DNA of 55,119 nt. Origin: a virus. The stretch covers positions 1-55,119 of IMG/VR virus record IMGVR_UViG_3300013120_000254; one strand, 5' to 3'. Below the pieces are notes generated by a model, which saw only the letters and a list, made by a program, of their open reading frames with translations, made no database searches and had not been told where the DNA came from. Below, one piece after another: positions 1-55,119 of the stretch. A program made the position numbers and the translations under genes. Within the stretch, counting starts at the first letter, position 1, and every line of letters starts with the position of its first letter.

Positions 1-5
1 ACGGC

Positions 6-470
6 ATGTTCGGAAACCGGCAGGCCGCACAAGAGGCGTGGGAAGCCGCTGGGAGGATGAGGCCCGCGATCCTTGCAATGACCGAGGAGTGGAAGGCGCT
101 AGAAGCGGAGCGCGACAAGACCCTCGCCCGCGTGGCTGCGCTAGAGCACCACAACGCCGAACTCAAAAAGTGCATTGAGGCGGGGCAACGAGCCCATCTC
201 GACGATCGTGGTCGCGCTGATTGGCTGGCGCGCGATCGAGACAAGGCCCTCGCCCGGGTGGTGGGGCTGGGCCTGGAAAACGAGAACCTCACCCTCAAGG
301 CTCAGGGTGCCGTGGAGGAGATGGAAGAGATCGCAGACGAACGGGACGCCTACGGCCGCGCGATCTGCGAGTGGGCCGCGGAAGTGGGCTGGACTGCGTC
401 TACTTACGCGAAGCAGCCCCACGTCAAGGCCCTCCTAGATATCGCCCGCGACTTGGAGGGGGGTGGGTGA
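6..470 (+). CDS. Coiled-coil protein of unknown function
   Basis: The 154-residue product is charged and rich in Ala, Glu and Arg, and is predicted to be mostly helical coiled coil. Two related stretches, ERDKTLARVAALE and DRDKALARVVGLG, look like an internal duplication. Nearly the same module (ERDQALARVAELE) occurs in the leftward gene at 36995-37327. No catalytic motif is visible. The first ATG lies only five bases into the window and has no ribosome-binding site in view, so the true start could be a later Met (residue 18 or 25) or the gene could continue upstream. It overlaps the next gene by one base (TGATG), which suggests co-translation. Confidence 0.6.
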   Translation: MFGNRQAAQEAWEAAGRMRPAILAMTEEWKALEAERDKTLARVAALEHHNAELKKCIEAGQRAHLDDRGRADWLARDRDKALARVVGLGLENENLTLKAQGAVEEMEEIADERDAYGRAICEWAAEVGWTASTYAKQPHVKALLDIARDLEGGG

Positions 471-688
471 TGGTGGCAAAGCCCGGAGACATCATGGAGC
501 AGGCGAAGAAGCTCGGCATGGACACGGCCAACGAGCTGATGAAGATTCAGATTGCGGAGGCCAAGATCAAGGTGCTGATCTTGAGCACGAAGCAGCGACT
601 CTGGCAGGCTCTGGTGTGGCTGCTCTGCGTCTCTACGGTCAGCGTTTTCCTGCTGACGGTCGCGGCTCTTCTGGCCAACCTCCCATGA
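470..688 (+). CDS. Small single-span membrane protein
   Basis: The product has 72 residues: a charged amphipathic N-terminal half followed by one strongly hydrophobic segment (about residues 45-70, LWQALVWLLCVSTVSVFLL) ending at the C-terminus. Its ATG overlaps the stop of the preceding gene and follows a G-rich, Shine-Dalgarno-like run. The stop overlaps the next ATG (ATGA). The size and single membrane helix would fit a holin, an antiholin or an anchored accessory protein, but nothing here decides between them, and the clearer lysis cassette lies at 35.3-36.4 kb. Confidence 0.6.
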   Translation: MVAKPGDIMEQAKKLGMDTANELMKIQIAEAKIKVLILSTKQRLWQALVWLLCVSTVSVFLLTVAALLANLP

Positions 689-975
689 GTAAGAACATCC
701 CCAAGCCCCGCTTCAAGCTGGGCACCGATCCACACAACTGGAAGGTCATCCGCGGCCACTGGTCGCCGAAACAGGGCGACTACGTCTGGACCCCGGAGTC
801 CTACCATTCGAGCCTCCCGCACGCCCTGCGCTTCCTTCACGACCGGCTCCTGCGGGACGGCTATACGCCGGAGGGCCTAGAGGCCCTAGCGGCCAAGGTC
901 GAGGCGTCGTACGATCGGCTCAAGGCGTACGCCGAAGAGCTCATGGAAAACCGAGAGGCTGAACTGGAGCCGTGA
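685..975 (+). CDS. Hypothetical protein
   Basis: The product has 96 residues. Its N-terminal half is rich in aromatic and basic residues (around HNWKVIRGHWSPKQGDYVW), and its C-terminal half is a probable helix rich in Glu, Ala and Lys. The ATG overlaps the upstream stop (ATGA), so it belongs to the same translationally coupled group. No family is recognised. Its codon pattern and compact spacing support it as a real gene. Confidence 0.6.
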   Translation: MSKNIPKPRFKLGTDPHNWKVIRGHWSPKQGDYVWTPESYHSSLPHALRFLHDRLLRDGYTPEGLEALAAKVEASYDRLKAYAEELMENREAELEP

Positions 976-976
976 G

Positions 977-1384
977 ATGAACAGAGCCGCGAAGGCGACG
1001 ATCGGGACGGCGGCCGTGGTAGCAGCCCTGGCCGCGGCCATGGCGCCGGAGAACCAGCCAGTGCGCTACCGCTTGACCGAAAGCAGCGGTGTGCTGCATG
1101 GGGAAGAGGCGCCGTACCAGGCGGGAGACGTTGACCTGATGAAGCTCAACGTGCGCCCGAACATGCCGAAGCGACCATGGATGCGGCATCTCCCCGTCGT
1201 CCCGGGGAGCCCCACGCGAGGCCAGGCCGAGAACTTCACCGGCCTGCGCGAGGATGGCTCCAAGGTGCGCCTGGAGTTCATGGGCGCCATGCCCATGGAG
1301 CCGGGCGAGACGCTGGAGGAGGCCCGTAAGCGGTTCTGGGGCGACCGCTACGAGGCCCTCTTCCCGTCCCCGGATCCAGATTGA
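977..1384 (+). CDS. Hypothetical protein with N-terminal hydrophobic segment
   Basis: The product has 135 residues. The N-terminus (MNRAAKATIGTAAVVAALAAAMA) resembles a signal peptide or short membrane anchor: basic residues followed by about 14 small hydrophobic residues. The remainder is soluble and Pro/Arg rich with no recognised domain. It starts two bases after the preceding stop. Its 3' end overlaps the end of a probable leftward gene (1348-1617), so transcription from the two sides converges here. Confidence 0.6.
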   Translation: MNRAAKATIGTAAVVAALAAAMAPENQPVRYRLTESSGVLHGEEAPYQAGDVDLMKLNVRPNMPKRPWMRHLPVVPGSPTRGQAENFTGLREDGSKVRLEFMGAMPMEPGETLEEARKRFWGDRYEALFPSPDPD

Positions 1385-1617
1385 TCACGAGGCAGGACCC
1401 CCAGGTCCACAGCGCGAGCAACGAGATCGGCGGCGAGCGGGTCGTCATCATAATCCTTCAACACAAGGGCCATGTCGAGCAACAGGCTGTGGCGAAGATC
1501 CCGCTCGCCGTCTCCTTTTCCAACGGCTGCGTCTAGCCGGCGAAGGGCACGCTCGCGGTGCCGGCGACACCCCGCCCGCAGTACATCTTGCGCGGCGCGG
1601 ATCAGCTCGGAGGACAT
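1348..1617 (-). CDS. Small helical hypothetical protein
   Basis: The product has 89 residues and is rich in Arg, Ala, Leu and Asp, with amphipathic helices (for example ELIRAAQDVLRAGC) and no recognised family. It is the only plausible coding frame between the genes ending at 1384 and starting at 1656. Its start lies against the GCAA-N5-TTGC dyad at 1622-1634, so it would be transcribed divergently from the glycan operon. There is no clear ribosome-binding site. The alternative is that this is a 270-base non-coding spacer. Confidence 0.45.
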   Translation of the reverse strand: MSSELIRAAQDVLRAGCRRHRERALRRLDAAVGKGDGERDLRHSLLLDMALVLKDYDDDPLAADLVARAVDLGVLPRDQSGSGDGKRAS

Positions 1618-1619
1618 GC

Positions 1620-1648
1620 TTGCAAGCCCGTTGCTTGAAGTCTACCGT
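1620..1648 (+). promoter_or_regulatory. Promoter for the winged-helix/glycan operon, probably leaderless
   Basis: A TTGCAA -35 element (1620-1625), a 17-base spacer and TACCGT (1643-1648) precede the ATG at 1656 by only seven bases. Initiation at the usual distance from the -10 would begin at or next to the start codon. The same architecture (TTGCAA, 16 bases, TACGGT, 6 bases, GTG) is found at 38994-39030. Inferred from sequence only. Confidence 0.55.
1622..1634. promoter_or_regulatory. Putative operator, GCAA-N5-TTGC dyad (copy 1)
   Basis: The site reads GCAAGCCCGTTGC and overlaps the -35 element of the rightward promoter, lying between two probably divergent genes. It is one of five copies of this dyad found in gene-free upstream regions. 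The left edge is also part of a perfect 10-base palindrome, GCTTGCAAGC (1618-1627). Confidence 0.55.
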
Positions 1649-1655
1649 TGATGTG

Positions 1656-1898
1656 ATGCCGGGCGCCAGGAAGTCCACCGTGAAGGCGCGGGCCGACCAG
1701 GCCCGGACGCATCTAGCTGAGGCTGGCGAGCGCGGCCTGTCGGTCGAGCAGCTCGCGCGGATCCTGGGCTGCAGCCAGAAACAGGCCAGGGCGGCCCTAG
1801 ACGCGCTATGGCGGGACTTCCGCTGCTGGCGAAGGTTCTGCTGGAAGCGCGGCTGCTACGTCTTCCTGGAGCCCGAGAACCCCAAGGAACAAGGATGA
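1656..1898 (+). CDS. Small winged-helix-like DNA-binding protein
   Basis: The product has 80 residues. Residues about 12-55 (ADQARTHLAEAGERGLSVEQ, then LARILGCSQKQARAALDALW) match a winged helix-turn-helix pattern: a helix, a short turn with a Gly, and a recognition helix. A basic, Cys- and Trp-containing tail follows (three Cys in FCWKRGCY and nearby). It opens the glycan operon, and its stop overlaps the ATG of the first glycosyltransferase (ATGA). The ATG lies seven bases after a -10 box, so I chose it as a leaderless start; no Shine-Dalgarno sequence is present. It may regulate its own operon. The exact family is not recognised. Confidence 0.65.
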   Translation: MPGARKSTVKARADQARTHLAEAGERGLSVEQLARILGCSQKQARAALDALWRDFRCWRRFCWKRGCYVFLEPENPKEQG

Positions 1899-2482
1899 AG
1901 ATCGTCAGCTTCTTTACCCCCGGAGAGCTCTACACGCAGCACGAGAGAGAGCTTCGAGCTACCGTCGATGAGTTCGCTCCGCTGGCCCTCTACCGGACGA
2001 GCCCCGTCATGGACCTGGGGAGCTGGGAGCAGAACTGCGCCCTCAAGCCAGGCATCATTCGGCGCGAGCTGGCGACGCTGCAAGACGGCGACCGCCTGCT
2101 CTACCTGGACGTGGACGCGCGCATCAGGGCGCCCATTGACGAGCTCGCCACACACCCGGGCCCCTTCGACGTCGGGCTCCACGTCACCAAGCGCCCTAGC
2201 GGGCAGCCGGTCACGCTTTCGGGGACCCTGCTCTTCGCCAACACGAGGGGCGCCGAGCAGCTCGTAGAGCACTGGCTACACCGCTGCGAGGAGCGCCCAG
2301 ATGTCTGGGACCAGATCCACCTGGCCGCCGCCATCGGGGACATGGCTGGGATCCGGGTCTGGGACTTCGGGCCGGAGTATGTTTACATCTTCGACACCTT
2401 CAAGAAGCGCTACCCGAAGGCGACGCCGATCATCGAGCACCTGCAGGCCTCGCGCAGTGGGAGAAAGGCCAAGGCCAGGTGA
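1895..2482 (+). CDS. DxD glycosyltransferase (nucleotide-diphospho-sugar transferase fold)
   Basis: The product has 195 residues. It has the sequence YLDVDARI with a DVD motif (residues 72-74), the metal and nucleotide-sugar binding DxD of GT-A enzymes, preceded by a hydrophobic strand. A downstream block (LLFANTRGAEQLVEHWL, then WDQIHLAAAI) resembles the acceptor half of the nucleotide-diphospho-sugar transferase family (PF03407-like). It probably transfers a sugar from a nucleotide-sugar donor in the cytoplasm. It overlaps the winged-helix gene (ATGA) and the radical SAM gene (GTGA), so all three should be translated together. Donor and acceptor are unknown. Confidence 0.8.
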   Translation: MKIVSFFTPGELYTQHERELRATVDEFAPLALYRTSPVMDLGSWEQNCALKPGIIRRELATLQDGDRLLYLDVDARIRAPIDELATHPGPFDVGLHVTKRPSGQPVTLSGTLLFANTRGAEQLVEHWLHRCEERPDVWDQIHLAAAIGDMAGIRVWDFGPEYVYIFDTFKKRYPKATPIIEHLQASRSGRKAKAR

Positions 2483-3597
2483 CGAAGCACAGGGAGTACG
2501 CCTGTAACAAGCTGGCGGCCTACCCGGACCTCGTTCGCGAGCTCCAGGTGAGGCGCGCGCCGAAGAACCGGCTCATCAGCGTCCACCTGATGCCGCAGAA
2601 CCGATGCAACCAGCACTGCGAGTTCTGCAGCTACCGGATGCCCAACAACCGCAACGCCGACGTCTTCGATCCGGGCGAGAGCCTCTCCTGGGGGGCCATG
2701 AAGGAGCTCCTGGCGGACTTCCGTGCGCTGGGCGTTCGGGGCGTGGAGGTCACGGGCGGCGGCGAGCCCCTCGCCTATCCTCACACCGACAAGCTCTGGC
2801 GGGAGTTCGCGAAGCACGGCTTTGCCACGGCGCTCGTCACCAACGGGACACCGTTGCGCGACCGAGCGCCCATCATCTGCTCCACCAACCTGAAGTGGGC
2901 CCGCGTTTCCATCGACTGCTCCAAGCTAGAGACCTACGTGCGGATGCGCATGGCTCCAGAGGGGCACTTCAAGCTGGCCTGGGACGCTGTGGCGCAGCTG
3001 CGCGAGCACGCGCCCAAGGACCCCGAGTTCCGCCTCGGCGTCGGGTTCGTGCTCTGCAACGAGAACATGGGCGAGGTCTACGACTTCGTTGCGCGGGCCA
3101 AGGACTCCGGCGCGGACAACGTGCGGCTCTCCGTCACCTACCCCGGCGATGGCGACTACCACTTCCAGGACTTCGATGCCCTTGGCGGGGAGATCCGCGA
3201 CGCTGAGCGCGCCGAGGAGGACTTCGCTGATGAGAACTTCGCCGTCCACAACCTGATGGCCCAGCGCTGGCGGGAGGTGGTGAGCGACACGCAACTCTAC
3301 CGGCGCTGCGTCACCCAGGAGATCCTCTGCGTCGTGGAGGGCTCTGGCCACGTCTACACCTGCTGCACGTTCACGGGCTCCAAGAAGGGCGATCAGGGCG
3401 TCTTCTGGCAGCACCCGGAGGGCTTCCTCGGCCTCTGGCGCGACAAGGCGCTGTGGCGGTCGATCTTGAACCCGATGAAGTACTGCCAGAACGCCTGCCT
3501 CTACGAGTCGCGCAACCGAGAGATGCTGGCGATGCTGGCGAAGGATGCTGGGCCGTTGCCGTGTAGCAAGGGCATGATCCACACGGAGTTCATCTGA
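2479..3597 (+). CDS. Radical SAM protein with SPASM-like C-terminus
   Basis: The product has 372 residues. The CX3CX2C motif (RCNQHCEFC, Cys43, Cys47, Cys50) ligates the [4Fe-4S] cluster that cleaves SAM, and GGGEP (residues 93-97) is the SAM-contacting motif. The C-terminal 100 residues hold further cysteines (around RRCVTQEILC, YTCCTF, YCQNAC and PCSKG), consistent with a SPASM-type auxiliary cluster. Radical SAM/SPASM enzymes modify peptides, sugars or other small substrates; the substrate here is not evident. A GTG start at 2479 overlaps the upstream stop. It sits between a glycosyltransferase and a methyltransferase, so a role in a modified sugar or a modified virion peptide is an inference. 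Confidence 0.9.
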   Translation: MTKHREYACNKLAAYPDLVRELQVRRAPKNRLISVHLMPQNRCNQHCEFCSYRMPNNRNADVFDPGESLSWGAMKELLADFRALGVRGVEVTGGGEPLAYPHTDKLWREFAKHGFATALVTNGTPLRDRAPIICSTNLKWARVSIDCSKLETYVRMRMAPEGHFKLAWDAVAQLREHAPKDPEFRLGVGFVLCNENMGEVYDFVARAKDSGADNVRLSVTYPGDGDYHFQDFDALGGEIRDAERAEEDFADENFAVHNLMAQRWREVVSDTQLYRRCVTQEILCVVEGSGHVYTCCTFTGSKKGDQGVFWQHPEGFLGLWRDKALWRSILNPMKYCQNACLYESRNREMLAMLAKDAGPLPCSKGMIHTEFI

Positions 3598-4103
3598 TGG
3601 CGACGTGGGTCTGGGACGCAGCGTGGGAGGTCGTCGGGGAGGACGATGTCGTCCTAGACCTCGGCTGCGGCATTCTGCAGTGGTCCGATGGAACCCCGCT
3701 CACGGCCCGCTACCTGGCAGTAGACGCCTTCCCTGCGTACCTAGACCACATCTCGGCGGATGTTTGCACGGCCCGTATGCGCCTCCCGCGCTGCGCTGCC
3801 CTTTTCGCGGACGGCTCCTATGACGTGGTTTTGCTGATCGACATCATCGAGCACCTGGAGAAGAAAGACGGCGACGTGCTACTTGCGCACGCCGAGCGGA
3901 TTGCGCGGAGGGCCGTCTTTGTGGTCACGCCGGACGGGTTCTCTGAGCAGGACGGGTGGGACGCTTGGGGCCTGGGCCACAACGAGCTTCAGGCGCACGT
4001 TTGCGGGTGGTCAGAGCGGGAGCTGGCGAATAGGGGCTACAACCTGACGTGCCGCGTGAAACAGAGCGGCGGCCCGGTGATGGCGCTGGTCAAGGAGTTC
4101 TGA
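3597..4103 (+). CDS. SAM-dependent methyltransferase (class I)
   Basis: The product has 168 residues. Motif I is VVLDLGCG (residues 18-25), an acidic residue follows strand 2 (VDAFPAYLD), and the post-II region reads YDVVLLIDIIEHLEKKDGD, typical of Methyltransf_11/23-type enzymes, which are usually small-molecule or sugar methyltransferases. FVVTPDGFSEQDG and HVCGWSERELANRGY match the C-terminal strands of the same class. It overlaps its neighbours by one base on both sides (TGATG). In this operon the likely acceptor is a sugar or lipid-linked intermediate, not DNA, since DNA methyltransferase motifs such as DPPY are absent. That assignment is inferred. Confidence 0.85.
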   Translation: MATWVWDAAWEVVGEDDVVLDLGCGILQWSDGTPLTARYLAVDAFPAYLDHISADVCTARMRLPRCAALFADGSYDVVLLIDIIEHLEKKDGDVLLAHAERIARRAVFVVTPDGFSEQDGWDAWGLGHNELQAHVCGWSERELANRGYNLTCRVKQSGGPVMALVKEF

Positions 4104-4789
4104 TGGCGAAGATTGCTGCGATCATGCCGACCTTCAACCAGGTTCGGTACATCACGCAGGCGATCGACTCGGTCCTTCCCTTGGTGGACCGCTTGATCAT
4201 CGTGGACGACGGATCCAACGACGGCACGCGGGAGTACCTAGAGGGCATCCAATGCGGCGAGTGGGATCTGGTCTGCATGGACAAGAACGGCGGCACCGCC
4301 GAGGCCATCAATGCCGGCTACTCCATTCTGGAGGAGGAGGAGTGGGTCACCTGGGTGAGCTCCGACAACGTCACCCAGCACACCTGGCGCGAGTGGATAG
4401 AGGAGTGGCTCCACGTTGAGGACATTGGCGTTGTCTACACCGGCTTCATTCGCTGCAACCCGCAGCTCAAGCCGATGCAGTCCATCTTCCATCCGCACGA
4501 GCCCGAGAAGCTGATCAGCACGGAGAACTGCTACTATGGCCCATCCTTCGTGATCGCGCGGCGCGTGTGGGATGCCGTTGGCGGCCACCGGGGGCGCATC
4601 TCGCACGACTACGATCACTGGCTGCGCGTCGAGGAGGAGTGCTGGCGGCAGGGGCTGAGGATCAAGGACGTCAACGAGCCGGGTGTGCTCTACCGCGTCC
4701 ACAAGGAGCGCGTGACCGTGACGCGGCGAGCCGAGTACGATGCTCCCCGGTGGCAACAAGAGGCCCTCCAGCGAAGGAGACAGGCGTGA
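4103..4789 (+). CDS. GT2-family glycosyltransferase
   Basis: The product has 228 residues with a classical GT-A layout: IMPTFNQVRYITQAIDSV at the N-terminus, VDDGSNDGT (residues 34-42) for nucleotide binding, NGGTAEAINAG for donor contacts, SSDN (86-89) in the DxD position, a catalytic-base-like HDYDHWLRVEEE and a C-terminal YRVHKERVT. This matches family 2 inverting transferases. It lacks membrane helices, so it should act in the cytoplasm. It is coupled by overlap to the methyltransferase upstream (TGATG) and by GTGA to the next gene. Confidence 0.9.
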   Translation: MAKIAAIMPTFNQVRYITQAIDSVLPLVDRLIIVDDGSNDGTREYLEGIQCGEWDLVCMDKNGGTAEAINAGYSILEEEEWVTWVSSDNVTQHTWREWIEEWLHVEDIGVVYTGFIRCNPQLKPMQSIFHPHEPEKLISTENCYYGPSFVIARRVWDAVGGHRGRISHDYDHWLRVEEECWRQGLRIKDVNEPGVLYRVHKERVTVTRRAEYDAPRWQQEALQRRRQA

Positions 4790-5700
4790 GCCAAGACGTT
4801 GTAATCCTGTGCGCCCAAGAGAGGCTCCCGGATAGACATCCGTGCCGGCGCGGGTATCGGCGACAATACCTGGACCCGATCAATGAGATCGCAGCGTCTG
4901 TGCCGTCGCCGAGGGCGATCGAGCTCGCGCAGAAGGACCTCCCTGGGGTGGTGGTCGGCTACCGCTTCGGCGACAGGGAGGTGCGGGCGCAGGTGTGCTA
5001 CTCCGACTACCCGGACGAGCCGCTTCTTGGGGCGCCCCATGTGGACCTCGTGCTCAAAATGAAGTACTCGCGGCTCCACACCGACCTCTATGAGGGGCAT
5101 TCCGTCCCCGTGTTCCCAGGCGGCTTTCTGGGCGGCCCTCAGCGCGGCGAGGCGCTGGCTGAGGGGCGGCGGTGGTATCAGAAGAACCTGCAGGGCCTGC
5201 GCGAGATCGGCGACGGCATCGCCGCGAGCAGTCCCAGGCCGTACCAGAAGCAGCTCGTAGTCAATGGATGCCTAGATGGCGGCAAGGCTCGGGGCGGGTT
5301 TGGCGTGCTCGGGCCGCTGGAGTCAGGCGAGCTCGGGCGCATTCCCTTCCGGGATCACATGCAGAACGTCGCAGGGGCGGAGTTCTGCCTGAACATCTGC
5401 GGCAACGGCAACCTGATCGACCGCAAGGTGGTGGACTACTGCGGGATCGGGGCCGCCATCGTCAGCACCCGCGGGCTTCTGGATTGGGAGGGGCCGCATG
5501 GCGAGCGCTTCCGCGACACGCGGAACGTATGGATCCTCAACTCGCACGAGGATCTCGGGGACCTTCTTCAGGGCGGCATGGACCCGGTGATCCGGGATAG
5601 GCTCGTCCAGGGTTCTCGGCGGATGTATGACCGTTGCTTCGCGCCCGAGGCTCTCGCTGCCTGGTGGCAACGGTGCGCACGGGAGGTGGCATGTGCGTGA
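4786..5700 (+). CDS. Glycosyltransferase-like protein (possibly GT-B/exostosin-type)
   Basis: The product has 304 residues. The C-terminal third, GAEFCLNICGNGNLIDRKVV followed by DYCGIGAAIVSTRGLLDW, resembles the donor-binding end of GT-B or exostosin-like transferases, where a glycine-rich turn and a G-x-x-IVST strand precede the final helices. The N-terminus has no recognised motif. I chose the GTG at 4786 because it overlaps the upstream stop and follows the AAGGAGA ribosome-binding site. A longer upstream reading in the same frame runs through the GT2 gene and is unlikely. Family assignment is tentative; the operon context supports sugar transfer. Confidence 0.6.
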   Translation: MSQDVVILCAQERLPDRHPCRRGYRRQYLDPINEIAASVPSPRAIELAQKDLPGVVVGYRFGDREVRAQVCYSDYPDEPLLGAPHVDLVLKMKYSRLHTDLYEGHSVPVFPGGFLGGPQRGEALAEGRRWYQKNLQGLREIGDGIAASSPRPYQKQLVVNGCLDGGKARGGFGVLGPLESGELGRIPFRDHMQNVAGAEFCLNICGNGNLIDRKVVDYCGIGAAIVSTRGLLDWEGPHGERFRDTRNVWILNSHEDLGDLLQGGMDPVIRDRLVQGSRRMYDRCFAPEALAAWWQRCAREVACA

Positions 5701-6352
5701 GGACCCCGTCTTGATCATCGGCGCGCCGCGCAGCGGCACGTCGGTCACAGCTGCAATCCTGCAGCGCTGCGGGCTCTGGCTGGGCGAGACCGGCCGGGGC
5801 AACCGGGACAACCCTAAGGGCTTCTTCGAGAACAAGAGGATCCGGCAGAAGAACAAGGCGGTCCTGCACGCGGGGGGCTACGACGCCGCGGGGGTCCAGC
5901 CGTTGCCACCATGGAACTGGATCGGGAACACAGCCCACCTGCGCGAGACCGTGCTGATCGAGCTCGGCTTCCAGGGGGTCAAGCCGGATCAGCCTTGGGG
6001 CTTCAAGGACCCGAAGCTCTTGCTTACGTGGGCGACATGGTTGTCCGCCTGGCCCAAGGCGCGTATCGTTCTGGTAAGGAGAGATCGCGAGAGCGTGGTG
6101 CGCTCCTGCGCCCGAGCTTCCTTCTACAGCGGCTGGGCGCGCCGCGGGATGGAGTGGAACGCCTGGGTGGCTGACCAGGAGCGTAGGATCGAGCTGATCA
6201 AGAGGACGAGCCCCTACGTGGCCGAGCTCTGGCCTGGTCGCCTGGCCCTCGCGGACGGCTGGCACGCCTTCAGGGACGCCGTAGAGGCCCTCGGGCTAGA
6301 ATGGAAGCTGGGCGCCCAGGACACCTTCGACGCTGAGATTTGGAACAGGTGA
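5693..6352 (+). CDS. PAPS-dependent sulfotransferase
   Basis: The product has 219 residues. APRSGTS (residues 11-17) is the 5'-phosphosulfate-binding loop, and VLVRRDRESVVRS (126-138) matches the 3'-phosphate-binding strand-helix of the sulfotransferase family. The NRDNPKGFFEN and GFKDPKLLLTW segments are also typical of bacterial and phage sulfotransferases. It would move sulfate from PAPS to a hydroxyl, here most likely on a sugar made by the neighbouring transferases (inference). The GTG at 5693 follows GGAGG at good spacing and overlaps the upstream gene by eight bases. A longer start at 5627 would overlap more and has no such signal. Confidence 0.88.
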   Translation: MREDPVLIIGAPRSGTSVTAAILQRCGLWLGETGRGNRDNPKGFFENKRIRQKNKAVLHAGGYDAAGVQPLPPWNWIGNTAHLRETVLIELGFQGVKPDQPWGFKDPKLLLTWATWLSAWPKARIVLVRRDRESVVRSCARASFYSGWARRGMEWNAWVADQERRIELIKRTSPYVAELWPGRLALADGWHAFRDAVEALGLEWKLGAQDTFDAEIWNR

Positions 6353-6891
6353 CGCACATCTGCCTGCCGGGCCCGAGCTTCGAGTGGCCGAGCCCCAGGC
6401 CCGAGGACCGCGTGATCGGGGTCAACGTGGCGATCGCCAAGATGGAGCGCTGTGACGTCTTCGTGGCGCTGGGGCGGCCCACCGACCGGGTTCTGGCTAG
6501 CATCCTGGGCCATCTCTTCCTGATGAACCCCCTGATCGTGTCCATGGGCGAGGCCGCCGCCGCGTGGCGCAAGGCGGACTATAGCGTCAAGGACTGGCCC
6601 CAGATGACGCCTGGGTGGCTGGAGCGGGCATACTCAGGGCAGCACTTCAGCATGTTCACGGCGATCTCCTACGCCGCCAGCACGTCGGACGGCCCCATCA
6701 AGCTCTGGGGCTGCGACCTGGAGGGAGATCGCTACTGCACTGGCCAGAGCCCTCACGGGAGCCATTGGCTGGAGCGTAGACGCTGGCCCGCTGAGTTCCG
6801 TAACCTCAAGCGCATCCATGCAGCCGCTCTTGCGAACCAGGTGGATCTCCGAATCCACGGCCGTGTGGCACATCGCCTGCCCGGGGCCTAG
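6349..6891 (+). CDS. GPSL-motif protein, DUF115/GT42-like (first of a tandem pair)
   Basis: The product has 180 residues. The N-terminus THICLPGPSFEW carries the (G/C)xGPS motif, followed by VIGVNVAIAKMERCDVFVAL (a strand with a conserved Asn, then an Asp-containing strand). The late strand IKLWGCDLEGDRYC is of the YGCD type. This layout is seen in DUF115/MptE-like and sialyltransferase-like (GT42) folds, and related proteins are common in phage glycan clusters. It resembles the next gene across the same motifs, so the two look like paralogues. GTG at 6349 overlaps the upstream stop (GTGA); a TTG nine bases earlier is possible. Confidence 0.65.
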   Translation: MTHICLPGPSFEWPSPRPEDRVIGVNVAIAKMERCDVFVALGRPTDRVLASILGHLFLMNPLIVSMGEAAAAWRKADYSVKDWPQMTPGWLERAYSGQHFSMFTAISYAASTSDGPIKLWGCDLEGDRYCTGQSPHGSHWLERRRWPAEFRNLKRIHAAALANQVDLRIHGRVAHRLPGA

Positions 6892-7465
6892 CCTCGACTT
6901 CGAGCGCATTCCCGACGATGGGAACCCCCTGATCTGCGTCAATGCGGCCCTCAAGGCTGCGCCGCGCTGCGACTTCTGGGTCTGCTGGGACTCCCCCAAC
7001 AAGATCCACGAGCAGGCCTTCCCGCGGGCGCGCGAGCTCCAGCCTATTCTCGTTTGCGGAACGTATGGCGCGCGAGACAACTGGGTGACGGTCATGCGGG
7101 AGTCGTGTCTTTGGCCCTGGGCTACCTGGCTCGACATGGTCGTCAACCCCAAGCCCTGGGGGCCTCCCTGGTATATGGAGGCGACCAAGGGGCCCGCATT
7201 CTCGACATTCAGCGCGATGGGCTGGGCCCTCAAGCGCGGCGCCACGGACCTTCGGCTCTACGGCGCCGACATGAGCGGGATGGGCTACTACGATGACCGG
7301 GTCACCAGGCTCAAGGCGGCCCAGAAGCCCAATGCGCGCTGGGGGAAGCGCTGGAAGGCTGAGTCCCAGATGTACGAGGGGGCCCGCAGAGAGGGCCTCA
7401 GGCGCAAGGTCAGGATCGTTCGGTCTCTGCCTGACGGTCGTTGGGACGAGTTATCCGATCGGTAG
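6863..7465 (+). CDS. GPSL-motif protein, DUF115/GT42-like (second of the pair)
   Basis: The product has 200 residues from GTG. WHIACPGPSLDF, LICVNAALKAAPRCDFWVCW and LRLYGADMSGMGYY align motif by motif with the preceding protein. I prefer the GTG at 6863 because it puts the N-terminus level with that paralogue. An ATG at 6818 would add 15 residues and overlap the upstream gene by 74 bases; neither start has a good ribosome-binding site. The basic C-terminus extends about 40 residues past the paralogue. It is probably a nucleotide-sugar-dependent transferase or a related enzyme and is the last gene of the glycan operon. Its 3' end overlaps a leftward gene. Confidence 0.65.
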   Translation: MWHIACPGPSLDFERIPDDGNPLICVNAALKAAPRCDFWVCWDSPNKIHEQAFPRARELQPILVCGTYGARDNWVTVMRESCLWPWATWLDMVVNPKPWGPPWYMEATKGPAFSTFSAMGWALKRGATDLRLYGADMSGMGYYDDRVTRLKAAQKPNARWGKRWKAESQMYEGARREGLRRKVRIVRSLPDGRWDELSDR

Positions 7466-7622
7466 AGACCCGCTGGGCGCATTCGCGGATGTAGGTCGCT
7501 AGGGGCATCGACTTCGGCTTGGCAGCCGCCCAGAAGGCGATCTCCGATCGCCGCACGCGGATAGAGAGAACCTCACGGGGGTCGGGCCTCTTCCACCGCG
7601 ACGTAATACGGAACTTGGCCAT
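7410..7622 (-). CDS. Small ribbon-helix-helix-like protein
   Basis: The product has 70 residues. The sequence REVLSIRVRRSEIAFWAAAK followed by PLATYIRECAQRV fits the ribbon-helix-helix pattern: a short strand with alternating basic and hydrophobic residues, a first helix, a turn and a second helix ending in YIREC. A GGAGGG ribbon-site sequence precedes the ATG by about five bases on the leftward strand. It ends inside the 3' end of the last glycan gene (convergent) and starts 27 bases from the portal gene (divergent), so it could regulate either. It is too small for anything but a DNA-binding or accessory role. Confidence 0.65.
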   Translation of the reverse strand: MAKFRITSRWKRPDPREVLSIRVRRSEIAFWAAAKPKSMPLATYIRECAQRVSTDRITRPNDRQAETERS

Positions 7623-7649
7623 CTAGCCCTCCGGGGTTACCCGTCGTGC

Positions 7650-10037
7650 GTGCGTGCTGCTGATAGTAACGGGCGTCCAAGCGAACAGCAACGGAGCTTC
7701 GAGCAGCCTACCGTAGAAGAGGGCTCTGCGGGCTGGCTGGGCCAGATGCTGGATCAAGGGGCCCACTACGCGGGCCTTGAGCGGGTTTCTAGCCCCTTCA
7801 CGGAGGGCGGGTGGGTTCATGCGGCCCTGAAGGCCATCGGCGCGGCGGTGCGCCAGTGCCCCATGGGCTTCTACCGGGAAGACCCCCGGGAGGACTCCAA
7901 GGCCACGAAGGTCGACGACAACCACCCGCTCCATCAGCTCTTCCGGCGCCCGAACCCCTACATGACGGGGGCCAAGTTCTGGGAGGCCGGCGTCTACCAC
8001 CGCAAGCTGGACGGGGAAGACATCTGGTTCATGTATGACCGGAGTAAGCACCCGGTCAGGCTGACGGGGGGCAACGGCGGGCCCTACATCGACTACCCTG
8101 CCCTGATCACGCCAGCCCGCGGCTCGCATGTGGAGCTGAAGAGGGACAAGTACGGCTTCCCGGCCTGGTGGATCCTGCGGCCAACCGGGAAGAGCGGCGG
8201 CATCCGCATGAAGCCGCACCAGGCTCTGCAGTTCTCGGACTACGACCCCGACGTCCCGCTGCGTGGGCTGGGGGACGTTCAGGTCTTGATGCGGGATCTG
8301 GGCTTGGAGATGGGAGCCTACCGCTACCTGGCGGCGATGCTCCTGCACTCCGGCGACCCGGGTGGGGTGATCACCACCGAGAACGAGATGTCCGCGGACG
8401 AGGAGGAGCGGGCGGCCAACGAGGCCAGCGAGCGCTTCTCCCTCCCCAACGCCGGTCGCTGGCAGGTGGTCTCGGGCAAGGACATCAGGTACACGCCCAA
8501 CAAGTTCGGCCCGAAGGACATGCAGTTCCAGGAGATGCTGGGGTGGGTGCTGAACCGCACCTCGGCGATCTTGGGCGTGCCGAAGGAAGTCCTTGGGATG
8601 CTGGAGGAGGCCAGCTACTCCAATTTCCAGACCGCGGTCCGGCAGTTTTGGCTGGGTGGGAACGGCGTTCTCGCCTACATGGCCTCGGTCGAGGACGTGA
8701 TCAACACGCTCTTCCTGCCGCACCTGAAGGACAAGGAGGCGCGGACTCTGGTGGCGCGCTTTGATCTGTCCGCGGTAGAGGCGCTGCGAGACGACCGCAT
8801 CGACAAGCTGGAGGCGGCGCTCAAGCTCGCGCAGGGCAACGCTGGGCTCTCCTTCGACGACGCGGCCCTCATGGTTGGCTTGGATCCTGACCACACGCGG
8901 AGCGAGTACGGGTCGATCGCCTGGATGCCGCCCAACATCACCACCGCAGAGGCCGCCAAGGAGAAAGCCGACAACCCGCCCGATCCCGGCCTTGGCCAGG
9001 ACAACCCGCCCAACCCAGACAACGACTCCGGCGGCGATCCCCCGTTCCCGGGCTCCGCGGAAGGCGAAACGGAGGGCGAGGACCAAGCACGGGCGGCCCC
9101 GTCCACCAGGAACAGGGGTGACGCCGCGAACGCCACCCCTCCGGGGTCGCCTCCTCTCACCGCCGCGCAGCTCGCGCGACGGGAGTACTTCGCGGGCTAC
9201 GAGGAGCGAATCCTCTTGATAGGCGAGAAGGCCGTCAAACGGGCGGCCATGAGCTTCCTGCGGAAGTACGAGCTCGCGCAGGCCAAGCGCATCAAGGACT
9301 TCGCCGAGGGGCGGATGCCGGAGGCGGCAGCTGAGCCCAGCGTGAAGGTGGGCGAGGGCAGCCCGATCAGCACCATCGACATCGCGGCGGATCCTAACAC
9401 GCTGAACATCCTGCTGCTGTCGTACGTGGAGTGGGCGGAGAAGCTCGCCAAGGAGATGAAGGTGCCCCTCGCCGACGTCTTCGAGGCCGCCGCGGACGAC
9501 ATCGTGGCCGAGATCGGCGGCACCATCATCCCGCCGACCGACCCATGGGCGCTGGAGTACCTGAAGTCGCAACGCTTCCGTCTCGCCGAGGGCGTCAACT
9601 CGACGCTCGCGAAAGAGGTCAAGGCCGCCTTCATCGAGGTGTTCAAGGACGCGCCTTTCGACATCGCCACGCTGCAGGAGCACATCCGCAAGAAGCTCCC
9701 CGAGCTCCAGGGCGCCCTGCGCAAGGCCTTCCGCAACCGGGAGGCTCGCGCGTCGGCAATCGCCCGCACAGAAACAGGCCGAGCCTCCAACGGGGCGCGG
9801 TTTGAGCAAATGGACCGCGAAGGCGTCGAGCAACACCAGTGGGTGACGTCGGGGGATGCCTTCGTTCGCAAGAGCCCACCGAAAACGCACGATCATGTCG
9901 TGCTCGACGGCAGCGTGGTGAACCTGGGCGACTCGTTCAGGGACGCCTCCACTCTGCGTCACCCACACGACCCGGAAGGTCAGGCTGGCGACGTCATCAA
10001 CTGTCGCTGCGTGACGGCTCCAGTGGTGAAGGACTAG
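7650..10037 (+). CDS. Portal protein fused to a MuF-type minor head domain
   Basis: The product has 795 residues. Residues about 40-410 show HK97-type portal features (SPFTEGGWVHAALKAIGAAV, HPLHQLFRRPNPYMTGAKFW, a GVPKEVLGM turn and the NFQTAVRQFW helix). A Pro/Gly/Asp-rich linker follows (about 430-500). The C-terminal 100 residues match the SPP1 gp7/Mu gpF domain (ARTETGRASNGARFEQM, then HQWVTSGD and GDVINCRCVTAP). The portal forms the dodecameric DNA gate; the MuF part is normally a separate protein. The GTG at 7650 is the earliest start and the true start may lie up to about 30 codons downstream. The protease gene begins two bases after the stop. Confidence 0.9.
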   Translation: MRAADSNGRPSEQQRSFEQPTVEEGSAGWLGQMLDQGAHYAGLERVSSPFTEGGWVHAALKAIGAAVRQCPMGFYREDPREDSKATKVDDNHPLHQLFRRPNPYMTGAKFWEAGVYHRKLDGEDIWFMYDRSKHPVRLTGGNGGPYIDYPALITPARGSHVELKRDKYGFPAWWILRPTGKSGGIRMKPHQALQFSDYDPDVPLRGLGDVQVLMRDLGLEMGAYRYLAAMLLHSGDPGGVITTENEMSADEEERAANEASERFSLPNAGRWQVVSGKDIRYTPNKFGPKDMQFQEMLGWVLNRTSAILGVPKEVLGMLEEASYSNFQTAVRQFWLGGNGVLAYMASVEDVINTLFLPHLKDKEARTLVARFDLSAVEALRDDRIDKLEAALKLAQGNAGLSFDDAALMVGLDPDHTRSEYGSIAWMPPNITTAEAAKEKADNPPDPGLGQDNPPNPDNDSGGDPPFPGSAEGETEGEDQARAAPSTRNRGDAANATPPGSPPLTAAQLARREYFAGYEERILLIGEKAVKRAAMSFLRKYELAQAKRIKDFAEGRMPEAAAEPSVKVGEGSPISTIDIAADPNTLNILLLSYVEWAEKLAKEMKVPLADVFEAAADDIVAEIGGTIIPPTDPWALEYLKSQRFRLAEGVNSTLAKEVKAAFIEVFKDAPFDIATLQEHIRKKLPELQGALRKAFRNREARASAIARTETGRASNGARFEQMDREGVEQHQWVTSGDAFVRKSPPKTHDHVVLDGSVVNLGDSFRDASTLRHPHDPEGQAGDVINCRCVTAPVVKD

Positions 10038-10039
10038 AC

Positions 10040-11149
10040 ATGAACCTCCAGGAACGCGCGCAACGCATTCACTCCGGCCTCGCGGGCCCCGCCGACTTCG
10101 AGGGCCTCAGCCAGGACGACATCATTGCCATCAAGGGCGACCAGTCCGAGATGCACTTCCGATTCATCCCGTCCATTGCGGTCGTAGAGCGCGCGGCTGG
10201 GGAGGAAGAGGCTCGCCCGCAGTTCCGGCACGTCGCCTCGGATGAGTCGGTCGATGGAATGGGCGACATCATCTTGGTCGCCGGCTGGCAACTCGACCGC
10301 TTCCAGAAGAACCCGCAGCTTCTGTGGGCGCATGATCAGCGAGGCCTACCCATCGGCCAGGTGGATCGCGTCTGGAAGGGCAGAGCTGACGGCACCAAGG
10401 CGCTCCTAACCGAGAGCCATCTCCACCCGGGCGATCTCAATCCGCAAGCGGTCTTGATCGAGCGCATGATCGAGGCTGGGGCTCTGCGCGGCGTTAGCGT
10501 GGCCTTCCTCCCGAAGGCCATGCACTACCCCAAGGACGAGGAAGAGCGCAAGGAGATCGGTCTGGGCGAGTGGGGCGCGCTCATCAAGGAGCAGGAGCTG
10601 ATGGAGCTCTCCGTTGTGCCGATCCCCGCGAACGCCAACTCGCTGCAGCGCAAGTCTCTTGATGAGCGTGCCCAGCGCGTCTTCGAGAGCGCCAGGGATC
10701 AGGAGGTCGATCCTGAGCTGATCGAGCACGTCCGCGTGGCCCTCACGATGAGCGACGAGGAGCAGCAGGCCATCCGACGTCGGTACATCGTAGTGCCCGA
10801 TGTCAAGGAGGCCGTGGCTCGGCTGGTGGACGCGGTGGAGGAGCCGGAGCTGGCCGCACACGGGTCGATCCCCGTCGGCGCGGACTTGGCCGCTGACGTC
10901 TTGGGTAACCAGGAGCATCTGGTTCTCCCCCTCACGTCGACCCTGGACCCCGTGGCATCCAAGACCATCGACGCCCTGGAGCGCGCCAGCAAGGCGCTGA
11001 ACCGGGCGGCAGACAGAATCGAACGCCTCACCGAAGGCGCGGAGGTGGCGGCAGGGGGCGACGAGCCCACCGATGCCCCGACGACTCCCGACGGTGGTGA
11101 GGACTTCATGGCCGACGTCCTGGACGGATTGGCCGACGCACTCCAGTAA
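10040..11149 (+). CDS. HK97-type prohead protease (S78) with long C-terminal extension
   Basis: The product has 369 residues. The protease core (about 1-200) contains LLWAHDQRGLPIG with the predicted catalytic His98, GALRGVSVAF with Ser153, and ELMELSVVPIPANANS, which is typical of the family. The remaining 170 residues are acidic and helical (ASKALNRAADRIERLTEGAE) and may act as a scaffold or delta domain; scaffold fused to protease is known in this family. No separate scaffold gene is visible. I chose the ATG at 10040 because it falls directly after the portal stop; the longer frame upstream overlaps the portal gene. Confidence 0.9.
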   Translation: MNLQERAQRIHSGLAGPADFEGLSQDDIIAIKGDQSEMHFRFIPSIAVVERAAGEEEARPQFRHVASDESVDGMGDIILVAGWQLDRFQKNPQLLWAHDQRGLPIGQVDRVWKGRADGTKALLTESHLHPGDLNPQAVLIERMIEAGALRGVSVAFLPKAMHYPKDEEERKEIGLGEWGALIKEQELMELSVVPIPANANSLQRKSLDERAQRVFESARDQEVDPELIEHVRVALTMSDEEQQAIRRRYIVVPDVKEAVARLVDAVEEPELAAHGSIPVGADLAADVLGNQEHLVLPLTSTLDPVASKTIDALERASKALNRAADRIERLTEGAEVAAGGDEPTDAPTTPDGGEDFMADVLDGLADALQ

Positions 11150-11169
11150 GTCCCATCTTCACTAATCCC

Positions 11170-12450
11170 ATGGAAACAGACCCCACCGTCGCGGGAGAGC
11201 CGGACGGCCAGGAAAAGGCCAAGGCGATCCTGGAGCTCACAAACAAGCTCCAAGACATCATCAACACGCGCTTCGACGAGCGCGACAACGACACGGCCGA
11301 GAAGCTCGCGAGGCAGATCCGCGAGTCCCTCCCGGACGCCATCAAGGCCCTCGCCGAAGAGAATCCGGACTTCCGAGTCCCCGGCCTCGGGGAAGAGAAG
11401 GACAAGGAGTTCTCCTTCGCCAAGGCGGCCTACGCCATCGCCAACAAGAACTGGGCCAACGCTGGTTACGAGAAGGAGTGCTTTGACGAGATGGATGCGC
11501 GGTTCGGCAACCACGTCGCCCGCGCCAAGGCACTCAACACCGGCCACGTTGCCACCCCGGACGCCCACGAGGGCCAGTACCTGGTCCCCGAGCAGCACCT
11601 GAACGAGATCATCGACCTGCTCTACGCGGACTCGGTGGTCTTCCAGTCGGGCGCCCGCTCGATGCCTGGCCAGTTCGGAGAGATCACCATCCCGGTGCTG
11701 CTCTCCAGCGCGTCGGCCGCCTGGTACTACGAGGGCGTCTCCATCACGGAGAGCGAACCCTCGTTCGGGGAGCACACCATGCGCCCGCGCCAGCTGATGG
11801 CGATGGTCCGCGTGGGCAACATGCTGCTCACCAACTCGCGACCGACTGCTGAGCAGATCATCCGCGACAACCTGGCCGAGCAATTCCGTATCGCTCTCGA
11901 CACGGCCGTCCTGGAGGGCAGTGGCGTTGGCGCAGAGCCGACCGGCCTCGTCAATGCGACGCCGCCCTTCACCGAAGAGGGGACCACGGCGTCGGTCACC
12001 ATGACCGCTGGCTGGACCTACGCCAAGGCCATGGAGTTCATCACCGACCTCGCCAACGAGAACGCCCTGCGCGGCTCTCTTGGCTGGGTGATGAACCCGA
12101 CCGAGTGGAGCCGCGCGATTCAGATGTCGTCCGGCACCTCCGGGGTGGACGTCAACCGCATCGTCGTCCAGGACGGCGCCGCGACCTCGCTGCTCGGCTA
12201 CCCGCTGCGCACCACCACGATCCTGGCCCACAGCGGCGCCTCGTCTGGGGCCATGGACGACACGGTCATCTTCGGCGACTGGCGACAGGTTCGCGTCCCC
12301 TTCTGGAAGACTCTGGAAATGCGCGCCAGCGACGTCGCCGGCACCGCGTTCGCCCAGAACCAGACCCTGGTCCGCGGAATTCTCTACGCCGACGTCTCCT
12401 TCGATCACCTGCAGTCGTTCTCCATCGGCAGCACGCAGTACGTGATCTGA
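11170..12450 (+). CDS. Major capsid protein, HK97 fold
   Basis: The product has 426 residues. A coiled-coil N-terminal delta-like region (about 1-110, KAILELTNKLQDIINTRF) is followed by the HK97 capsid body: EGQYLVPEQHLNEIIDLL, a central SAAWYYEGVSITESEPSFGE, and VDVSFDHLQSF-like strands (DVSFDHLQSF) at the end. Cleavage by the upstream protease probably removes the N-terminal region, as in HK97 relatives (inference). The leader is TCACTAATCCC with no Shine-Dalgarno sequence, unusual for such a highly expressed gene. A GC-rich stem-loop follows the stop. Confidence 0.93.
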   Translation: METDPTVAGEPDGQEKAKAILELTNKLQDIINTRFDERDNDTAEKLARQIRESLPDAIKALAEENPDFRVPGLGEEKDKEFSFAKAAYAIANKNWANAGYEKECFDEMDARFGNHVARAKALNTGHVATPDAHEGQYLVPEQHLNEIIDLLYADSVVFQSGARSMPGQFGEITIPVLLSSASAAWYYEGVSITESEPSFGEHTMRPRQLMAMVRVGNMLLTNSRPTAEQIIRDNLAEQFRIALDTAVLEGSGVGAEPTGLVNATPPFTEEGTTASVTMTAGWTYAKAMEFITDLANENALRGSLGWVMNPTEWSRAIQMSSGTSGVDVNRIVVQDGAATSLLGYPLRTTTILAHSGASSGAMDDTVIFGDWRQVRVPFWKTLEMRASDVAGTAFAQNQTLVRGILYADVSFDHLQSFSIGSTQYVI

Positions 12451-12464
12451 TCAACCAAGGGCTC

Positions 12465-12490
12465 GCCCGCGGGCGGAGGCTCCCGCGGGC
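12465..12490 (+). terminator. GC-rich stem-loop after the capsid gene
   Basis: A perfect 9-base stem (GCCCGCGGG / CCCGCGGGC) closes an 8-base loop 15 bases after the capsid stop. There is no T-tract, so it is more likely an attenuator or an mRNA 3' stabiliser for the capsid message than a full terminator. Confidence 0.45.
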
Positions 12491-12526
12491 GGCCAACAAC
12501 TCTCCAACCCACCGAAAGAACAGCCC

Positions 12527-12988
12527 ATGGCGAAGCGCGAAACATCAATCGAGAACATGAAGGGCCCGTACCGCGTCAAGCGCGCGAAGGCTCTCCGATG
12601 GCCCAGGTGGCTGGCTGTGGCCCACTACGGGGTCGTGCGAGGCCAGGAGGGTTACGTGGTGGACCTGGACCTGCCATACGAGCAGATCCTGTGCCGCAAC
12701 CAAGCTCAGGCCCTAGAGCCCGCCCCGGGCGCATCGCCCAGCCCTATCGAACACCGCCCAGCCCTGGTCTGGCTGCGCAACAACGGCTACATGGATCCGC
12801 GCGAGACCATGGGCAAGGTGCGCGTGAAGGACGCCGTGGCAGATCGCGAAAAGCTGGCCGGGAAGGACAAGACGTCCGACTTGCCAGGTCTCGATCAACC
12901 ACCCGGCGGAGCGAAGCCCAGGAAGTCCAAGACCCTACAGGAGGCCGATGATGCCGTGGAAGGTCAGGCAGGTAGTCCTAAGTCGTGA
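12527..12988 (+). CDS. Hypothetical head-region protein
   Basis: The product has 153 residues: a basic N-terminus (PYRVKRAKALRWPRWLAVAH) followed by a short folded stretch and a Lys/Pro/Asp-rich, probably disordered tail. It lies between the capsid and connector genes, where decoration or accessory head proteins are usually found. The leader contains CCAACCCACC (12504-12513) and no Shine-Dalgarno sequence. No family is recognised. The next gene starts 38 bases before its stop. Confidence 0.6.
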   Translation: MAKRETSIENMKGPYRVKRAKALRWPRWLAVAHYGVVRGQEGYVVDLDLPYEQILCRNQAQALEPAPGASPSPIEHRPALVWLRNNGYMDPRETMGKVRVKDAVADREKLAGKDKTSDLPGLDQPPGGAKPRKSKTLQEADDAVEGQAGSPKS

Positions 12989-13202
12989 CGGAACGATCTA
13001 CGCCCCCAAGGGCACGATCCTCCCCGACGACGACCCGATCGCGCTGGCGAACCCCACCAAGGTCGTGGCCGTGAAGGCTGCTGACGACATCGACATCGTT
13101 GTCCATGACGTCGAAGTGCAAACCGAGCCGCCCCCCGTCGAGGACGAGCCGGAGGAGCTTGAACCCCCCGAAGAGGACGACACTCCCGACTTCATCGTCT
13201 GA
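12951..13202 (+). CDS. Small acidic hypothetical protein of the head region
   Basis: The product has 83 residues. The N-terminal 45 residues (PWKVRQVVLSRDGTIYAPKG) look like a small beta-rich fold, similar in size to phage head-accessory proteins; the C-terminus is very acidic and Pro-rich (EDEPEELEPPEEDDTPDF). A start three bases upstream (ATGATG) also exists, but AGGAGG is better spaced for the second ATG. It overlaps both neighbours, which points to translational coupling. Confidence 0.6.
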   Translation: MPWKVRQVVLSRDGTIYAPKGTILPDDDPIALANPTKVVAVKAADDIDIVVHDVEVQTEPPPVEDEPEELEPPEEDDTPDFIV

Positions 13203-13807
13203 TGGTGAACCTCACGACCAAGGAGCGCGTGAAGCGCCGCATGGACATCAAGGGCGACACGCTCGACGAGCTGATCGACGAGCTGATCGCTGAGGTGACT
13301 GCGGACTTCGAGGACTTCCTTGGCCACCGACACATCTGGTCTCAGGAGCGAACCGAGGTGTACCGACTGCGCGCACATCAGCACACATTCTCGGTAGATG
13401 GCGCGCCGGTCTCCTCGGTGACCTCCCTGAAGTATCAGAGCCGCGATAGCGACTGGGCGAGCCTAGACGCGCTCGATGAGACCAACTATCGAATCGACAC
13501 GACCCTGGGGCAGGTGTACCTGCGCGGCAACACCCCCTTCTCTCCGGGCTTCGCGCAGATCGTCTACACGGGCGGCATGGTCACGCCCGGGACCGACGAC
13601 ACGGAATCCACGGCGGCCTTCATCGCGGCGCACCCTTCGCTGGCTGGCGCGGCCGATCAGCAGGTCGTAGAGATCCTGCGCCGCCGCAAGATGCCGACTG
13701 GCAGCACCCAGCTGGGCAAGGCGTCCAGCAGGCAGGCCGTGGAGCTCCACATGCTGGCCATCGTGAAACAGCGGCTGTCTCGGTACAGGCGCCGGAGGTG
13801 GTGCTGA
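13202..13807 (+). CDS. Head-tail connector (gp6-like adaptor)
   Basis: The product has 201 residues. The N-terminal helices (KERVKRRMDIKGDTLDELID) followed by LIAEVTADFEDFLGH, a beta segment with a GAPVSSVTSLKYQ turn, and the FAQIVYTGG strand match the DNA-packaging/head-tail connector family found after capsid genes in HK97-type phages. The C-terminus is basic (KQRLSRYRRRRW). It probably forms the ring under the portal. It starts on the last base of the preceding stop (TGATG), and the next gene does the same, so the connector genes form one coupled run. Confidence 0.8.
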   Translation: MVNLTTKERVKRRMDIKGDTLDELIDELIAEVTADFEDFLGHRHIWSQERTEVYRLRAHQHTFSVDGAPVSSVTSLKYQSRDSDWASLDALDETNYRIDTTLGQVYLRGNTPFSPGFAQIVYTGGMVTPGTDDTESTAAFIAAHPSLAGAADQQVVEILRRRKMPTGSTQLGKASSRQAVELHMLAIVKQRLSRYRRRRWC

Positions 13808-14511
13808 TGGTGGGGCGTCGCAGGTCAGGCGTTGACCGCGCCAGTAGCGAGCGCGTGAAGAAGCGCGTCGCCGGATTCAAGCGTGGGCTCTTCTTGGAGA
13901 CCAAGAAGGCGCTGCGCAAGCACGGGCAACGCTGGTTCGCCCTGATGGCTCGCCAGTTCCGTGCCCCCTACACGCCCTACGGTCAGCCCAACAACAACCG
14001 CACGCTCCACAACCGCACCAACGCCCTGCGGGGGTCCCTGCGCCGCCGAGTGGTGGGCACGCAGCTGAACAACCTGGGCCTGAAGCTGACCAGCTCGTCG
14101 ATCTACGCGCCGATGCAGGAGTTCGGCGGTCGCATACGTCCGCGCCGCGCGAAGATGCTGGCGATCCCCGTGGGCGACGCGCTCTTCCCTGCTGGGGGTC
14201 GCAGGTACAGCAGCCCGCAACAGTTCCGCAACGACCCGGATGTCCGCTTCAAGAAGACCGACGACGGGAAGCTGTACCTCGTCCGCGACGTTCGCGGAGG
14301 CGGCCCGACCGGGCTGCGCGCCACGGGCAGGGAGTATCTATTCGCCCTCCGGAAGGAAGTTGACATCCCCGGCCCCATGTCCAGGAAGCGCAAGATGCCC
14401 TCGCGTCTCGGCTTCCGTGAGAACGCGATAGGACAGCGCCCGCGGCGCAGGCTGATGATCGGCCTCGCCAAAGGGGTGCGCAACGCGATCAAAGCGCAGG
14501 TGGCTGGCTGA
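13807..14511 (+). CDS. HK97 gp10-like / neck protein
   Basis: The product has 234 residues, very basic, with the family-like segment SSIYAPMQEFGGRIRPRRAK followed by MLAIPVGDALF. This segment (YA-x-x-x-E-x-G followed by a proline-rich strand) is typical of gp10-like and virion-morphogenesis neck proteins, which join the connector to the tail. The ATG at 13807 follows GGAGGTGG and overlaps the upstream stop. A GTG nine bases earlier is less well placed. An inserted region of about 60 residues (RFKKTDDGKLYLVRDVRGGG and beyond) is longer than usual for the family. Confidence 0.75.
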   Translation: MVGRRRSGVDRASSERVKKRVAGFKRGLFLETKKALRKHGQRWFALMARQFRAPYTPYGQPNNNRTLHNRTNALRGSLRRRVVGTQLNNLGLKLTSSSIYAPMQEFGGRIRPRRAKMLAIPVGDALFPAGGRRYSSPQQFRNDPDVRFKKTDDGKLYLVRDVRGGGPTGLRATGREYLFALRKEVDIPGPMSRKRKMPSRLGFRENAIGQRPRRRLMIGLAKGVRNAIKAQVAG

Positions 14512-14876
14512 TGGCTACCGAGCAGTTCCGCATCGACTACAAGGGGCTCTGCCCGGAGTTCGATCACGGCGAGGAGGTCATCCTTGCCGGCGTCGGCGAG
14601 CGGATAGATTCCCGCGTCGTCTTCGGCCGCAAGATTGCGCCCGTTGAGGTGCGTCGCTTCGAGATGGAGTGGGAGAACGCCACCCAGGGCCAGGTCTTCC
14701 TGGTCGATCAGCTCTTCGACACGCTGGGCAAGACCGGCGTGATGGACATGATCCCGGTCGATGAATCGTCCGTGATCGAGGTGCGCTTCGCCAGCGACAT
14801 CGAGGTGGAGCAGACCGGCGCGTTGACTCACCGTATGCGGTTCACGCTGGAGGAGGCCATCGGGTGCCTAGTCTAG
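14511..14876 (+). CDS. Hypothetical neck or tail-joining protein
   Basis: The product has 121 residues, beta-rich and acidic (EVRRFEMEWENATQGQVFLV). It lies between the gp10-like and tail-terminator-like genes, so a place in the neck or head-tail joint is likely from gene order. I do not recognise the family. It overlaps both neighbours (TGATG upstream, 13 bases downstream). Confidence 0.6.
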   Translation: MATEQFRIDYKGLCPEFDHGEEVILAGVGERIDSRVVFGRKIAPVEVRRFEMEWENATQGQVFLVDQLFDTLGKTGVMDMIPVDESSVIEVRFASDIEVEQTGALTHRMRFTLEEAIGCLV

Positions 14877-15349
14877 GTGATACGGTCGAGACCCAGGTCG
14901 TGAACCATGTCGTAACGACGCTGGAGTCCATCCACTCGGCTTCCGGGGACTACAACAGCGACCCGGAGCGCGTCTACGAGATGTACGGCAACGTGCTGGA
15001 GCTTGAGGAGCTCCCGGCGATCGTGGTGGCGCCCATGGAGTCGCCGCGCGACACGGAATGCCCCAACGGCGTCTACCGCGTCAACCTCAAGCTCTCGATC
15101 GCGTGCGTTCTCACTGTGGACCCCTCCTTTGACACGGCGAAGGACGACCGGGTGCGCATCACCCACATGGCCAACGATGTCGAGAAGGCGCTCAGGGGCG
15201 ACTGCACCCGCGGCAGCCTGGCGCTTGACACTCGCATTGATTCCGTAGACATCTTCGAGCTCGTCCAGGGAACGCCCCTGGGAGTGGCCGAAGTGTCCGT
15301 CACCATCCCGTTCCGGCATCTTGCCGCGGACCCAACCCAAGCCACCTGA
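14864..15349 (+). CDS. Tail terminator-like protein
   Basis: The product has 161 residues: an N-terminal helix (VETQVVNHVVTTLESIHS), a strand reading LPAIVVAPMESPRD, a long YRVNLKLSIACVL strand and a final beta segment (LGVAEVSVTIPFRHLA). This helix-strand-strand-helix arrangement and position just before the tube gene fit the tail-terminator (lambda gpU-type) family, which caps the tail tube. It starts with GTG after GGAGGAGG, overlapping the preceding gene by 13 bases. The family call relies partly on gene order. Confidence 0.65.
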   Translation: MPSLGDTVETQVVNHVVTTLESIHSASGDYNSDPERVYEMYGNVLELEELPAIVVAPMESPRDTECPNGVYRVNLKLSIACVLTVDPSFDTAKDDRVRITHMANDVEKALRGDCTRGSLALDTRIDSVDIFELVQGTPLGVAEVSVTIPFRHLAADPTQAT

Positions 15350-15358
15350 TCTGAACCA

Positions 15359-16825
15359 ATGGCATCCAAGCGACTCTTCCAACTCCTCATGGCGGTGGAG
15401 GATCAGCCGGGGGTGTACGTCGGGACGTCCACGCTAAACGCCGTCGCGAACGCGAAGGTGCTGGTGACGGACCCCCAGGCGGGCATCGAACGGTCAACCT
15501 ACACCCGCGAGATCAACCGGGCGTCCTTCACGCCCTTCACGCCCATCGAAGGAACCGCCGAGGGCACTATCACCGGCCGCGTCGAGCTGGCCGGCACCAA
15601 CGCCTACGCAGTGGGCACGCCGGCCGCCCCCGACTGGGACCTGCTCCTGCAGGCGTGCGGCTTCAAGTCGCGGCAGATGGGCGTCGGCACGCTTACGGGC
15701 ACGCCGTCCGGTCCGCATGACGCTTTCTTCTCGGCGGAGACTGTCAGCGATGCGGACTCCGACAGCGCCGAAGTCGTGCATGACTCCTGGAACGGGGCTA
15801 CGAAGCTGTACTACGCGGACCCCACCGGGACGCTGAATACGAGCTTCTCCGGTGGCACGTCAGGCGAAGACCAGACAATCAGCGGCGTGAACGATGACGC
15901 CGGCTGGTGCTGGACTCCCACCTCGCGGCCGGTGGTCACGCTGACTTTCTCGGCATCGCGCAGCCTCGTGGCGGGGGACATCCTGGTGGGGGACGACGGC
16001 GATACCGTGGTCCAGGTCATCTCGACGGCGTCCAGCACGACCCACGACGTTTACTGGCTGGACCCTGGCGACTTCCTGACGGCCGGCGAGGTTCTGACCA
16101 ACCTCGGAACCGGCGACACCAGCAACACTCTGGCTGGCGCCAGCTTCGTTGAGCAGAAGTACTTTCCGTCGCTTTCCATCGCGGTCATCGAGGACGGTGT
16201 CTTCCGGGCCATCAAAGGCGCCCGGGGCTCGGTCAACTTTTCCGCGAACCTCGGCGAGCCGATGTTCATGGACTTCACGTTCCGCGGCCTGATTGCGGCT
16301 ATCACAGACGGCGCCCTCGCGGGCACTCCGACGCCCACGGCTCTCGTTCCGCCGAGCTTCCTCAACATCAGCTACGGCGTGGCTGAGGATGATCCGGCGG
16401 TGGAGCCGAGCGCGATGCACGTTCCGTGCCTCAACTCGTGGTCTTGCAACTTCGAGAACACTCTGGCCCTGGAGAAGTGCGCGGCGTCCACGGACGGCGT
16501 GCGCGGCGCCGCCATCATCGGTGGCCGCGCCGTGACCGGCTCCCTGGACCCGAGCGTACGCCCGGAGTCGCAGTTCCCCTTCCTGCAGAACTTCCGGGAC
16601 GGCACAACCTTCCGGCAGCGTCTGACGATCGGCTCCACCGCCGAAAACTCATTCCACATCTCGGTCCCGGCGTCGCAGATCACCTCTGAAGGCGGAGGCG
16701 ACCGCGACGGCGTGGCAACCCGCGACTTGCAGTACTCCGCTTCCGGCAAGGCGCCCAACGGCTCCGACCTGGAGGACCGCGAGTTCGTGCTGTCGCTTCA
16801 CCAGGTCGCCGTCTACACCGACTAG
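15359..16825 (+). CDS. Major tail (tube) protein
   Basis: The product has 488 residues, longer than most siphovirus tube proteins (200-350). The N-terminus (GVYVGTSTLNAVANAKVLVT) and the C-terminal beta strands (EFVLSLHQVAVYT) look like a tail-tube fold. The middle (about residues 120-270, Ser/Thr/Gly/Asp rich, with SFSGGTSGEDQ) reads like an inserted surface domain. Its place after the terminator and before the G/GT chaperones is canonical. The leader has a CCAACCCAAGCCACC-like stretch ending before GAACCA-ATG and no Shine-Dalgarno sequence. Confidence 0.85.
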   Translation: MASKRLFQLLMAVEDQPGVYVGTSTLNAVANAKVLVTDPQAGIERSTYTREINRASFTPFTPIEGTAEGTITGRVELAGTNAYAVGTPAAPDWDLLLQACGFKSRQMGVGTLTGTPSGPHDAFFSAETVSDADSDSAEVVHDSWNGATKLYYADPTGTLNTSFSGGTSGEDQTISGVNDDAGWCWTPTSRPVVTLTFSASRSLVAGDILVGDDGDTVVQVISTASSTTHDVYWLDPGDFLTAGEVLTNLGTGDTSNTLAGASFVEQKYFPSLSIAVIEDGVFRAIKGARGSVNFSANLGEPMFMDFTFRGLIAAITDGALAGTPTPTALVPPSFLNISYGVAEDDPAVEPSAMHVPCLNSWSCNFENTLALEKCAASTDGVRGAAIIGGRAVTGSLDPSVRPESQFPFLQNFRDGTTFRQRLTIGSTAENSFHISVPASQITSEGGGDRDGVATRDLQYSASGKAPNGSDLEDREFVLSLHQVAVYTD

Positions 16826-16854
16826 GCAACCACTGACGACGAAGGCAACGTCAC

Positions 16855-17226
16855 ATGATCACAATCTCTCTCGGGGACACCATCCGATACGTCCCCGAAG
16901 ACCAAGACGGCGACAACCCCACCGTCTTCCTCCTGACCCCTCTCACCTTGCAAGAGGAGACCGAGCTTCTGGACAAGGTCCGCGGCGGAGAAGCCTCGGC
17001 CGACCACCGGGACATCAACCAGGTCTTCCGGGACAAGGTGAAGGGTTGGGAGAACCTGAAGGACGAGAACGGCGCTGACGTGCCGCATCCCGGCAACCCC
17101 CTCCCCGACAACTTCGTGGTCGGCGTCTCGCTGGCCATCCGCGGGGGGGTGTTCAGCGCGCTGCTCGCCCAGGCCGGGATGAAGGCCGACGATGATGTGG
17201 GAAAGTCCGAATCGCAGCCTTCCTAG
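16855..17226 (+). CDS. Tail assembly chaperone G
   Basis: The product has 123 residues: MITISLGDTIRYVPEDQDGD, then a helical segment (LTLQEETELLDKVRGGE) and a small-residue region near the end. Its position between tube and tape-measure genes matches lambda gpG. At codons 116-117 the reading GGA-AAG sits in the heptamer GGGAAAG (17199-17205), which is in phase for -1 slippage into the T frame. Normal termination at 17226 gives G alone; slippage gives the longer GT fusion. Confidence 0.85.
   Translation: MITISLGDTIRYVPEDQDGDNPTVFLLTPLTLQEETELLDKVRGGEASADHRDINQVFRDKVKGWENLKDENGADVPHPGNPLPDNFVVGVSLAIRGGVFSALLAQAGMKADDDVGKSESQPS
17199..17205 (+). other. Programmed -1 ribosomal frameshift site (GGGAAAG)
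   Basis: The heptamer is in the X-XXY-YYZ phase relative to the G frame (third base of one codon, then GGA, AAG) and is identical to the lambda G/GT slippery sequence. After slippage, reading resumes at 17205 and continues open to 17603. In the T frame an upstream stop (17193-17195) blocks independent translation just before this point. Confidence 0.88.
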
Positions 17227-17603
17227 CGTTCAGCCGGGAAGCGCCGCGCTGTACCGGGTGTCGCGAGGACGACCGGGCACGCGCGTTCAACGGCTGCGAG
17301 GAGGACGCTCCCACGCCGGTCTTCGGCATCACTTGCCCCACCTGCGAGGGGGTCAGGTTTGATGCGGATGATCAGCCGTGTCCAGACTGCGAAGGCAAGG
17401 GCGACCGCATGTATAAGCGGTGCCCGGCCTCGCAGGTGGACCGTTCCGCAGCGCGCCTGGTCATGGCGTGGGGCGACTACCAGAACGGGCACCTTCCAGA
17501 GCGAGGAGGCACATACAGCCAATCCGCGTGCTTCATGCACGCCTTGAGCGTTCTGGCCGCCGAGAAGGCGGCGATCGACAAGCTAGAGAACCCCCGGCGT
17601 TAG
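17205..17603 (+). CDS. T extension of the GT tail assembly chaperone (zinc-finger-like)
   Basis: This is read only after -1 slippage, adding 132 residues to the first 117 of G (249 in all). It has no good start codon of its own until 17409. It is Cys-rich: CTGC near its start, NGCEE, then CPTCEG and CPDCEGKGD about 15 residues apart, ending with a KRCP. The last two follow the CxxCxG(xG) pattern of DnaJ zinc fingers. The final 50 residues are helical (HALSVLAAEKAAIDKLENP). GT proteins bind the tape measure during tail assembly; zinc-type cysteines are uncommon in that role. The tape-measure gene starts on the next base. Confidence 0.85.
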   Translation, partial: VRIAAFLAFSREAPRCTGCREDDRARAFNGCEEDAPTPVFGITCPTCEGVRFDADDQPCPDCEGKGDRMYKRCPASQVDRSAARLVMAWGDYQNGHLPERGGTYSQSACFMHALSVLAAEKAAIDKLENPRR

Positions 17604-20600
17604 ATGGCATTCGGCCCCGCAAACGAGACCCTGGTCGTCAACATCGTCCTGAGATCGGACGCAGATGTAGCGATCAAGAAGGTCAACAACCAGATCCGGC
17701 GGTTCTCTGATCAGACGCGCGCCAACCTGAGCGGAGCCCAGCGGGCTTTCCGCGCGTTCGGCGCGACGGCTCGCGGGGTAGGGAGGACGCTTCGGGGGCT
17801 GACGGCGCCCCTGCGCTCGCTCAGCCGCAGGTGGGGGGCGCTGGGGGCCACGATCGCCACCACCCTGGCGACCTTCAAGGCCGTCAGCGACGCCCAGAAG
17901 TTCGGCATCGCAGTCGCGGAGATCAGCACGATCTTCGATGATACCGAGCTCCCGCTTGCGCAGGTGGAGGAGCGCCTATTGGGGCTCTCCGAGGCCCTGG
18001 GGCTCGTGGAGACGATCGCCGCCAAGGGCTTCTACCAGATCATCTCCTCGGACATCACCGACGCCGCCGAGGCGATGATCGTTCTGGAGGAGTCGGCCGA
18101 GCTCGCCACCGCAGGCCTAGCCGACATCAAGGGCACGATCGACGTCGTGACGTCGGTCATCAAGGCCTACCAGAAGGACGTCTCCGAGACCGCTGAGATC
18201 ACGGACATCCTGTTCCGGACGGTTGAGAAGGGCAAGACGACCATCCCCGAGCTCTCCACGTCGCTGGGCCAGGTACTGCCCATCGCGGCGTCTCTGGGCG
18301 TCAGCTTCCGGGAGGTCACGGCCGCCGTCGCCACCCTGACCCAAGGCGGCATCGAGACCAACACGGCTGTCATCCAACTGCGGCAAGCCTTCAACCAGCT
18401 CCTGAAGCCGAGCGTCGAAGCGGGCGAGGTGCTGGCTCAGTACCAGATCGACATCAGCCAGTCGGCGATCAAGAGCAAACAGTTCAGTGGTGTGCTGGCC
18501 GAGCTCCGCGAGAAGCTGGGCAACAACGCCGTCGCCTACGCCAGGATCTTCGGCAACATCCGGGGCCTGCTTCCCGTCCTGGCCCTGGCGGACAAGCAGT
18601 TCGAGCAGCACCAGAAGAACCTGAAGGCGCTGGAGAACTCCTACGGCGCTGTGGGCGGGGCCCTAGACCGCCTCTTTGCGTCGCCGTTCAAGCGCGTCCA
18701 GGTCTTCATCAACGCGATCCGCATCCGGCTGCGTGGCGTGGGCGAGGTCTTCATCAAGGCGCTGGATGAGGCCCTGGGCGGAGAGAAGGGGATCCGCAAG
18801 GCGATCGAGGCGCTCGACACGGCCTTCAACATGATGAAGGGCGTTGCGTCGGAGGCCGCGAAGTTTGTCGGCGACTTCGTGGAGCAGCTGGAGAACCTTA
18901 TTCAGCGCTTGGACGCCATCGGCGGAGCCGGGGCAGCCTTCAGGCAGATGGGCGAGGTCATTGGCGCGGCCGTCACCTTGGTTGCACGGGCTGTGGCCGC
19001 GATCGGTATCGCTATCACGGAGCTCTTGGCCCAGCTGCCGAAGGTCATGGCCGCCCTGGTTCGGGAGCTCCAGAAGTCGATCAACGCCCTGGACCCGATG
19101 CCATGGAGGCGGATCTTCGACGTCGAGCTCACCAAGGAGGAATTGCGCGCAGACATTGCGGATGTGCAGCGGGCCTACGCCGATGAAGTGCGCCGCGCCC
19201 GCGAGCGACTGCAGGAGGCGGGCCTTCACTTCGAGATCCTGACTGACGACCAGACCGGCCAGGCGCGGCCAGCGCAGGAGGTCATCGACCAAATCAGGCG
19301 CCTGGAGGAGATGACGGCGTCCGGGGTCACGATCCCGTTCAACGAGGAGATTCTCTTCGGGCCCATCCGCCGCATGGAGGAGATGCGGGAGGGGATGGCG
19401 GCGCTGCGAGCAGAGCTGGAGACGGCCCCCGATTCTGTAAACGACATCGCGCTCAGTCTCGATAGCGCGGTGGAGCCCCTGAGCTTGGTCACCGACGGTG
19501 TGAACAATCTCAGGGAGGCCTGGCGGGGCCTTGACGCCGCGCTGGGGAGGGACGCCATCGCAGCGATCGCCGCGGAGATGTTCCCCGACGCCCTGCGCGT
19601 GCCGTTGGAGGTGGACTTTGCTGACCCCTTCGGCTTTGAGTCTGGCGGGGACACGCTCGATCTTCTGATCGCGAGGCGCCTGGCGGAGGAACGCGCGCAG
19701 ATCGACGAAGAGGCGGCGCGGATCGGCGATGAGCTCAAGGCTTTGGAGCGGCTCTTTGGGGACCTCCAGATCGAGGTCCCGGTTGACATCGCGGTCTTCT
19801 TCGACGACTCCAGCGATGCGACTCAGGAGGTTCTGGACGAGCTCCGTGGGATGCTGGAGGCAGAGTTCCCGGTTAGCGTCCCGATCACGATGGGCGAGGA
19901 GAACCTGCTCTCTTTCATCGACCGCGCGCAGGAGGCGGTCAACATTCTCAACAGCCTGCGAGAGCCGGTGGCCGATAGTCTTCAGGACGAGCTGGACATC
20001 CTTGACGCTGGGGTTGGGTTGCGCAGAGCGCAGCTGGCAGTGCAGCTTCGCCAGATCGGCGCCAACAAAGAGCTGACAGCCGAGGCGCTCAGGGCGTTCG
20101 AGGCTGCCGAGAAAGCCCAGCGCGCTGCCATCATCGGCTTCAGCGACGGCCTGCAGTTCTTCGAGCAGCTCGCCGGCAAGGCGGAGGTGACGTATGAGCT
20201 CCAGGCTGAGGGCATCGAACGCGCCACCGAGAAGCTCCGCGAGCAGCTGGACCTGGCGATTGAACTGGGGTTCGTGGCGGTGGAGCTGCGCCCCCGCTTC
20301 GAGGCCGCCATCGACGCCAACCGCGCCAAGCAATTCGCGGACGCTCTCGACTTCGAGTCAATCCGCAAGGAGGTGGAGGTCTTCGCCAAGACGACCACCA
20401 TCTCCATGCAGGACCAGGTCACGCTGGCCCAGTCCGTTGCGAAAGAGGAGCGCGAGCGGCTGGTGCGCCTGGCAGAGAACGTCTCGCTCACCGAGGAGCA
20501 GCGAGACCTCCTGCTCCACATGGCCGAGGCGGTCGAGAGCGTCAAGATCCGGGAGGCGCTGGACTTCAGCTCCGTCTCGGATGAGCTCGACAACATCCGG

Positions 20601-22250
20601 GCCAACGTCCAGCCGCTCTTCGTGGACATCGTCCGGCGCGAGGAGGAGCGCTTCGCGGTCATCGAGGAGCGCAATCGTCTCCTCGTGGAGACGGGGCAGC
20701 GCACACAGTCCGAGCTCACACAGATCCGTGAGGCAATCGAGCTGGAGCGCGAGCGGTTTACTATCGAGCAAGCGCGCTCCGTCCTGAGTAGCGCGGCCTT
20801 CGAGCAGCGCAGCTTCGTGAGCGGGGCCCGCGAGACGATCGACTTCGAGGCTCGCACGGACGCCCTGGACAACCTGGGGCTTACCGAGATCCCCGAGATT
20901 GGGACCAAAGCGTTTGACGACCTGCGTCGCGAGTACAACCGGGTCCTGGAGGAGATGCTCGGGGACTCGGAGGCTTTCCGCGACGGCTTCCTCTCCACGC
21001 TCGGGGATCTGGCGTTGGAGTTCGGGGACAGCTTCGAGACTGGGGCGGCCCTGGCTCGGGACGCGATCTACAGTGTCCGCAACGCTACAGCGAACGCTCT
21101 GGCTGAGCTGATGACCCTCCACGAGGAGGGCGAGAACACGGCTGAGGCTGTCGTCGAGGCCTTCCGCCAGAATCTGGCCCGGGGCCTGGCCCAGGCCGTC
21201 TCGAACGCCCTGACGGACATGACCCTCGGGTTCCTGCTGAGCCCCTTCGAGGGCCTGGCCGAGAAGCTCGGCTTCGGAGAGGACCCGGAATCCCTTGCGG
21301 TTGCGGAGTTCGCAGGCCAGGAGCTCGCGAAGATCCAGGCGGCGGCGACCCAGTCAATCGCGGAAGTGTCCCAGGCCGGGACGGCGGCGGCCACTTCCAT
21401 TGAAGGCACGTTCGCTGCCCAGCTCCCGCAACTCCAGGCCGTCCTGGAGATGCCGGCCGTGAAGCTCAACCTAGCCGCTGACAAGCTCCTGGCGCTCGCC
21501 GCAGGCCAGATGGCCACAGGGGCCGCTCTGGCCCCCGGGGCTGTTGCAGGGGCCGCTCAGGGCGCCGCAGCGGGCGGTGGGTACGGGGCCGCCGTCGGGG
21601 CGATGAGCGGCATGGCCGTGGAGGGCGGGAAGCTCGCCGCTGAGGCCCTAACTCAGTCAGCGGAAGACCTCGCCCTGGCCGCCGCAACGAGTGAAGCGGC
21701 GGGCCAGGCGGTGAGCGTCGCGGGGTCCGCGTCGCTGCACCCCGCCGGCAGCGCCCTGATCGCAGCTGCGGCTGCCCTTGACGCCGCTGCGGCCGTCCTA
21801 GCCGCTTCGGGAACAGTTGGCGGGGCCACGGGGGGCGTCTTCCCCAGCCTCGGCAACATCGAATCCCCCACGCTCAAGTTCGGCGACGGCGGCATCAAGC
21901 GCCCGATCCAGAAGCTGGGCCTGGGCGGCATCAAGATGACCCGCACATTCGCTGAGATCGGCGAACGGGGGCAGCCCGAGGCTGTGGTCCCCCTGCCTGG
22001 CGCCGGCCGCGCGATCCCGGTGGAGTTCCAGAACCCTGAGCGCGCCTACGCTGGCGGCTCAGCGCCGGTCAACATGACCGTGGCCGTCAACACCACCCTC
22101 TCGTTCCAGAACCTCGACCCCAGGTCAACGCAGGAGGTCGTCGCAGCTCAGCTCCCGGGCATCAACCGGATGATCGCCGCGAGCCTGACGACTGGGCGCG
22201 ACCGCAACCTGGAGAAGGCAATCCAGCAGGTGGCGCGTCGTGGCCAATAA
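17604..22250 (+). CDS. Tape measure protein
   Basis: The product has 1,548 residues. About residues 110-300 carry the conserved tape-measure core (VETIAAKGFYQIISSDITDA and FRTVEKGKTTIPELSTSLGQ, then VTAAVATLTQGG), typical of phage TP901/PhageMin_Tail proteins. Most of the rest is long helical coiled coil rich in Glu and Arg, with an Ala/Gly-rich hydrophobic zone at about 1290-1420 that could cross the host membrane. Using the usual scaling of about 0.15 nm per residue, the tail would be near 230 nm. The last 11 bases overlap the next gene. Confidence 0.95.
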   Translation: MAFGPANETLVVNIVLRSDADVAIKKVNNQIRRFSDQTRANLSGAQRAFRAFGATARGVGRTLRGLTAPLRSLSRRWGALGATIATTLATFKAVSDAQKFGIAVAEISTIFDDTELPLAQVEERLLGLSEALGLVETIAAKGFYQIISSDITDAAEAMIVLEESAELATAGLADIKGTIDVVTSVIKAYQKDVSETAEITDILFRTVEKGKTTIPELSTSLGQVLPIAASLGVSFREVTAAVATLTQGGIETNTAVIQLRQAFNQLLKPSVEAGEVLAQYQIDISQSAIKSKQFSGVLAELREKLGNNAVAYARIFGNIRGLLPVLALADKQFEQHQKNLKALENSYGAVGGALDRLFASPFKRVQVFINAIRIRLRGVGEVFIKALDEALGGEKGIRKAIEALDTAFNMMKGVASEAAKFVGDFVEQLENLIQRLDAIGGAGAAFRQMGEVIGAAVTLVARAVAAIGIAITELLAQLPKVMAALVRELQKSINALDPMPWRRIFDVELTKEELRADIADVQRAYADEVRRARERLQEAGLHFEILTDDQTGQARPAQEVIDQIRRLEEMTASGVTIPFNEEILFGPIRRMEEMREGMAALRAELETAPDSVNDIALSLDSAVEPLSLVTDGVNNLREAWRGLDAALGRDAIAAIAAEMFPDALRVPLEVDFADPFGFESGGDTLDLLIARRLAEERAQIDEEAARIGDELKALERLFGDLQIEVPVDIAVFFDDSSDATQEVLDELRGMLEAEFPVSVPITMGEENLLSFIDRAQEAVNILNSLREPVADSLQDELDILDAGVGLRRAQLAVQLRQIGANKELTAEALRAFEAAEKAQRAAIIGFSDGLQFFEQLAGKAEVTYELQAEGIERATEKLREQLDLAIELGFVAVELRPRFEAAIDANRAKQFADALDFESIRKEVEVFAKTTTISMQDQVTLAQSVAKEERERLVRLAENVSLTEEQRDLLLHMAEAVESVKIREALDFSSVSDELDNIRANVQPLFVDIVRREEERFAVIEERNRLLVETGQRTQSELTQIREAIELERERFTIEQARSVLSSAAFEQRSFVSGARETIDFEARTDALDNLGLTEIPEIGTKAFDDLRREYNRVLEEMLGDSEAFRDGFLSTLGDLALEFGDSFETGAALARDAIYSVRNATANALAELMTLHEEGENTAEAVVEAFRQNLARGLAQAVSNALTDMTLGFLLSPFEGLAEKLGFGEDPESLAVAEFAGQELAKIQAAATQSIAEVSQAGTAAATSIEGTFAAQLPQLQAVLEMPAVKLNLAADKLLALAAGQMATGAALAPGAVAGAAQGAAAGGGYGAAVGAMSGMAVEGGKLAAEALTQSAEDLALAAATSEAAGQAVSVAGSASLHPAGSALIAAAAALDAAAAVLAASGTVGGATGGVFPSLGNIESPTLKFGDGGIKRPIQKLGLGGIKMTRTFAEIGERGQPEAVVPLPGAGRAIPVEFQNPERAYAGGSAPVNMTVAVNTTLSFQNLDPRSTQEVVAAQLPGINRMIAASLTTGRDRNLEKAIQQVARRGQ

Positions 22251-25200
22251 TCTCCCCGCAGACGACTCGTTCGCAGACGTCGCGCTCTCCAACAACAGCG
22301 GGCCGAGGTGGACGAAGCCATGCCTCTGGCTGCCGGGGCTGCTCTGGAACAACGGCGCCGACACGACCACCGGGCACTCCATCACGCCCGAGGTCTGCAA
22401 CATCCACAACGCCTACGCGGACACGGAGGCTGCGTGCCAGGGCGCCAGCGGCTCCACGTCGCCTGGCGTGGGCGGCTGGATCTTCCGGGATGCTGAAACG
22501 GAAGACTGCAGCGTCATCGGCAACTTCTACGTCCGAACGGTTGCGGGCAACTGGACCTTCGATAGCAGCGGGGCGAGGACTCTCTGCTACGGGGTCATGG
22601 CACGGATCACCGGAGCGGCTGGAGCGCAGCTGACATCCAACGCCAACACGGACTTCTCTGAGACCTTCCTGGGCCCGAGCTACTATGCGCTGGTCCGGAC
22701 CGGCGACTGGAGCGGCGGGGTCTTCGAGAACTACTACTCGCTCCTGCGCGTGATCGGGCCTGCGACCCCCGGCGGCAACTCCACCATCACGCTGCTGGAT
22801 CAGCTACAGGAAGACCAGTCCACGTCGCTCTGGAAGCAGCACCACCAAGCCAGCAGGACCGGCGGCCTACGCCTAGACATCATCACCAACGGCTCCACGG
22901 CCGAGATCACCTGCTACCGCATGACGGGCTTCGGCGAGTCGGTGGAGCTCCTCCAGTGCGACGACACAGACCCCGCTGCGATCCTGGAGACTGGCCACGG
23001 CGGCATGATGATGCTGGCGGAGGGCTACGGGACTTCCTCTAGCGACAAGTACGTCTTCTCCTGCGGCAACTGGCAGATCACGGACGGCACAGACGTGCTG
23101 GCGCGGGACGAGTGGGAGCGCACCAACCTGGACGCTGCGCAGATCACGCCCCTGGACGGCCACAATCGCCGTGGCCCCACGCTGATGGGGAAGTACACGG
23201 GGGATCAGTCCGGCTTCTCCGCCTTCGACGACGCGCTCTTGCGCAACTCCTCCAACGAGTATCTAGAGGTGGACTCCTCGCCCAACGGCGGCTTTCACAT
23301 CGCCTACGATCCGGCGAGCAACCCGTACGTCCAGTCGCGCAAGCTGACGGCCTACTGGACCGCGGGCGCCGCTGGGACACGCCGAGCGGGGGTCGTGCTG
23401 CGCGCGGCGCTTGGCCCCGCGGCGGTTTACGAGCAAGGGCTGACAAGCGGGGTGGACAAGACGGGCTATGCGCTCGTCGTCGAAACGGTGTCCACAACGG
23501 TTTGGAGCACGCGGATCTACCGCTGGTCTAACGGGAGCTATGCGATCATCGCCTCGCGGCTCCTGAACCAGTCCGGGGACCCGTTTACTCCGTCTTTCGG
23601 CTCCGACATCGAGATTACATTCAGCATTGAGAACAGGAATGGATCGAGCCACGCTACCGGCAGCGTTTATCTAGAGCCCCTCTTCGACGGGCACAAGCTG
23701 ACGGGTTGGACGATCTCTACCGATGGCGCCATTGAGAACGACGACGGCACCATCACCGATGGGAGCTCGGGTCGCGTCCTTGCAGGCCCGGGGCAGGGCT
23801 TCTACTCCCAGGTCTCCGGCGCCAACGAGGTGAGGCTCCAGGCGTTTGATCAAGAGGCGATCTCTTACGCACTGGACGAGCGCGAACAACTAGGGATCCC
23901 CGTGAGCCAAGAACAATCAGGAGCAACGCAGACGCTCCAGATCAAGCACCACTGGCCGGTGTCTCGGCGCACAGTCGCCTACGACCAGGAGCACGAGACC
24001 GAGATCGGCTACCGGCACCGACACAAGTCCGCGCAGTTCCAGCGCCGCGAGTGGACGCTGAAGTCCAGAGCGGCCACCGCGGAAGAGGTGGCGGATCTGC
24101 GCGAGGACATCCGCGCGGCTGGCGGCTGGGATGCCCCGATGAACTGGGTCACGCCCGATCAGGACTCTGTGGTCGTGCGGCTCAACAAGGACAGCTTCAA
24201 GGTCGTCAAGATCGACAAGGACGTCTACGCCTTCACGCTGACGCTGACGGAGGCTGTCGGCCCCGAGCTCATTGCGACCTACTTCGAGGGCCGGACCGCA
24301 TTGGGCGAGGTGGATCCGTCCGGGTGGTTCAACATGCACTGGGAGGAGGACGGAACCCAGATTGCGAACCCGGAGACCGGGGAGTCTGCGTCCACGGTGA
24401 ACCCCAGGCCGCTGACGATCCTCTTCGAGGAGGAGCTGGAGGGCCCGGGGCTGATCTACTTCGAGACCGGCGGGGACGCCATCGCCGACACCAACTACAC
24501 GATCTCCGAGACCAGCCCGCTATCGGTCGCTGCTGGAGACACCGAGGCGACGATCAACATCACCTTCTTGAACCGCGGGCGCTGGTATCGAGAGCGCACC
24601 CTCACCATCACGCTCACGGACGTGGCTGGGGCGGTCAAGCTCTCCACGCTCCCGAGGCTGGAGTACCACGTTGGAATCAGGCCGAACCCTGGGGAGATCC
24701 CGGACGTGGAGTTCAAGGCGGCCTCCTCAGCCAAGTCGGCGGGCGTTCAGTCCTTCGGCGTCCCGGTCTACCTGAACAGCAACTCCCCGCCGGTCTCGGA
24801 CGAGGACACGACCTGCTACATCCGGGACGAGTCCACTGGGACCGTGACTTACACCATCGAAAACGGCTTCATTCCGAGCGGGGTCACTTCGACGGAGGAC
24901 ACGGGCGGCGAGGACGTGGTGGTCAACATCACCAACTCAGGCACCGGCACCATCACGCTGCACCTGGACCACCCGCCGGACGATGGCTCTGAAGACAACC
25001 ACTGGACGTTCACGGACAACTTCCTGCACGAGGGCGTAGACAGCTCGCTGGACTTCGAGGACCAGCGCGTCGGGGAGTACCAGATCCCCTTCGCCGGGGA
25101 GCCCGGCACTTACAGCCGGGGCGGCGGAACAAACGCGCCTGGGTATGAGGACTACCCGGGCCTCTATATCACCCAGCAGTCAGACATCGGCGTCTCGCCC

Positions 25201-26523
25201 GGCGACATCAAGTACCAGCCAAGCGGCGAGGAGATGTGGGTCATCCGCCAGTCCGACTACCTCAAGGGCTGGGGGCAGTGGTACTGGAGGGAGTCCTTCG
25301 CGTCCGCTCAGTACAGCGGGACGACGGGGCGCAAGCTCACCTTTGACACCTACTGCTTGATGTCCGGGTACGTGGACGAGCTCCCCACTGGGGTGGACGG
25401 GAACACCTCCTACTTCGTCACGATCAACCACCGGAACCGCGCGCCTGGCGATGTGGAGTTCGGCGTCATCTTCCAGCGCGGCGCCGCCTCCACGGACGTA
25501 GACACTGACTGCACAGGGAACACGAGTCAGCTTTGGAGCGGAGGCGGCTCTGTCGCCACCGTCAACACGCCCTGCGGCTACTGGGGCCTCTGGAGCAAAA
25601 AGCACCTGGACAGCAGCGCTCGATGGGGGGTGGAGGTCGAGACGATCGACGGGGCCGACTACACGCGGCTGTGGGTGTTGACTCACTACGACGGGCTCTC
25701 CTGGTACGAGAACAACTCCGCGCACACGGACAGCGGCACGGCTGACTCCGGCTCCAGCAGCACGCAACTGGTGGACACCGGGCGCAACTTCACCACCGAG
25801 GGCTTCGGGGTCGGCGACGTCATCGAGAACATCACCGATGGCTGCTGGGGCTGGATCACTGCCGTGGGGACCACCACAGCGACCCACACCACGCTCAAGG
25901 ATGGCCGCGACAACGACTGGGGGACGGGCGGCGGCGACTCCTACCGGATCTGGAAGAACCACCGCGGTACGGTCAGCGCAGGGTCCACGCCGACCAACAT
26001 CTACGACGCAGCCGGGGGGTTTACGGCGACCTTCGGGACCACGTCACTCTACCTCAAGGAGATCAAGAACGAGACCACTGGCGAGCTGGTGACGGTCGCC
26101 ATCGGGGGCGTGGTCGATGACAACAACATCTCAACAGAGACAGCTAGCCTCGGCTGGAACACGGGCGACCAGTACACCGTTCGCTGGAAGTCGGCGGCCC
26201 CCACTACATCCTGGGAGGGCAACGCGATCTACCGTTGCGCCTACGCGAGCAACAGCGACTCTTTCAACGGCGAGGATGCCTCATCCGTCAGGTATGGCGG
26301 CGTGGCCAATCTGAGGAAGGCCGGGGTGGCCTGCTGGGGGCCGGTCTACGTGGCCAAGAGCACCACCTACAGTAACCCTCCGCCGCCCTACGACGGCCAT
26401 CCGACTCCCGGCACTGCCGCGCCGGGCCGCTACTGGGAGCGCCTGGGGCACTGGCTTGAGCCGCGCGGCAACGCTTACCTGCAGCTCGCTGGCAACACGA
26501 GCCACACGATCACCGTCACATGA
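22240..26523 (+). CDS. Giant distal tail protein with lectin-like and Calx-beta-like modules
   Basis: The product has 1,427 residues. Residues about 280-550 are Gly/Ser/aromatic beta-rich and resemble a jelly-roll (concanavalin-like) domain. Residues about 555-680 (KHHWPVSRRTVAYDQEHETE, then RREWTLKSRAATAEEV) match the DUF2460-like distal-tail core. About 720-800 (LSVAAGDTEATINITFLN, RERTLTITL) looks like a Calx-beta repeat. The remaining 600 residues are beta-rich with repeated Gly-Asp loops. In lambda the gene here encodes tail protein M. It starts with GTG inside the tape-measure gene and overlaps the gpL-like gene by ATGA. The added modules probably face the host surface (inference). Confidence 0.75.
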   Translation: MANNLPADDSFADVALSNNSGPRWTKPCLWLPGLLWNNGADTTTGHSITPEVCNIHNAYADTEAACQGASGSTSPGVGGWIFRDAETEDCSVIGNFYVRTVAGNWTFDSSGARTLCYGVMARITGAAGAQLTSNANTDFSETFLGPSYYALVRTGDWSGGVFENYYSLLRVIGPATPGGNSTITLLDQLQEDQSTSLWKQHHQASRTGGLRLDIITNGSTAEITCYRMTGFGESVELLQCDDTDPAAILETGHGGMMMLAEGYGTSSSDKYVFSCGNWQITDGTDVLARDEWERTNLDAAQITPLDGHNRRGPTLMGKYTGDQSGFSAFDDALLRNSSNEYLEVDSSPNGGFHIAYDPASNPYVQSRKLTAYWTAGAAGTRRAGVVLRAALGPAAVYEQGLTSGVDKTGYALVVETVSTTVWSTRIYRWSNGSYAIIASRLLNQSGDPFTPSFGSDIEITFSIENRNGSSHATGSVYLEPLFDGHKLTGWTISTDGAIENDDGTITDGSSGRVLAGPGQGFYSQVSGANEVRLQAFDQEAISYALDEREQLGIPVSQEQSGATQTLQIKHHWPVSRRTVAYDQEHETEIGYRHRHKSAQFQRREWTLKSRAATAEEVADLREDIRAAGGWDAPMNWVTPDQDSVVVRLNKDSFKVVKIDKDVYAFTLTLTEAVGPELIATYFEGRTALGEVDPSGWFNMHWEEDGTQIANPETGESASTVNPRPLTILFEEELEGPGLIYFETGGDAIADTNYTISETSPLSVAAGDTEATINITFLNRGRWYRERTLTITLTDVAGAVKLSTLPRLEYHVGIRPNPGEIPDVEFKAASSAKSAGVQSFGVPVYLNSNSPPVSDEDTTCYIRDESTGTVTYTIENGFIPSGVTSTEDTGGEDVVVNITNSGTGTITLHLDHPPDDGSEDNHWTFTDNFLHEGVDSSLDFEDQRVGEYQIPFAGEPGTYSRGGGTNAPGYEDYPGLYITQQSDIGVSPGDIKYQPSGEEMWVIRQSDYLKGWGQWYWRESFASAQYSGTTGRKLTFDTYCLMSGYVDELPTGVDGNTSYFVTINHRNRAPGDVEFGVIFQRGAASTDVDTDCTGNTSQLWSGGGSVATVNTPCGYWGLWSKKHLDSSARWGVEVETIDGADYTRLWVLTHYDGLSWYENNSAHTDSGTADSGSSSTQLVDTGRNFTTEGFGVGDVIENITDGCWGWITAVGTTTATHTTLKDGRDNDWGTGGGDSYRIWKNHRGTVSAGSTPTNIYDAAGGFTATFGTTSLYLKEIKNETTGELVTVAIGGVVDDNNISTETASLGWNTGDQYTVRWKSAAPTTSWEGNAIYRCAYASNSDSFNGEDASSVRYGGVANLRKAGVACWGPVYVAKSTTYSNPPPPYDGHPTPGTAAPGRYWERLGHWLEPRGNAYLQLAGNTSHTITVT

Positions 26524-27191
26524 CCGACTACGGCAGACAGCTGTTTCAGGAAGGCCGCGCCATCGCCGCGACCGATGAGATGGTCTGGCTGGTGGAGGCG
26601 GAGATCCCCTCCTCGCCGCTGACGCGGATCCGATTGACGAGCAACAACAACGCCCTGACTTTCGGCGAGGCCCTGGACGGCACACCCAACACCTACTGGC
26701 CCTACCCGATGAAGGTGGGGGGCATCACGAGGACCAAGGCCGGCGACCTACCTCAGATCCAGGTCGCGATCTCCAACTCGGCCAAGGACGTGATGGAGTA
26801 CATGGTCGAATACAACGGCCTGGTCGGGCAGCCAGCCGCCGTGCGGCTTGTGAACCTGGGCAACCTCCAGGACTACGAGAACCAGCTGCCCTTCCAGGGC
26901 GAGATCATCACGACGGAAGCCAGCCACCAGGCGGTCACGTTCTCGATCGGCCGCTTCAACGTGAAGAGCCTGCGCTTCCCGCGCCAGCGCTTCGTGGCTC
27001 ACCACTGCCGGTTCCAGTTCGGGGCTCCCCCGTGCGGGTACGATCGAGACCACCCGACGGCGACCTACTCAACCTGTGGCCGCACGTACCCTGAGTGCGT
27101 GACCCGCGGCGATGACGAGGAGTCCGTGATGGGCGTCAGCCGGCAGCACCCGACGCGCTTCGGTGGATGGAGGTCCATACCTGTCGGATGA
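26520..27191 (+). CDS. Minor tail protein L-like, probable Fe-S binding
   Basis: The product has 223 residues. After an N-terminal beta domain and the strand EASHQAVTFSIGRFNVKSLR, the C-terminal block has the Cys pattern HHCRFQFGAPPCGY, STCGRTYPEC and a final RFGGWRSIP. Lambda gpL carries four cysteines in an equivalent position that bind an iron-sulfur cluster, and this protein shows the same set. It bridges the distal tail and the tip. ATGA overlaps connect it to both neighbours. Confidence 0.8.
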   Translation: MTDYGRQLFQEGRAIAATDEMVWLVEAEIPSSPLTRIRLTSNNNALTFGEALDGTPNTYWPYPMKVGGITRTKAGDLPQIQVAISNSAKDVMEYMVEYNGLVGQPAAVRLVNLGNLQDYENQLPFQGEIITTEASHQAVTFSIGRFNVKSLRFPRQRFVAHHCRFQFGAPPCGYDRDHPTATYSTCGRTYPECVTRGDDEESVMGVSRQHPTRFGGWRSIPVG

Positions 27192-27568
27192 AGCGCCCCA
27201 GCTACAACGACCTCCTCCGGCGGTCCTACGCTGAGTGCAACTGCGCAGAGGCGGTGGCCGAGTACCTCCGCCGCCTGGGCCAGGATGAGGCCGCGCGCAC
27301 CATGCCCCTCAGTCACGAGGCGGCGGCCGAGGCCCTCAAGGTCGAGCAACCGCTGTGGGAGCGGATCGGCGATGATCCGCAGCGCCTAAACGAGGCCGGC
27401 GTGGTCATCATCTCGGAGGGAGTAGGCGGGGAGCTCCAGGCGGCGGTGACCGTGGGCGGCGACTTGGCCTTGACGGCCACGCGGGCCCGCGGGGTTCATG
27501 CCGTGAAGCTGAGAGGCTATCGTGATCTCACCGTGCATGGCTGTTACAGGTGGCGCGGTAAGCCATGA
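27188..27568 (+). CDS. Tail tip protein, possible NlpC/P60-type peptidase (gpK-like)
   Basis: The product has 126 residues. CNCAEAVAEYLRRLG near the N-terminus could supply a catalytic Cys, and ARGVHAVKLRG and LTVHGCYRW near the C-terminus contain His residues, the layout of a minimal NlpC/P60 cysteine peptidase. Position between gpL-like and the tip protein is that of lambda gpK, which has such a domain. The catalytic assignment is weak: the helix and strands are recognisable, but the motif is divergent. If active it would cut peptidoglycan peptides during entry. Confidence 0.45.
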   Translation: MKRPSYNDLLRRSYAECNCAEAVAEYLRRLGQDEAARTMPLSHEAAAEALKVEQPLWERIGDDPQRLNEAGVVIISEGVGGELQAAVTVGGDLALTATRARGVHAVKLRGYRDLTVHGCYRWRGKP

Positions 27569-30500
27569 TCACCATCACCAGAACCCCCAACCCCTTCGAT
27601 CCGGGCTCAAGGATCGTCGAGAGGATCAAGTGGAGGCCGGGCCTGACGGCTGGGGCCGTGGCCGGAGCTGGCTACGGGTATGTCGAGGTCAACGGCGTGG
27701 GCGCCACCCGGCAGCAGCAGCTCCGGGACCACGACTACGTGGCCGCTGTGCGGGTGCCGCACGAGGGATTCAGCTTCGTCAACTTCCTGCTCTACATGGC
27801 CGCCTCCGCGGCGATCTCCTACGGCATCCAGGCTCTGATGCCGGAGCCGGAGGGACCCACGGAGCGGGACTCTGAGAAGTCCCCCACCTACGGCTTCTCG
27901 CGGATGAAGAACGTCCGCGGGGAGAACCAGCCCATCCCGGTCATCTACGGCGAGCACCGCGTCGCGGGCACCATCGTCAACGAATTCGTAGAGGTCAACA
28001 ACGCCACCGGGGAGAGCACCTACTTCGCTCTAGTGGTCGTCAGCGAGGGCCCCATCTATGAGATCGCCGGGCAGCAGAAAGACACCGACCCGGACGACCC
28101 GTTGCGGTCAGAAGACGAGTCCATCCCCAACACGATCTTCTTGAACGGGAACCCGCTGGCCAACTTCCACGGGGTTAGGGCCTGGGTGCGCCTGGGCTCG
28201 CTAGACCAGGAGATGGTTCCTGGGTTCGAGAAAGCCAAGCGGACCTACGACGTCAATGTCTTCCTGACGCAGGAGCTCGGCACCCCCACCAGCCTCAGCA
28301 TCCTGGACTACGAGGCTGGCACTGAGGCGGACGAGCAGCGCTGGGACGACTACGGCTACGCCTGGGACGTGCCCGATACCGGCGTGGACGGGACCGAGAT
28401 CGTCGTCAACTTCCCGCAGGGTCTGTACCGCCTGGACAGCGACGCGGCAGAGCCTACGCTCTGGACGCTGGGCTACCGCTTCTGCAAGCTCGACGGCAAC
28501 GGCAACCCCCTGCTGGGTCCGGGGTACGGTGGCAACCTCGACGATGGCTGGGTGCGCTTTCCGTTCGAGACCTGGACGATGGCGCGGCAAGGAGCCTTCC
28601 AACTCTCCTTCCCCGTCAGCTTCTACGACCCCACGGACTACATCGCCCCTGTTGCCAGCGGCTGCCTGACGACCAACAGCGGCGCCACATGGTCGTCCAA
28701 CGCCTACTGGCGCTCGGGCCTCGTGGATAGCACCAAGCGCCCCGTCGAGTGGTCGGAAGACTCCGTCGCCGAGGAGCTCTCGTTCGAGACCTGGATCAAG
28801 TTCAACGGGGGCACTACTGCCAACACGCCCTTCGAGCCCGGCGAGACCGGCCTCTTGTGCCTCTTCGAGTGGACCAGCGACGGCAACGACAACGGCGTCT
28901 GGTTCGGGTTCCGCATCGGTTACGCCTACGGGAAGAATTGGGGTTGGCGCCCCTACATGAAGGTGGGGAAGTGGAGCCGCTCCCTGGAATGGCCGAAGGT
29001 GGACATCGAGGCGGACGAGTGGATCCACGTCATCTGGAGCCACAAGCGTCTCAGCTCCAGCAAGAACCGCAACGACTTCTTCCTCAACGGCGAGACTAAG
29101 GGCTCCTACATCAAGAACATGGACATCATCACCCCGATGTCCGGCACTGGTGGGGACGCTCGGTTCACGTTCGGCTACAAGAGCACGCTGATCGCGGATG
29201 CCGACTGGTACGTGCGGGCGGACTGGGACGAGACGGTGGTCCTGGCGAGGCCCGTTGGGCAGCAGTACGCCTCTCAGCGCTACAACGGAGGCGTGGGGCA
29301 GCGCTACATCGAGGCCAACAACCCCGACGTGATCGCCGGCTACCACCTGGACGTCGGCTTCGGGGACTTCAGCGCGTACCAGAACACGGCCACAGGCCAC
29401 GGCGCGTACCTGTTCGACACGACCGGCGGCATCATCTCCAAGCTGGTGGACCCTGGGCGTCAGCGTGGCCGCTACCGCCTGCAGGCGATGCGCATCAACT
29501 ACGACAACGACGCCGAGCAGCGGCGCCGGATGGATGATGCGGAATGGCAGCTCGCGGTCACCTGGCTAGAGGAGGCGTTCACATACCCAACCGCCGCCTA
29601 CTACGCGGTGGAAGTCCCGGCCAGCGAGCAGCTCAACACCAGCGCGCCGACGCTCACGGCTGTCTGCAAGGGCCGACTGGTGAAGATCTGGGACGGCGTC
29701 TCGACCGTGGCTCCGACGTTCACCAGGGAGTGGACGAAGAGCACAGCCTGGATCGCCGCGGACATGGCGAGCGACGCGACCTATGGGGGCGGTCGCGCCT
29801 TCCCCGAAGAGAAGATCGACTGGGAGTCTACGGAGGACTTCGCCACCGATTGCGCCAAGAGGGTCTACGACGGCCGGGGGAAGCGGGACTTCTACCGGCA
29901 GTTCTTCGACGAAGACAACAACTACATCGAGTACCCCGAGGCCTTCGATGCGGCTGGGAGCTTTGGGTGGTGGGCCGCCACCAGCTGCACGGTCACGGCG
30001 GACGATGAGACCGCCCCTGACGGCACGGTCACGGCGGACACGCTGCTAGACAACAGCCTCGTGGCGCTGGGTTGGGTGCAGATTGCCGGCGGGAGCCAGC
30101 CCTCCATCGGGCCGGAGGCCAGCTGGTGGTGTACCTCGCTCTTCGTCAAGAAGGACGAGCTCGCCACCACCTGGAGCCCGGCGATCGTGGCGCGCTACGG
30201 CGGCAACTCCGTCGTGGCGATCTGGAACAACGACACGGGCACGCCGGTCCAGAACTGCGAGGTCGAGGACTGGGATGATGACTGGTGGCTGGTCAAGGTG
30301 GCGCCCTACTACTACGTGGGCGGCACTGGCAACCTGATCGTCCAGATCAACCCGTCCTACACGACCTACAGTGGGACCGCTGCGGACGTCGCGGCCCACG
30401 GCTCCATCTCTATCTGGGGCTGCTACTCGCATCGGGGCCGCACGCACCTGACGTACCCGGACGACACGGGGGCCTCGGCCACGCTCTACATGGCCGACAT

Positions 30501-33500
30501 CGCCTCCGATGGCATCACGGCCCAGACGCTGCCTGGGCACTGGGCCACGGGCTATGAGCTCCGCCTGCGCGACTGCGCGGACAGTGACTGGGACACGCCC
30601 ACGACGGCCACGAAGGCCCTGGAGATCACCGAGGTCGAGATCGCGGACAACCGGGACGGCTACCGCCGCACCTGGATCATCCGGTGCAAGTGGTACACGG
30701 ACGAGACCATCGTCGAGCCCTCCTCGGACTTCTTCAACCTGATCTTGGACGGCTTCGAGTGGGACAACCCAGGGTCCAACTGGACGATCACGGGCGGCGG
30801 CACGCTGACGCAGACCTATGACGATGGCACAACGGCCGGCGAAGGGCCACTGGACTCGTCCCCGCTCCAGTCCGACGTCGGATGCTACACGGGAACCATG
30901 CTGGGCAGCTACGCGCAGCAGCCTACGTGCGCCTCTAGCACGACCATCGTGGCACGGGCGCTACTTTCCTGCGACGACCCCGCCACCGTGGTCTATCTGA
31001 ATGGGGACGATGGTTTCGGGCACACCGATCAGGGCCACATCAGCACAGACGCCCTGGCTGGAGGCCTATGGGAGGCTGTAGAGATCGAGCTCACCAACCA
31101 GGGCTCCACGCCGACGTTCTCCGTCCACTACACGACATCCTCGACGGCGGACGCCTGCTACGCGGACGCGATTGGCGCCTGGTACAGCGAGGACGCAAGC
31201 GGCAACGAGCCCGGCGGCACCGTGGAAGGCGCGGAGGCCCTCTTCGAGTACGACGCCGTTCACGACACATTCCAGGACCTGTGGACCACCATCGTCGAGT
31301 GCTGCCTGACGGCTCGCGCTACTCCCGTAGCCGAGGGCGATCGACTGCGGTTCAAGGTCGAGAAGTCGCGCACGCCGGTTGGGATGATCACGGCGGCCTC
31401 CACTATCGTGGATGGAGAGTACACCTTCGTGCCCAGGTGGAGCGATCCCTCGGAGCGCGCCAACAGTTTGACCATTGACTTCTGGGACCGGAATCTCAAC
31501 TGGGAGCGCTCCACGGTCTCTCGGGACCACCCCAGTGTGGAGAGCACATCGGATGCCGGGTTGATCCGCCCGGAGCCCTTCAGTATGCGCGGGGTCACGC
31601 GGCGCTCTCATCTGGTGCGCTACGCGGACTGGCGCCTCGCCATCGCCCACAACTCGATCACCGAATGCGAGTTCAAGGCGACGCCCACGGCGCTGCCCTA
31701 TGAGCCCAATGACGTCATCGTGCTGGCCAACGAGCTGATGCCGTGGGGCCAGAGCGGGCGCCTGATGAAGGATCACTCCTCGGGCAAGAACCTGCTCGAT
31801 GGGCCGCAGGAGTTCAGCGACACGGACTTCTGGTCGTACGGAGCCGGCCTCTCCGTGGCCGAGAACGTCGTCGGCACGCCCGAGGGCGACCCCAAGGGCG
31901 ACAAGATCACCCAGTCCAGCAGCTCGCAAGAGACCGTGGCGCAGCGCGTCTACGGGATCACAAACGGGATCTCGTATTGCTTCTCCATGAGAGTGCGGAA
32001 GGGCAACGGGAACAGGTGCGCCCTCTTGGTCGCGCAGGCCGGCGCCAGTGGGCAGACATGCCTCGCCGAGTACACCTACTCGACCGATACGTTCGCTGGG
32101 GTGGGGCTTCCCGGCGGGATCCAGCTGACCAAGGTCAACGAGGCCAACAGCTGGGTGCGCCTCGGGGTGGAGATCCAGTCGCAGGGGACGCAGTCCATCA
32201 CATGCACGTTCATCCCCGAGCGCAACGCTTCCTACATGGACGGCTGCTACGTCTACGTGGGCGACGCGCAGCTTGAGGCCGACACAGACGCTCCCACGGA
32301 GTTTGAGACAGCCGACGAGGGGCTCGTGATTGACCGCACGGTCGTTTTGGACGCGGGCGGGACTTACCTGGCGCGCATCACGTCCACCGAGACTGGGGCC
32401 AGCGAGACCGCCGATGTTCACGCCTGGCCGAAGACCTACTACCGGGGCGACGTCATCGACATCGACGAGTCCCAACTGACCTTCTATCCGCGGCAGGGGG
32501 ACGAGTACTCGATCTACACCGCGGACCAGCTCTTCGAGGGCGTGGTCACTCAGATCGGGCTGAACGAGGATCTCTCGCTGGACGTGCGGGTTGCGCAGTA
32601 CGTGGACTCGGCCTTCGACGCGGACGATCTCGACGACGACCTGGAGGTCTACGGGCAGAGCGACGGCGGGACCACGCCGCCCAGTCCTGACAGCGACGAC
32701 GACGGGCTGATCCCGAACGACCCGGACTCCATTGTGGTGGTGGAGGGCGCGGAGGAGGCGTCTGCCAACGCTCAGCGGCAGAACCTCCGCGTCACATGGG
32801 AGCACGACGCCGACACGCTCTACCTCGTGGAGCGCACGGATGTCTACATCGGCCTGGCGAGCAGCGAGACGGATATCGTGGGCGAGTTCCAGCACGTTGC
32901 CACGGCCCCGGGCTCTGCGCAGACCGTGCAGTTCACGGTGCCTTACGAGATCCTGGGCAGGCGGATCCGCGTGGCGGTGCAGCCGGTGAGCCGGCGTGGA
33001 GCTCGCAAGGCCGCGCGGCAGTGCGCGGCTCACTTCCATGAGATGTCGAAGTACCCGGCTCAGCCGGATGCCCCTACGGACTTCAACGCCCACATGGAGG
33101 GCGACCGGATCACGTTCACCTGGACGCCCCCCGGCAACGCTGCTGGTCTCGTGTACGAGGTCCGAATCGGCGGCGCCTCGCCGGAAGGCGGATGGGTTCT
33201 GGCTCAGGTCATAGGGGAAACCCGCGAGACCTCGCTGGGCCCCACGGAAGGATGGGCGAACGCCCGGCAGACCAACACGACTTACTACCTGCGGGCCAAG
33301 AACCAGCGGGGCGTCTACAGCGACGCCGTCACGCTGGCTTACGGCGCCCGCGTCCTGAACGCCACCATCCTCACGAGCAGCAACTACTGGTACGCCTACG
33401 CATCCGAGCACTGGCACGACTACGGTGACGGGTGGGTTACAGATACGTCACCACCCAGTTATGACCCGGCGCTCAGCAACCTGCAGCGCCACGCTGACGG

Positions 33501-34059
33501 CTATCTGGAGTTCCAGACCGGAGAGACAAGGGGTACGTACACGACCGCGGGGATCACCGGGGCCCCGGGGCACTTCAAGCGCGAGGAGCCCCTGCGCATT
33601 GAGGCGGTTCTGATTGCGACTTGTCACAATCCCACCCTTGTGGGCGAAGGAAGGATCAACGACGACGGTTCGACCAAGTGGGACTCCACCGACGCGCCTG
33701 ACCGCATGGACTGGCCATTCCAGGGCAACGTGACGCTGGAGGGCCTACTCCAGGGCGATCTGCCCGGCGTCACGATCCAGATGAAGCTCATCCGCGAAGT
33801 TGAGCCCAGCGCGCCTGGCGGCGCCAAGGTGGCCATCTCTACCGACACGGATGCCCAGGGGGCGGATGGCTGGCTTGACTACCGGCCGGGGCTGTACGCC
33901 TGCCAGTCGGCCCAGTTCCGCTTGGTGGTGACGCGCCCCGGCACGGAATGGACGGTCCGCATCCACGAGTTCTCCACGGCCACCGTTCGCTTGCCGGAAC
34001 AGAGGCACTACCGTACCCCGCAAGAGCGCGAAGACGCGCAGGATCTCGAACTTGGCTAG
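27565..34059 (+). CDS. Tail tip / central hub protein (gpI-gpJ type fusion)
   Basis: The product has 2,164 residues. The N-terminus has a hydrophobic stretch (FVNFLLYMAASAAISYGI, about 68-85) followed by RGENQPIPVIYGEHRVAG, which is typical of lambda gpI/gpJ. Inserted modules include a LamG/concanavalin-like domain (about 400-570, with EWIHVIWSHKR), two carbohydrate-binding-like modules (about 795-970 and 1408-1582) and at least one fibronectin-III-like domain (about 1830-1930, ITFTWTPPGNAAGLVYEV). The hub binds the host receptor and opens the tail tip. It is about twice the length of lambda gpJ. It starts in ATGA overlap with the peptidase-like gene. Confidence 0.9.
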   Translation: MITITRTPNPFDPGSRIVERIKWRPGLTAGAVAGAGYGYVEVNGVGATRQQQLRDHDYVAAVRVPHEGFSFVNFLLYMAASAAISYGIQALMPEPEGPTERDSEKSPTYGFSRMKNVRGENQPIPVIYGEHRVAGTIVNEFVEVNNATGESTYFALVVVSEGPIYEIAGQQKDTDPDDPLRSEDESIPNTIFLNGNPLANFHGVRAWVRLGSLDQEMVPGFEKAKRTYDVNVFLTQELGTPTSLSILDYEAGTEADEQRWDDYGYAWDVPDTGVDGTEIVVNFPQGLYRLDSDAAEPTLWTLGYRFCKLDGNGNPLLGPGYGGNLDDGWVRFPFETWTMARQGAFQLSFPVSFYDPTDYIAPVASGCLTTNSGATWSSNAYWRSGLVDSTKRPVEWSEDSVAEELSFETWIKFNGGTTANTPFEPGETGLLCLFEWTSDGNDNGVWFGFRIGYAYGKNWGWRPYMKVGKWSRSLEWPKVDIEADEWIHVIWSHKRLSSSKNRNDFFLNGETKGSYIKNMDIITPMSGTGGDARFTFGYKSTLIADADWYVRADWDETVVLARPVGQQYASQRYNGGVGQRYIEANNPDVIAGYHLDVGFGDFSAYQNTATGHGAYLFDTTGGIISKLVDPGRQRGRYRLQAMRINYDNDAEQRRRMDDAEWQLAVTWLEEAFTYPTAAYYAVEVPASEQLNTSAPTLTAVCKGRLVKIWDGVSTVAPTFTREWTKSTAWIAADMASDATYGGGRAFPEEKIDWESTEDFATDCAKRVYDGRGKRDFYRQFFDEDNNYIEYPEAFDAAGSFGWWAATSCTVTADDETAPDGTVTADTLLDNSLVALGWVQIAGGSQPSIGPEASWWCTSLFVKKDELATTWSPAIVARYGGNSVVAIWNNDTGTPVQNCEVEDWDDDWWLVKVAPYYYVGGTGNLIVQINPSYTTYSGTAADVAAHGSISIWGCYSHRGRTHLTYPDDTGASATLYMADIASDGITAQTLPGHWATGYELRLRDCADSDWDTPTTATKALEITEVEIADNRDGYRRTWIIRCKWYTDETIVEPSSDFFNLILDGFEWDNPGSNWTITGGGTLTQTYDDGTTAGEGPLDSSPLQSDVGCYTGTMLGSYAQQPTCASSTTIVARALLSCDDPATVVYLNGDDGFGHTDQGHISTDALAGGLWEAVEIELTNQGSTPTFSVHYTTSSTADACYADAIGAWYSEDASGNEPGGTVEGAEALFEYDAVHDTFQDLWTTIVECCLTARATPVAEGDRLRFKVEKSRTPVGMITAASTIVDGEYTFVPRWSDPSERANSLTIDFWDRNLNWERSTVSRDHPSVESTSDAGLIRPEPFSMRGVTRRSHLVRYADWRLAIAHNSITECEFKATPTALPYEPNDVIVLANELMPWGQSGRLMKDHSSGKNLLDGPQEFSDTDFWSYGAGLSVAENVVGTPEGDPKGDKITQSSSSQETVAQRVYGITNGISYCFSMRVRKGNGNRCALLVAQAGASGQTCLAEYTYSTDTFAGVGLPGGIQLTKVNEANSWVRLGVEIQSQGTQSITCTFIPERNASYMDGCYVYVGDAQLEADTDAPTEFETADEGLVIDRTVVLDAGGTYLARITSTETGASETADVHAWPKTYYRGDVIDIDESQLTFYPRQGDEYSIYTADQLFEGVVTQIGLNEDLSLDVRVAQYVDSAFDADDLDDDLEVYGQSDGGTTPPSPDSDDDGLIPNDPDSIVVVEGAEEASANAQRQNLRVTWEHDADTLYLVERTDVYIGLASSETDIVGEFQHVATAPGSAQTVQFTVPYEILGRRIRVAVQPVSRRGARKAARQCAAHFHEMSKYPAQPDAPTDFNAHMEGDRITFTWTPPGNAAGLVYEVRIGGASPEGGWVLAQVIGETRETSLGPTEGWANARQTNTTYYLRAKNQRGVYSDAVTLAYGARVLNATILTSSNYWYAYASEHWHDYGDGWVTDTSPPSYDPALSNLQRHADGYLEFQTGETRGTYTTAGITGAPGHFKREEPLRIEAVLIATCHNPTLVGEGRINDDGSTKWDSTDAPDRMDWPFQGNVTLEGLLQGDLPGVTIQMKLIREVEPSAPGGAKVAISTDTDAQGADGWLDYRPGLYACQSAQFRLVVTRPGTEWTVRIHEFSTATVRLPEQRHYRTPQEREDAQDLELG

Positions 34060-34411
34060 TGGCAGCATCACTCCTGGCTTCCTGTCGGCCAGCACCAACG
34101 GGCGACAGATCAAGGTGGCGGCGACGGCGACGGCCGGGACGCTGCTCCACACGGCCGTTTCTGGCACTGACGACATCGACTACATCACGCTGGAGGCGTG
34201 CAACACCCACACCTCCACGGTGACGCTGACGATCGAGTGGGGCGGGACTACCAGCCCCGACGACCTGGTCGTCATCGAGCTGGGGTCCAACCGAGGCCGC
34301 CAGCTGATCGTTGACCGCGGCGTGTTGAACAACGGCCTGGCTGTGCGCGCGTTCGCAGACACGGCGGACGTGGTCGTTATCCACGGCCTGGTGAGGACGG
34401 TGACCCTGTGA
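34052..34411 (+). CDS. Small fibre/tip-associated protein
   Basis: The product has 119 residues, beta-rich and Thr/Ala rich (GRQIKVAATATAGTLLHTAV), with a start at TTG overlapping the hub stop. It resembles small phage proteins found directly after the tip gene, which may be fibre heads or chaperones, but no specific family is recognised. The start codon is unusual; no better one is in frame nearby. The next gene overlaps its stop (GTGA). Confidence 0.6.
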   Translation: MASGSITPGFLSASTNGRQIKVAATATAGTLLHTAVSGTDDIDYITLEACNTHTSTVTLTIEWGGTTSPDDLVVIELGSNRGRQLIVDRGVLNNGLAVRAFADTADVVVIHGLVRTVTL

Positions 34412-34881
34412 GGGAGCGGGTCCCGCAAGACCTCGCGGTGTTCTTGGATGCCGACTGTGGCGCCGGAACGACGACGATCTCGGGGGTTACCACCGCCCCG
34501 GTGGGCTCCGCCGTCGAGATATCTGACACCAATCACTTCACCCTCACGGCGACTACGATCGCGCCGACCCAGAGCGGCATGTACCTGGTCATCGCCTCGA
34601 TGACCACCGATGCGACCTCCACGACCCGAACAGCCACCCGCTGTTGGATGCAGGTAGACACCACCGGCACGGGCTCGTCCTACGCCACCCTCGCGCAGAC
34701 GGTGCGGTGGATGTACTGCAGGACCACGGCGACTGGCGAGGACAGCGCGACGATGCACGTCATCATGCATCTGCCCGCTGGCTCGCTCCTCCGAATGCAG
34801 ACGTCCATCGTGGCCGGCAGCACGGCTCAGATAAAGGACGACGCCTGCTCTTGGACCCTGGTTCGCTTGGCGGCTTCATAG
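34408..34881 (+). CDS. Fibre head protein, C1q/TNF-like fold
   Basis: The product has 157 residues. The pattern HFTLTATTIAPTQSGMYLV, then TRTATRCWMQVD and the closing strands resemble jelly-roll (C1q/TNF-type) trimeric heads of phage fibres. Related blocks (GHYLVIYNC, GHYLICASV) occur in the large fibre at 41728-44565. It starts with GTG overlapping the upstream stop. A trimeric receptor-binding tip is a reasonable inference. No catalytic residues are visible. Confidence 0.55.
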   Translation: MRERVPQDLAVFLDADCGAGTTTISGVTTAPVGSAVEISDTNHFTLTATTIAPTQSGMYLVIASMTTDATSTTRTATRCWMQVDTTGTGSSYATLAQTVRWMYCRTTATGEDSATMHVIMHLPAGSLLRMQTSIVAGSTAQIKDDACSWTLVRLAAS

Positions 34882-34890
34882 GAGACCATC

Positions 34891-35292
34891 ATGGCCACCG
34901 ACCCGATCACAGACATCACGAGTGCGGACAGCTACGGCGCAGCCATGATGGACAAGGTGCTGCCCAGCTTCACGAAGCGCCACTGGTGGCACATTCGCGA
35001 GATCAGCGCCGACATCACGCTGGCGGACACCGACGAGTTCATCTCGGCGGACGCTTCTGGCTCTGGCGGTGACGTCACGATCTCCCTGCCCGACGCCGAC
35101 ACCGTCGCCGGCCAGTCGGTGATCATCTACTGCAGCGCCGTCGTGTCAGGGCAATCCGTTGTCGTGCAGCCGGAATCCTCGGGCTACACAGTCGGCGGGG
35201 CCGCCTCACAATCCATCACCACCGCTGACGAGTTCATTCACATCATCAGCGATGGTGCTGACAACTGGATCCTCTACATAGACGGAAGGTGA
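34891..35292 (+). CDS. Small beta-rich fibre protein
   Basis: The product has 133 residues: a helical N-terminus (MDKVLPSFTKRHWWHIREIS) and beta strands rich in Ser, Ala, Asp and Gly (GQSVIIYCSAVVSGQSVVV). The arrangement resembles short phage fibre or tail-spike caps where a beta-helix end closes with TADEFIHIISDGADNWILY. It ends the structural block before the lysis cassette. Family not recognised. Confidence 0.55.
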   Translation: MATDPITDITSADSYGAAMMDKVLPSFTKRHWWHIREISADITLADTDEFISADASGSGGDVTISLPDADTVAGQSVIIYCSAVVSGQSVVVQPESSGYTVGGAASQSITTADEFIHIISDGADNWILYIDGR

Positions 35293-35301
35293 GAGACGGC
35301 T

Positions 35302-35634
35302 ATGGGTGAACTGTGGACGAAGGCCGTAGAGCAGCTGCCTGCTTTGACTCTGTTCTCGGCGGTGATGGTGTGGCTGGTCACGAAGTTCTTGTCGCATCTG
35401 AGCGTTCGGGACCAGCGAGAGGAGGCGCGCGATCACCAGTTCGCGGAAGACCGCAAGGCTAGTGAGGAGCGATTCACGGCCGCGGTGAAAGAGATCGGAG
35501 ACGGCTGCCACAGGCACCAGGAAGACACATCGGCTCGCGTGCGCGATGCGCTGAAGGACAACTCCATCGCGCTCAAGGAGACCGCAAGCGCACTCGGAAG
35601 GGCCGCCCAGGCTCTCGACGCGCGTCGGGAGTAG
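35302..35634 (+). CDS. Membrane-anchored coiled-coil protein (holin or i-spanin candidate)
   Basis: The product has 110 residues: one hydrophobic segment (LPALTLFSAVMVWLVTKFLS, about 12-31) followed by a charged coiled coil (SVRDQREEARDHQFAEDRKA and beyond). That topology fits an inner-membrane spanin subunit or a class-III holin-like protein. It is the first of three consecutive membrane or lipoprotein genes (35302-36392) that form the lysis cassette. The spanin reading is supported by the downstream lipoprotein but is not certain. Confidence 0.6.
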   Translation: MGELWTKAVEQLPALTLFSAVMVWLVTKFLSHLSVRDQREEARDHQFAEDRKASEERFTAAVKEIGDGCHRHQEDTSARVRDALKDNSIALKETASALGRAAQALDARRE

Positions 35635-35664
35635 CGCCCCCACAACCCCAACCCACCCCAACCC

Positions 35665-35895
35665 ATGTCTGAACAAGACCCTCTGGCCGAAGAGCCGGAA
35701 CCCAACGGCACCCCCAGGTGGCAGGAGCGTGAGTTCCTGATCCTGGTTGTGGCTGCCGCCCTCTACTGCGTCCTGCACCTGCGCGGCGACGCTTCCCCCG
35801 AGTCTCTGGAGTTCGTCGAGCAACTCCTCCTGGTCGCCGCGGGCGCCTTCGGCGTGTCCCGTGGGCTGGCCAAGCACGGGAAGGGAGGTGCGTGA
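35665..35895 (+). CDS. Holin candidate (two membrane segments)
   Basis: The product has 76 residues: an acidic Pro-rich N-terminus, then EFLILVVAAALYCVLHL (helix 1) and EFVEQLLLVAAGAFGVSRG (helix 2), ending in a short basic tail. Two membrane spans in a small protein within a lysis cassette fit a class-II holin. The leader, CAACCCCAACCCACCCCAACCC, has no Shine-Dalgarno sequence and includes the recurrent CCAACCCACC motif (35648-35657). Confidence 0.65.
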   Translation: MSEQDPLAEEPEPNGTPRWQEREFLILVVAAALYCVLHLRGDASPESLEFVEQLLLVAAGAFGVSRGLAKHGKGGA

Positions 35896-36392
35896 TGCGG
35901 CTCCTCTTCTCTGCCCTGCTGCTCGTCCCCCTCTGCTCCTGCGCCAACCTGGGCGAGCGCCTGACGGTGCTGGAGGACACGCTCGACGGCGCCCTGGTGG
36001 CGATCGACAACCGCGTGGATGAGGCCAACCAGGAGTATTGGGATCGCATCGGCGAGCTCCAGGCCCAGCTCGATGCCGGCGAGATCGACTTCGAGGCCTA
36101 CCGCGACTCCGCCGCATCTGCGGACAGATATCGGGCCAAGGCCATCGAGGACAAGGTGCGTGCGGTCAAGGACGAGGTTATCGCGACCACCGAGGAGGAG
36201 ATCGAGACCTTCAAGAAGGACTGGGAGAAGTCCAAGGCGAGAGGCGCGCAGGCGGTGACGACCGGAGTCAAGGTCGCCACCGGGATGCTCGGCCTCGGCC
36301 CCTGGGGCGACATCGCCGCGAGCCTTCTCCTTGGCGGCGCGGGCGGCGCGGCTGCTGCGAACCGCCGCCGGAGAAACTCCGAACGCGCCTGA
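35895..36392 (+). CDS. Lipoprotein, outer-membrane spanin candidate
   Basis: The product has 165 residues. The N-terminus MRLLFSALLLVPLCSC ends in a lipobox-like LCSC, so the processed protein would be lipid-anchored at the fourth Cys position (AN follows). A long coiled coil follows (LTVLEDTLDGALVAIDN and later helices), with a C-terminal small-residue hydrophobic stretch and a basic end (ANRRRRNS). Lipoprotein plus periplasmic coiled coil is the o-spanin design. I chose the ATG at 35895 over the GTG three bases before it because GGAGG is better spaced. A GC-rich terminator follows. Confidence 0.65.
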   Translation: MRLLFSALLLVPLCSCANLGERLTVLEDTLDGALVAIDNRVDEANQEYWDRIGELQAQLDAGEIDFEAYRDSAASADRYRAKAIEDKVRAVKDEVIATTEEEIETFKKDWEKSKARGAQAVTTGVKVATGMLGLGPWGDIAASLLLGGAGGAAAANRRRRNSERA

Positions 36393-36397
36393 GAACG

Positions 36398-36458
36398 GCC
36401 CCGCCCCTAGATCGGCATCCCGGGTTGGGGGTGTGCCTTCCTGTTCCGGGGGCGGGGC
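36398..36458. terminator. Terminator between convergent genes
   Basis: A perfect 10-base inverted repeat, GCCCCGCCCC (36398-36407) and GGGGCGGGGC (36449-36458), flanks a 41-base loop between the lysis cassette and the leftward methyltransferase gene. The arms are strong and the position is right for a two-way terminator, although no T-run follows either arm. Confidence 0.6.
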
Positions 36459-36461
36459 TCC

Positions 36462-36998
36462 TTACTCGAACGGCAGCACCTCCTGCGCCAGCCGCTTGGC
36501 GGCGATCTCGCAGTACCGCTCCTCTATCTCGATGCCGATGGCCTTGCGGCCCAGATCCTTCGCAGCGCGCAGCGTGGTGCCGGAGCCCATGAAGGGGTCG
36601 AGGATCAACCCGCCATCATTCGTTGTGGCTGCGATGCAACGGCGCGGCAACGCCTGCGGAAGCGCACCGTCACGCCAGCGGCATTTGTGGTTATAGAAGA
36701 AGCTCGCGCCCGGGCGGCACGCGGCGGCAAGAGACGCCCCAACGTCCATCTGCCACGATTGGTACGCGGCCTCATCCATGTCGTCTGCGTAGCCGCTGTT
36801 TACAGCCTCCACGAACCCCGCCCCTCCGCCCCGCTTCGCCCAGAGCCCTGATGCCTTCTCCAGTGGCGGGATGCGACTACCCAACTGATTGTACGGGGGG
36901 CTTGTCACCACGCAATCCACATGCGCTAGATTCGGCAGCACATTCTGACAGTCCCCACAGTAGATGGTGATGCCACCGCTGTCGTAGTAGGGCTTCAC
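36462..36998 (-). CDS. DNA methyltransferase, internally shortened
   Basis: The product has 178 residues. Motif IV, TSPPYN (32-37), and motif I, DPFMGSGTT (134-142), are present in the beta-class order (IV before I). The regions near both match phage adenine/cytosine-N4 methyltransferases. In relatives I know, the segment after YNHKxRWRDG runs through a target-recognition region of about 60-70 residues before LPRRCIAATTNDGG; here they are joined almost directly (about residues 111-118). The frame is kept. The enzyme would lack most of its DNA-recognition part and may be inactive or altered in role. It starts with GTG overlapping the upstream gene. Confidence 0.8.
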   Translation of the reverse strand: MKPYYDSGGITIYCGDCQNVLPNLAHVDCVVTSPPYNQLGSRIPPLEKASGLWAKRGGGAGFVEAVNSGYADDMDEAAYQSWQMDVGASLAAACRPGASFFYNHKCRWRDGALPQALPRRCIAATTNDGGLILDPFMGSGTTLRAAKDLGRKAIGIEIEERYCEIAAKRLAQEVLPFE

Positions 36999-37327
36999 GC
37001 TCCCCTTTCGAGTTCGGCAACGCGCGCAAGGGCCTGGTCACGCTCCGCTTCTAGCTTCTCTTCCACCCCCGCAACGCAGGCGGGGCACTCCCATAGCTTC
37101 AGCGGTAGCGTCTCGTGGCCCGAATTGCAGCGGTTGAGTTCTAGGCGGGCGAGAGCTTCGTCGCGCTGCGCCACGGCCTTGTCCATGAGGGCGTAGGCGT
37201 CGTCGAGCCTCGCAAGGGCTTGATCGCGCTGGTGCAAGGCTTCGTCTCGCTCATCTTCGACCTTCTTGAGCGCCGCGAGCCATTCATGGGCGTCTTGCAA
37301 GGCGCCTTCGCTTTCGTAATCAGCCAT
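36995..37327 (-). CDS. Coiled-coil protein with a Cys/His motif
   Basis: The product has 110 residues. It is mostly helical with repeats of DERDEALHQRDQALARLDD type, and contains CNSGHETLPLKLWECPAC, a possible zinc-binding site (C, H, CxxC). The module ERDQALARVAELE is nearly identical to that of the gene at 6-470. The second ATG (37327) was chosen because GGAGGGTGGG lies eight bases before it; a longer reading from 37336 exists. It overlaps the helicase gene by eight bases. Confidence 0.65.
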   Translation of the reverse strand: MADYESEGALQDAHEWLAALKKVEDERDEALHQRDQALARLDDAYALMDKAVAQRDEALARLELNRCNSGHETLPLKLWECPACVAGVEEKLEAERDQALARVAELERGA

Positions 37328-38642
37328 CCAACCCACCCTCCAGGTTCTCGAAGCGCGTCAGTTCCGGCTTGAAGAAGAGGGGGATCTTGTCCAAGGGTCC
37401 TTCCCTGTTCTTGGCCACGAGGAGCTCCGCCGCGTTCGGCGATGCGGTATCCTTGTAGATGTACTCTCGGTACAGGAACATCACGACATCAGCATCTTGT
37501 TCCAGCGCCCCGGACTCCCGCAAGTCGGAGAGCTTGGGGCGCTTGTCGTCCCGGCTTTCCACGGCACGTGAGAGCTGGGCGAGCACGACGATGGGGATCT
37601 TCAGCTCCTTGGCCAGCATCTTGAGGCCCCGGCTGATGGTGGCGATCTCCACCTGGCGGCTCTCGGTGCGCTTGCCGGCGTGCATCAGCTGCACATAGTC
37701 GATGACGATCAGGTCCACCCCGCCCTGGCTCATGCGGCGCCGGGCTCGCCCACGGATCCGGTGGACGGTCTGGTCAGGTCCATCGTCGATCTCAAGGGGG
37801 AGCTTGGCCACTCTATCGCAAGCCGACCGGGCCTGGACGGCGTCGTTCTGATCGAACCTGCCCCGCATCAGCTTCATGGAGTCGATGCCTGACTCCGCGG
37901 CGATCAGCCTGGTGACCAGCTGTTGGACGCTCATCTCCAGGCTGAAGATCAAGACGCGCCCTGGATGGCCCGACTCGTGCCGGGTGGAGGACGCCACGTT
38001 AGTGGCCAGGGTCGTGGCGAAGGCGGACTTCCCCATGGATGGGCGGGCCGCCACGATGAGCATCTGTCCGGGCTTCAAGCCTCCGAGCGTGTTGTCCAGC
38101 TTGTAGAAGCCGGTGGAGAGCCCGACCAGGCTCCTGTCCCGAGCCCTCTCGAAGCGCGCGAAGGCCGCCGCGAGCTCATCTCCCAGGGTCTTGGTCCTGC
38201 GCTCTGGCTCAGCCTGGGCCGCCAGCGTGAACATGCGGCTCATGGCCTCATCGAGAATCCCCTCGACCTCTTCCGGCTCTGGCCTCACGTCCACGATGAG
38301 CTCGTCCACGTCGGCTAGGGCCGTCCGCAGCTCGTCCAGCATCACCATGGACCGGAGCCTGCGCGCGTGCCCCCGAACGAAGGAGAGGGAGATGGCGTCC
38401 TCGGTCAGGCTGGCCAGGGCCGCCGCAACCCCTGGCGCCCTGGTGACACGCTCGACCTCCTGGGTGACAGTCAGGAGGTCAACGGGCTCACTGCGGCGGT
38501 GCAGCCCGAGGATGCCCTCCCAGACGACCCGCCGGCCGCCCGAGAAGCAATCCGGGATGAGGATCTCTTCGAGCTCGTAGAGGCTGTCCGGCGCAGCGAG
38601 GGCTCCTCCTAAGATGCCCCGCTCCAGCGCGACGCGGTCCAT
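37320..38642 (-). CDS. dnaB: Replicative DNA helicase (DnaB-like)
   Basis: The product has 440 residues. The N-terminal domain (about 1-100, ERGILGGALAAPDSLYELEE) is the DnaB primase-interaction domain. The RecA-like domain has Walker A ARPSMGKS (about 200-207), Walker B DLIVIDYVQLM with the DnaB-specific YVQLM, and motif ALEQDADVVMFL. The protein should act as a hexamer at the phage fork. No primase or DNA polymerase gene is visible, so host enzymes are presumably recruited. The ribosome site AAGGAG is inside the end of the XRE gene, so translation is coupled. Confidence 0.95.
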   Translation of the reverse strand: MDRVALERGILGGALAAPDSLYELEEILIPDCFSGGRRVVWEGILGLHRRSEPVDLLTVTQEVERVTRAPGVAAALASLTEDAISLSFVRGHARRLRSMVMLDELRTALADVDELIVDVRPEPEEVEGILDEAMSRMFTLAAQAEPERRTKTLGDELAAAFARFERARDRSLVGLSTGFYKLDNTLGGLKPGQMLIVAARPSMGKSAFATTLATNVASSTRHESGHPGRVLIFSLEMSVQQLVTRLIAAESGIDSMKLMRGRFDQNDAVQARSACDRVAKLPLEIDDGPDQTVHRIRGRARRRMSQGGVDLIVIDYVQLMHAGKRTESRQVEIATISRGLKMLAKELKIPIVVLAQLSRAVESRDDKRPKLSDLRESGALEQDADVVMFLYREYIYKDTASPNAAELLVAKNREGPLDKIPLFFKPELTRFENLEGGLDG

Positions 38643-38645
38643 CGA

Positions 38646-38921
38646 CTACTCCTTCCAGGTGATCACCGGCTCATGGTAGAAAGCTCGCTGAGAGCACTTC
38701 AGCACTCTCGCAAGAGCCCGGACCTGCGCCTTGGACGACGGAGCCGACCCTCCCTCCCAGCGCCAGAGGGTCGTGGGGTGAATGTTCACATCGTACCGGC
38801 GACGCAGCTTCTCGGTTACCTGCTCCAAGGTCTGGCCCTGAAGCGTCCTGTAGAGGCGGGCGGCCATACCATGCCAATCCTCCGCGTGCCGCGGGGGGAG
38901 CCGCTCACTGTTGCTGGTCAT
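38646..38921 (-). CDS. XRE-family helix-turn-helix regulator (probable repressor)
   Basis: The product has 91 residues, the size of a single-domain phage repressor or Cro. The helix-turn-helix is in about residues 28-60 (TLEQVTEKLRRRYDVNIHPT and TLWRWEGG), followed by helices (AQVRALARVLKCSQRAFYHE) that probably dimerise. It is the first gene leftward from the divergent promoter region and shares an operon with the helicase. There is no Shine-Dalgarno sequence: the -10 box ends six bases before the ATG, so its transcript is probably leaderless, as from lambda PRM. It is the best candidate to bind the GCAA-N5-TTGC sites. Confidence 0.85.
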   Translation of the reverse strand: MTSNSERLPPRHAEDWHGMAARLYRTLQGQTLEQVTEKLRRRYDVNIHPTTLWRWEGGSAPSSKAQVRALARVLKCSQRAFYHEPVITWKE

Positions 38922-38922
38922 G

Positions 38923-38938
38923 GGTGCTTTCTAGCACC
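38923..38938. promoter_or_regulatory. Palindrome over the XRE start/-10 region
   Basis: GGTGCT-TTCT-AGCACC is a perfect 6-base inverted repeat with a 4-base centre. It covers the -10 box (TAGAAA on the leftward strand) and lies two bases from the start codon. It could be an autoregulatory operator or an mRNA hairpin at the 5' end. Confidence 0.5.
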
Positions 38939-38956
38939 GGAAGGGCCGAACCGCAA
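38928..38956 (-). promoter_or_regulatory. Leftward promoter of the XRE-helicase operon
   Basis: On the leftward strand: TTGCGG (38956-38951), 17 bases, TAGAAA (38933-38928), six bases, ATG (38921). The -35 overlaps operator copy 2 (38953-38965). The spacing implies transcription starting at or next to the start codon. Confidence 0.6.
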
Positions 38957-38965
38957 CATCCTTGC
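38953..38965. promoter_or_regulatory. Putative operator, GCAA-N5-TTGC dyad (copy 2)
   Basis: The site reads GCAACATCCTTGC and overlaps the leftward -35 element. A related palindrome, CTTGCGAGCAAG, begins at 38961 and shares its right arm. Confidence 0.6.
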
Positions 38966-38993
38966 GAGCAAGACATTTTCTCGCTGGCGGGGG

Positions 38994-39021
38994 TTGCAAG
39001 CCGCTTGCGCCGCGCTACGGT
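38994..39021 (+). promoter_or_regulatory. Rightward promoter of the recombination operon, probably leaderless
   Basis: TTGCAA (38994-38999), 16 bases, TACGGT (39016-39021), six bases, GTG (39028). Operator copy 3 overlaps the -35. Together with the leftward promoter this gives a compact divergent switch of about 100 bases. Confidence 0.6.
38996..39008. promoter_or_regulatory. Putative operator, GCAA-N5-TTGC dyad (copy 3)
   Basis: The site reads GCAAGCCGCTTGC and overlaps the rightward -35 element. Copy 2 lies 43 bases upstream, about four helical turns, a spacing that allows cooperative binding. Confidence 0.6.
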
Positions 39022-39027
39022 TGTGGC

Positions 39028-39837
39028 GTGCGAGACAGCGCCAGCAGCATGGACCTCTTCCTCCACTGCCCGGAGGCCTACTCCCGGAAGTACATCGAGG
39101 GGGACCGCCGAAGGGATGACACGGTGGCGAACACCCTGGGCTCGGCCGTTCACATGGCGGCCCGGGTGGATCTGGAGATCAAGCGAGACGAGGGCCGGCT
39201 CTTGCCCGAGCAGCACCTGCCGGACGTGGCAGCGGACGCCTTCGAGCGAACCTGGAGGCTGAAGGATCCCCGGATCGACCGCTCTGAGGGAACGAAGGCC
39301 GAGCAGCGGGGGGTGGCCAAGGACCACGCCATCGCGTTGACCGGCTTGCACCGCAGGCGGGTCACGGAGGTCGTGGACCCCCACCTGCTAGAGGTCAAGG
39401 TCACAGCCGACATCCCCGGCTACCCCAACTCGCTGGTGGGCTACATCGACCTGGTGGAGCGCAACTACCACCTCCACGACGGGAAGACCACGGGAGCCGC
39501 GATCAAGGCCGATGCCCTGGCGACGTCCACTCAAGGCCTGGTCTACCCGATGCTGATGGAGCTCGCGACCGGCGTGCGCCCTCCGTTCTTCTCGCTGGAC
39601 ATTATGAAGCGGCCGGGCAAGAGAGCCCGAGCTCGGTACGTCCAGCAGAGCTACGAGCCCAACGGCGACTACTCGCCGATTCTGTTGCGCCTAGAGCGCA
39701 TGGCCAAGATCATCGAGGCCGGCGCCTTCATGCCCGCCGCCCCTGGGCACTGGAAGTGCAGCTCCAAGTACTGCGTCTACTTCAGCGACTGCCCGTGGGG
39801 GCGGGCGCGGCGCGTCGCAGTGGGGATGACACTGTGA
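39028..39837 (+). CDS. Cas4/RecB-type PD-(D/E)XK exonuclease with Fe-S cysteines
   Basis: The product has 269 residues. It has the RecB-like N-terminus SSMDLFLHCPEAY with Cys14, GSAVH (His42), GYID (Asp141), HDGKT (Asp151, Lys153), and a C-terminal cysteine triad (Cys244, Cys249, Cys255) that with Cys14 fits a [4Fe-4S] site, as in Cas4/AddB. It is likely the 5'-3' nuclease partner of the Bet recombinase two genes downstream. The GTG at 39028 was chosen because the conserved SSMDxF region starts here and the promoter spacing fits a leaderless start; the frame upstream crosses the promoter. Confidence 0.88.
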   Translation: MRDSASSMDLFLHCPEAYSRKYIEGDRRRDDTVANTLGSAVHMAARVDLEIKRDEGRLLPEQHLPDVAADAFERTWRLKDPRIDRSEGTKAEQRGVAKDHAIALTGLHRRRVTEVVDPHLLEVKVTADIPGYPNSLVGYIDLVERNYHLHDGKTTGAAIKADALATSTQGLVYPMLMELATGVRPPFFSLDIMKRPGKRARARYVQQSYEPNGDYSPILLRLERMAKIIEAGAFMPAAPGHWKCSSKYCVYFSDCPWGRARRVAVGMTL

Positions 39838-40241
39838 GATACAACCGACTGACACTGATCGGCCGCCTCTGCGCGGACCCCGCCGACAAGACCACCAAGG
39901 GCGGCAAGCGCTACGCCGGCTTCAACCTGGCCGTCGATGATGGCTGGGGCGACAACAAGGAGACGGTCTTCGTCCACGTCCGCGTGTTTGGCAAGCCCGC
40001 CGATGCCGTCTTGCGGTTCTGCCGCAAGGGCTCCCTGGCGCTCTTCGACGGCAAGATCATGCAGGACCGCTGGGAGGCCGATGGCCGCAAGCACGAGCGC
40101 CTGGTGATGCACGCCTTCCAGATGGAGCTCGGCCCCAAGAACGCAGAAAGGCAGCCGGATCAGCGGCAGCAGTCCTTCCCTCCGAAGTCCCCACCCTCCA
40201 GCCCAACCAACTACCCCGACGTAGATGAGACCCCATTCTGA
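39834..40241 (+). CDS. ssb: Single-stranded DNA-binding protein
   Basis: The product has 135 residues. The OB-fold signature is YNRLTLIGRLCADPADKTT at the N-terminus, then GGKRYAGFNLAVDD and ETVFVHVRVFGKPAD. The Pro/Ser-rich linker ends in DVDETPF, matching the acidic tip that recruits partner proteins in bacterial SSBs. It starts with GTG overlapping the nuclease gene stop (GTGA) and is followed by Bet, forming a complete recombination cassette. Confidence 0.92.
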   Translation: MRYNRLTLIGRLCADPADKTTKGGKRYAGFNLAVDDGWGDNKETVFVHVRVFGKPADAVLRFCRKGSLALFDGKIMQDRWEADGRKHERLVMHAFQMELGPKNAERQPDQRQQSFPPKSPPSSPTNYPDVDETPF

Positions 40242-40242
40242 C

Positions 40243-41172
40243 ATGGAAACAGCCCCCGTAGTCCAGCAAGGCCCCGCTGGCATCATGGCCAAGTGGGCCG
40301 CCAAGCGCGGCATGGATCCCGTGAAGCTACGGGACACCCTCGTCAAGACCGTCTTCCCCAACGAGCGCGCCACGCCCGAGCAGGTGGCGGCCTTCGCTCT
40401 AGCGGTGGACCACTATGATCTCGACCCGTTCCTGCGGCAGATCTACGCCTTCCCCGACAAGGGGGGCGGCATCCAGCCCATCATCAGCGTGGATGGCTGG
40501 TACGCCATCGCGAACCGGGACCCGAACTTCGACGGGATGGAGTTCCAGATCCACGAGGAAGACGGGAAGGTGGTGGCCTGTACGGCAACGGTCCACCGCA
40601 AGGACCGCAACTTCCCCACGGTCGTCACCGAGTACGTGGAGGAGTGCAAGCGCAACACGCCCCCGTGGAACCAGCAGACACGCCGCATGATCAGGCACCG
40701 GGCCGCCATCCAGGCGATCCGGATCGCCTTCGGCGTGCCGGGGCTCGACCCCGAGGAGGCCGAGCGGATCCCGGAGTACGAGGTCCAGGCGGGCGGAGAA
40801 GAAGAGCAGGTCCACGCGCCGACCTTGGAGGGCGCGATGGGCCGCCTTGACGACGCTGAGATGGAAGAGCGGGCCAGGGCCGAAGCCCCTGAGAGCGGCC
40901 GGCGCCGCCGGTCCAGAGCCATCAAGGACCAGCGCGAAGAGTTCACCCTCCTGATCAAGGCTGGAGACGTAGATCCCGGCCTGATCTCGCCGCACCTGCC
41001 CTCTGAGGGCGAGACGGTGGAGGACGCCTTCGCTACGCTGTGGCGCGATGACGCCGAGGGGATCCTTGAGCGAGTTCGGGCTGGGGAGTTCAAGGCGCCA
41101 GAGCCGCCTTCCGACCCTGCTGTCCCCGCAGAGCCGTCCGGGCCACCCCCGGATGACCCCTTCTCTGTCTGA
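40243..41172 (+). CDS. bet: Recombination protein Bet (RecT/Redβ type)
   Basis: The product has 309 residues from ATG at 40243 (an ATG at 40225 overlaps ssb). The family core is clear: LVKTVFPNERATPEQVAAFA, YDLDPFLRQIYAFPDKGGG, IQPIISVDGWYAIANRDPNF, and RMIRHRAAIQAIRIAFGVPG. It anneals single strands and works with the nuclease encoded two genes upstream. The C-terminus ends in a Pro-rich acidic PPDDPFSV, similar in character to an SSB tip. The operon ends at a strong terminator just after the stop. Confidence 0.93.
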   Translation: METAPVVQQGPAGIMAKWAAKRGMDPVKLRDTLVKTVFPNERATPEQVAAFALAVDHYDLDPFLRQIYAFPDKGGGIQPIISVDGWYAIANRDPNFDGMEFQIHEEDGKVVACTATVHRKDRNFPTVVTEYVEECKRNTPPWNQQTRRMIRHRAAIQAIRIAFGVPGLDPEEAERIPEYEVQAGGEEEQVHAPTLEGAMGRLDDAEMEERARAEAPESGRRRRSRAIKDQREEFTLLIKAGDVDPGLISPHLPSEGETVEDAFATLWRDDAEGILERVRAGEFKAPEPPSDPAVPAEPSGPPPDDPFSV

Positions 41173-41181
41173 TGGCGGCTC

Positions 41182-41214
41182 GGGGGCCCTCGGTTGACGG
41201 GGGCCCCCTTTCTT
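41182..41214 (+). terminator. Intrinsic terminator after bet
   Basis: Stem GGGGGCCC (41182-41189) / GGGCCCCC (41201-41208) with a loop of 11 bases, followed by TTTCTT. It lies ten bases after the bet stop and separates the early cassette from the structural island. Confidence 0.8.
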
Positions 41215-41266
41215 GTTACGACCAGCTTGGCGTTCGCGGCGTCGCCCTCTGCTCCACTGGGATCAG

Positions 41267-41713
41267 ATGGCGAACTTCGTCTACAACAAAGCCAAGAAGC
41301 TACTGGCGGACGCGGACCTAGACTGCAACTCCGGCGCCGGGATCGACCTGCGCGGCGTGCTGGTGATGACCAACACGACCTGCGATACGGAGAAGAACGT
41401 CAGCACCTTCGCCGACTTCACCACGCCGGACGTCTGTGACGGCTCCGGCTACGCCGACCAGACCATCACCGGGGAAGCGTCAGAGTGGGATAGCTCCAAC
41501 GACCGCACGGAGATCCACGCCGACAACTTCACCTACTCCTCGCTGGGGGCTGGCACCCGACAGAACCAGGCCCTCGTGGTCATCGACTGGCAGGGGACGC
41601 GGGACAGCTCCTACCCTGTCGCCTACTACGACACGGGGGGCTTCCCCTTCGACGGCAACGGCGGCGACGTAACGATCCAGGTCAACGCTCAGGGTCTGCT
41701 ACAGGTCACCTGA
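41267..41713 (+). CDS. Structural-type protein of unknown function
   Basis: The product has 148 residues. The start MANFVYNKAKKLLADADLDC followed by GIDLRGVLVM is characteristic of small phage proteins associated with fibres or the capsid, which usually begin with a Y-N-K helix. The rest is beta-rich with several Cys and Gly-Asp loops. Its ATG follows the terminator region by about 50 bases; no clear promoter was recognised. It precedes the large fibre gene. Confidence 0.65.
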   Translation: MANFVYNKAKKLLADADLDCNSGAGIDLRGVLVMTNTTCDTEKNVSTFADFTTPDVCDGSGYADQTITGEASEWDSSNDRTEIHADNFTYSSLGAGTRQNQALVVIDWQGTRDSSYPVAYYDTGGFPFDGNGGDVTIQVNAQGLLQVT

Positions 41714-41727
41714 CCTAGGGGCCGCCT

Positions 41728-44565
41728 GTGGCGGGCGAGATTGCGATCTACCGCCAGTCCGCTGGCGGCCAGAACTTCACCTCCACGAGCCTGACGGACT
41801 TCCCGTTCGACACTCAGGTCCGGGAGGATGACGGGTACAGTCGCAGCGACAACGTCACCGTCGAGCTCGCAGAGGCTGGGCACTACCTGGTCATCTACAA
41901 CTGTGCCTTCCAAATGGATGGGGGCACTTATCGTTCAGAGACCACGGGGGAGGTGGTGCTCGACAGCACCTCCCTCGACCCCTACGGGATCAGCTCTGGC
42001 TACATCCGCCGCACCTCCGGCTACACGGAGGCGGTACAGTTCGCGGCGACGATCATCGACGCGGACGCCGAGGACGGGCTCAAGGTCCAGGTCAAGCGTA
42101 CGGACTCCAACACGGCCGTGGCGTGCGATGTCACAGCGGACCTCTCCGGGCTGCAGACTCTCAAGCTGAAGGACGACTGGGCCTACTTCCGAGCCAAGAC
42201 GACCACATCTCAAAACGTAGCCGTATCCGGGGGGGCGCCGTCTGTGTGGCCGTGGGCGGTCTCGGACTGCGGCACATGGACATCCATCAACTGGATCACG
42301 GAAGACGAGAAGGACACTGGGTTTACACACACAGCGTCCAGCTCCACGATCACGCTGGACGACGCCGGGCACTACCTGATCTGCGCCTCGGTCGAGTGCC
42401 AGAATACGCACGCCAGCACCCGCCACAACCACGTCTCGCGCGTGGTGGTCAACGGCGTGACCTACCAGTACGCCACCGGATACCAACGGGGCTCAAACGG
42501 CTGCCAGAACGCCGTTAGCACCCACTTCCTGATCGTGGAATCCACTGGCGCGAGCCAGGTCTTGACGATCGACGTGGCTCAGGAGGGACAGAGCACGGCC
42601 GACCACCTGGACATGGTGGCGGCCGGCGTCACGGTGGTGAAGCTGCCCGACACGGGAGACTACGTCCGGGTCTGGGAGGATGCGGATCACGACCACAACT
42701 CCGCCACGTTCGATGCTGTTGACTTCACGAGGGAGTCTGAGAAGGACACGGGCTCTTTCACTCACTCCACGTCCACAAACCCCAGTCGGGTGGAGGTCGA
42801 GGTCGATGATGACTACCTCTTCTGTGCGGGGTTCCTTCAGGGCAAGACGGGGGACAACGGGACGAGGAAGCAGCCCGAGACGCGCTGGCGGGTCAACGGG
42901 ACTGATGAGCTCCAGTACGGGGGCGCCTCGGCTTACACGCGGGGCGCCCAGTCGAGCACGGACACCTACTCGGGCGGCGCATCCTGCGGCTTCCTCCAGG
43001 CCCTAGAGGCCAACGACTACATCGAGCTGGGAGGCGTTGATCGGGGGACGACAAGCGACGGGGCCACCCGCTGGATCGCCAACATCACCATGATGCAGGG
43101 CGTCCGGATCGGCTCGATCATCCAGGTGATCAGGCCGGACCCGGCGGCTGTGGGGTTCCGCTGCACGGGCCAGACGGTCGCCCCGACGCTGGACCTGGCG
43201 ATCGGGAGCGCGACGTGGCAGCCGATCGCTATGCAGACGGCGGTCAGCCCGTCGCTGCTGATCACGCCCGACCCGGCAGTGGCGACAGCTGAGGCCCCAG
43301 CGGTTGATGTCAGCTTCTCCCTGGCCCTGACGCCGGACCCGGCGATCGCAGCACTGGGAGCCCCAGACGTAGCGGTCGGGCTTGCGCTGACCCTGGCGCC
43401 CACACCTGCGACGGCGACGGTCGAGGCGCCGGATGTCTCGGTGGTGGTCGGGGCCACCCTCTTGACCCCAGACCCAGCGGTCACGGCGACAAGCGCGCCC
43501 GACGTGGGGGTAGAGCTCGGGACGCTGACCCTAGCTCCTATCCCCCTGCCGCTTGAGGTCAGCGCCCCGAGTGTCTCGATTGCACCCTCGCTGACAACAA
43601 CGCCAGATCCGGCGATCGCTGTCATCGAAAACCCGGCGATCGGGGTCTCTTTCGGAACGCTTACAGTTACCCCCGATCCTGGGACCCTGGTGCTGGGGGC
43701 CCCAGACGTCTCCGTTGACGCTGGCCAGCTGATCACCCCCGAATCAGCCACCCTGACGCTCTCAGCGCCCGCTGTGGCGATCGACCTGGGCGGCGTGGTG
43801 CTCACGCCCGGCGCGGCGAGCGTCGCTCTCAGCGCCCCTGAGGCCGCCGTGGGTCTCAGCTTGGTCCTGACTCCAGACCCGGCGCTCTGGAGCCTGGCGC
43901 TGCCCGACGTTGATGTCGTCCCGCTCGAACTGCAGCTCTCGCCGGACCCGGCCCTGGCTGGGTTCTCGGCAGTCGGCCCGGTCCTCCAGCGGCTGATCCC
44001 TGTCGGAGCCGCTGAGACGTCGCTGGCGACACCCGCCATCCAGGTCGCGCTGGAGCTGATCGTCGCTCCAGGGGCCGCTCAGGCCGCCGTAGGGGCCCCT
44101 GCGCTCTCGGTTGTCCCGGGCGAGCTCCTGGTGAGCCCTGACCCGGCTCTGATCACGCTCGTTCTCCCCACCGCCACCGTCAACATCCCCCAGCTGGTGA
44201 CCCTCCGCTACTACGCGGACGCGGTCCTGGCCCGTTCCCGGAATCGGGACGCGATCATGGTGGTGACTCGGGCCGAGGACGCCGAGCTCGTCCGGGAGAT
44301 CCTGGGAGACGCCGTCCTGGACACGACCCGGCACGCCCCAGCCTGGCTGGAACGGACCCGCATGGAGGACGGCATCCTGCTGAGAACCTACCTGGGAGAT
44401 GCCGTCCTGGACCTGACAAGAGCCACGGACGCCTCCATCGAGCGCGCCCGCCTGGACAGCGCCCTGCTCTTCCGGGAGCGCCTCAGCGACTTGGAGCTCG
44501 GCGTCTCGCGCAACGAGGATGCGGCTCTGACTAGAACTCGCACGCAAGATGCGCCTATCCTCTAG
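41728..44565 (+). CDS. Repeat-rich fibre protein with C1q-like heads, 22-residue repeats and 10-residue repeats
   Basis: The product has 945 residues. Three related beta domains (about 5-150, 151-310 and 312-462), each with a GHYLxxY/C-type core and matching flanks, resemble C1q/TNF heads. Residues 512-824 are about 14 tandem repeats of 22-23 residues with consensus LTPDPAxxxLxAPDVxVxLxL. Residues 831-945 are an exact 10-residue repeat (DAVLARSRNR type). The protein is likely a virion fibre; the start is GTG at 41728. It is physically separate from the main tail genes. No enzymatic motif is visible. Confidence 0.7.
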   Translation: MAGEIAIYRQSAGGQNFTSTSLTDFPFDTQVREDDGYSRSDNVTVELAEAGHYLVIYNCAFQMDGGTYRSETTGEVVLDSTSLDPYGISSGYIRRTSGYTEAVQFAATIIDADAEDGLKVQVKRTDSNTAVACDVTADLSGLQTLKLKDDWAYFRAKTTTSQNVAVSGGAPSVWPWAVSDCGTWTSINWITEDEKDTGFTHTASSSTITLDDAGHYLICASVECQNTHASTRHNHVSRVVVNGVTYQYATGYQRGSNGCQNAVSTHFLIVESTGASQVLTIDVAQEGQSTADHLDMVAAGVTVVKLPDTGDYVRVWEDADHDHNSATFDAVDFTRESEKDTGSFTHSTSTNPSRVEVEVDDDYLFCAGFLQGKTGDNGTRKQPETRWRVNGTDELQYGGASAYTRGAQSSTDTYSGGASCGFLQALEANDYIELGGVDRGTTSDGATRWIANITMMQGVRIGSIIQVIRPDPAAVGFRCTGQTVAPTLDLAIGSATWQPIAMQTAVSPSLLITPDPAVATAEAPAVDVSFSLALTPDPAIAALGAPDVAVGLALTLAPTPATATVEAPDVSVVVGATLLTPDPAVTATSAPDVGVELGTLTLAPIPLPLEVSAPSVSIAPSLTTTPDPAIAVIENPAIGVSFGTLTVTPDPGTLVLGAPDVSVDAGQLITPESATLTLSAPAVAIDLGGVVLTPGAASVALSAPEAAVGLSLVLTPDPALWSLALPDVDVVPLELQLSPDPALAGFSAVGPVLQRLIPVGAAETSLATPAIQVALELIVAPGAAQAAVGAPALSVVPGELLVSPDPALITLVLPTATVNIPQLVTLRYYADAVLARSRNRDAIMVVTRAEDAELVREILGDAVLDTTRHAPAWLERTRMEDGILLRTYLGDAVLDLTRATDASIERARLDSALLFRERLSDLELGVSRNEDAALTRTRTQDAPIL
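43261..44199 (+). repeat. 22-23-residue tandem protein repeats (TPDPA/APDV type)
   Basis: About 14 units, each with a turn (TPDPA, SPDPA or APGAA) and an alternating hydrophobic strand (APDVSV or APAVAI). The alternation suggests a stacked beta solenoid or a row of small beta hairpins. DNA copies are diverged, so the repeats are old or constrained at the protein level only. Confidence 0.7.
44218..44562 (+). repeat. Exact-period 10-residue protein repeats (DAxLxxxRxx)
   Basis: Eleven full decapeptides and a half unit, in phase and without insertions (DAVLARSRNR, DAIMVVTRAE, DAELVREILG, DAVLDTTRHA and so on), reach the C-terminus. Asp-Ala at positions 1-2 and a hydrophobic residue at position 4 are nearly invariant. 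The two-pentapeptide period resembles pentapeptide-repeat coils. Confidence 0.8.
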
Positions 44566-44573
44566 GAGGCACG

Positions 44574-44891
44574 ATGGCAGACACGATCCACGTAGGGGAC
44601 ACCCCCTTCCTGCAGTACACCGTCTACGACGGCAGCGACAAGGTCAACATCACCGATGACCCGCCCTCGGCCATCGCCCTCCGGCTCAACGCCCCCAGCG
44701 GGGGCACGAGCGCTACGGTGGTGGGCGTGACTGTCTCGGGGGATGACTACGCTGTCGGCTACCAGACCGGCACCGGCACCTTCGACTGGGCGGGCCAGTG
44801 GCGGATCTCAGTCCGAATCACCTGGGCTGGCGGCCGGCGTTTCGAGTCGGAGGTTGACGTCTTCGAGGTCCATGAATCAGAGTTCCCCTGA
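44574..44891 (+). CDS. Small Ig/BppU-like fold structural protein
   Basis: The product has 105 residues: HVGDTPFLQYTVYDGSDKVN, then IALRLNAPSGGTSATVVGVT and AGQWRISVRITWAGGRRFES, a pattern of beta strands with the GD-x-P start seen in phage baseplate/tail Ig-like proteins (BppU N-terminal type). The ATG follows AGGAGG. It directly follows the fibre gene and probably anchors or attaches it (inference). Confidence 0.65.
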   Translation: MADTIHVGDTPFLQYTVYDGSDKVNITDDPPSAIALRLNAPSGGTSATVVGVTVSGDDYAVGYQTGTGTFDWAGQWRISVRITWAGGRRFESEVDVFEVHESEFP

Positions 44892-45114
44892 ACGAGTCCC
44901 CTGTCCCCACTGCGGCAGCACCGTGGAGCTCCCCGAGGGCTACATGGAGGGGCTGATCGCTCGGAACCGGGAGTGGTTCCTGCAGCAGCTCCACACCGCC
45001 GACAACTTCGCTCGCCCTGGCCGACGCTTGGCGTTCCGCGCTCGGATGCGGGGCGGCAAGGTGACAGCCATCGCGGAGAAGCGTGTTGGGGAGCAGAAGC
45101 GGGAACAAGAGTAG
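44872..45114 (+). CDS. Small CPHCG zinc-ribbon protein
   Basis: The product has 80 residues: CPHCGSTVELPEGYMEGLIA near the N-terminus gives one CxxC knuckle, followed by a helix (EWFLQQLHTADNFARPGRRL) and a basic tail. It starts 20 bases inside the upstream gene. It precedes the nuclease and terminase genes and could be a DNA-binding accessory; the single CxxC may dimerise around zinc. Confidence 0.6.
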   Translation: MNQSSPERVPCPHCGSTVELPEGYMEGLIARNREWFLQQLHTADNFARPGRRLAFRARMRGGKVTAIAEKRVGEQKREQE

Positions 45115-45448
45115 GCTGGAAGAGCACCTAGCCCTGCAGCTACGGGCTCGTCCACACCTGCCCAAGCCCGAGCGTGAGTACCGCTTCGCCAAGAGCCTGA
45201 AGACCCCCACCGGGCGGCCCAGAATGTGGCGCTTCGACTTCGCCTGGCCGGAACGCCGAATCGCCCTGGAGATCCAGGGCGCAGTCTGGACCGGCGGGAA
45301 GCACGCCCGTGGAGCCGGGATGGTCAAGGACTATGAGAAGGCGAACGCCGCCGCCCTGCTAGGCTGGCGGCTTCTCTACGCAGAGGCCACCATGATCCGC
45401 TCCTGCGCTATCCTCGACACGCTGGAGGCCATCCTCCTGGAGGACTGA
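45083..45448 (+). CDS. Small PD-(D/E)XK-type endonuclease (phage terminase-linked type)
   Basis: The product has 121 residues. WRFDFAWPERRIALEIQG has Asp52 and Glu63 of the nuclease core, with Gln65 where Lys or Asp is common, and the following TGGKHARGAGMVKDYEKANA and GWRLLYAEA match a family of small nucleases often found next to phage terminase genes. A TTG start at 45083 is supported by GGAG seven bases upstream. It probably trims or nicks phage DNA in packaging or repair (inference). It overlaps the preceding gene by 32 bases and the next by one base. Confidence 0.75.
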   Translation: MLGSRSGNKSRLEEHLALQLRARPHLPKPEREYRFAKSLKTPTGRPRMWRFDFAWPERRIALEIQGAVWTGGKHARGAGMVKDYEKANAAALLGWRLLYAEATMIRSCAILDTLEAILLED

Positions 45449-46620
45449 TGGGCGAGCCGCACGCACAGTGGAAGCACCGCACCCTGGAGGAGAAGCGCGC
45501 TAGGGCCATGGGCCGGGGCGTCGCCGCAGAGGACTGCATCAGCAAGAAGGTCCACGCCGGGCATCACAAGAGGGAAAGCCACTGGACCTACTGGTATCGC
45601 ACCGATCGAGGCGATCCGCCTCGGCATATATGCGGCGCTCGGCTCAAGTACAGCGAGGGGAAGCGGCGTTGCGGTCAGGCTCCGCCGGGTCTCTACAAGA
45701 ACGGCCGGTGCAGGCTCCATGGAGGCACCAACCCCGGCGGCCCGCCCAAAGATGGCAAGCACTCCATTCTCCGTGGGCCCCTGGCCGACGCTCTCAGCCG
45801 CGTCGAGGAGGACAAGAACCTCCTGGACCTGCGCGCCGGCATCGCGCTGCTGGACATGCGCCTCGAAGACCTCTCGACCCGGATGGACGTGGGGGACTCG
45901 CCCATGTGGCGCCGTCGTGTGCGACGAGCCATCAAGGACATCGAGCAGGCGCGCAAGGACCGAGACACTGAAGAGGCGGCCTTCCGCTGGGACACGCTGG
46001 TCGAGATCGTAGAGGCGGGCTGCGATGTTGACCAGGCGTGGACCGACCTGGTCAAGGCGAACAAGGACCGCGCCGCCAGAGCGGAGAAGGCGGCTGACTT
46101 GGCCATCAAGAGCGAGACGATCATCCGCCCCGCACAAGTCCAGGCTCTCATGTACCGTGTGATCACGCTGCTCAATGAAGAACTGCCTGAAGCTCTCGCT
46201 GCCCGAATCTCAACTCGCATTGTTGAGGACGTCCTGGACGGCCGCCTTGCACGATCACGCGAAGCGGAACAGATCGAAGGAAGTCCGGTACTACCCGGAG
46301 TACAGGGGGAGGGAGCTGGACTTCGTCCACGAGGTTCTGGGCGAGAAACCGTGGAAGTTCCAGCGCGTACTGTTGAGGCAACTGTTCACCAACGGGAAGG
46401 TGACAGCGAGGACGAGCCACGGGCCGGGGAAGACAAGGGGAGCAGCGATGGCGGTGCTGTCCTTCCTGGCGACGCGGAAGGACGCGGTGGTGGTGACGAC
46501 GGCGCCGACGGGGCACCAGGTCAAGAACCTGCTGTGGGGGGAGATCGGGAGGATGCACGCCTCGGCGAAGCTCCCCCTGCCGGGCGAGCCGGACATGACT
46601 CAGCTCCGGATCGGCCCTAA
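45448..46620 (+). CDS. Terminase small subunit candidate; C-terminal third overlaps terL
   Basis: The open frame gives 390 residues. The N-terminal half looks genuine: CGARLKYSEGKRRCGQAPPG and GRCRLHGGTNPGG form the Cys/His-HGG motif common in small terminase and adjacent proteins, followed by a long coiled coil to about residue 270 (ALMYRVITLLNEELPEALAA and onward). After about 46260 the sequence turns Gly/Asp/Glu-rich and low complexity. That part overlaps the terminase large subunit in another frame (46175-46620) and could be a non-functional read-through. An expected stop near 46260-46290 is absent. Confidence 0.65.
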   Translation: MGEPHAQWKHRTLEEKRARAMGRGVAAEDCISKKVHAGHHKRESHWTYWYRTDRGDPPRHICGARLKYSEGKRRCGQAPPGLYKNGRCRLHGGTNPGGPPKDGKHSILRGPLADALSRVEEDKNLLDLRAGIALLDMRLEDLSTRMDVGDSPMWRRRVRRAIKDIEQARKDRDTEEAAFRWDTLVEIVEAGCDVDQAWTDLVKANKDRAARAEKAADLAIKSETIIRPAQVQALMYRVITLLNEELPEALAARISTRIVEDVLDGRLARSREAEQIEGSPVLPGVQGEGAGLRPRGSGRETVEVPARTVEATVHQREGDSEDEPRAGEDKGSSDGGAVLPGDAEGRGGGDDGADGAPGQEPAVGGDREDARLGEAPPAGRAGHDSAPDRP

Positions 46621-47899
46621 GTGGTACGCTCTCGGCATCAGCACGGACAAGCCCGGCCGCTTTCAAGGCTTTCACGCTGGCTCCGAGGTTCCCGACGATC
46701 CGGACGCAGACGTAGACGTCGAAGCTGTCCAGAAGAGAGAGCTGAACGAGGAGCCCGAGGACATCGAGGTCGAGTTCAGCCCGGAGGAGATGAAGGAGAG
46801 GATCGAGCAGATCACTTCGGAGAGGCCTGAAGGCGGGCTGCTCTTCGTCTTCGACGAGGCCGCTGGGATTGATCAGAAAATCTACTTCGCCGCCAAGGGC
46901 GCGATGACCTCGCCGGAGACCTACGTGCTCCTGATCGGCAACCCCGACCTAGACCTGGCGGAGGACCACGAGTTCGTCAGGTCCCATGGGGATGGCAGCG
47001 AGTACGTGCGCATCAAGGTCGGGGCGGAGCCCAACGAGAACGATCCGCTCACGGCTGACTTCGAGTGGGACCACATTCCCAACTGGCTGGTCACCGACCT
47101 CTGGCTGGAGGAGCGCAAGCGGGACTACGGCGAGGGCACGCCGATCTACATGAGCAAGGTGTGGGCGCAGTTCGCATCGGGCGACGCCTCGTGCCGCGTG
47201 GTCCCCCACTCCCTCCTGCTGCAGTGCGAGAAGAACCAGCCCAAGGCTCACCTTGGAGCTCACATGGGAGTGGACGTCTCCCGGGAGGGCGGCGACTGGA
47301 ACTGCGCAACGCTGATGGTGCATGGGAAGGTGCGGGCCATGCACAAGTGGCGCACGCCGCCGGGCCACCCGTCCCCCCTGATGGCCGTGGCCAACACGAT
47401 CCTGGGCTTGCGCACCCACTGGGGCGAGGCCCTCGCTACTGAGCCGGACTTCGACATCGGCTTCCTCACCGAGGATCTCTGCATCCCGCTCAAGAACGTC
47501 CATGTCGACTCCATCGGGATCGGGGCTGGCGTGTGCGACCGGCTGCGCCAGCGGGGCTACCGCATCGACGAGGTCGATGTCTCGACCAAGCCGCGAGGCG
47601 AGTGGCGCGACCTCAACGGGGCGGTCGTGTTCAAGAACCGCCGAGCCGAGCTCCACTGGACAGCGCGCCGGGCAGCAGAAGAAGGCCTGCTCCAGATGGA
47701 CCGCTCCTACTCCGACGCCTGGCGTGAGGCTCAGTGGGCAGAGTTCGAGCACCGCGAGCTCGCCGCCGGCACCACCATCCAGGTCACGGCGAAGAAGGAG
47801 CTGAAGAAGGCCTACGGCCGCTCCCCCGACTGCTGGGACAGCGTGCTGCTGTGCTTCTCGCGGTCGGGGAAGAAGGCGATCTCGTTCCGGGCACGCTAG
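46175..47899 (+). CDS. terL: Terminase large subunit (packaging ATPase-nuclease)
   Basis: The product has 574 residues. Walker A is SHGPGKT (residues 81-87), Walker B LLFVFDEAAG (about 219-228) with the catalytic Glu, and the RNase-H-like nuclease begins at GVDVSREGGDWN (about 364-375) and includes NVHVDSIGIGAG further on. GREL-DFVHEVLGEKPWKFQ is the start of the packaging domain. The first ATG is 46175; later TTG starts inside the first 30 codons are possible. It would pump DNA into the prohead and cut concatemers. Its first 445 bases overlap the open frame of the small subunit. Confidence 0.93.
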   Translation: MKNCLKLSLPESQLALLRTSWTAALHDHAKRNRSKEVRYYPEYRGRELDFVHEVLGEKPWKFQRVLLRQLFTNGKVTARTSHGPGKTRGAAMAVLSFLATRKDAVVVTTAPTGHQVKNLLWGEIGRMHASAKLPLPGEPDMTQLRIGPKWYALGISTDKPGRFQGFHAGSEVPDDPDADVDVEAVQKRELNEEPEDIEVEFSPEEMKERIEQITSERPEGGLLFVFDEAAGIDQKIYFAAKGAMTSPETYVLLIGNPDLDLAEDHEFVRSHGDGSEYVRIKVGAEPNENDPLTADFEWDHIPNWLVTDLWLEERKRDYGEGTPIYMSKVWAQFASGDASCRVVPHSLLLQCEKNQPKAHLGAHMGVDVSREGGDWNCATLMVHGKVRAMHKWRTPPGHPSPLMAVANTILGLRTHWGEALATEPDFDIGFLTEDLCIPLKNVHVDSIGIGAGVCDRLRQRGYRIDEVDVSTKPRGEWRDLNGAVVFKNRRAELHWTARRAAEEGLLQMDRSYSDAWREAQWAEFEHRELAAGTTIQVTAKKELKKAYGRSPDCWDSVLLCFSRSGKKAISFRAR

Positions 47900-48168
47900 G
47901 CCGTGGGCTTGCGGTCAGGTGACGGCATCGGCCGGTTGGGGAGGATCTTGTCCACCGTTGTCCCGCTCTCGTTCATCAGCAGAAGAAGCTGGTCCTCGGT
48001 CTTCCAGTCGATCGTGGCCATGTAAACGGCAAGCGCGCTCCCGTAGCGGAAGAGGCGAAGCCTGGACCTGTCGCCCATGGGGTCTTCAGCGATCGGGATG
48101 GGCTCAAGGTCGTACCAATCACACTGGTACGTAGACTCGCGGGATCCGCAAATGTGGCGGATGTACAT
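47896..48168 (-). CDS. Hypothetical protein
   Basis: The product has 90 residues with an N-terminal Cys-containing segment (MYIRHICGSRESTYQCDWYD), a central beta-like stretch (SRLRLFRYGSALAVYMATID) and a Pro-rich end. It lies leftward next to the recombinase gene and overlaps the terL stop by four bases. A plausible leftward promoter lies at 48220-48249. The family is unknown. It could be part of lysogeny control because of position. Confidence 0.55.
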   Translation of the reverse strand: MYIRHICGSRESTYQCDWYDLEPIPIAEDPMGDRSRLRLFRYGSALAVYMATIDWKTEDQLLLLMNESGTTVDKILPNRPMPSPDRKPTA

Positions 48169-48219
48169 GCTGGCTACCTTTCTGTCTATGCGTGGCCGCC
48201 CCTACAGCGGCCTCAGCGC

Positions 48220-48249
48220 ACCCTAGGGCCTCGCTCCACGTCCCGTCAA
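48220..48249 (-). promoter_or_regulatory. Leftward promoter candidate of the 47896-48168 gene
   Basis: On the leftward strand: TTGACG (48249-48244), 18 bases, TAGGGT (48225-48220). The spacer is one base long of optimum and the -10 is weak. The gene's ATG is about 50 bases further left. Confidence 0.4.
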
Positions 48250-48261
48250 GAAAAATCACGC

Positions 48262-48274
48262 GCAAGGCGTTTGC
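48262..48274. promoter_or_regulatory. Putative operator, GCAA-N5-TTGC dyad (copy 4)
   Basis: The site reads GCAAGGCGTTTGC and overlaps the -35 element of the recombinase promoter. It lies between divergent genes, like copies 1, 2 and 3. Confidence 0.55.
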
Positions 48275-48298
48275 ACCCGGGTCATCTTCCGCTACAAG
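48271..48298 (+). promoter_or_regulatory. Recombinase promoter candidate
   Basis: TTGCAC (48271-48276), 16 bases, TACAAG (48293-48298). The ATG is 33 bases further on, after a leader containing CCCCAACCGG, so this transcript is not leaderless. Confidence 0.5.
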
Positions 48299-48331
48299 GG
48301 GTAGACCGAACCCCAACCGGAAGACAGCCTC

Positions 48332-48916
48332 ATGATCCGCGCCCGCTCCGAACTCCTCCAGCCCGACGTGGACGCCCTGCTGGCCACCTGCGGCCGGGGC
48401 AAGGCCGCCGCTCGGGACCGCGCCTTGATCCTCTTCCTGCGCATGACGGGCTGCCGGGTCTCCGAGGCCCTGGACCTGACAACCCGCGGCATCGACCGCG
48501 CCGCCCGCAAGGTCGTACTCCCCGGCACCAAGACCCGGGCCTCCAGCCGCGCCGTGCCGCTCCCTGAGCCCTTGCTCAAGGCGCTGGACACCTGGCTCGC
48601 GGAACGCGAGAAGCACGCCCCCGGGGCCGCTCAGGTCTTCTGCGCCGTGCGCAGGGGGAACGAAGGCGCTAGGCTGGACCGGAAGAAGGTCGATCGGATG
48701 CTGAAGCGTCGAGCCGCTGCCGCTGGCCTCGCCAAGCGCGTCCACGCCCACGCCTTCCGGCACGGGCTCGCTGCGGATCTGGTGCGGGCAGGAGCCCCCT
48801 CCGCAGCCATCATGTCGCAGCTCGGCCACGCTGACCTGCGCGTCACCACCCGCTACATCGGGCAGCTTGCCGCAGACGAGGCCGCTGCCACTGCGATCGA
48901 GGAGCTGTTTGGATGA
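48332..48916 (+). CDS. Minimal tyrosine recombinase (integrase catalytic domain only)
   Basis: The product has 194 residues. The catalytic set is complete: Arg42 (GCRVSEAL), Lys67 (GTKTRASS), His140 and Arg143 (HAFRH), His166 (LGHADLR) and nucleophile Tyr175 (TRYIG). The protein lacks the N-terminal core-binding domain present in most integrases of 300 or more residues, so it corresponds to the catalytic half. It may still integrate the phage, resolve dimers or invert a segment. It starts with ATG 33 bases after a promoter and runs into the next gene with ATGA. Confidence 0.88.
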   Translation: MIRARSELLQPDVDALLATCGRGKAAARDRALILFLRMTGCRVSEALDLTTRGIDRAARKVVLPGTKTRASSRAVPLPEPLLKALDTWLAEREKHAPGAAQVFCAVRRGNEGARLDRKKVDRMLKRRAAAAGLAKRVHAHAFRHGLAADLVRAGAPSAAIMSQLGHADLRVTTRYIGQLAADEAAATAIEELFG

Positions 48917-49152
48917 AGATCACCGTTGAAGGAGCAGACAACGACTGGCGCGTGAGCGTGAACAAGGACGACGCAGTCCTGCGCTTTGCCGAAAGCCTCT
49001 GCGCCGATGAGGCCCTTGGGGTTCTCGCGGCGGTGCTTGACACGCGCTACTGCCTGGGCTGGCTAAAGACGCCCGAACAGCATGAAAGGCGGAAGCGCAA
49101 GATGGAGGAGGTTCGCAAGCGCAACAACCAGGAGAACGAAGATGGAACTTGA
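48913..49152 (+). CDS. Small hypothetical protein
   Basis: The product has 79 residues: a beta-like start (KITVEGADNDWRVSVNKDDA) and a helical basic end (HERRKRKMEEVRKRNNQENE). It overlaps the recombinase gene by four bases and the next small gene by eleven, so it belongs to the same transcript. No family is recognised. Confidence 0.6.
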   Translation: MKITVEGADNDWRVSVNKDDAVLRFAESLCADEALGVLAAVLDTRYCLGWLKTPEQHERRKRKMEEVRKRNNQENEDGT

Positions 49153-49261
49153 GAACTGGCAGCTCTGGCTGATCGGACTGACCGCCTACTGGCTCTTCCT
49201 GCCGCTCGCGTCGGCGGGGGTCGCAGCTGCGGGCAACCGTGTGAACCGAAGAAGGAGATAG
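49142..49261 (+). CDS. Short membrane protein (39 residues)
   Basis: The product reads MELENWQLWLIGLTAYWLFL at its start and carries on to a basic RVNRRRR end: one membrane helix with a cytoplasmic basic tail. It overlaps the previous gene, and GAAGGAG near its end may serve as the ribosome site of the next. It fits a phage micro-protein such as an antiholin or an accessory membrane regulator, but the function is unknown. Confidence 0.55.
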   Translation: MELENWQLWLIGLTAYWLFLPLASAGVAAAGNRVNRRRR

Positions 49262-49265
49262 CTCC

Positions 49266-49385
49266 ATGCAGGAGTTCTGGAACGAGTTTGGGCCGGTGAT
49301 CAGCCTCTTCGTGGCGGTCGCCCTCCCCATCATGCTGACGATCTGGGCCGTTGGGGCCTGGGTGAGGAGCAAGGGAGATGGGTAA
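49266..49385 (+). CDS. Short membrane protein (39 residues)
   Basis: A single hydrophobic helix (VISLFVAVALPIMLTIWAVG) sits between an acidic-aromatic start (MQEFWNEF) and a short basic end (WVRSKGDG). It follows the ribosome site AAGGAG and overlaps the next gene by eight bases. It has the same size as its upstream neighbour but an unrelated sequence. Confidence 0.55.
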   Translation: MQEFWNEFGPVISLFVAVALPIMLTIWAVGAWVRSKGDG

Positions 49386-49572
49386 GACCAAGACCGAGCT
49401 GATGCTCTGGATGGCCGAGCTCATCGGCGGGCTGATTGACCGCGGCGAGGTCGGGAGCCCAGTGATGAGCGTTGACTTCCCCAAAGGCGAGGTCGATGTC
49501 TGGGTCAACGAGCCCCACGCCTGCAAGATCACGATCATCGTGAAGCCCACCGTTGCGCTGGAGGAGAACTGA
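49378..49572 (+). CDS. Small hypothetical protein
   Basis: The product has 64 residues: a helical N-terminal half (TELMLWMAELIGGLIDRGEV) and a beta-like C-terminal half (GEVDVWVNEPHACKITIIVK). It overlaps both neighbours (eight bases and one base). No family is recognised. Confidence 0.55.
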   Translation: MGKTKTELMLWMAELIGGLIDRGEVGSPVMSVDFPKGEVDVWVNEPHACKITIIVKPTVALEEN

Positions 49573-49940
49573 TGGGCAAGCCGAAGCACACGCCCGGGCC
49601 GTGGGAAGCGTACGAAGCTACAGAGGACTGCCCGTTGCCCGCCGGGTGCCCGGTATCGGTGGGCACTGTAGTGGGACAAGGAACCAGGACATCCCTGGTC
49701 TGTGACATGCGCGCCCAAGGAGACAGCGAGTACAGCCCAGAGATTACCTGGGCCAACGCCCGCCTGATCGCGGCGGCGCCGGAGATGTTCGAGGCGCTGG
49801 AAGCCGCGCCACCTGGCAATCACAGCGGACACTGGGACCGCGAAGGCACCCACGGCGCGAACTGCCCAGCCTGCATCGAGTACCGAGAATGGCGCGAGAA
49901 GGTGCGCGCCGCCCTCGCCAAGACCAGGGGAGAAGACTGA
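49572..49940 (+). CDS. Hypothetical phage protein with HTPGPW and AAAPEM motifs
   Basis: The product has 122 residues. HTPGPWEAY at the start and WANARLIAAAPEMFEALE in the middle are features of a widespread phage-encoded family of unknown function. The C-terminal half has HWDREGTHGANCPACIEYRE with two Cys and several His, a possible metal site. It overlaps neighbours by one base each (TGATG). Confidence 0.7.
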   Translation: MGKPKHTPGPWEAYEATEDCPLPAGCPVSVGTVVGQGTRTSLVCDMRAQGDSEYSPEITWANARLIAAAPEMFEALEAAPPGNHSGHWDREGTHGANCPACIEYREWREKVRAALAKTRGED

Positions 49941-50062
49941 TGGACGACAAGCCCCTCGGCGCCTGTGCAGGCGTCTTCGCCGCCATCCTGGCAGCTGTGA
50001 TCACGGCCGCCCTGGCGGCTGGCCTCTGCTACCTACTTGCAGTCTGCTTCCTGGGGCCCTAG
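49940..50062 (+). CDS. Short membrane protein (40 residues)
   Basis: A long hydrophobic stretch (ACAGVFAAILAAVITAALAA, then GLCYLLAVCFLGP) with a short acidic/basic N-terminus (MDDKPLG). It is the third micro membrane protein of this cluster and overlaps the previous gene by one base. The two or three helix turns could form one or two membrane spans. Confidence 0.5.
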   Translation: MDDKPLGACAGVFAAILAAVITAALAAGLCYLLAVCFLGP

Positions 50063-50087
50063 CTTACGGAGGTCAATCCGGGCGGTG

Positions 50088-50180
50088 ATGTGCCCTGGCT
50101 GCGGCGTGCGGCTGAGCCCTCGGGCTCCGGTTGGGGAATCGGACGGGCGCACCACCAACCGCTTGGCTTGCTCCTCCTAG
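50088..50180 (+). CDS. Possible 30-residue zinc-knuckle protein
   Basis: The reading is MCPGCGVRLSPRAPVGESDG to ACSS, with one CPGCG knuckle at the N-terminus. It lies after the last small gene and ends inside a terminator hairpin, and GGAGG is 14 bases before the ATG. It could be the last gene of the transcript or only chance. Confidence 0.3.
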   Translation: MCPGCGVRLSPRAPVGESDGRTTNRLACSS

Positions 50181-50212
50181 AGCCCGCCGGTTTCCTCATG
50201 GCCGGCGGGCTC
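50180..50212 (+). terminator. Strong stem-loop ending the recombinase transcript
   Basis: GAGCCCGCCGG (50180-50190) pairs perfectly with CCGGCGGGCTC (50202-50212) across an 11-base loop. A T-tract is absent, but the position at the boundary with the non-coding region suits termination. Confidence 0.6.
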
Positions 50213-50332
50213 GCCTACTGCAAAGGGCGCGCAGCCGTTAGCTCCAACAGCTACGCGCCCAGGCGGTTCCCTCCAAGGCTTCAGCCTCGGTCGCGCTCGT
50301 CACCCTAGACCGAGCTCGAAGATCCGACTAGC

Positions 50333-50363
50333 AAGTTTCAATACGTAAGTGAAAGAGGGGGGG
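50333..50363 (+). repeat. Tandem palindromic repeat with G-run, copy 1
   Basis: AAGTTTCAATACGTAAGTGA followed by AAGAGGGGGGG. The core is a near-perfect dyad (TTTCA / TGAAA around TACGTA). After it come the G-runs GGGGGGG-CA-GGGGG. Confidence 0.75.
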
Positions 50364-50377
50364 CAGGGGGTCCCGGA

Positions 50378-50409
50378 AAGTTTCAATACGTAAATGAAAA
50401 GAGGGGGGG
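50378..50409 (+). repeat. Tandem palindromic repeat with G-run, copy 2
   Basis: The copy differs from copy 1 by one substitution in the core (A for G) and one extra A before the G-run. The start-to-start distance is 45 bases, a little over four helical turns. G-runs GGGGGGG-T-GGGGG follow. Confidence 0.75.
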
Positions 50410-50656
50410 TGGGGGTCGTGGAATCACGGCCTCACTAAGTAGGGGGTAGGGGGCCGGAAAACCGGGGCATTCCACGGCTCCGGCCTAGGGCGTAGAGGCC
50501 CTTAGCACTTCGGCGTAGAAGTCGGCCCCCTCGCAGGATGTCGCATTCCACGAAAGGCCCTCGGGCACGACGCCCGGCATGATGCCAAGCCGACGGCATC
50601 AGCGGAATCGGGCGGAAATTCGGGCCTTTTTCTTTTCCGGCCCTAAGTCGGGCCGC

Positions 50657-50669
50657 GCAAGGGGGTTGC
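50657..50669. promoter_or_regulatory. Putative operator, GCAA-N5-TTGC dyad (copy 5)
   Basis: The site reads GCAAGGGGGTTGC, inside a larger hairpin GCGCAA-GGGGG-TTGCGC (50655-50671). It lies about 130 bases before the MoxR gene. No convincing -10 box was seen at the right distance. Confidence 0.45.
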
Positions 50670-50681
50670 GCCCATTCTCTA

Positions 50682-50697
50682 AAATTGGACCCAATTT
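50682..50697. promoter_or_regulatory. Palindrome AAATTGG-AC-CCAATTT
   Basis: A perfect 7-base inverted repeat with a 2-base centre, AT-rich in a GC-rich genome. It lies 13 bases after operator copy 5 and overlaps a TAAAAT sequence (50680-50685) that could be a -10 box. It may be the binding site of a second regulator of the MoxR operon. Confidence 0.5.
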
Positions 50698-50801
50698 CTA
50701 GGGTACGGATCGGCTGCGCGGACCGTTAGAAGGGGGCGAGGCCCCGCTCTCGCGAGGCCCGGACTAGACCGATTCCCCAACCCACAACCGCACACCCCAC
50801 C

Positions 50802-51848
50802 ATGTCCAACAAAGTCACACCGACTCAACTCGCGGCCCTCCTGGCCAAGACAATCCCCTCCGGCCTGCCCGTCCTGATTGTCGGCGCGCCGGGATGCGGC
50901 AAGACGGATATCAGCCGGCAGGGCGCGGCCCTCGCCGAATCCGACTTTATGGTTACGCACCCCGTCGTCAGCGACCCCACCGACTTCAAAGGCCTCCCCG
51001 CCCAAAAGCCGGGGGGAGAGGAAGCGACCTTCCTTCCCTATGGCGACTTGGCGCGGATGCTGCGCGCTACGTCCCGGCTCACGGTCCTGATTGATGACAT
51101 AGGACAAGCGACGCCGGCCGTACAGGCGGCCTGTATGCAGCTGCTCCTGCTCCGGGAGATCGACGGGAGGAAGATCCCCGATTGTGTGACGTTCCTGGCG
51201 GCATCGAACCGCCGGACCGATCGGGCCGGAGTCTCCGGCATCCTCGAACCCGTCAAGTCTCGATTCCTCACGATTGTAGAGCTTGAGCCTACCCTGGCCT
51301 GCCTGATCACTCACGCCGAGACTCGGCCCGATCTCTTCCCCGTCGAGATGATTGCCTTCTGGCGGTTCCGCGAAGAGCTCGTTTTTGCCTTCGAGCCTTC
51401 GGCCGACATGACGAATAGCCCCGTTCCCCGGACCTGGCGGAACGTGGCCACAATCCTCGGTCTAGGCTTCGATCCGGCCCTGGAACACATCGCCATTGCC
51501 GGCGCCATCGGTGAAGGCGCCGCAGCCGAGTTTATCGGCTTCCTTCGTCTGTTCAGGGACCTCCCCGACCCTGATGGGATCCTCCTGGCCCCGAAGGATG
51601 TGCCTATCCCTGACTCCCCCGCGGCCCTGTACGCAATCGCTACGGCCCTCGGTCGCAAGGCGTCCAAGACTTCCTTCGGCCCCATCGCAACCTACGCGCA
51701 ACGCCTGATCGACGCCGGCCAGGGCGACTTCGGCGTCCTGCTGGTCCGCGACTGCGTACGGCGCGCCCCTGAGGTGCAGCACACCCGCGCATTCATCGGC
51801 CTCGCCCAGGGCGAGCTCTCCGAGATCCTCACCGGCGCGAACGCCTAA
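50802..51848 (+). CDS. MoxR-type AAA+ ATPase
   Basis: The product has 348 residues: Walker A GAPGCGKT (28-35), Walker B LTVLIDDIGQA (93-103), where the usual DE is DD, sensor 1 FLAASNR (131-137) and an arginine finger candidate (VKSRF, Arg154). This is a MoxR-class chaperone ATPase; such proteins form ring hexamers and remodel partner proteins with a VWA domain. It starts after the leader ATTCCCCAACCCACAACCGC-ACACCCCACC, with no Shine-Dalgarno sequence. The VWA partner lies two genes downstream. The target is unknown. Confidence 0.9.
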   Translation: MSNKVTPTQLAALLAKTIPSGLPVLIVGAPGCGKTDISRQGAALAESDFMVTHPVVSDPTDFKGLPAQKPGGEEATFLPYGDLARMLRATSRLTVLIDDIGQATPAVQAACMQLLLLREIDGRKIPDCVTFLAASNRRTDRAGVSGILEPVKSRFLTIVELEPTLACLITHAETRPDLFPVEMIAFWRFREELVFAFEPSADMTNSPVPRTWRNVATILGLGFDPALEHIAIAGAIGEGAAAEFIGFLRLFRDLPDPDGILLAPKDVPIPDSPAALYAIATALGRKASKTSFGPIATYAQRLIDAGQGDFGVLLVRDCVRRAPEVQHTRAFIGLAQGELSEILTGANA

Positions 51849-51896
51849 AGCTCCGACCATTCCCCGACCGATAGAACGCACAACCCACCCCAACCG

Positions 51897-52805
51897 ATGA
51901 ACCCCACCACTACCACCAACCCCACCGACGTCCACACCCGCGCTATGTTGATCAAGGCTACCGTCTCCGTCTGGGACGCGCGCCGACTCGACAAGCGGGT
52001 CACCGAGGAAACGAACGAGGCCCATGGCGCCGCGAAGGAAGCCGGCCGATATCGAAAGCACCTCCTCGGCGGCCCGAAGGAAGCCGCGACGCACGCCGCG
52101 GCCCTCGCGGCAGGCGCGGCATTCCGCGAGGCCCTGAAGGGGGAGACTCTCCCCTGGACGGACAAGGGAGTCCGGCTCCTGCCGACGGCCAACTACAGCC
52201 GGTGCGTTGACGCGATGCGAGCGGCCCGTAGGCGATTCCTCGACGCGGTTGAGGCTTTCCTGCGCGACTATCCGGCCCAACGGGACCGGGCTAAGGCCCT
52301 CCTCAATGGAATGTACCGCGAGGAGGATTACCCTACGGTCGAAGAGCTGCGCGACCGATTCTCCTGCTCTCTCGACTTCAGCCCCCTCCCCGCGCGGGGA
52401 GACTTCCGCATTGATCTCGGCGCCGAGCAAGTCGAGGAGATCGAACGAGCCACCGAGGAGCGGATCCGCGACGCTACGGCCAAGGCGGTTCAGGATGCTT
52501 GGCACCGACTGCGCACCGTAGTGGCCAAGCTCAAGGCGCGGCTCTCGGAGCAGAAGCCGGACGGCAAGTCTCCCAGGTTCCACGATACGCTCGTCGGCAA
52601 CGTTGGCGACGTTTGCGACGTCCTGGGCCGGCTCAATGTCACCGACGATCCGGCCCTGGAGGAGATCCGCGCCAAGGCAAAGGCGGAGCTTGCGACCCTG
52701 GACCCCGAAACCCTGCGCAAGGCTCCTGCCGCGCGTCAGGCGGCAGTGAAAACGGCCGGTGGCGTCCTGGACCGTCTCGCCGAGCTCTATGGGGGTGGGC
52801 AGTGA
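51897..52805 (+). CDS. Helical protein, possible DUF3150-like, of the MoxR cassette
   Basis: The product has 302 residues, largely helical with many Ala, Arg, Glu and Leu. Segments include ANYSRCVDAMRAARRRFLDA, RIDLGAEQVEEIERATEERI and LRTVVAKLKARLSEQKPDGK. Proteins of this size and composition (DUF3150-like) are commonly encoded between MoxR and VWA genes. It may bridge the ATPase and the VWA protein. The leader CAACCCACCCCAACCG precedes its ATG; the VWA gene overlaps its stop (GTGA). The family name is a judgement from context. Confidence 0.6.
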   Translation: MNPTTTTNPTDVHTRAMLIKATVSVWDARRLDKRVTEETNEAHGAAKEAGRYRKHLLGGPKEAATHAAALAAGAAFREALKGETLPWTDKGVRLLPTANYSRCVDAMRAARRRFLDAVEAFLRDYPAQRDRAKALLNGMYREEDYPTVEELRDRFSCSLDFSPLPARGDFRIDLGAEQVEEIERATEERIRDATAKAVQDAWHRLRTVVAKLKARLSEQKPDGKSPRFHDTLVGNVGDVCDVLGRLNVTDDPALEEIRAKAKAELATLDPETLRKAPAARQAAVKTAGGVLDRLAELYGGGQ

Positions 52806-53968
52806 GCACTCCCGCCAAGAAAGTCGCGCAAGCGCGAACGGCTCTCCTCTTGGACCAGCCGTTCTTCGGGACCTTGGCGCTCAGGCTCCGTCTTGTCGAG
52901 GATCCCTCCCAACCGACGGCTTGGGTTGACGGCAAGACCCTGGGATTCAATCCCGACTTTATCGAGAGCCTGAGCCACGCCGAGACCGTCGCGCTCCTGG
53001 CCCACGAGGTTATGCATTGCGCGTCCGGCCATCCCTGGAGGCGTGAGGGCCGCAACCCCCGGAAGTGGAACGTCGCTTGCGACTACGCCATCAACGGGAC
53101 CCTGCAGGAGGCCCACTTTCAGCTCCCCGCCGGAGCGCTCCTGGACCCCGCCTACACTGGCAAGCCGTCGGAGTGGATCTACGACCGGCTGCCAGACTCC
53201 GGCGAAGGGGAAGGCCCTGAGGGCGACGGGGAAGGCTCGGGTGACGGGCCCCCCAACCCCCTGGGGGAGGTGCGAGATGGGCCCGAGGAAACGGACCCGC
53301 GCGCCAACCCTCAAGACGATTGGAAGGCAGCCGTTACGCAAGCTGCCAAGGCAGCCGAAGAGCATGGTTCGCTCCCCGGGAGCCTCAAGCGCCTGGCGAA
53401 GGATGCCTCCAAGTCGCGCGTCGATTGGAAGTCGGTGCTTCGGCGGTTCATTCAGGACGTTGCAGCTGCGGACTACTCCTGGACCCGCCCCAACCGGCGC
53501 TACCTGAATCAGGGCCTCTACCTCCCGGCCCTTCACTCCGAAGCTATGGGCCCGATCGCCGTGGCCGTCGATACGTCGGCGTCGATTGATGACGTCCTGC
53601 TGGGCCGTTTCGGCGCGGAGCTCCGCTCGATCGTGGACGAGGCTAAGCCGGCCCGAGTCTCCGTGATCTATTGCGACGCGCGGGTGCAGCGGGTCGATCA
53701 CTTCGCAGCCGGCGAACCGATCGGGGAGCTTGACTCCCCCGGGGGCGGAGGAACCGCCTTTGAGCCGGTATTCGAGGCCCTCCAGGACATGGAGGAAGAG
53801 CCGGTTTGTCTGGTCTACCTGACGGACCTGGAAGGCTCGTTCCCCTCCCCCGCGCCCGAGATTCCGACCCTTTGGGCCGCTGTTCTCTCCCCCTGGGCCG
53901 CAAGGGCCGGGCGGAGTCTCCCTGATGCTCCCTTCGGGGAAGTTGTCGAGATTGAGGACCGCTCCTGA
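52802..53968 (+). CDS. VWA-like protein with HExxH metallopeptidase-like N-terminus (DUF2201 type)
   Basis: The product has 388 residues. HEVMH (68-72) followed by HCASGH gives a zinc-metallopeptidase signature in the N-terminal (DUF2201_N) domain. A Gly/Asp/Glu/Pro linker (about 140-175) leads to the VWA domain: DTSAS (about 256-260) is the MIDAS motif, and GGGGTAFEP and LTDLEGSFP supply the other metal ligands. In this family the pair of domains works with a MoxR ATPase. GTG at 52802 overlaps the upstream stop. Together the three genes form a self-contained cassette whose target is not known. Confidence 0.88.
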   Translation: MSTPAKKVAQARTALLLDQPFFGTLALRLRLVEDPSQPTAWVDGKTLGFNPDFIESLSHAETVALLAHEVMHCASGHPWRREGRNPRKWNVACDYAINGTLQEAHFQLPAGALLDPAYTGKPSEWIYDRLPDSGEGEGPEGDGEGSGDGPPNPLGEVRDGPEETDPRANPQDDWKAAVTQAAKAAEEHGSLPGSLKRLAKDASKSRVDWKSVLRRFIQDVAAADYSWTRPNRRYLNQGLYLPALHSEAMGPIAVAVDTSASIDDVLLGRFGAELRSIVDEAKPARVSVIYCDARVQRVDHFAAGEPIGELDSPGGGGTAFEPVFEALQDMEEEPVCLVYLTDLEGSFPSPAPEIPTLWAAVLSPWAARAGRSLPDAPFGEVVEIEDRS

Positions 53969-53989
53969 TTCCCCAACCCACCTAGACCG

Positions 53990-54280
53990 ATGAAACCCGA
54001 AACCCTACTCCCCGACGTCTCCCTGATGCTGGACCGCTGTGGGCCGCTCCCGATTCGGGATGCCGCCGAGGTCCTGCGCATGGGAGTCTCCCCTGAGCCC
54101 TCACACGAGACCGCAGTGGGAGCGCTACGCTACGCGGTCCGGATCGGCGCGGCAGTCGCCGTACGGCTCCAAAACGGCAGATGGGCCGTTGGCCCTCCCG
54201 CGGCTTCCTGGGATCGACTCAGGGCCGCTCGGGCAATCGTGGCCGAGGGGGCCACGGTCAGCACGAGGGGAGGTGTCTGA
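53990..54280 (+). CDS. Small winged-helix-like hypothetical protein
   Basis: The product has 96 residues. LPIRDAAEVLRMGVSPEPSH and LRYAVRIGAAVAVRLQNGRW suggest a helix-turn-helix followed by a beta wing (GRWAVGP). It starts after CCAACCCACC (53973-53982) and TAGACCG with no Shine-Dalgarno sequence. It is placed at the end of the MoxR cassette and could regulate it. No exact family is recognised. Confidence 0.55.
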   Translation: MKPETLLPDVSLMLDRCGPLPIRDAAEVLRMGVSPEPSHETAVGALRYAVRIGAAVAVRLQNGRWAVGPPAASWDRLRAARAIVAEGATVSTRGGV

Positions 54281-54621
54281 TGGATGGCCTTAGCGTCCGA
54301 TTCCCCCTCGCTGGGGGCCCGTTGTCCGAAACGATCCTCACTGTCCAGCTGTCCTACAGCCCCCAGGACGGCGTTCCCGTCATCTGCCTCAGTGGCCCCG
54401 ATCTACAGCGCTGCAGGGTGCTGGCCCTCCCCGTAGGAGACCAGCCTGGAGGAGAGCAGAACGCTACGGTCCGGCTTGGGGCTATCGACTGCGGTTGCGG
54501 GTGGGGGGAGCTCTGTACGGCCCCCTCCACCGGCCGGAGTACCCTCAGGTTCGAGCCTTGCGGGGCCCTGCTGGATCGGGGAGCGCTCCTCTTCGGAGAC
54601 GACCCAGTGCTCAGCCCCTAG
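54280..54621 (+). CDS. Hypothetical protein
   Basis: The product has 113 residues, beta-rich with several Cys (IDCGCGWGELCTAPS) and a hydrophobic-proline mix. The ATG follows GGGAGGTG and overlaps the previous stop (TGATG). It is the last rightward gene of the window. No family is recognised; a structural or metal-binding role is possible. Confidence 0.55.
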   Translation: MDGLSVRFPLAGGPLSETILTVQLSYSPQDGVPVICLSGPDLQRCRVLALPVGDQPGGEQNATVRLGAIDCGCGWGELCTAPSTGRSTLRFEPCGALLDRGALLFGDDPVLSP

Positions 54622-54653
54622 GCTCCCCGTTGATCCTGGGCCGACTCAGGGCC

Positions 54654-54908
54654 CTAGAACCGCTCCCCCGCGTATCTCACTGCGCGGGGGAGCTTCTCAA
54701 TGGGAAGCAGCCCCAAGGCCCGGATCGCGTGCCAGGCCCGATAGCTCGCGGCTTCCTTGAGCTGCAGCTTGCCCAGCTTCCACCGGCTGACCGTTTCAGG
54801 GCTCAAGCCGGCCTCCCCAGCGTAGGCCTTCCAGGGGATCCCCAGGAGCTCTAAGCGCTCTCCAACGGCTTCGGGACTCGGGGGGCGGGGAGCATGGTAA
54901 GGCGTCAT
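54654..54908 (-). CDS. Second XRE-family helix-turn-helix protein
   Basis: The product has 84 residues from ATG at 54908, which has AGGAG seven bases upstream; a longer reading from 54947 lacks this signal. VGERLELLGIPWKAYAGEAG and LSPETVSRWKLGKLQLKEA form the helix-turn-helix, followed by a helical end. It reads leftward with its own upstream repeats (54997-55041). It may be a Cro-like or accessory regulator, distinct in sequence from the XRE protein at 38646-38921. Confidence 0.75.
   Translation of the reverse strand: MTPYHAPRPPSPEAVGERLELLGIPWKAYAGEAGLSPETVSRWKLGKLQLKEAASYRAWHAIRALGLLPIEKLPRAVRYAGERF
54662..54693. terminator. Stem-loop at the end of the second XRE gene
   Basis: GCTCCCCCGCG (54662-54672) pairs perfectly with CGCGGGGGAGC (54683-54693) across a 10-base loop. 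It lies inside the last codons of the leftward gene and just after the last rightward gene, so it could act in both directions. Confidence 0.55.
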
Positions 54909-54996
54909 TGGAGAGCTCCTGGGACCGGCTGGCGGGGAACCGGCCATCCTGCTCCCCCTGGGCCCTGGAATCCACCACGGAGAAGCTACTGCCCCA

Positions 54997-55041
54997 GGGA
55001 GTACTAGCCTCCAGAGAAAGGACTACCTGGGGGAGTACTAG
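54997..55041. repeat. Paired operator-like repeats before the second XRE gene
   Basis: GGGAGTACTAG occurs at 54997-55007 and 55031-55041, 34 bases apart (a little over three turns), with the palindromic core AGTACT. They lie about 90-130 bases before the XRE start and could be its own operators. Confidence 0.55.
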
Positions 55042-55119
55042 CGCGGGATCCCCCCTGCTCCGCGGCAGATCCACTGTCCCCGGATAATGTGCGACGTTAC
55101 CGCTAACGGTACCGTAACG
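55042..55119. other. End of window: no gene, palindromic GC-rich stretch
   Basis: The last 78 bases hold no gene. Near the end are GTTACCG-CTAA-CGGTACC-type inverted elements and a perfect 10-base palindrome, ACGGTACCGT (55106-55115). If the genome is circular this would lie before the gene at position 6. Confidence 0.4.

Follow-up and report, generated by a model that had tools for sequence, protein, structure and literature searches.

A cassette of glycosyltransferase, radical SAM, methyltransferase and sulfotransferase genes beside the head genes of a tailed phage: a candidate pathway for a virion glycan

The window, i.e. the whole stretch of 55,119 bases that was analysed, is an IMG/VR virus record from a tailed phage, a virus of bacteria. 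Its phage genes encode a portal/MuF fusion, a prohead protease, a tail terminator, a tape measure, DnaB, RecT/Bet, SSB, TerL, and an integrase-like protein. The genome is incomplete; contig L002 extends 2.6 kb further upstream. Host assignment from the portal protein was rejected because the matches were too distant. At positions 1656-7465 of the plus strand, nine co-directional open reading frames form an overlapping chain (Table 1). The original prediction had described this chain, and all nine frames were confirmed to be open at that place and on that strand, with overlaps of 4, 4, 1, 1, 4, 8, 13, and 74 nt between successive genes. The cassette adjoins the portal, protease, and capsid genes on their 5' side, and no plus-strand terminator was predicted between the cassette and the portal gene.

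Table 1. Genes of the cassette and of the adjoining head region (positions in the window)
Feature	Position	Strand	Basis
Gene 1, putative helix-turn-helix protein (80 aa)	1656..1898	+	Weak HTH matches below cut-off
gt1, GT-A-fold glycosyltransferase, DxD D72/D74	1895..2482	+	Alignment A4, AlphaFold model, PDB match
Radical SAM enzyme	2479..3597	+	Pfam Radical_SAM, invariant cysteines
Class I SAM-dependent methyltransferase	3597..4103	+	Methyltransf_11
GT2 glycosyltransferase	4103..4789	+	PF00535, L011 homologue
orf6 (4786 protein), GT-B-like transferase	4786..5700	+	Via L011 homologue
PAPS-type sulfotransferase	5693..6352	+	PF13469, homologues in other loci
gpsl1, GT42/MptE-like family protein, short form	6340..6891	+	Alignment A5, family profile
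gpsl2, GT42/MptE-like family protein	6818..7465	+	Alignment A5, family profile, low-confidence model
Portal/MuF head morphogenesis fusion, directly 3' of the cassette	7650..10037	+	phrog_2662, 5.3e-64
Prohead protease	10034-11149	+	Matches to head maturation protease PHROGs
Putative major capsid protein (MCP)	11170-12450	+	Position and sequence

The cassette belongs to the phage. Its GC content equals that of the remaining phage sequence. All nine genes are also present, at 99.97% identity (3 mismatches over 11.6 kb), in the independent metagenome contig IMGVR_UViG_3300009320_000182, and in 3300013117_000210 the 3' end of the cassette is joined to the portal and capsid genes. Near-identical DNA in these two contigs rules out misassembly or host contamination, and the earlier concern about a misassembled island was dismissed. 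For the sulfotransferase, GTG 5693 is the most likely start codon; gpsl2 may begin later than annotated, at GTG 6863. No sigma-70-like site was found where a leaderless promoter had been proposed; upstream of gene 1, an SD-like motif is indeed missing. The identities first given to the radical SAM, methyltransferase, GT2, and sulfotransferase genes were borne out by Pfam. The winged-helix assignment of gene 1 was not, since its best Pfam match (4e-4) was a weak HTH match below the cut-off.

As single sequences, gt1, orf6, gpsl1, and gpsl2 had no Pfam match. The DxD motif of gt1 is invariant in the 30-sequence alignment A4. The AlphaFold model of gt1 (pLDDT 93.4) had its best PDB match by structure in the capsid glycosyltransferase of PBCV-1 (2p6w, E 2.1e-9, TM 0.73); the sequences are 14-16% identical, and this GT-A fold is a broad one, with glycogenin, GT8, and GT6 enzymes among the further matches. 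Judged from the model, the gt1 fold thus appears to be nearest, among solved structures, to the PBCV-1 capsid-glycosylation enzyme, a likeness newly seen here. In phage records, gt1 had a match in one huge phage. The GT2 protein matched Glycos_transf_2 above the Pfam gathering score (2.9e-15), and its homologue in locus L011 was found at 1e-41. The orf6 protein is 31% identical to L011:10782-11708, which itself matched Glyco_trans_1_2 (PF13524, 2.9e-6). A search of phage records with orf6 gave no match, and a separate orf6 scan yielded L011 only.

The two GPSL proteins are paralogues (E 4e-11). A profile of the GPSL family (alignment A5, 18 members) matched the GT42 enzyme CstII (2x63) at E 8.5e-10 over positions 27-220 and CstI at 9.4e-6; the Maf-type structure 5mu5 (0.005) and MptE were matched weakly. 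The GT42 likeness is a family-level profile result, and the single GPSL proteins of the window match nothing. In Pfam, GPSL relatives from L011 and L020 reached 21-25 bits with PF01973 (MptE-like), under the gathering cut-off of 34.6, and the window proteins had no match. The model of gpsl2 is of low confidence (pLDDT 68.5); its top structural matches were CstII, CstI, and MptE. On this profile evidence, the GPSL family is newly recognised here as probably related to GT42 sialyltransferases and weakly to Maf/MptE. An iterated GPSL HMM drifted onto gt1, the two domains being fused elsewhere, and a five-seed model was used instead. In approximately ten other phage loci, a GPSL domain is fused ahead of a gt1 domain in one polypeptide; hence, the two appear to be functionally tied. 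In alignment A5, many members carry histidines behind the GxDM motif, possible counterparts of the catalytic histidine of CstII; gpsl1 has SHW at this place and gpsl2 has none. Lacking the histidine-rich stretch of other GPSL proteins, gpsl2 may be inactive or a scaffold. A search of phage records with gpsl2 gave no match.

The radical SAM enzyme matched Pfam Radical_SAM above the gathering score (1.1e-16). Its CxxxCxxC cysteines (C43, C47, and C50) and auxiliary-cluster cysteines (C277, C295, C336, and C340) are invariant in comparison with L006, L009, and L010. No named NCBIfam radical SAM subfamily was reached; the best score, with SPASM maturase models, was 62 bits against an equivalog cut-off of 380. 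The methyltransferase matched Methyltransf_11 above the gathering score (4.3e-5), and homologues of it lie beside the radical SAM gene in L011, L035, L039, and L054. The sulfotransferase matched Sulfotransfer_3 with 37.9 bits (3.1e-9; gathering cut-off 27), and a PDB sequence search with it gave no match. Two predicted PAPS-binding motifs, the 5' P-loop-like IIGAPRSGTS and the 3'-phosphate-site-like RRDRESVVRS, were assigned by inspection; they are conserved with L020 and partly with L142. Homologues of the sulfotransferase were found in L020, L142, L214, L215, and L217.

Related cassettes recur among the structural genes of several unrelated phages, which is newly seen here. The closest, in L011, lies downstream of the portal gene and contains two GPSL genes, a GT2, the radical SAM gene, three methyltransferases, a second GT2, and the orf6 homologue. 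In L012, the radical SAM gene, GT2s, and a methyltransferase-like gene lie between TerL and portal. Between their major capsid and head-tail connector/tail tube genes, L020 and L142/L217 share one gene order: GPSL, glycosyltransferase, radical SAM, methyltransferase, radical SAM-methyltransferase fusion, GT32, GT2, and sulfotransferase. L142 represents a phage or prophage and comes from a contig that was binned as Zixiibacteriota; L217, from a virus contig, is the same phage. L020 has a cupin gene and an APS kinase gene (APS_kinase 3.5e-17) immediately ahead of the sulfotransferase; APS kinase makes PAPS, the donor for sulfotransferases. In L214, the same slot again opens with GPSL and closes with the sulfotransferase; the enzymes between them differ, with a transketolase-like gene among them and no radical SAM gene of this family. 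In L020, L142/L217, and L214, GPSL follows the MCP gene with at most a small gene between, and the connector comes right after the sulfotransferase; the partial contig L215 has the same sulfotransferase-connector junction. This one capsid lineage thus retains the slot with its two ends while the genes inside it change, a pattern that glycan diversification would be expected to give. L047 has GPSL, glycosyltransferase, methyltransferase, and radical SAM genes between MCP and tape measure, and no sulfotransferase was found there. The window phage is of a different type, with its cassette upstream of the portal gene.

A radical SAM enzyme and a sulfotransferase had been considered foreign to phage transferase sets. 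This was too strong for both. The radical SAM profile found 260 candidate viral relatives, commonly beside glycosyltransferase and methyltransferase genes, and a sulfotransferase is the last gene of comparable cassettes in at least three further phages and one partial contig. At 22 non-redundant viral loci, the radical SAM neighbours with a Pfam match were mainly GT2s (15 of 149 neighbours), methyltransferases (13 for the commonest model), additional radical SAM proteins (8), and parts of transketolase (4-5). Close relatives of the radical SAM enzyme, gpsl2, and the capsid protein among viral contigs came from the same phage only. Viral and bacterial sequences are interleaved in a tree of 66 radical SAM proteins. 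It requires 12 label changes, at least 8 of them forced by supported branches, and a single viral origin was therefore rejected. The window enzyme groups with bacterial L132 and viral L011 and L012 (100/99 support). L132 is the closest bacterial relative (46% identity) and is surrounded on its chromosome by glycosyltransferase and methyltransferase genes; one bacterial plasmid relative adjoins pseB and pseC. The interleaving means that phages acquired the enzyme several times from bacterial glycan clusters or exchanged it with them.

The sequence shows directly which genes are present, that their binding motifs are intact, that the cassette lies in the structural region, and that equivalent sets recur among structural genes of unrelated phages. 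The enzyme classes and the genomic position suggest that a glycan is made in the cytosol while virions are being produced, and we infer late transcription of the cassette from its position only. Our preferred reading, with a probability of roughly 0.6, is that, late in infection, phage-encoded enzymes act in the cytosol to build up a methylated and sulfated glycan on a protein of the virion. In this pathway, the GT42/Maf-like GPSL protein would attach a sugar to a Ser/Thr exposed on the surface of a head or tail protein, and gt1, the GT2, and the GT-B protein would lengthen the chain. The radical SAM enzyme would remodel the sugar or sugar nucleotide, the methyltransferase would contribute a methyl group, and the sulfotransferase would transfer sulfate from host PAPS, one related phage having its own APS kinase. 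The product would be an anionic, rare-sugar coat that changes adsorption, stability, or recognition. More tentatively, capsid-linked cassettes may have arisen repeatedly in unrelated tailed phages, each joining GT42/Maf-like O-glycosylation of a virion protein with radical SAM chemistry, methylation, and sulfation to yield sulfated particles. Points against a virion glycan include the missing histidine-rich stretch of gpsl2, the low identity between gt1 and the PBCV-1 enzyme, and an acceptor protein that is so far presumed.

The original prediction had left the methylated, sulfated glycan on either the virion or the host surface. Such a glycan is still the best supported product, and the virion target gains from the genomic position and because the cassette has no genes for export across the membrane. 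In the window cassette and three related ones, no clear transmembrane segment was found (highest hydropathy 1.82 versus 2.49 for a transmembrane control), and no recognised export or lipid-linked initiation gene was present, including flippase, polymerase, and undecaprenyl-phosphate sugar transferase. This argues against a host-surface polysaccharide. A pathway that alters the LPS or capsule of the host during infection or lysogeny, whether to exclude superinfecting phages or as a disguise, is considered unlikely. It would fit the Campylobacter GT42 sialyltransferases CstI/CstII, which act on lipooligosaccharide and suit host-surface modification as well, and the position of the closest bacterial radical SAM gene in a chromosomal glycan cluster. 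The integrase-like gene at 48332 makes lysogenic conversion possible, but the cassettes lie inside the structural modules of unrelated phages and not beside lysogeny genes.

Decoration of phage DNA bases by the transferases, the radical SAM enzyme, and the sulfotransferase is improbable. Radical SAM enzymes occur in some thymidine hypermodification pathways. Phage DNA modification systems with glycosyltransferases or sulfotransferases have been proposed, and such a role was suggested for phage sulfotransferase (Iyer 2013, as cited in PMC10829341). Against this, the cassette sits with structural and not replication genes, and no gene of the thymidylate-synthase/hydroxymethylase family was found in the window, L002, L020, or L011 records, in a search that detected its positive control; this argues against pyrimidine hypermodification, with the reservation that the genome is incomplete. 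Tet_JBP gave no match, but its positive control was undetected as well, which makes that search uninformative. Maturation of a small precursor peptide (RiPP) by a radical SAM/SPASM enzyme, the modified-peptide idea raised earlier, recalls the weak similarity to SPASM maturase models and is very improbable, since all NCBIfam maturase scores are far under the cut-off, the neighbours are sugar enzymes, and the relatives lie in glycan clusters.

A virion glycan has precedents. Mycobacteriophages carry glycans on capsid and tail-tube subunits and encode glycosyltransferases (Freeman 2023, as cited in PMC12619734). Phage-encoded glycosyltransferases are common to both systems; the glycans were detected there, whereas the window cassette is known from its genes alone. 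To our knowledge, the described mycobacteriophage sets are without a radical SAM enzyme, a sulfotransferase, or GT42-like proteins. The chlorovirus PBCV-1 decorates its major capsid protein with its own glycosyltransferases (PMC7826918, PMC9614988). The window resembles it in virus-encoded glycosyltransferases and in the gt1 fold, but PBCV-1 is a eukaryotic giant virus with N-linked glycans. We know of no radical SAM/sulfotransferase cassette of this kind in PBCV-1. Maf (DUF115/MptE-like) enzymes O-glycosylate flagellin Ser/Thr (PMC11339370). They resemble GPSL in the weak PF01973 matches of GPSL relatives, the weak 5mu5 match, and the protein O-glycosylation within the cell that is proposed for GPSL; GPSL proteins are much shorter, and their profile scores place them nearer to GT42.

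Earlier work counted phage sulfotransferases among auxiliary metabolic genes of unclear role (PMC8290583, PMC10580990; Sulfotransfer_3 in the latter, which expressly calls the role unclear). They were reported singly, whereas here they belong to a glycan cassette that recurs, in one case together with APS kinase. The conserved slot by the capsid genes and the PAPS-making enzyme in one member offer a testable answer to that role, namely sulfated virion glycans. If true, this would mean new chemistry for viral particles and small cytosolic glycosylation enzymes, and it would be relevant to the ways in which phages evade recognition at surfaces or make use of it. No description of phage, sulfotransferase, radical SAM, and glycosyltransferase in combination was found among openly licensed papers, in agreement with the original prediction. 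Virion glycosylation is already known in phages, and the present combination is most likely a new version of it. Two huge-phage glycan clusters from unannotated records have related parts. LR756501 has a radical SAM gene among glycosyltransferases, methyltransferases, and transketolase halves; in LR756500, a gt1 domain is fused behind a GPSL-like region, with a methyltransferase, a sulfotransferase-like gene, and a GT2. Both differ from the window in being larger and in other gene content, and the radical SAM protein is only 24% identical.

GPSL-like (GT42/MptE-like) and gt1 (GT-A-fold glycosyltransferase) domains are combined in a single polypeptide in several of the phage or viral loci compared with the window cassette (L111, L114, L116, L119, L121, L123, L125, L127, L130, and L007). 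In L007, an additional GT-B-like part follows the fused domains. In other viral loci, the neighbors of the radical SAM gene include transketolase parts; in a 735-kb phage record (L006), the gene is flanked by two transketolase-like halves, and transketolase parts likewise adjoin it on a Solidesulfovibrio plasmid. An APS-kinase-like ORF adjoins a sulfotransferase-like ORF in Pseudomonas phage Y4 (L008, unverified record). In L012, a viral locus with a radical SAM gene between TerL and portal, an intein-like insertion appears, judging by the sequence, to split TerL at its Walker A motif.

The repeat-containing protein of the window has a weak BclA_C match. It looks like a fiber or surface protein, and it could be a glycan acceptor. 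The window also encodes an integrase-like ORF, and the phage may be temperate. Upstream of the window start, the metagenome contig L002, which continues the window sequence to the left, encodes a C5 cytosine DNA methyltransferase.

Features of the window and of the compared loci
Feature	Record	Position	Remark
945-aa protein	Window	41728-44565	N-terminal repeats that resemble jelly rolls; numerous 'TPDPA...SAPDV' repeats
Integrase-like ORF	Window	48332-48916	Only the catalytic part covered
Transketolase-like halves and radical SAM gene	L006	7367-9585	
TerL	L012	1460-3634	
C5 cytosine DNA methyltransferase	L002	1-906 (-)
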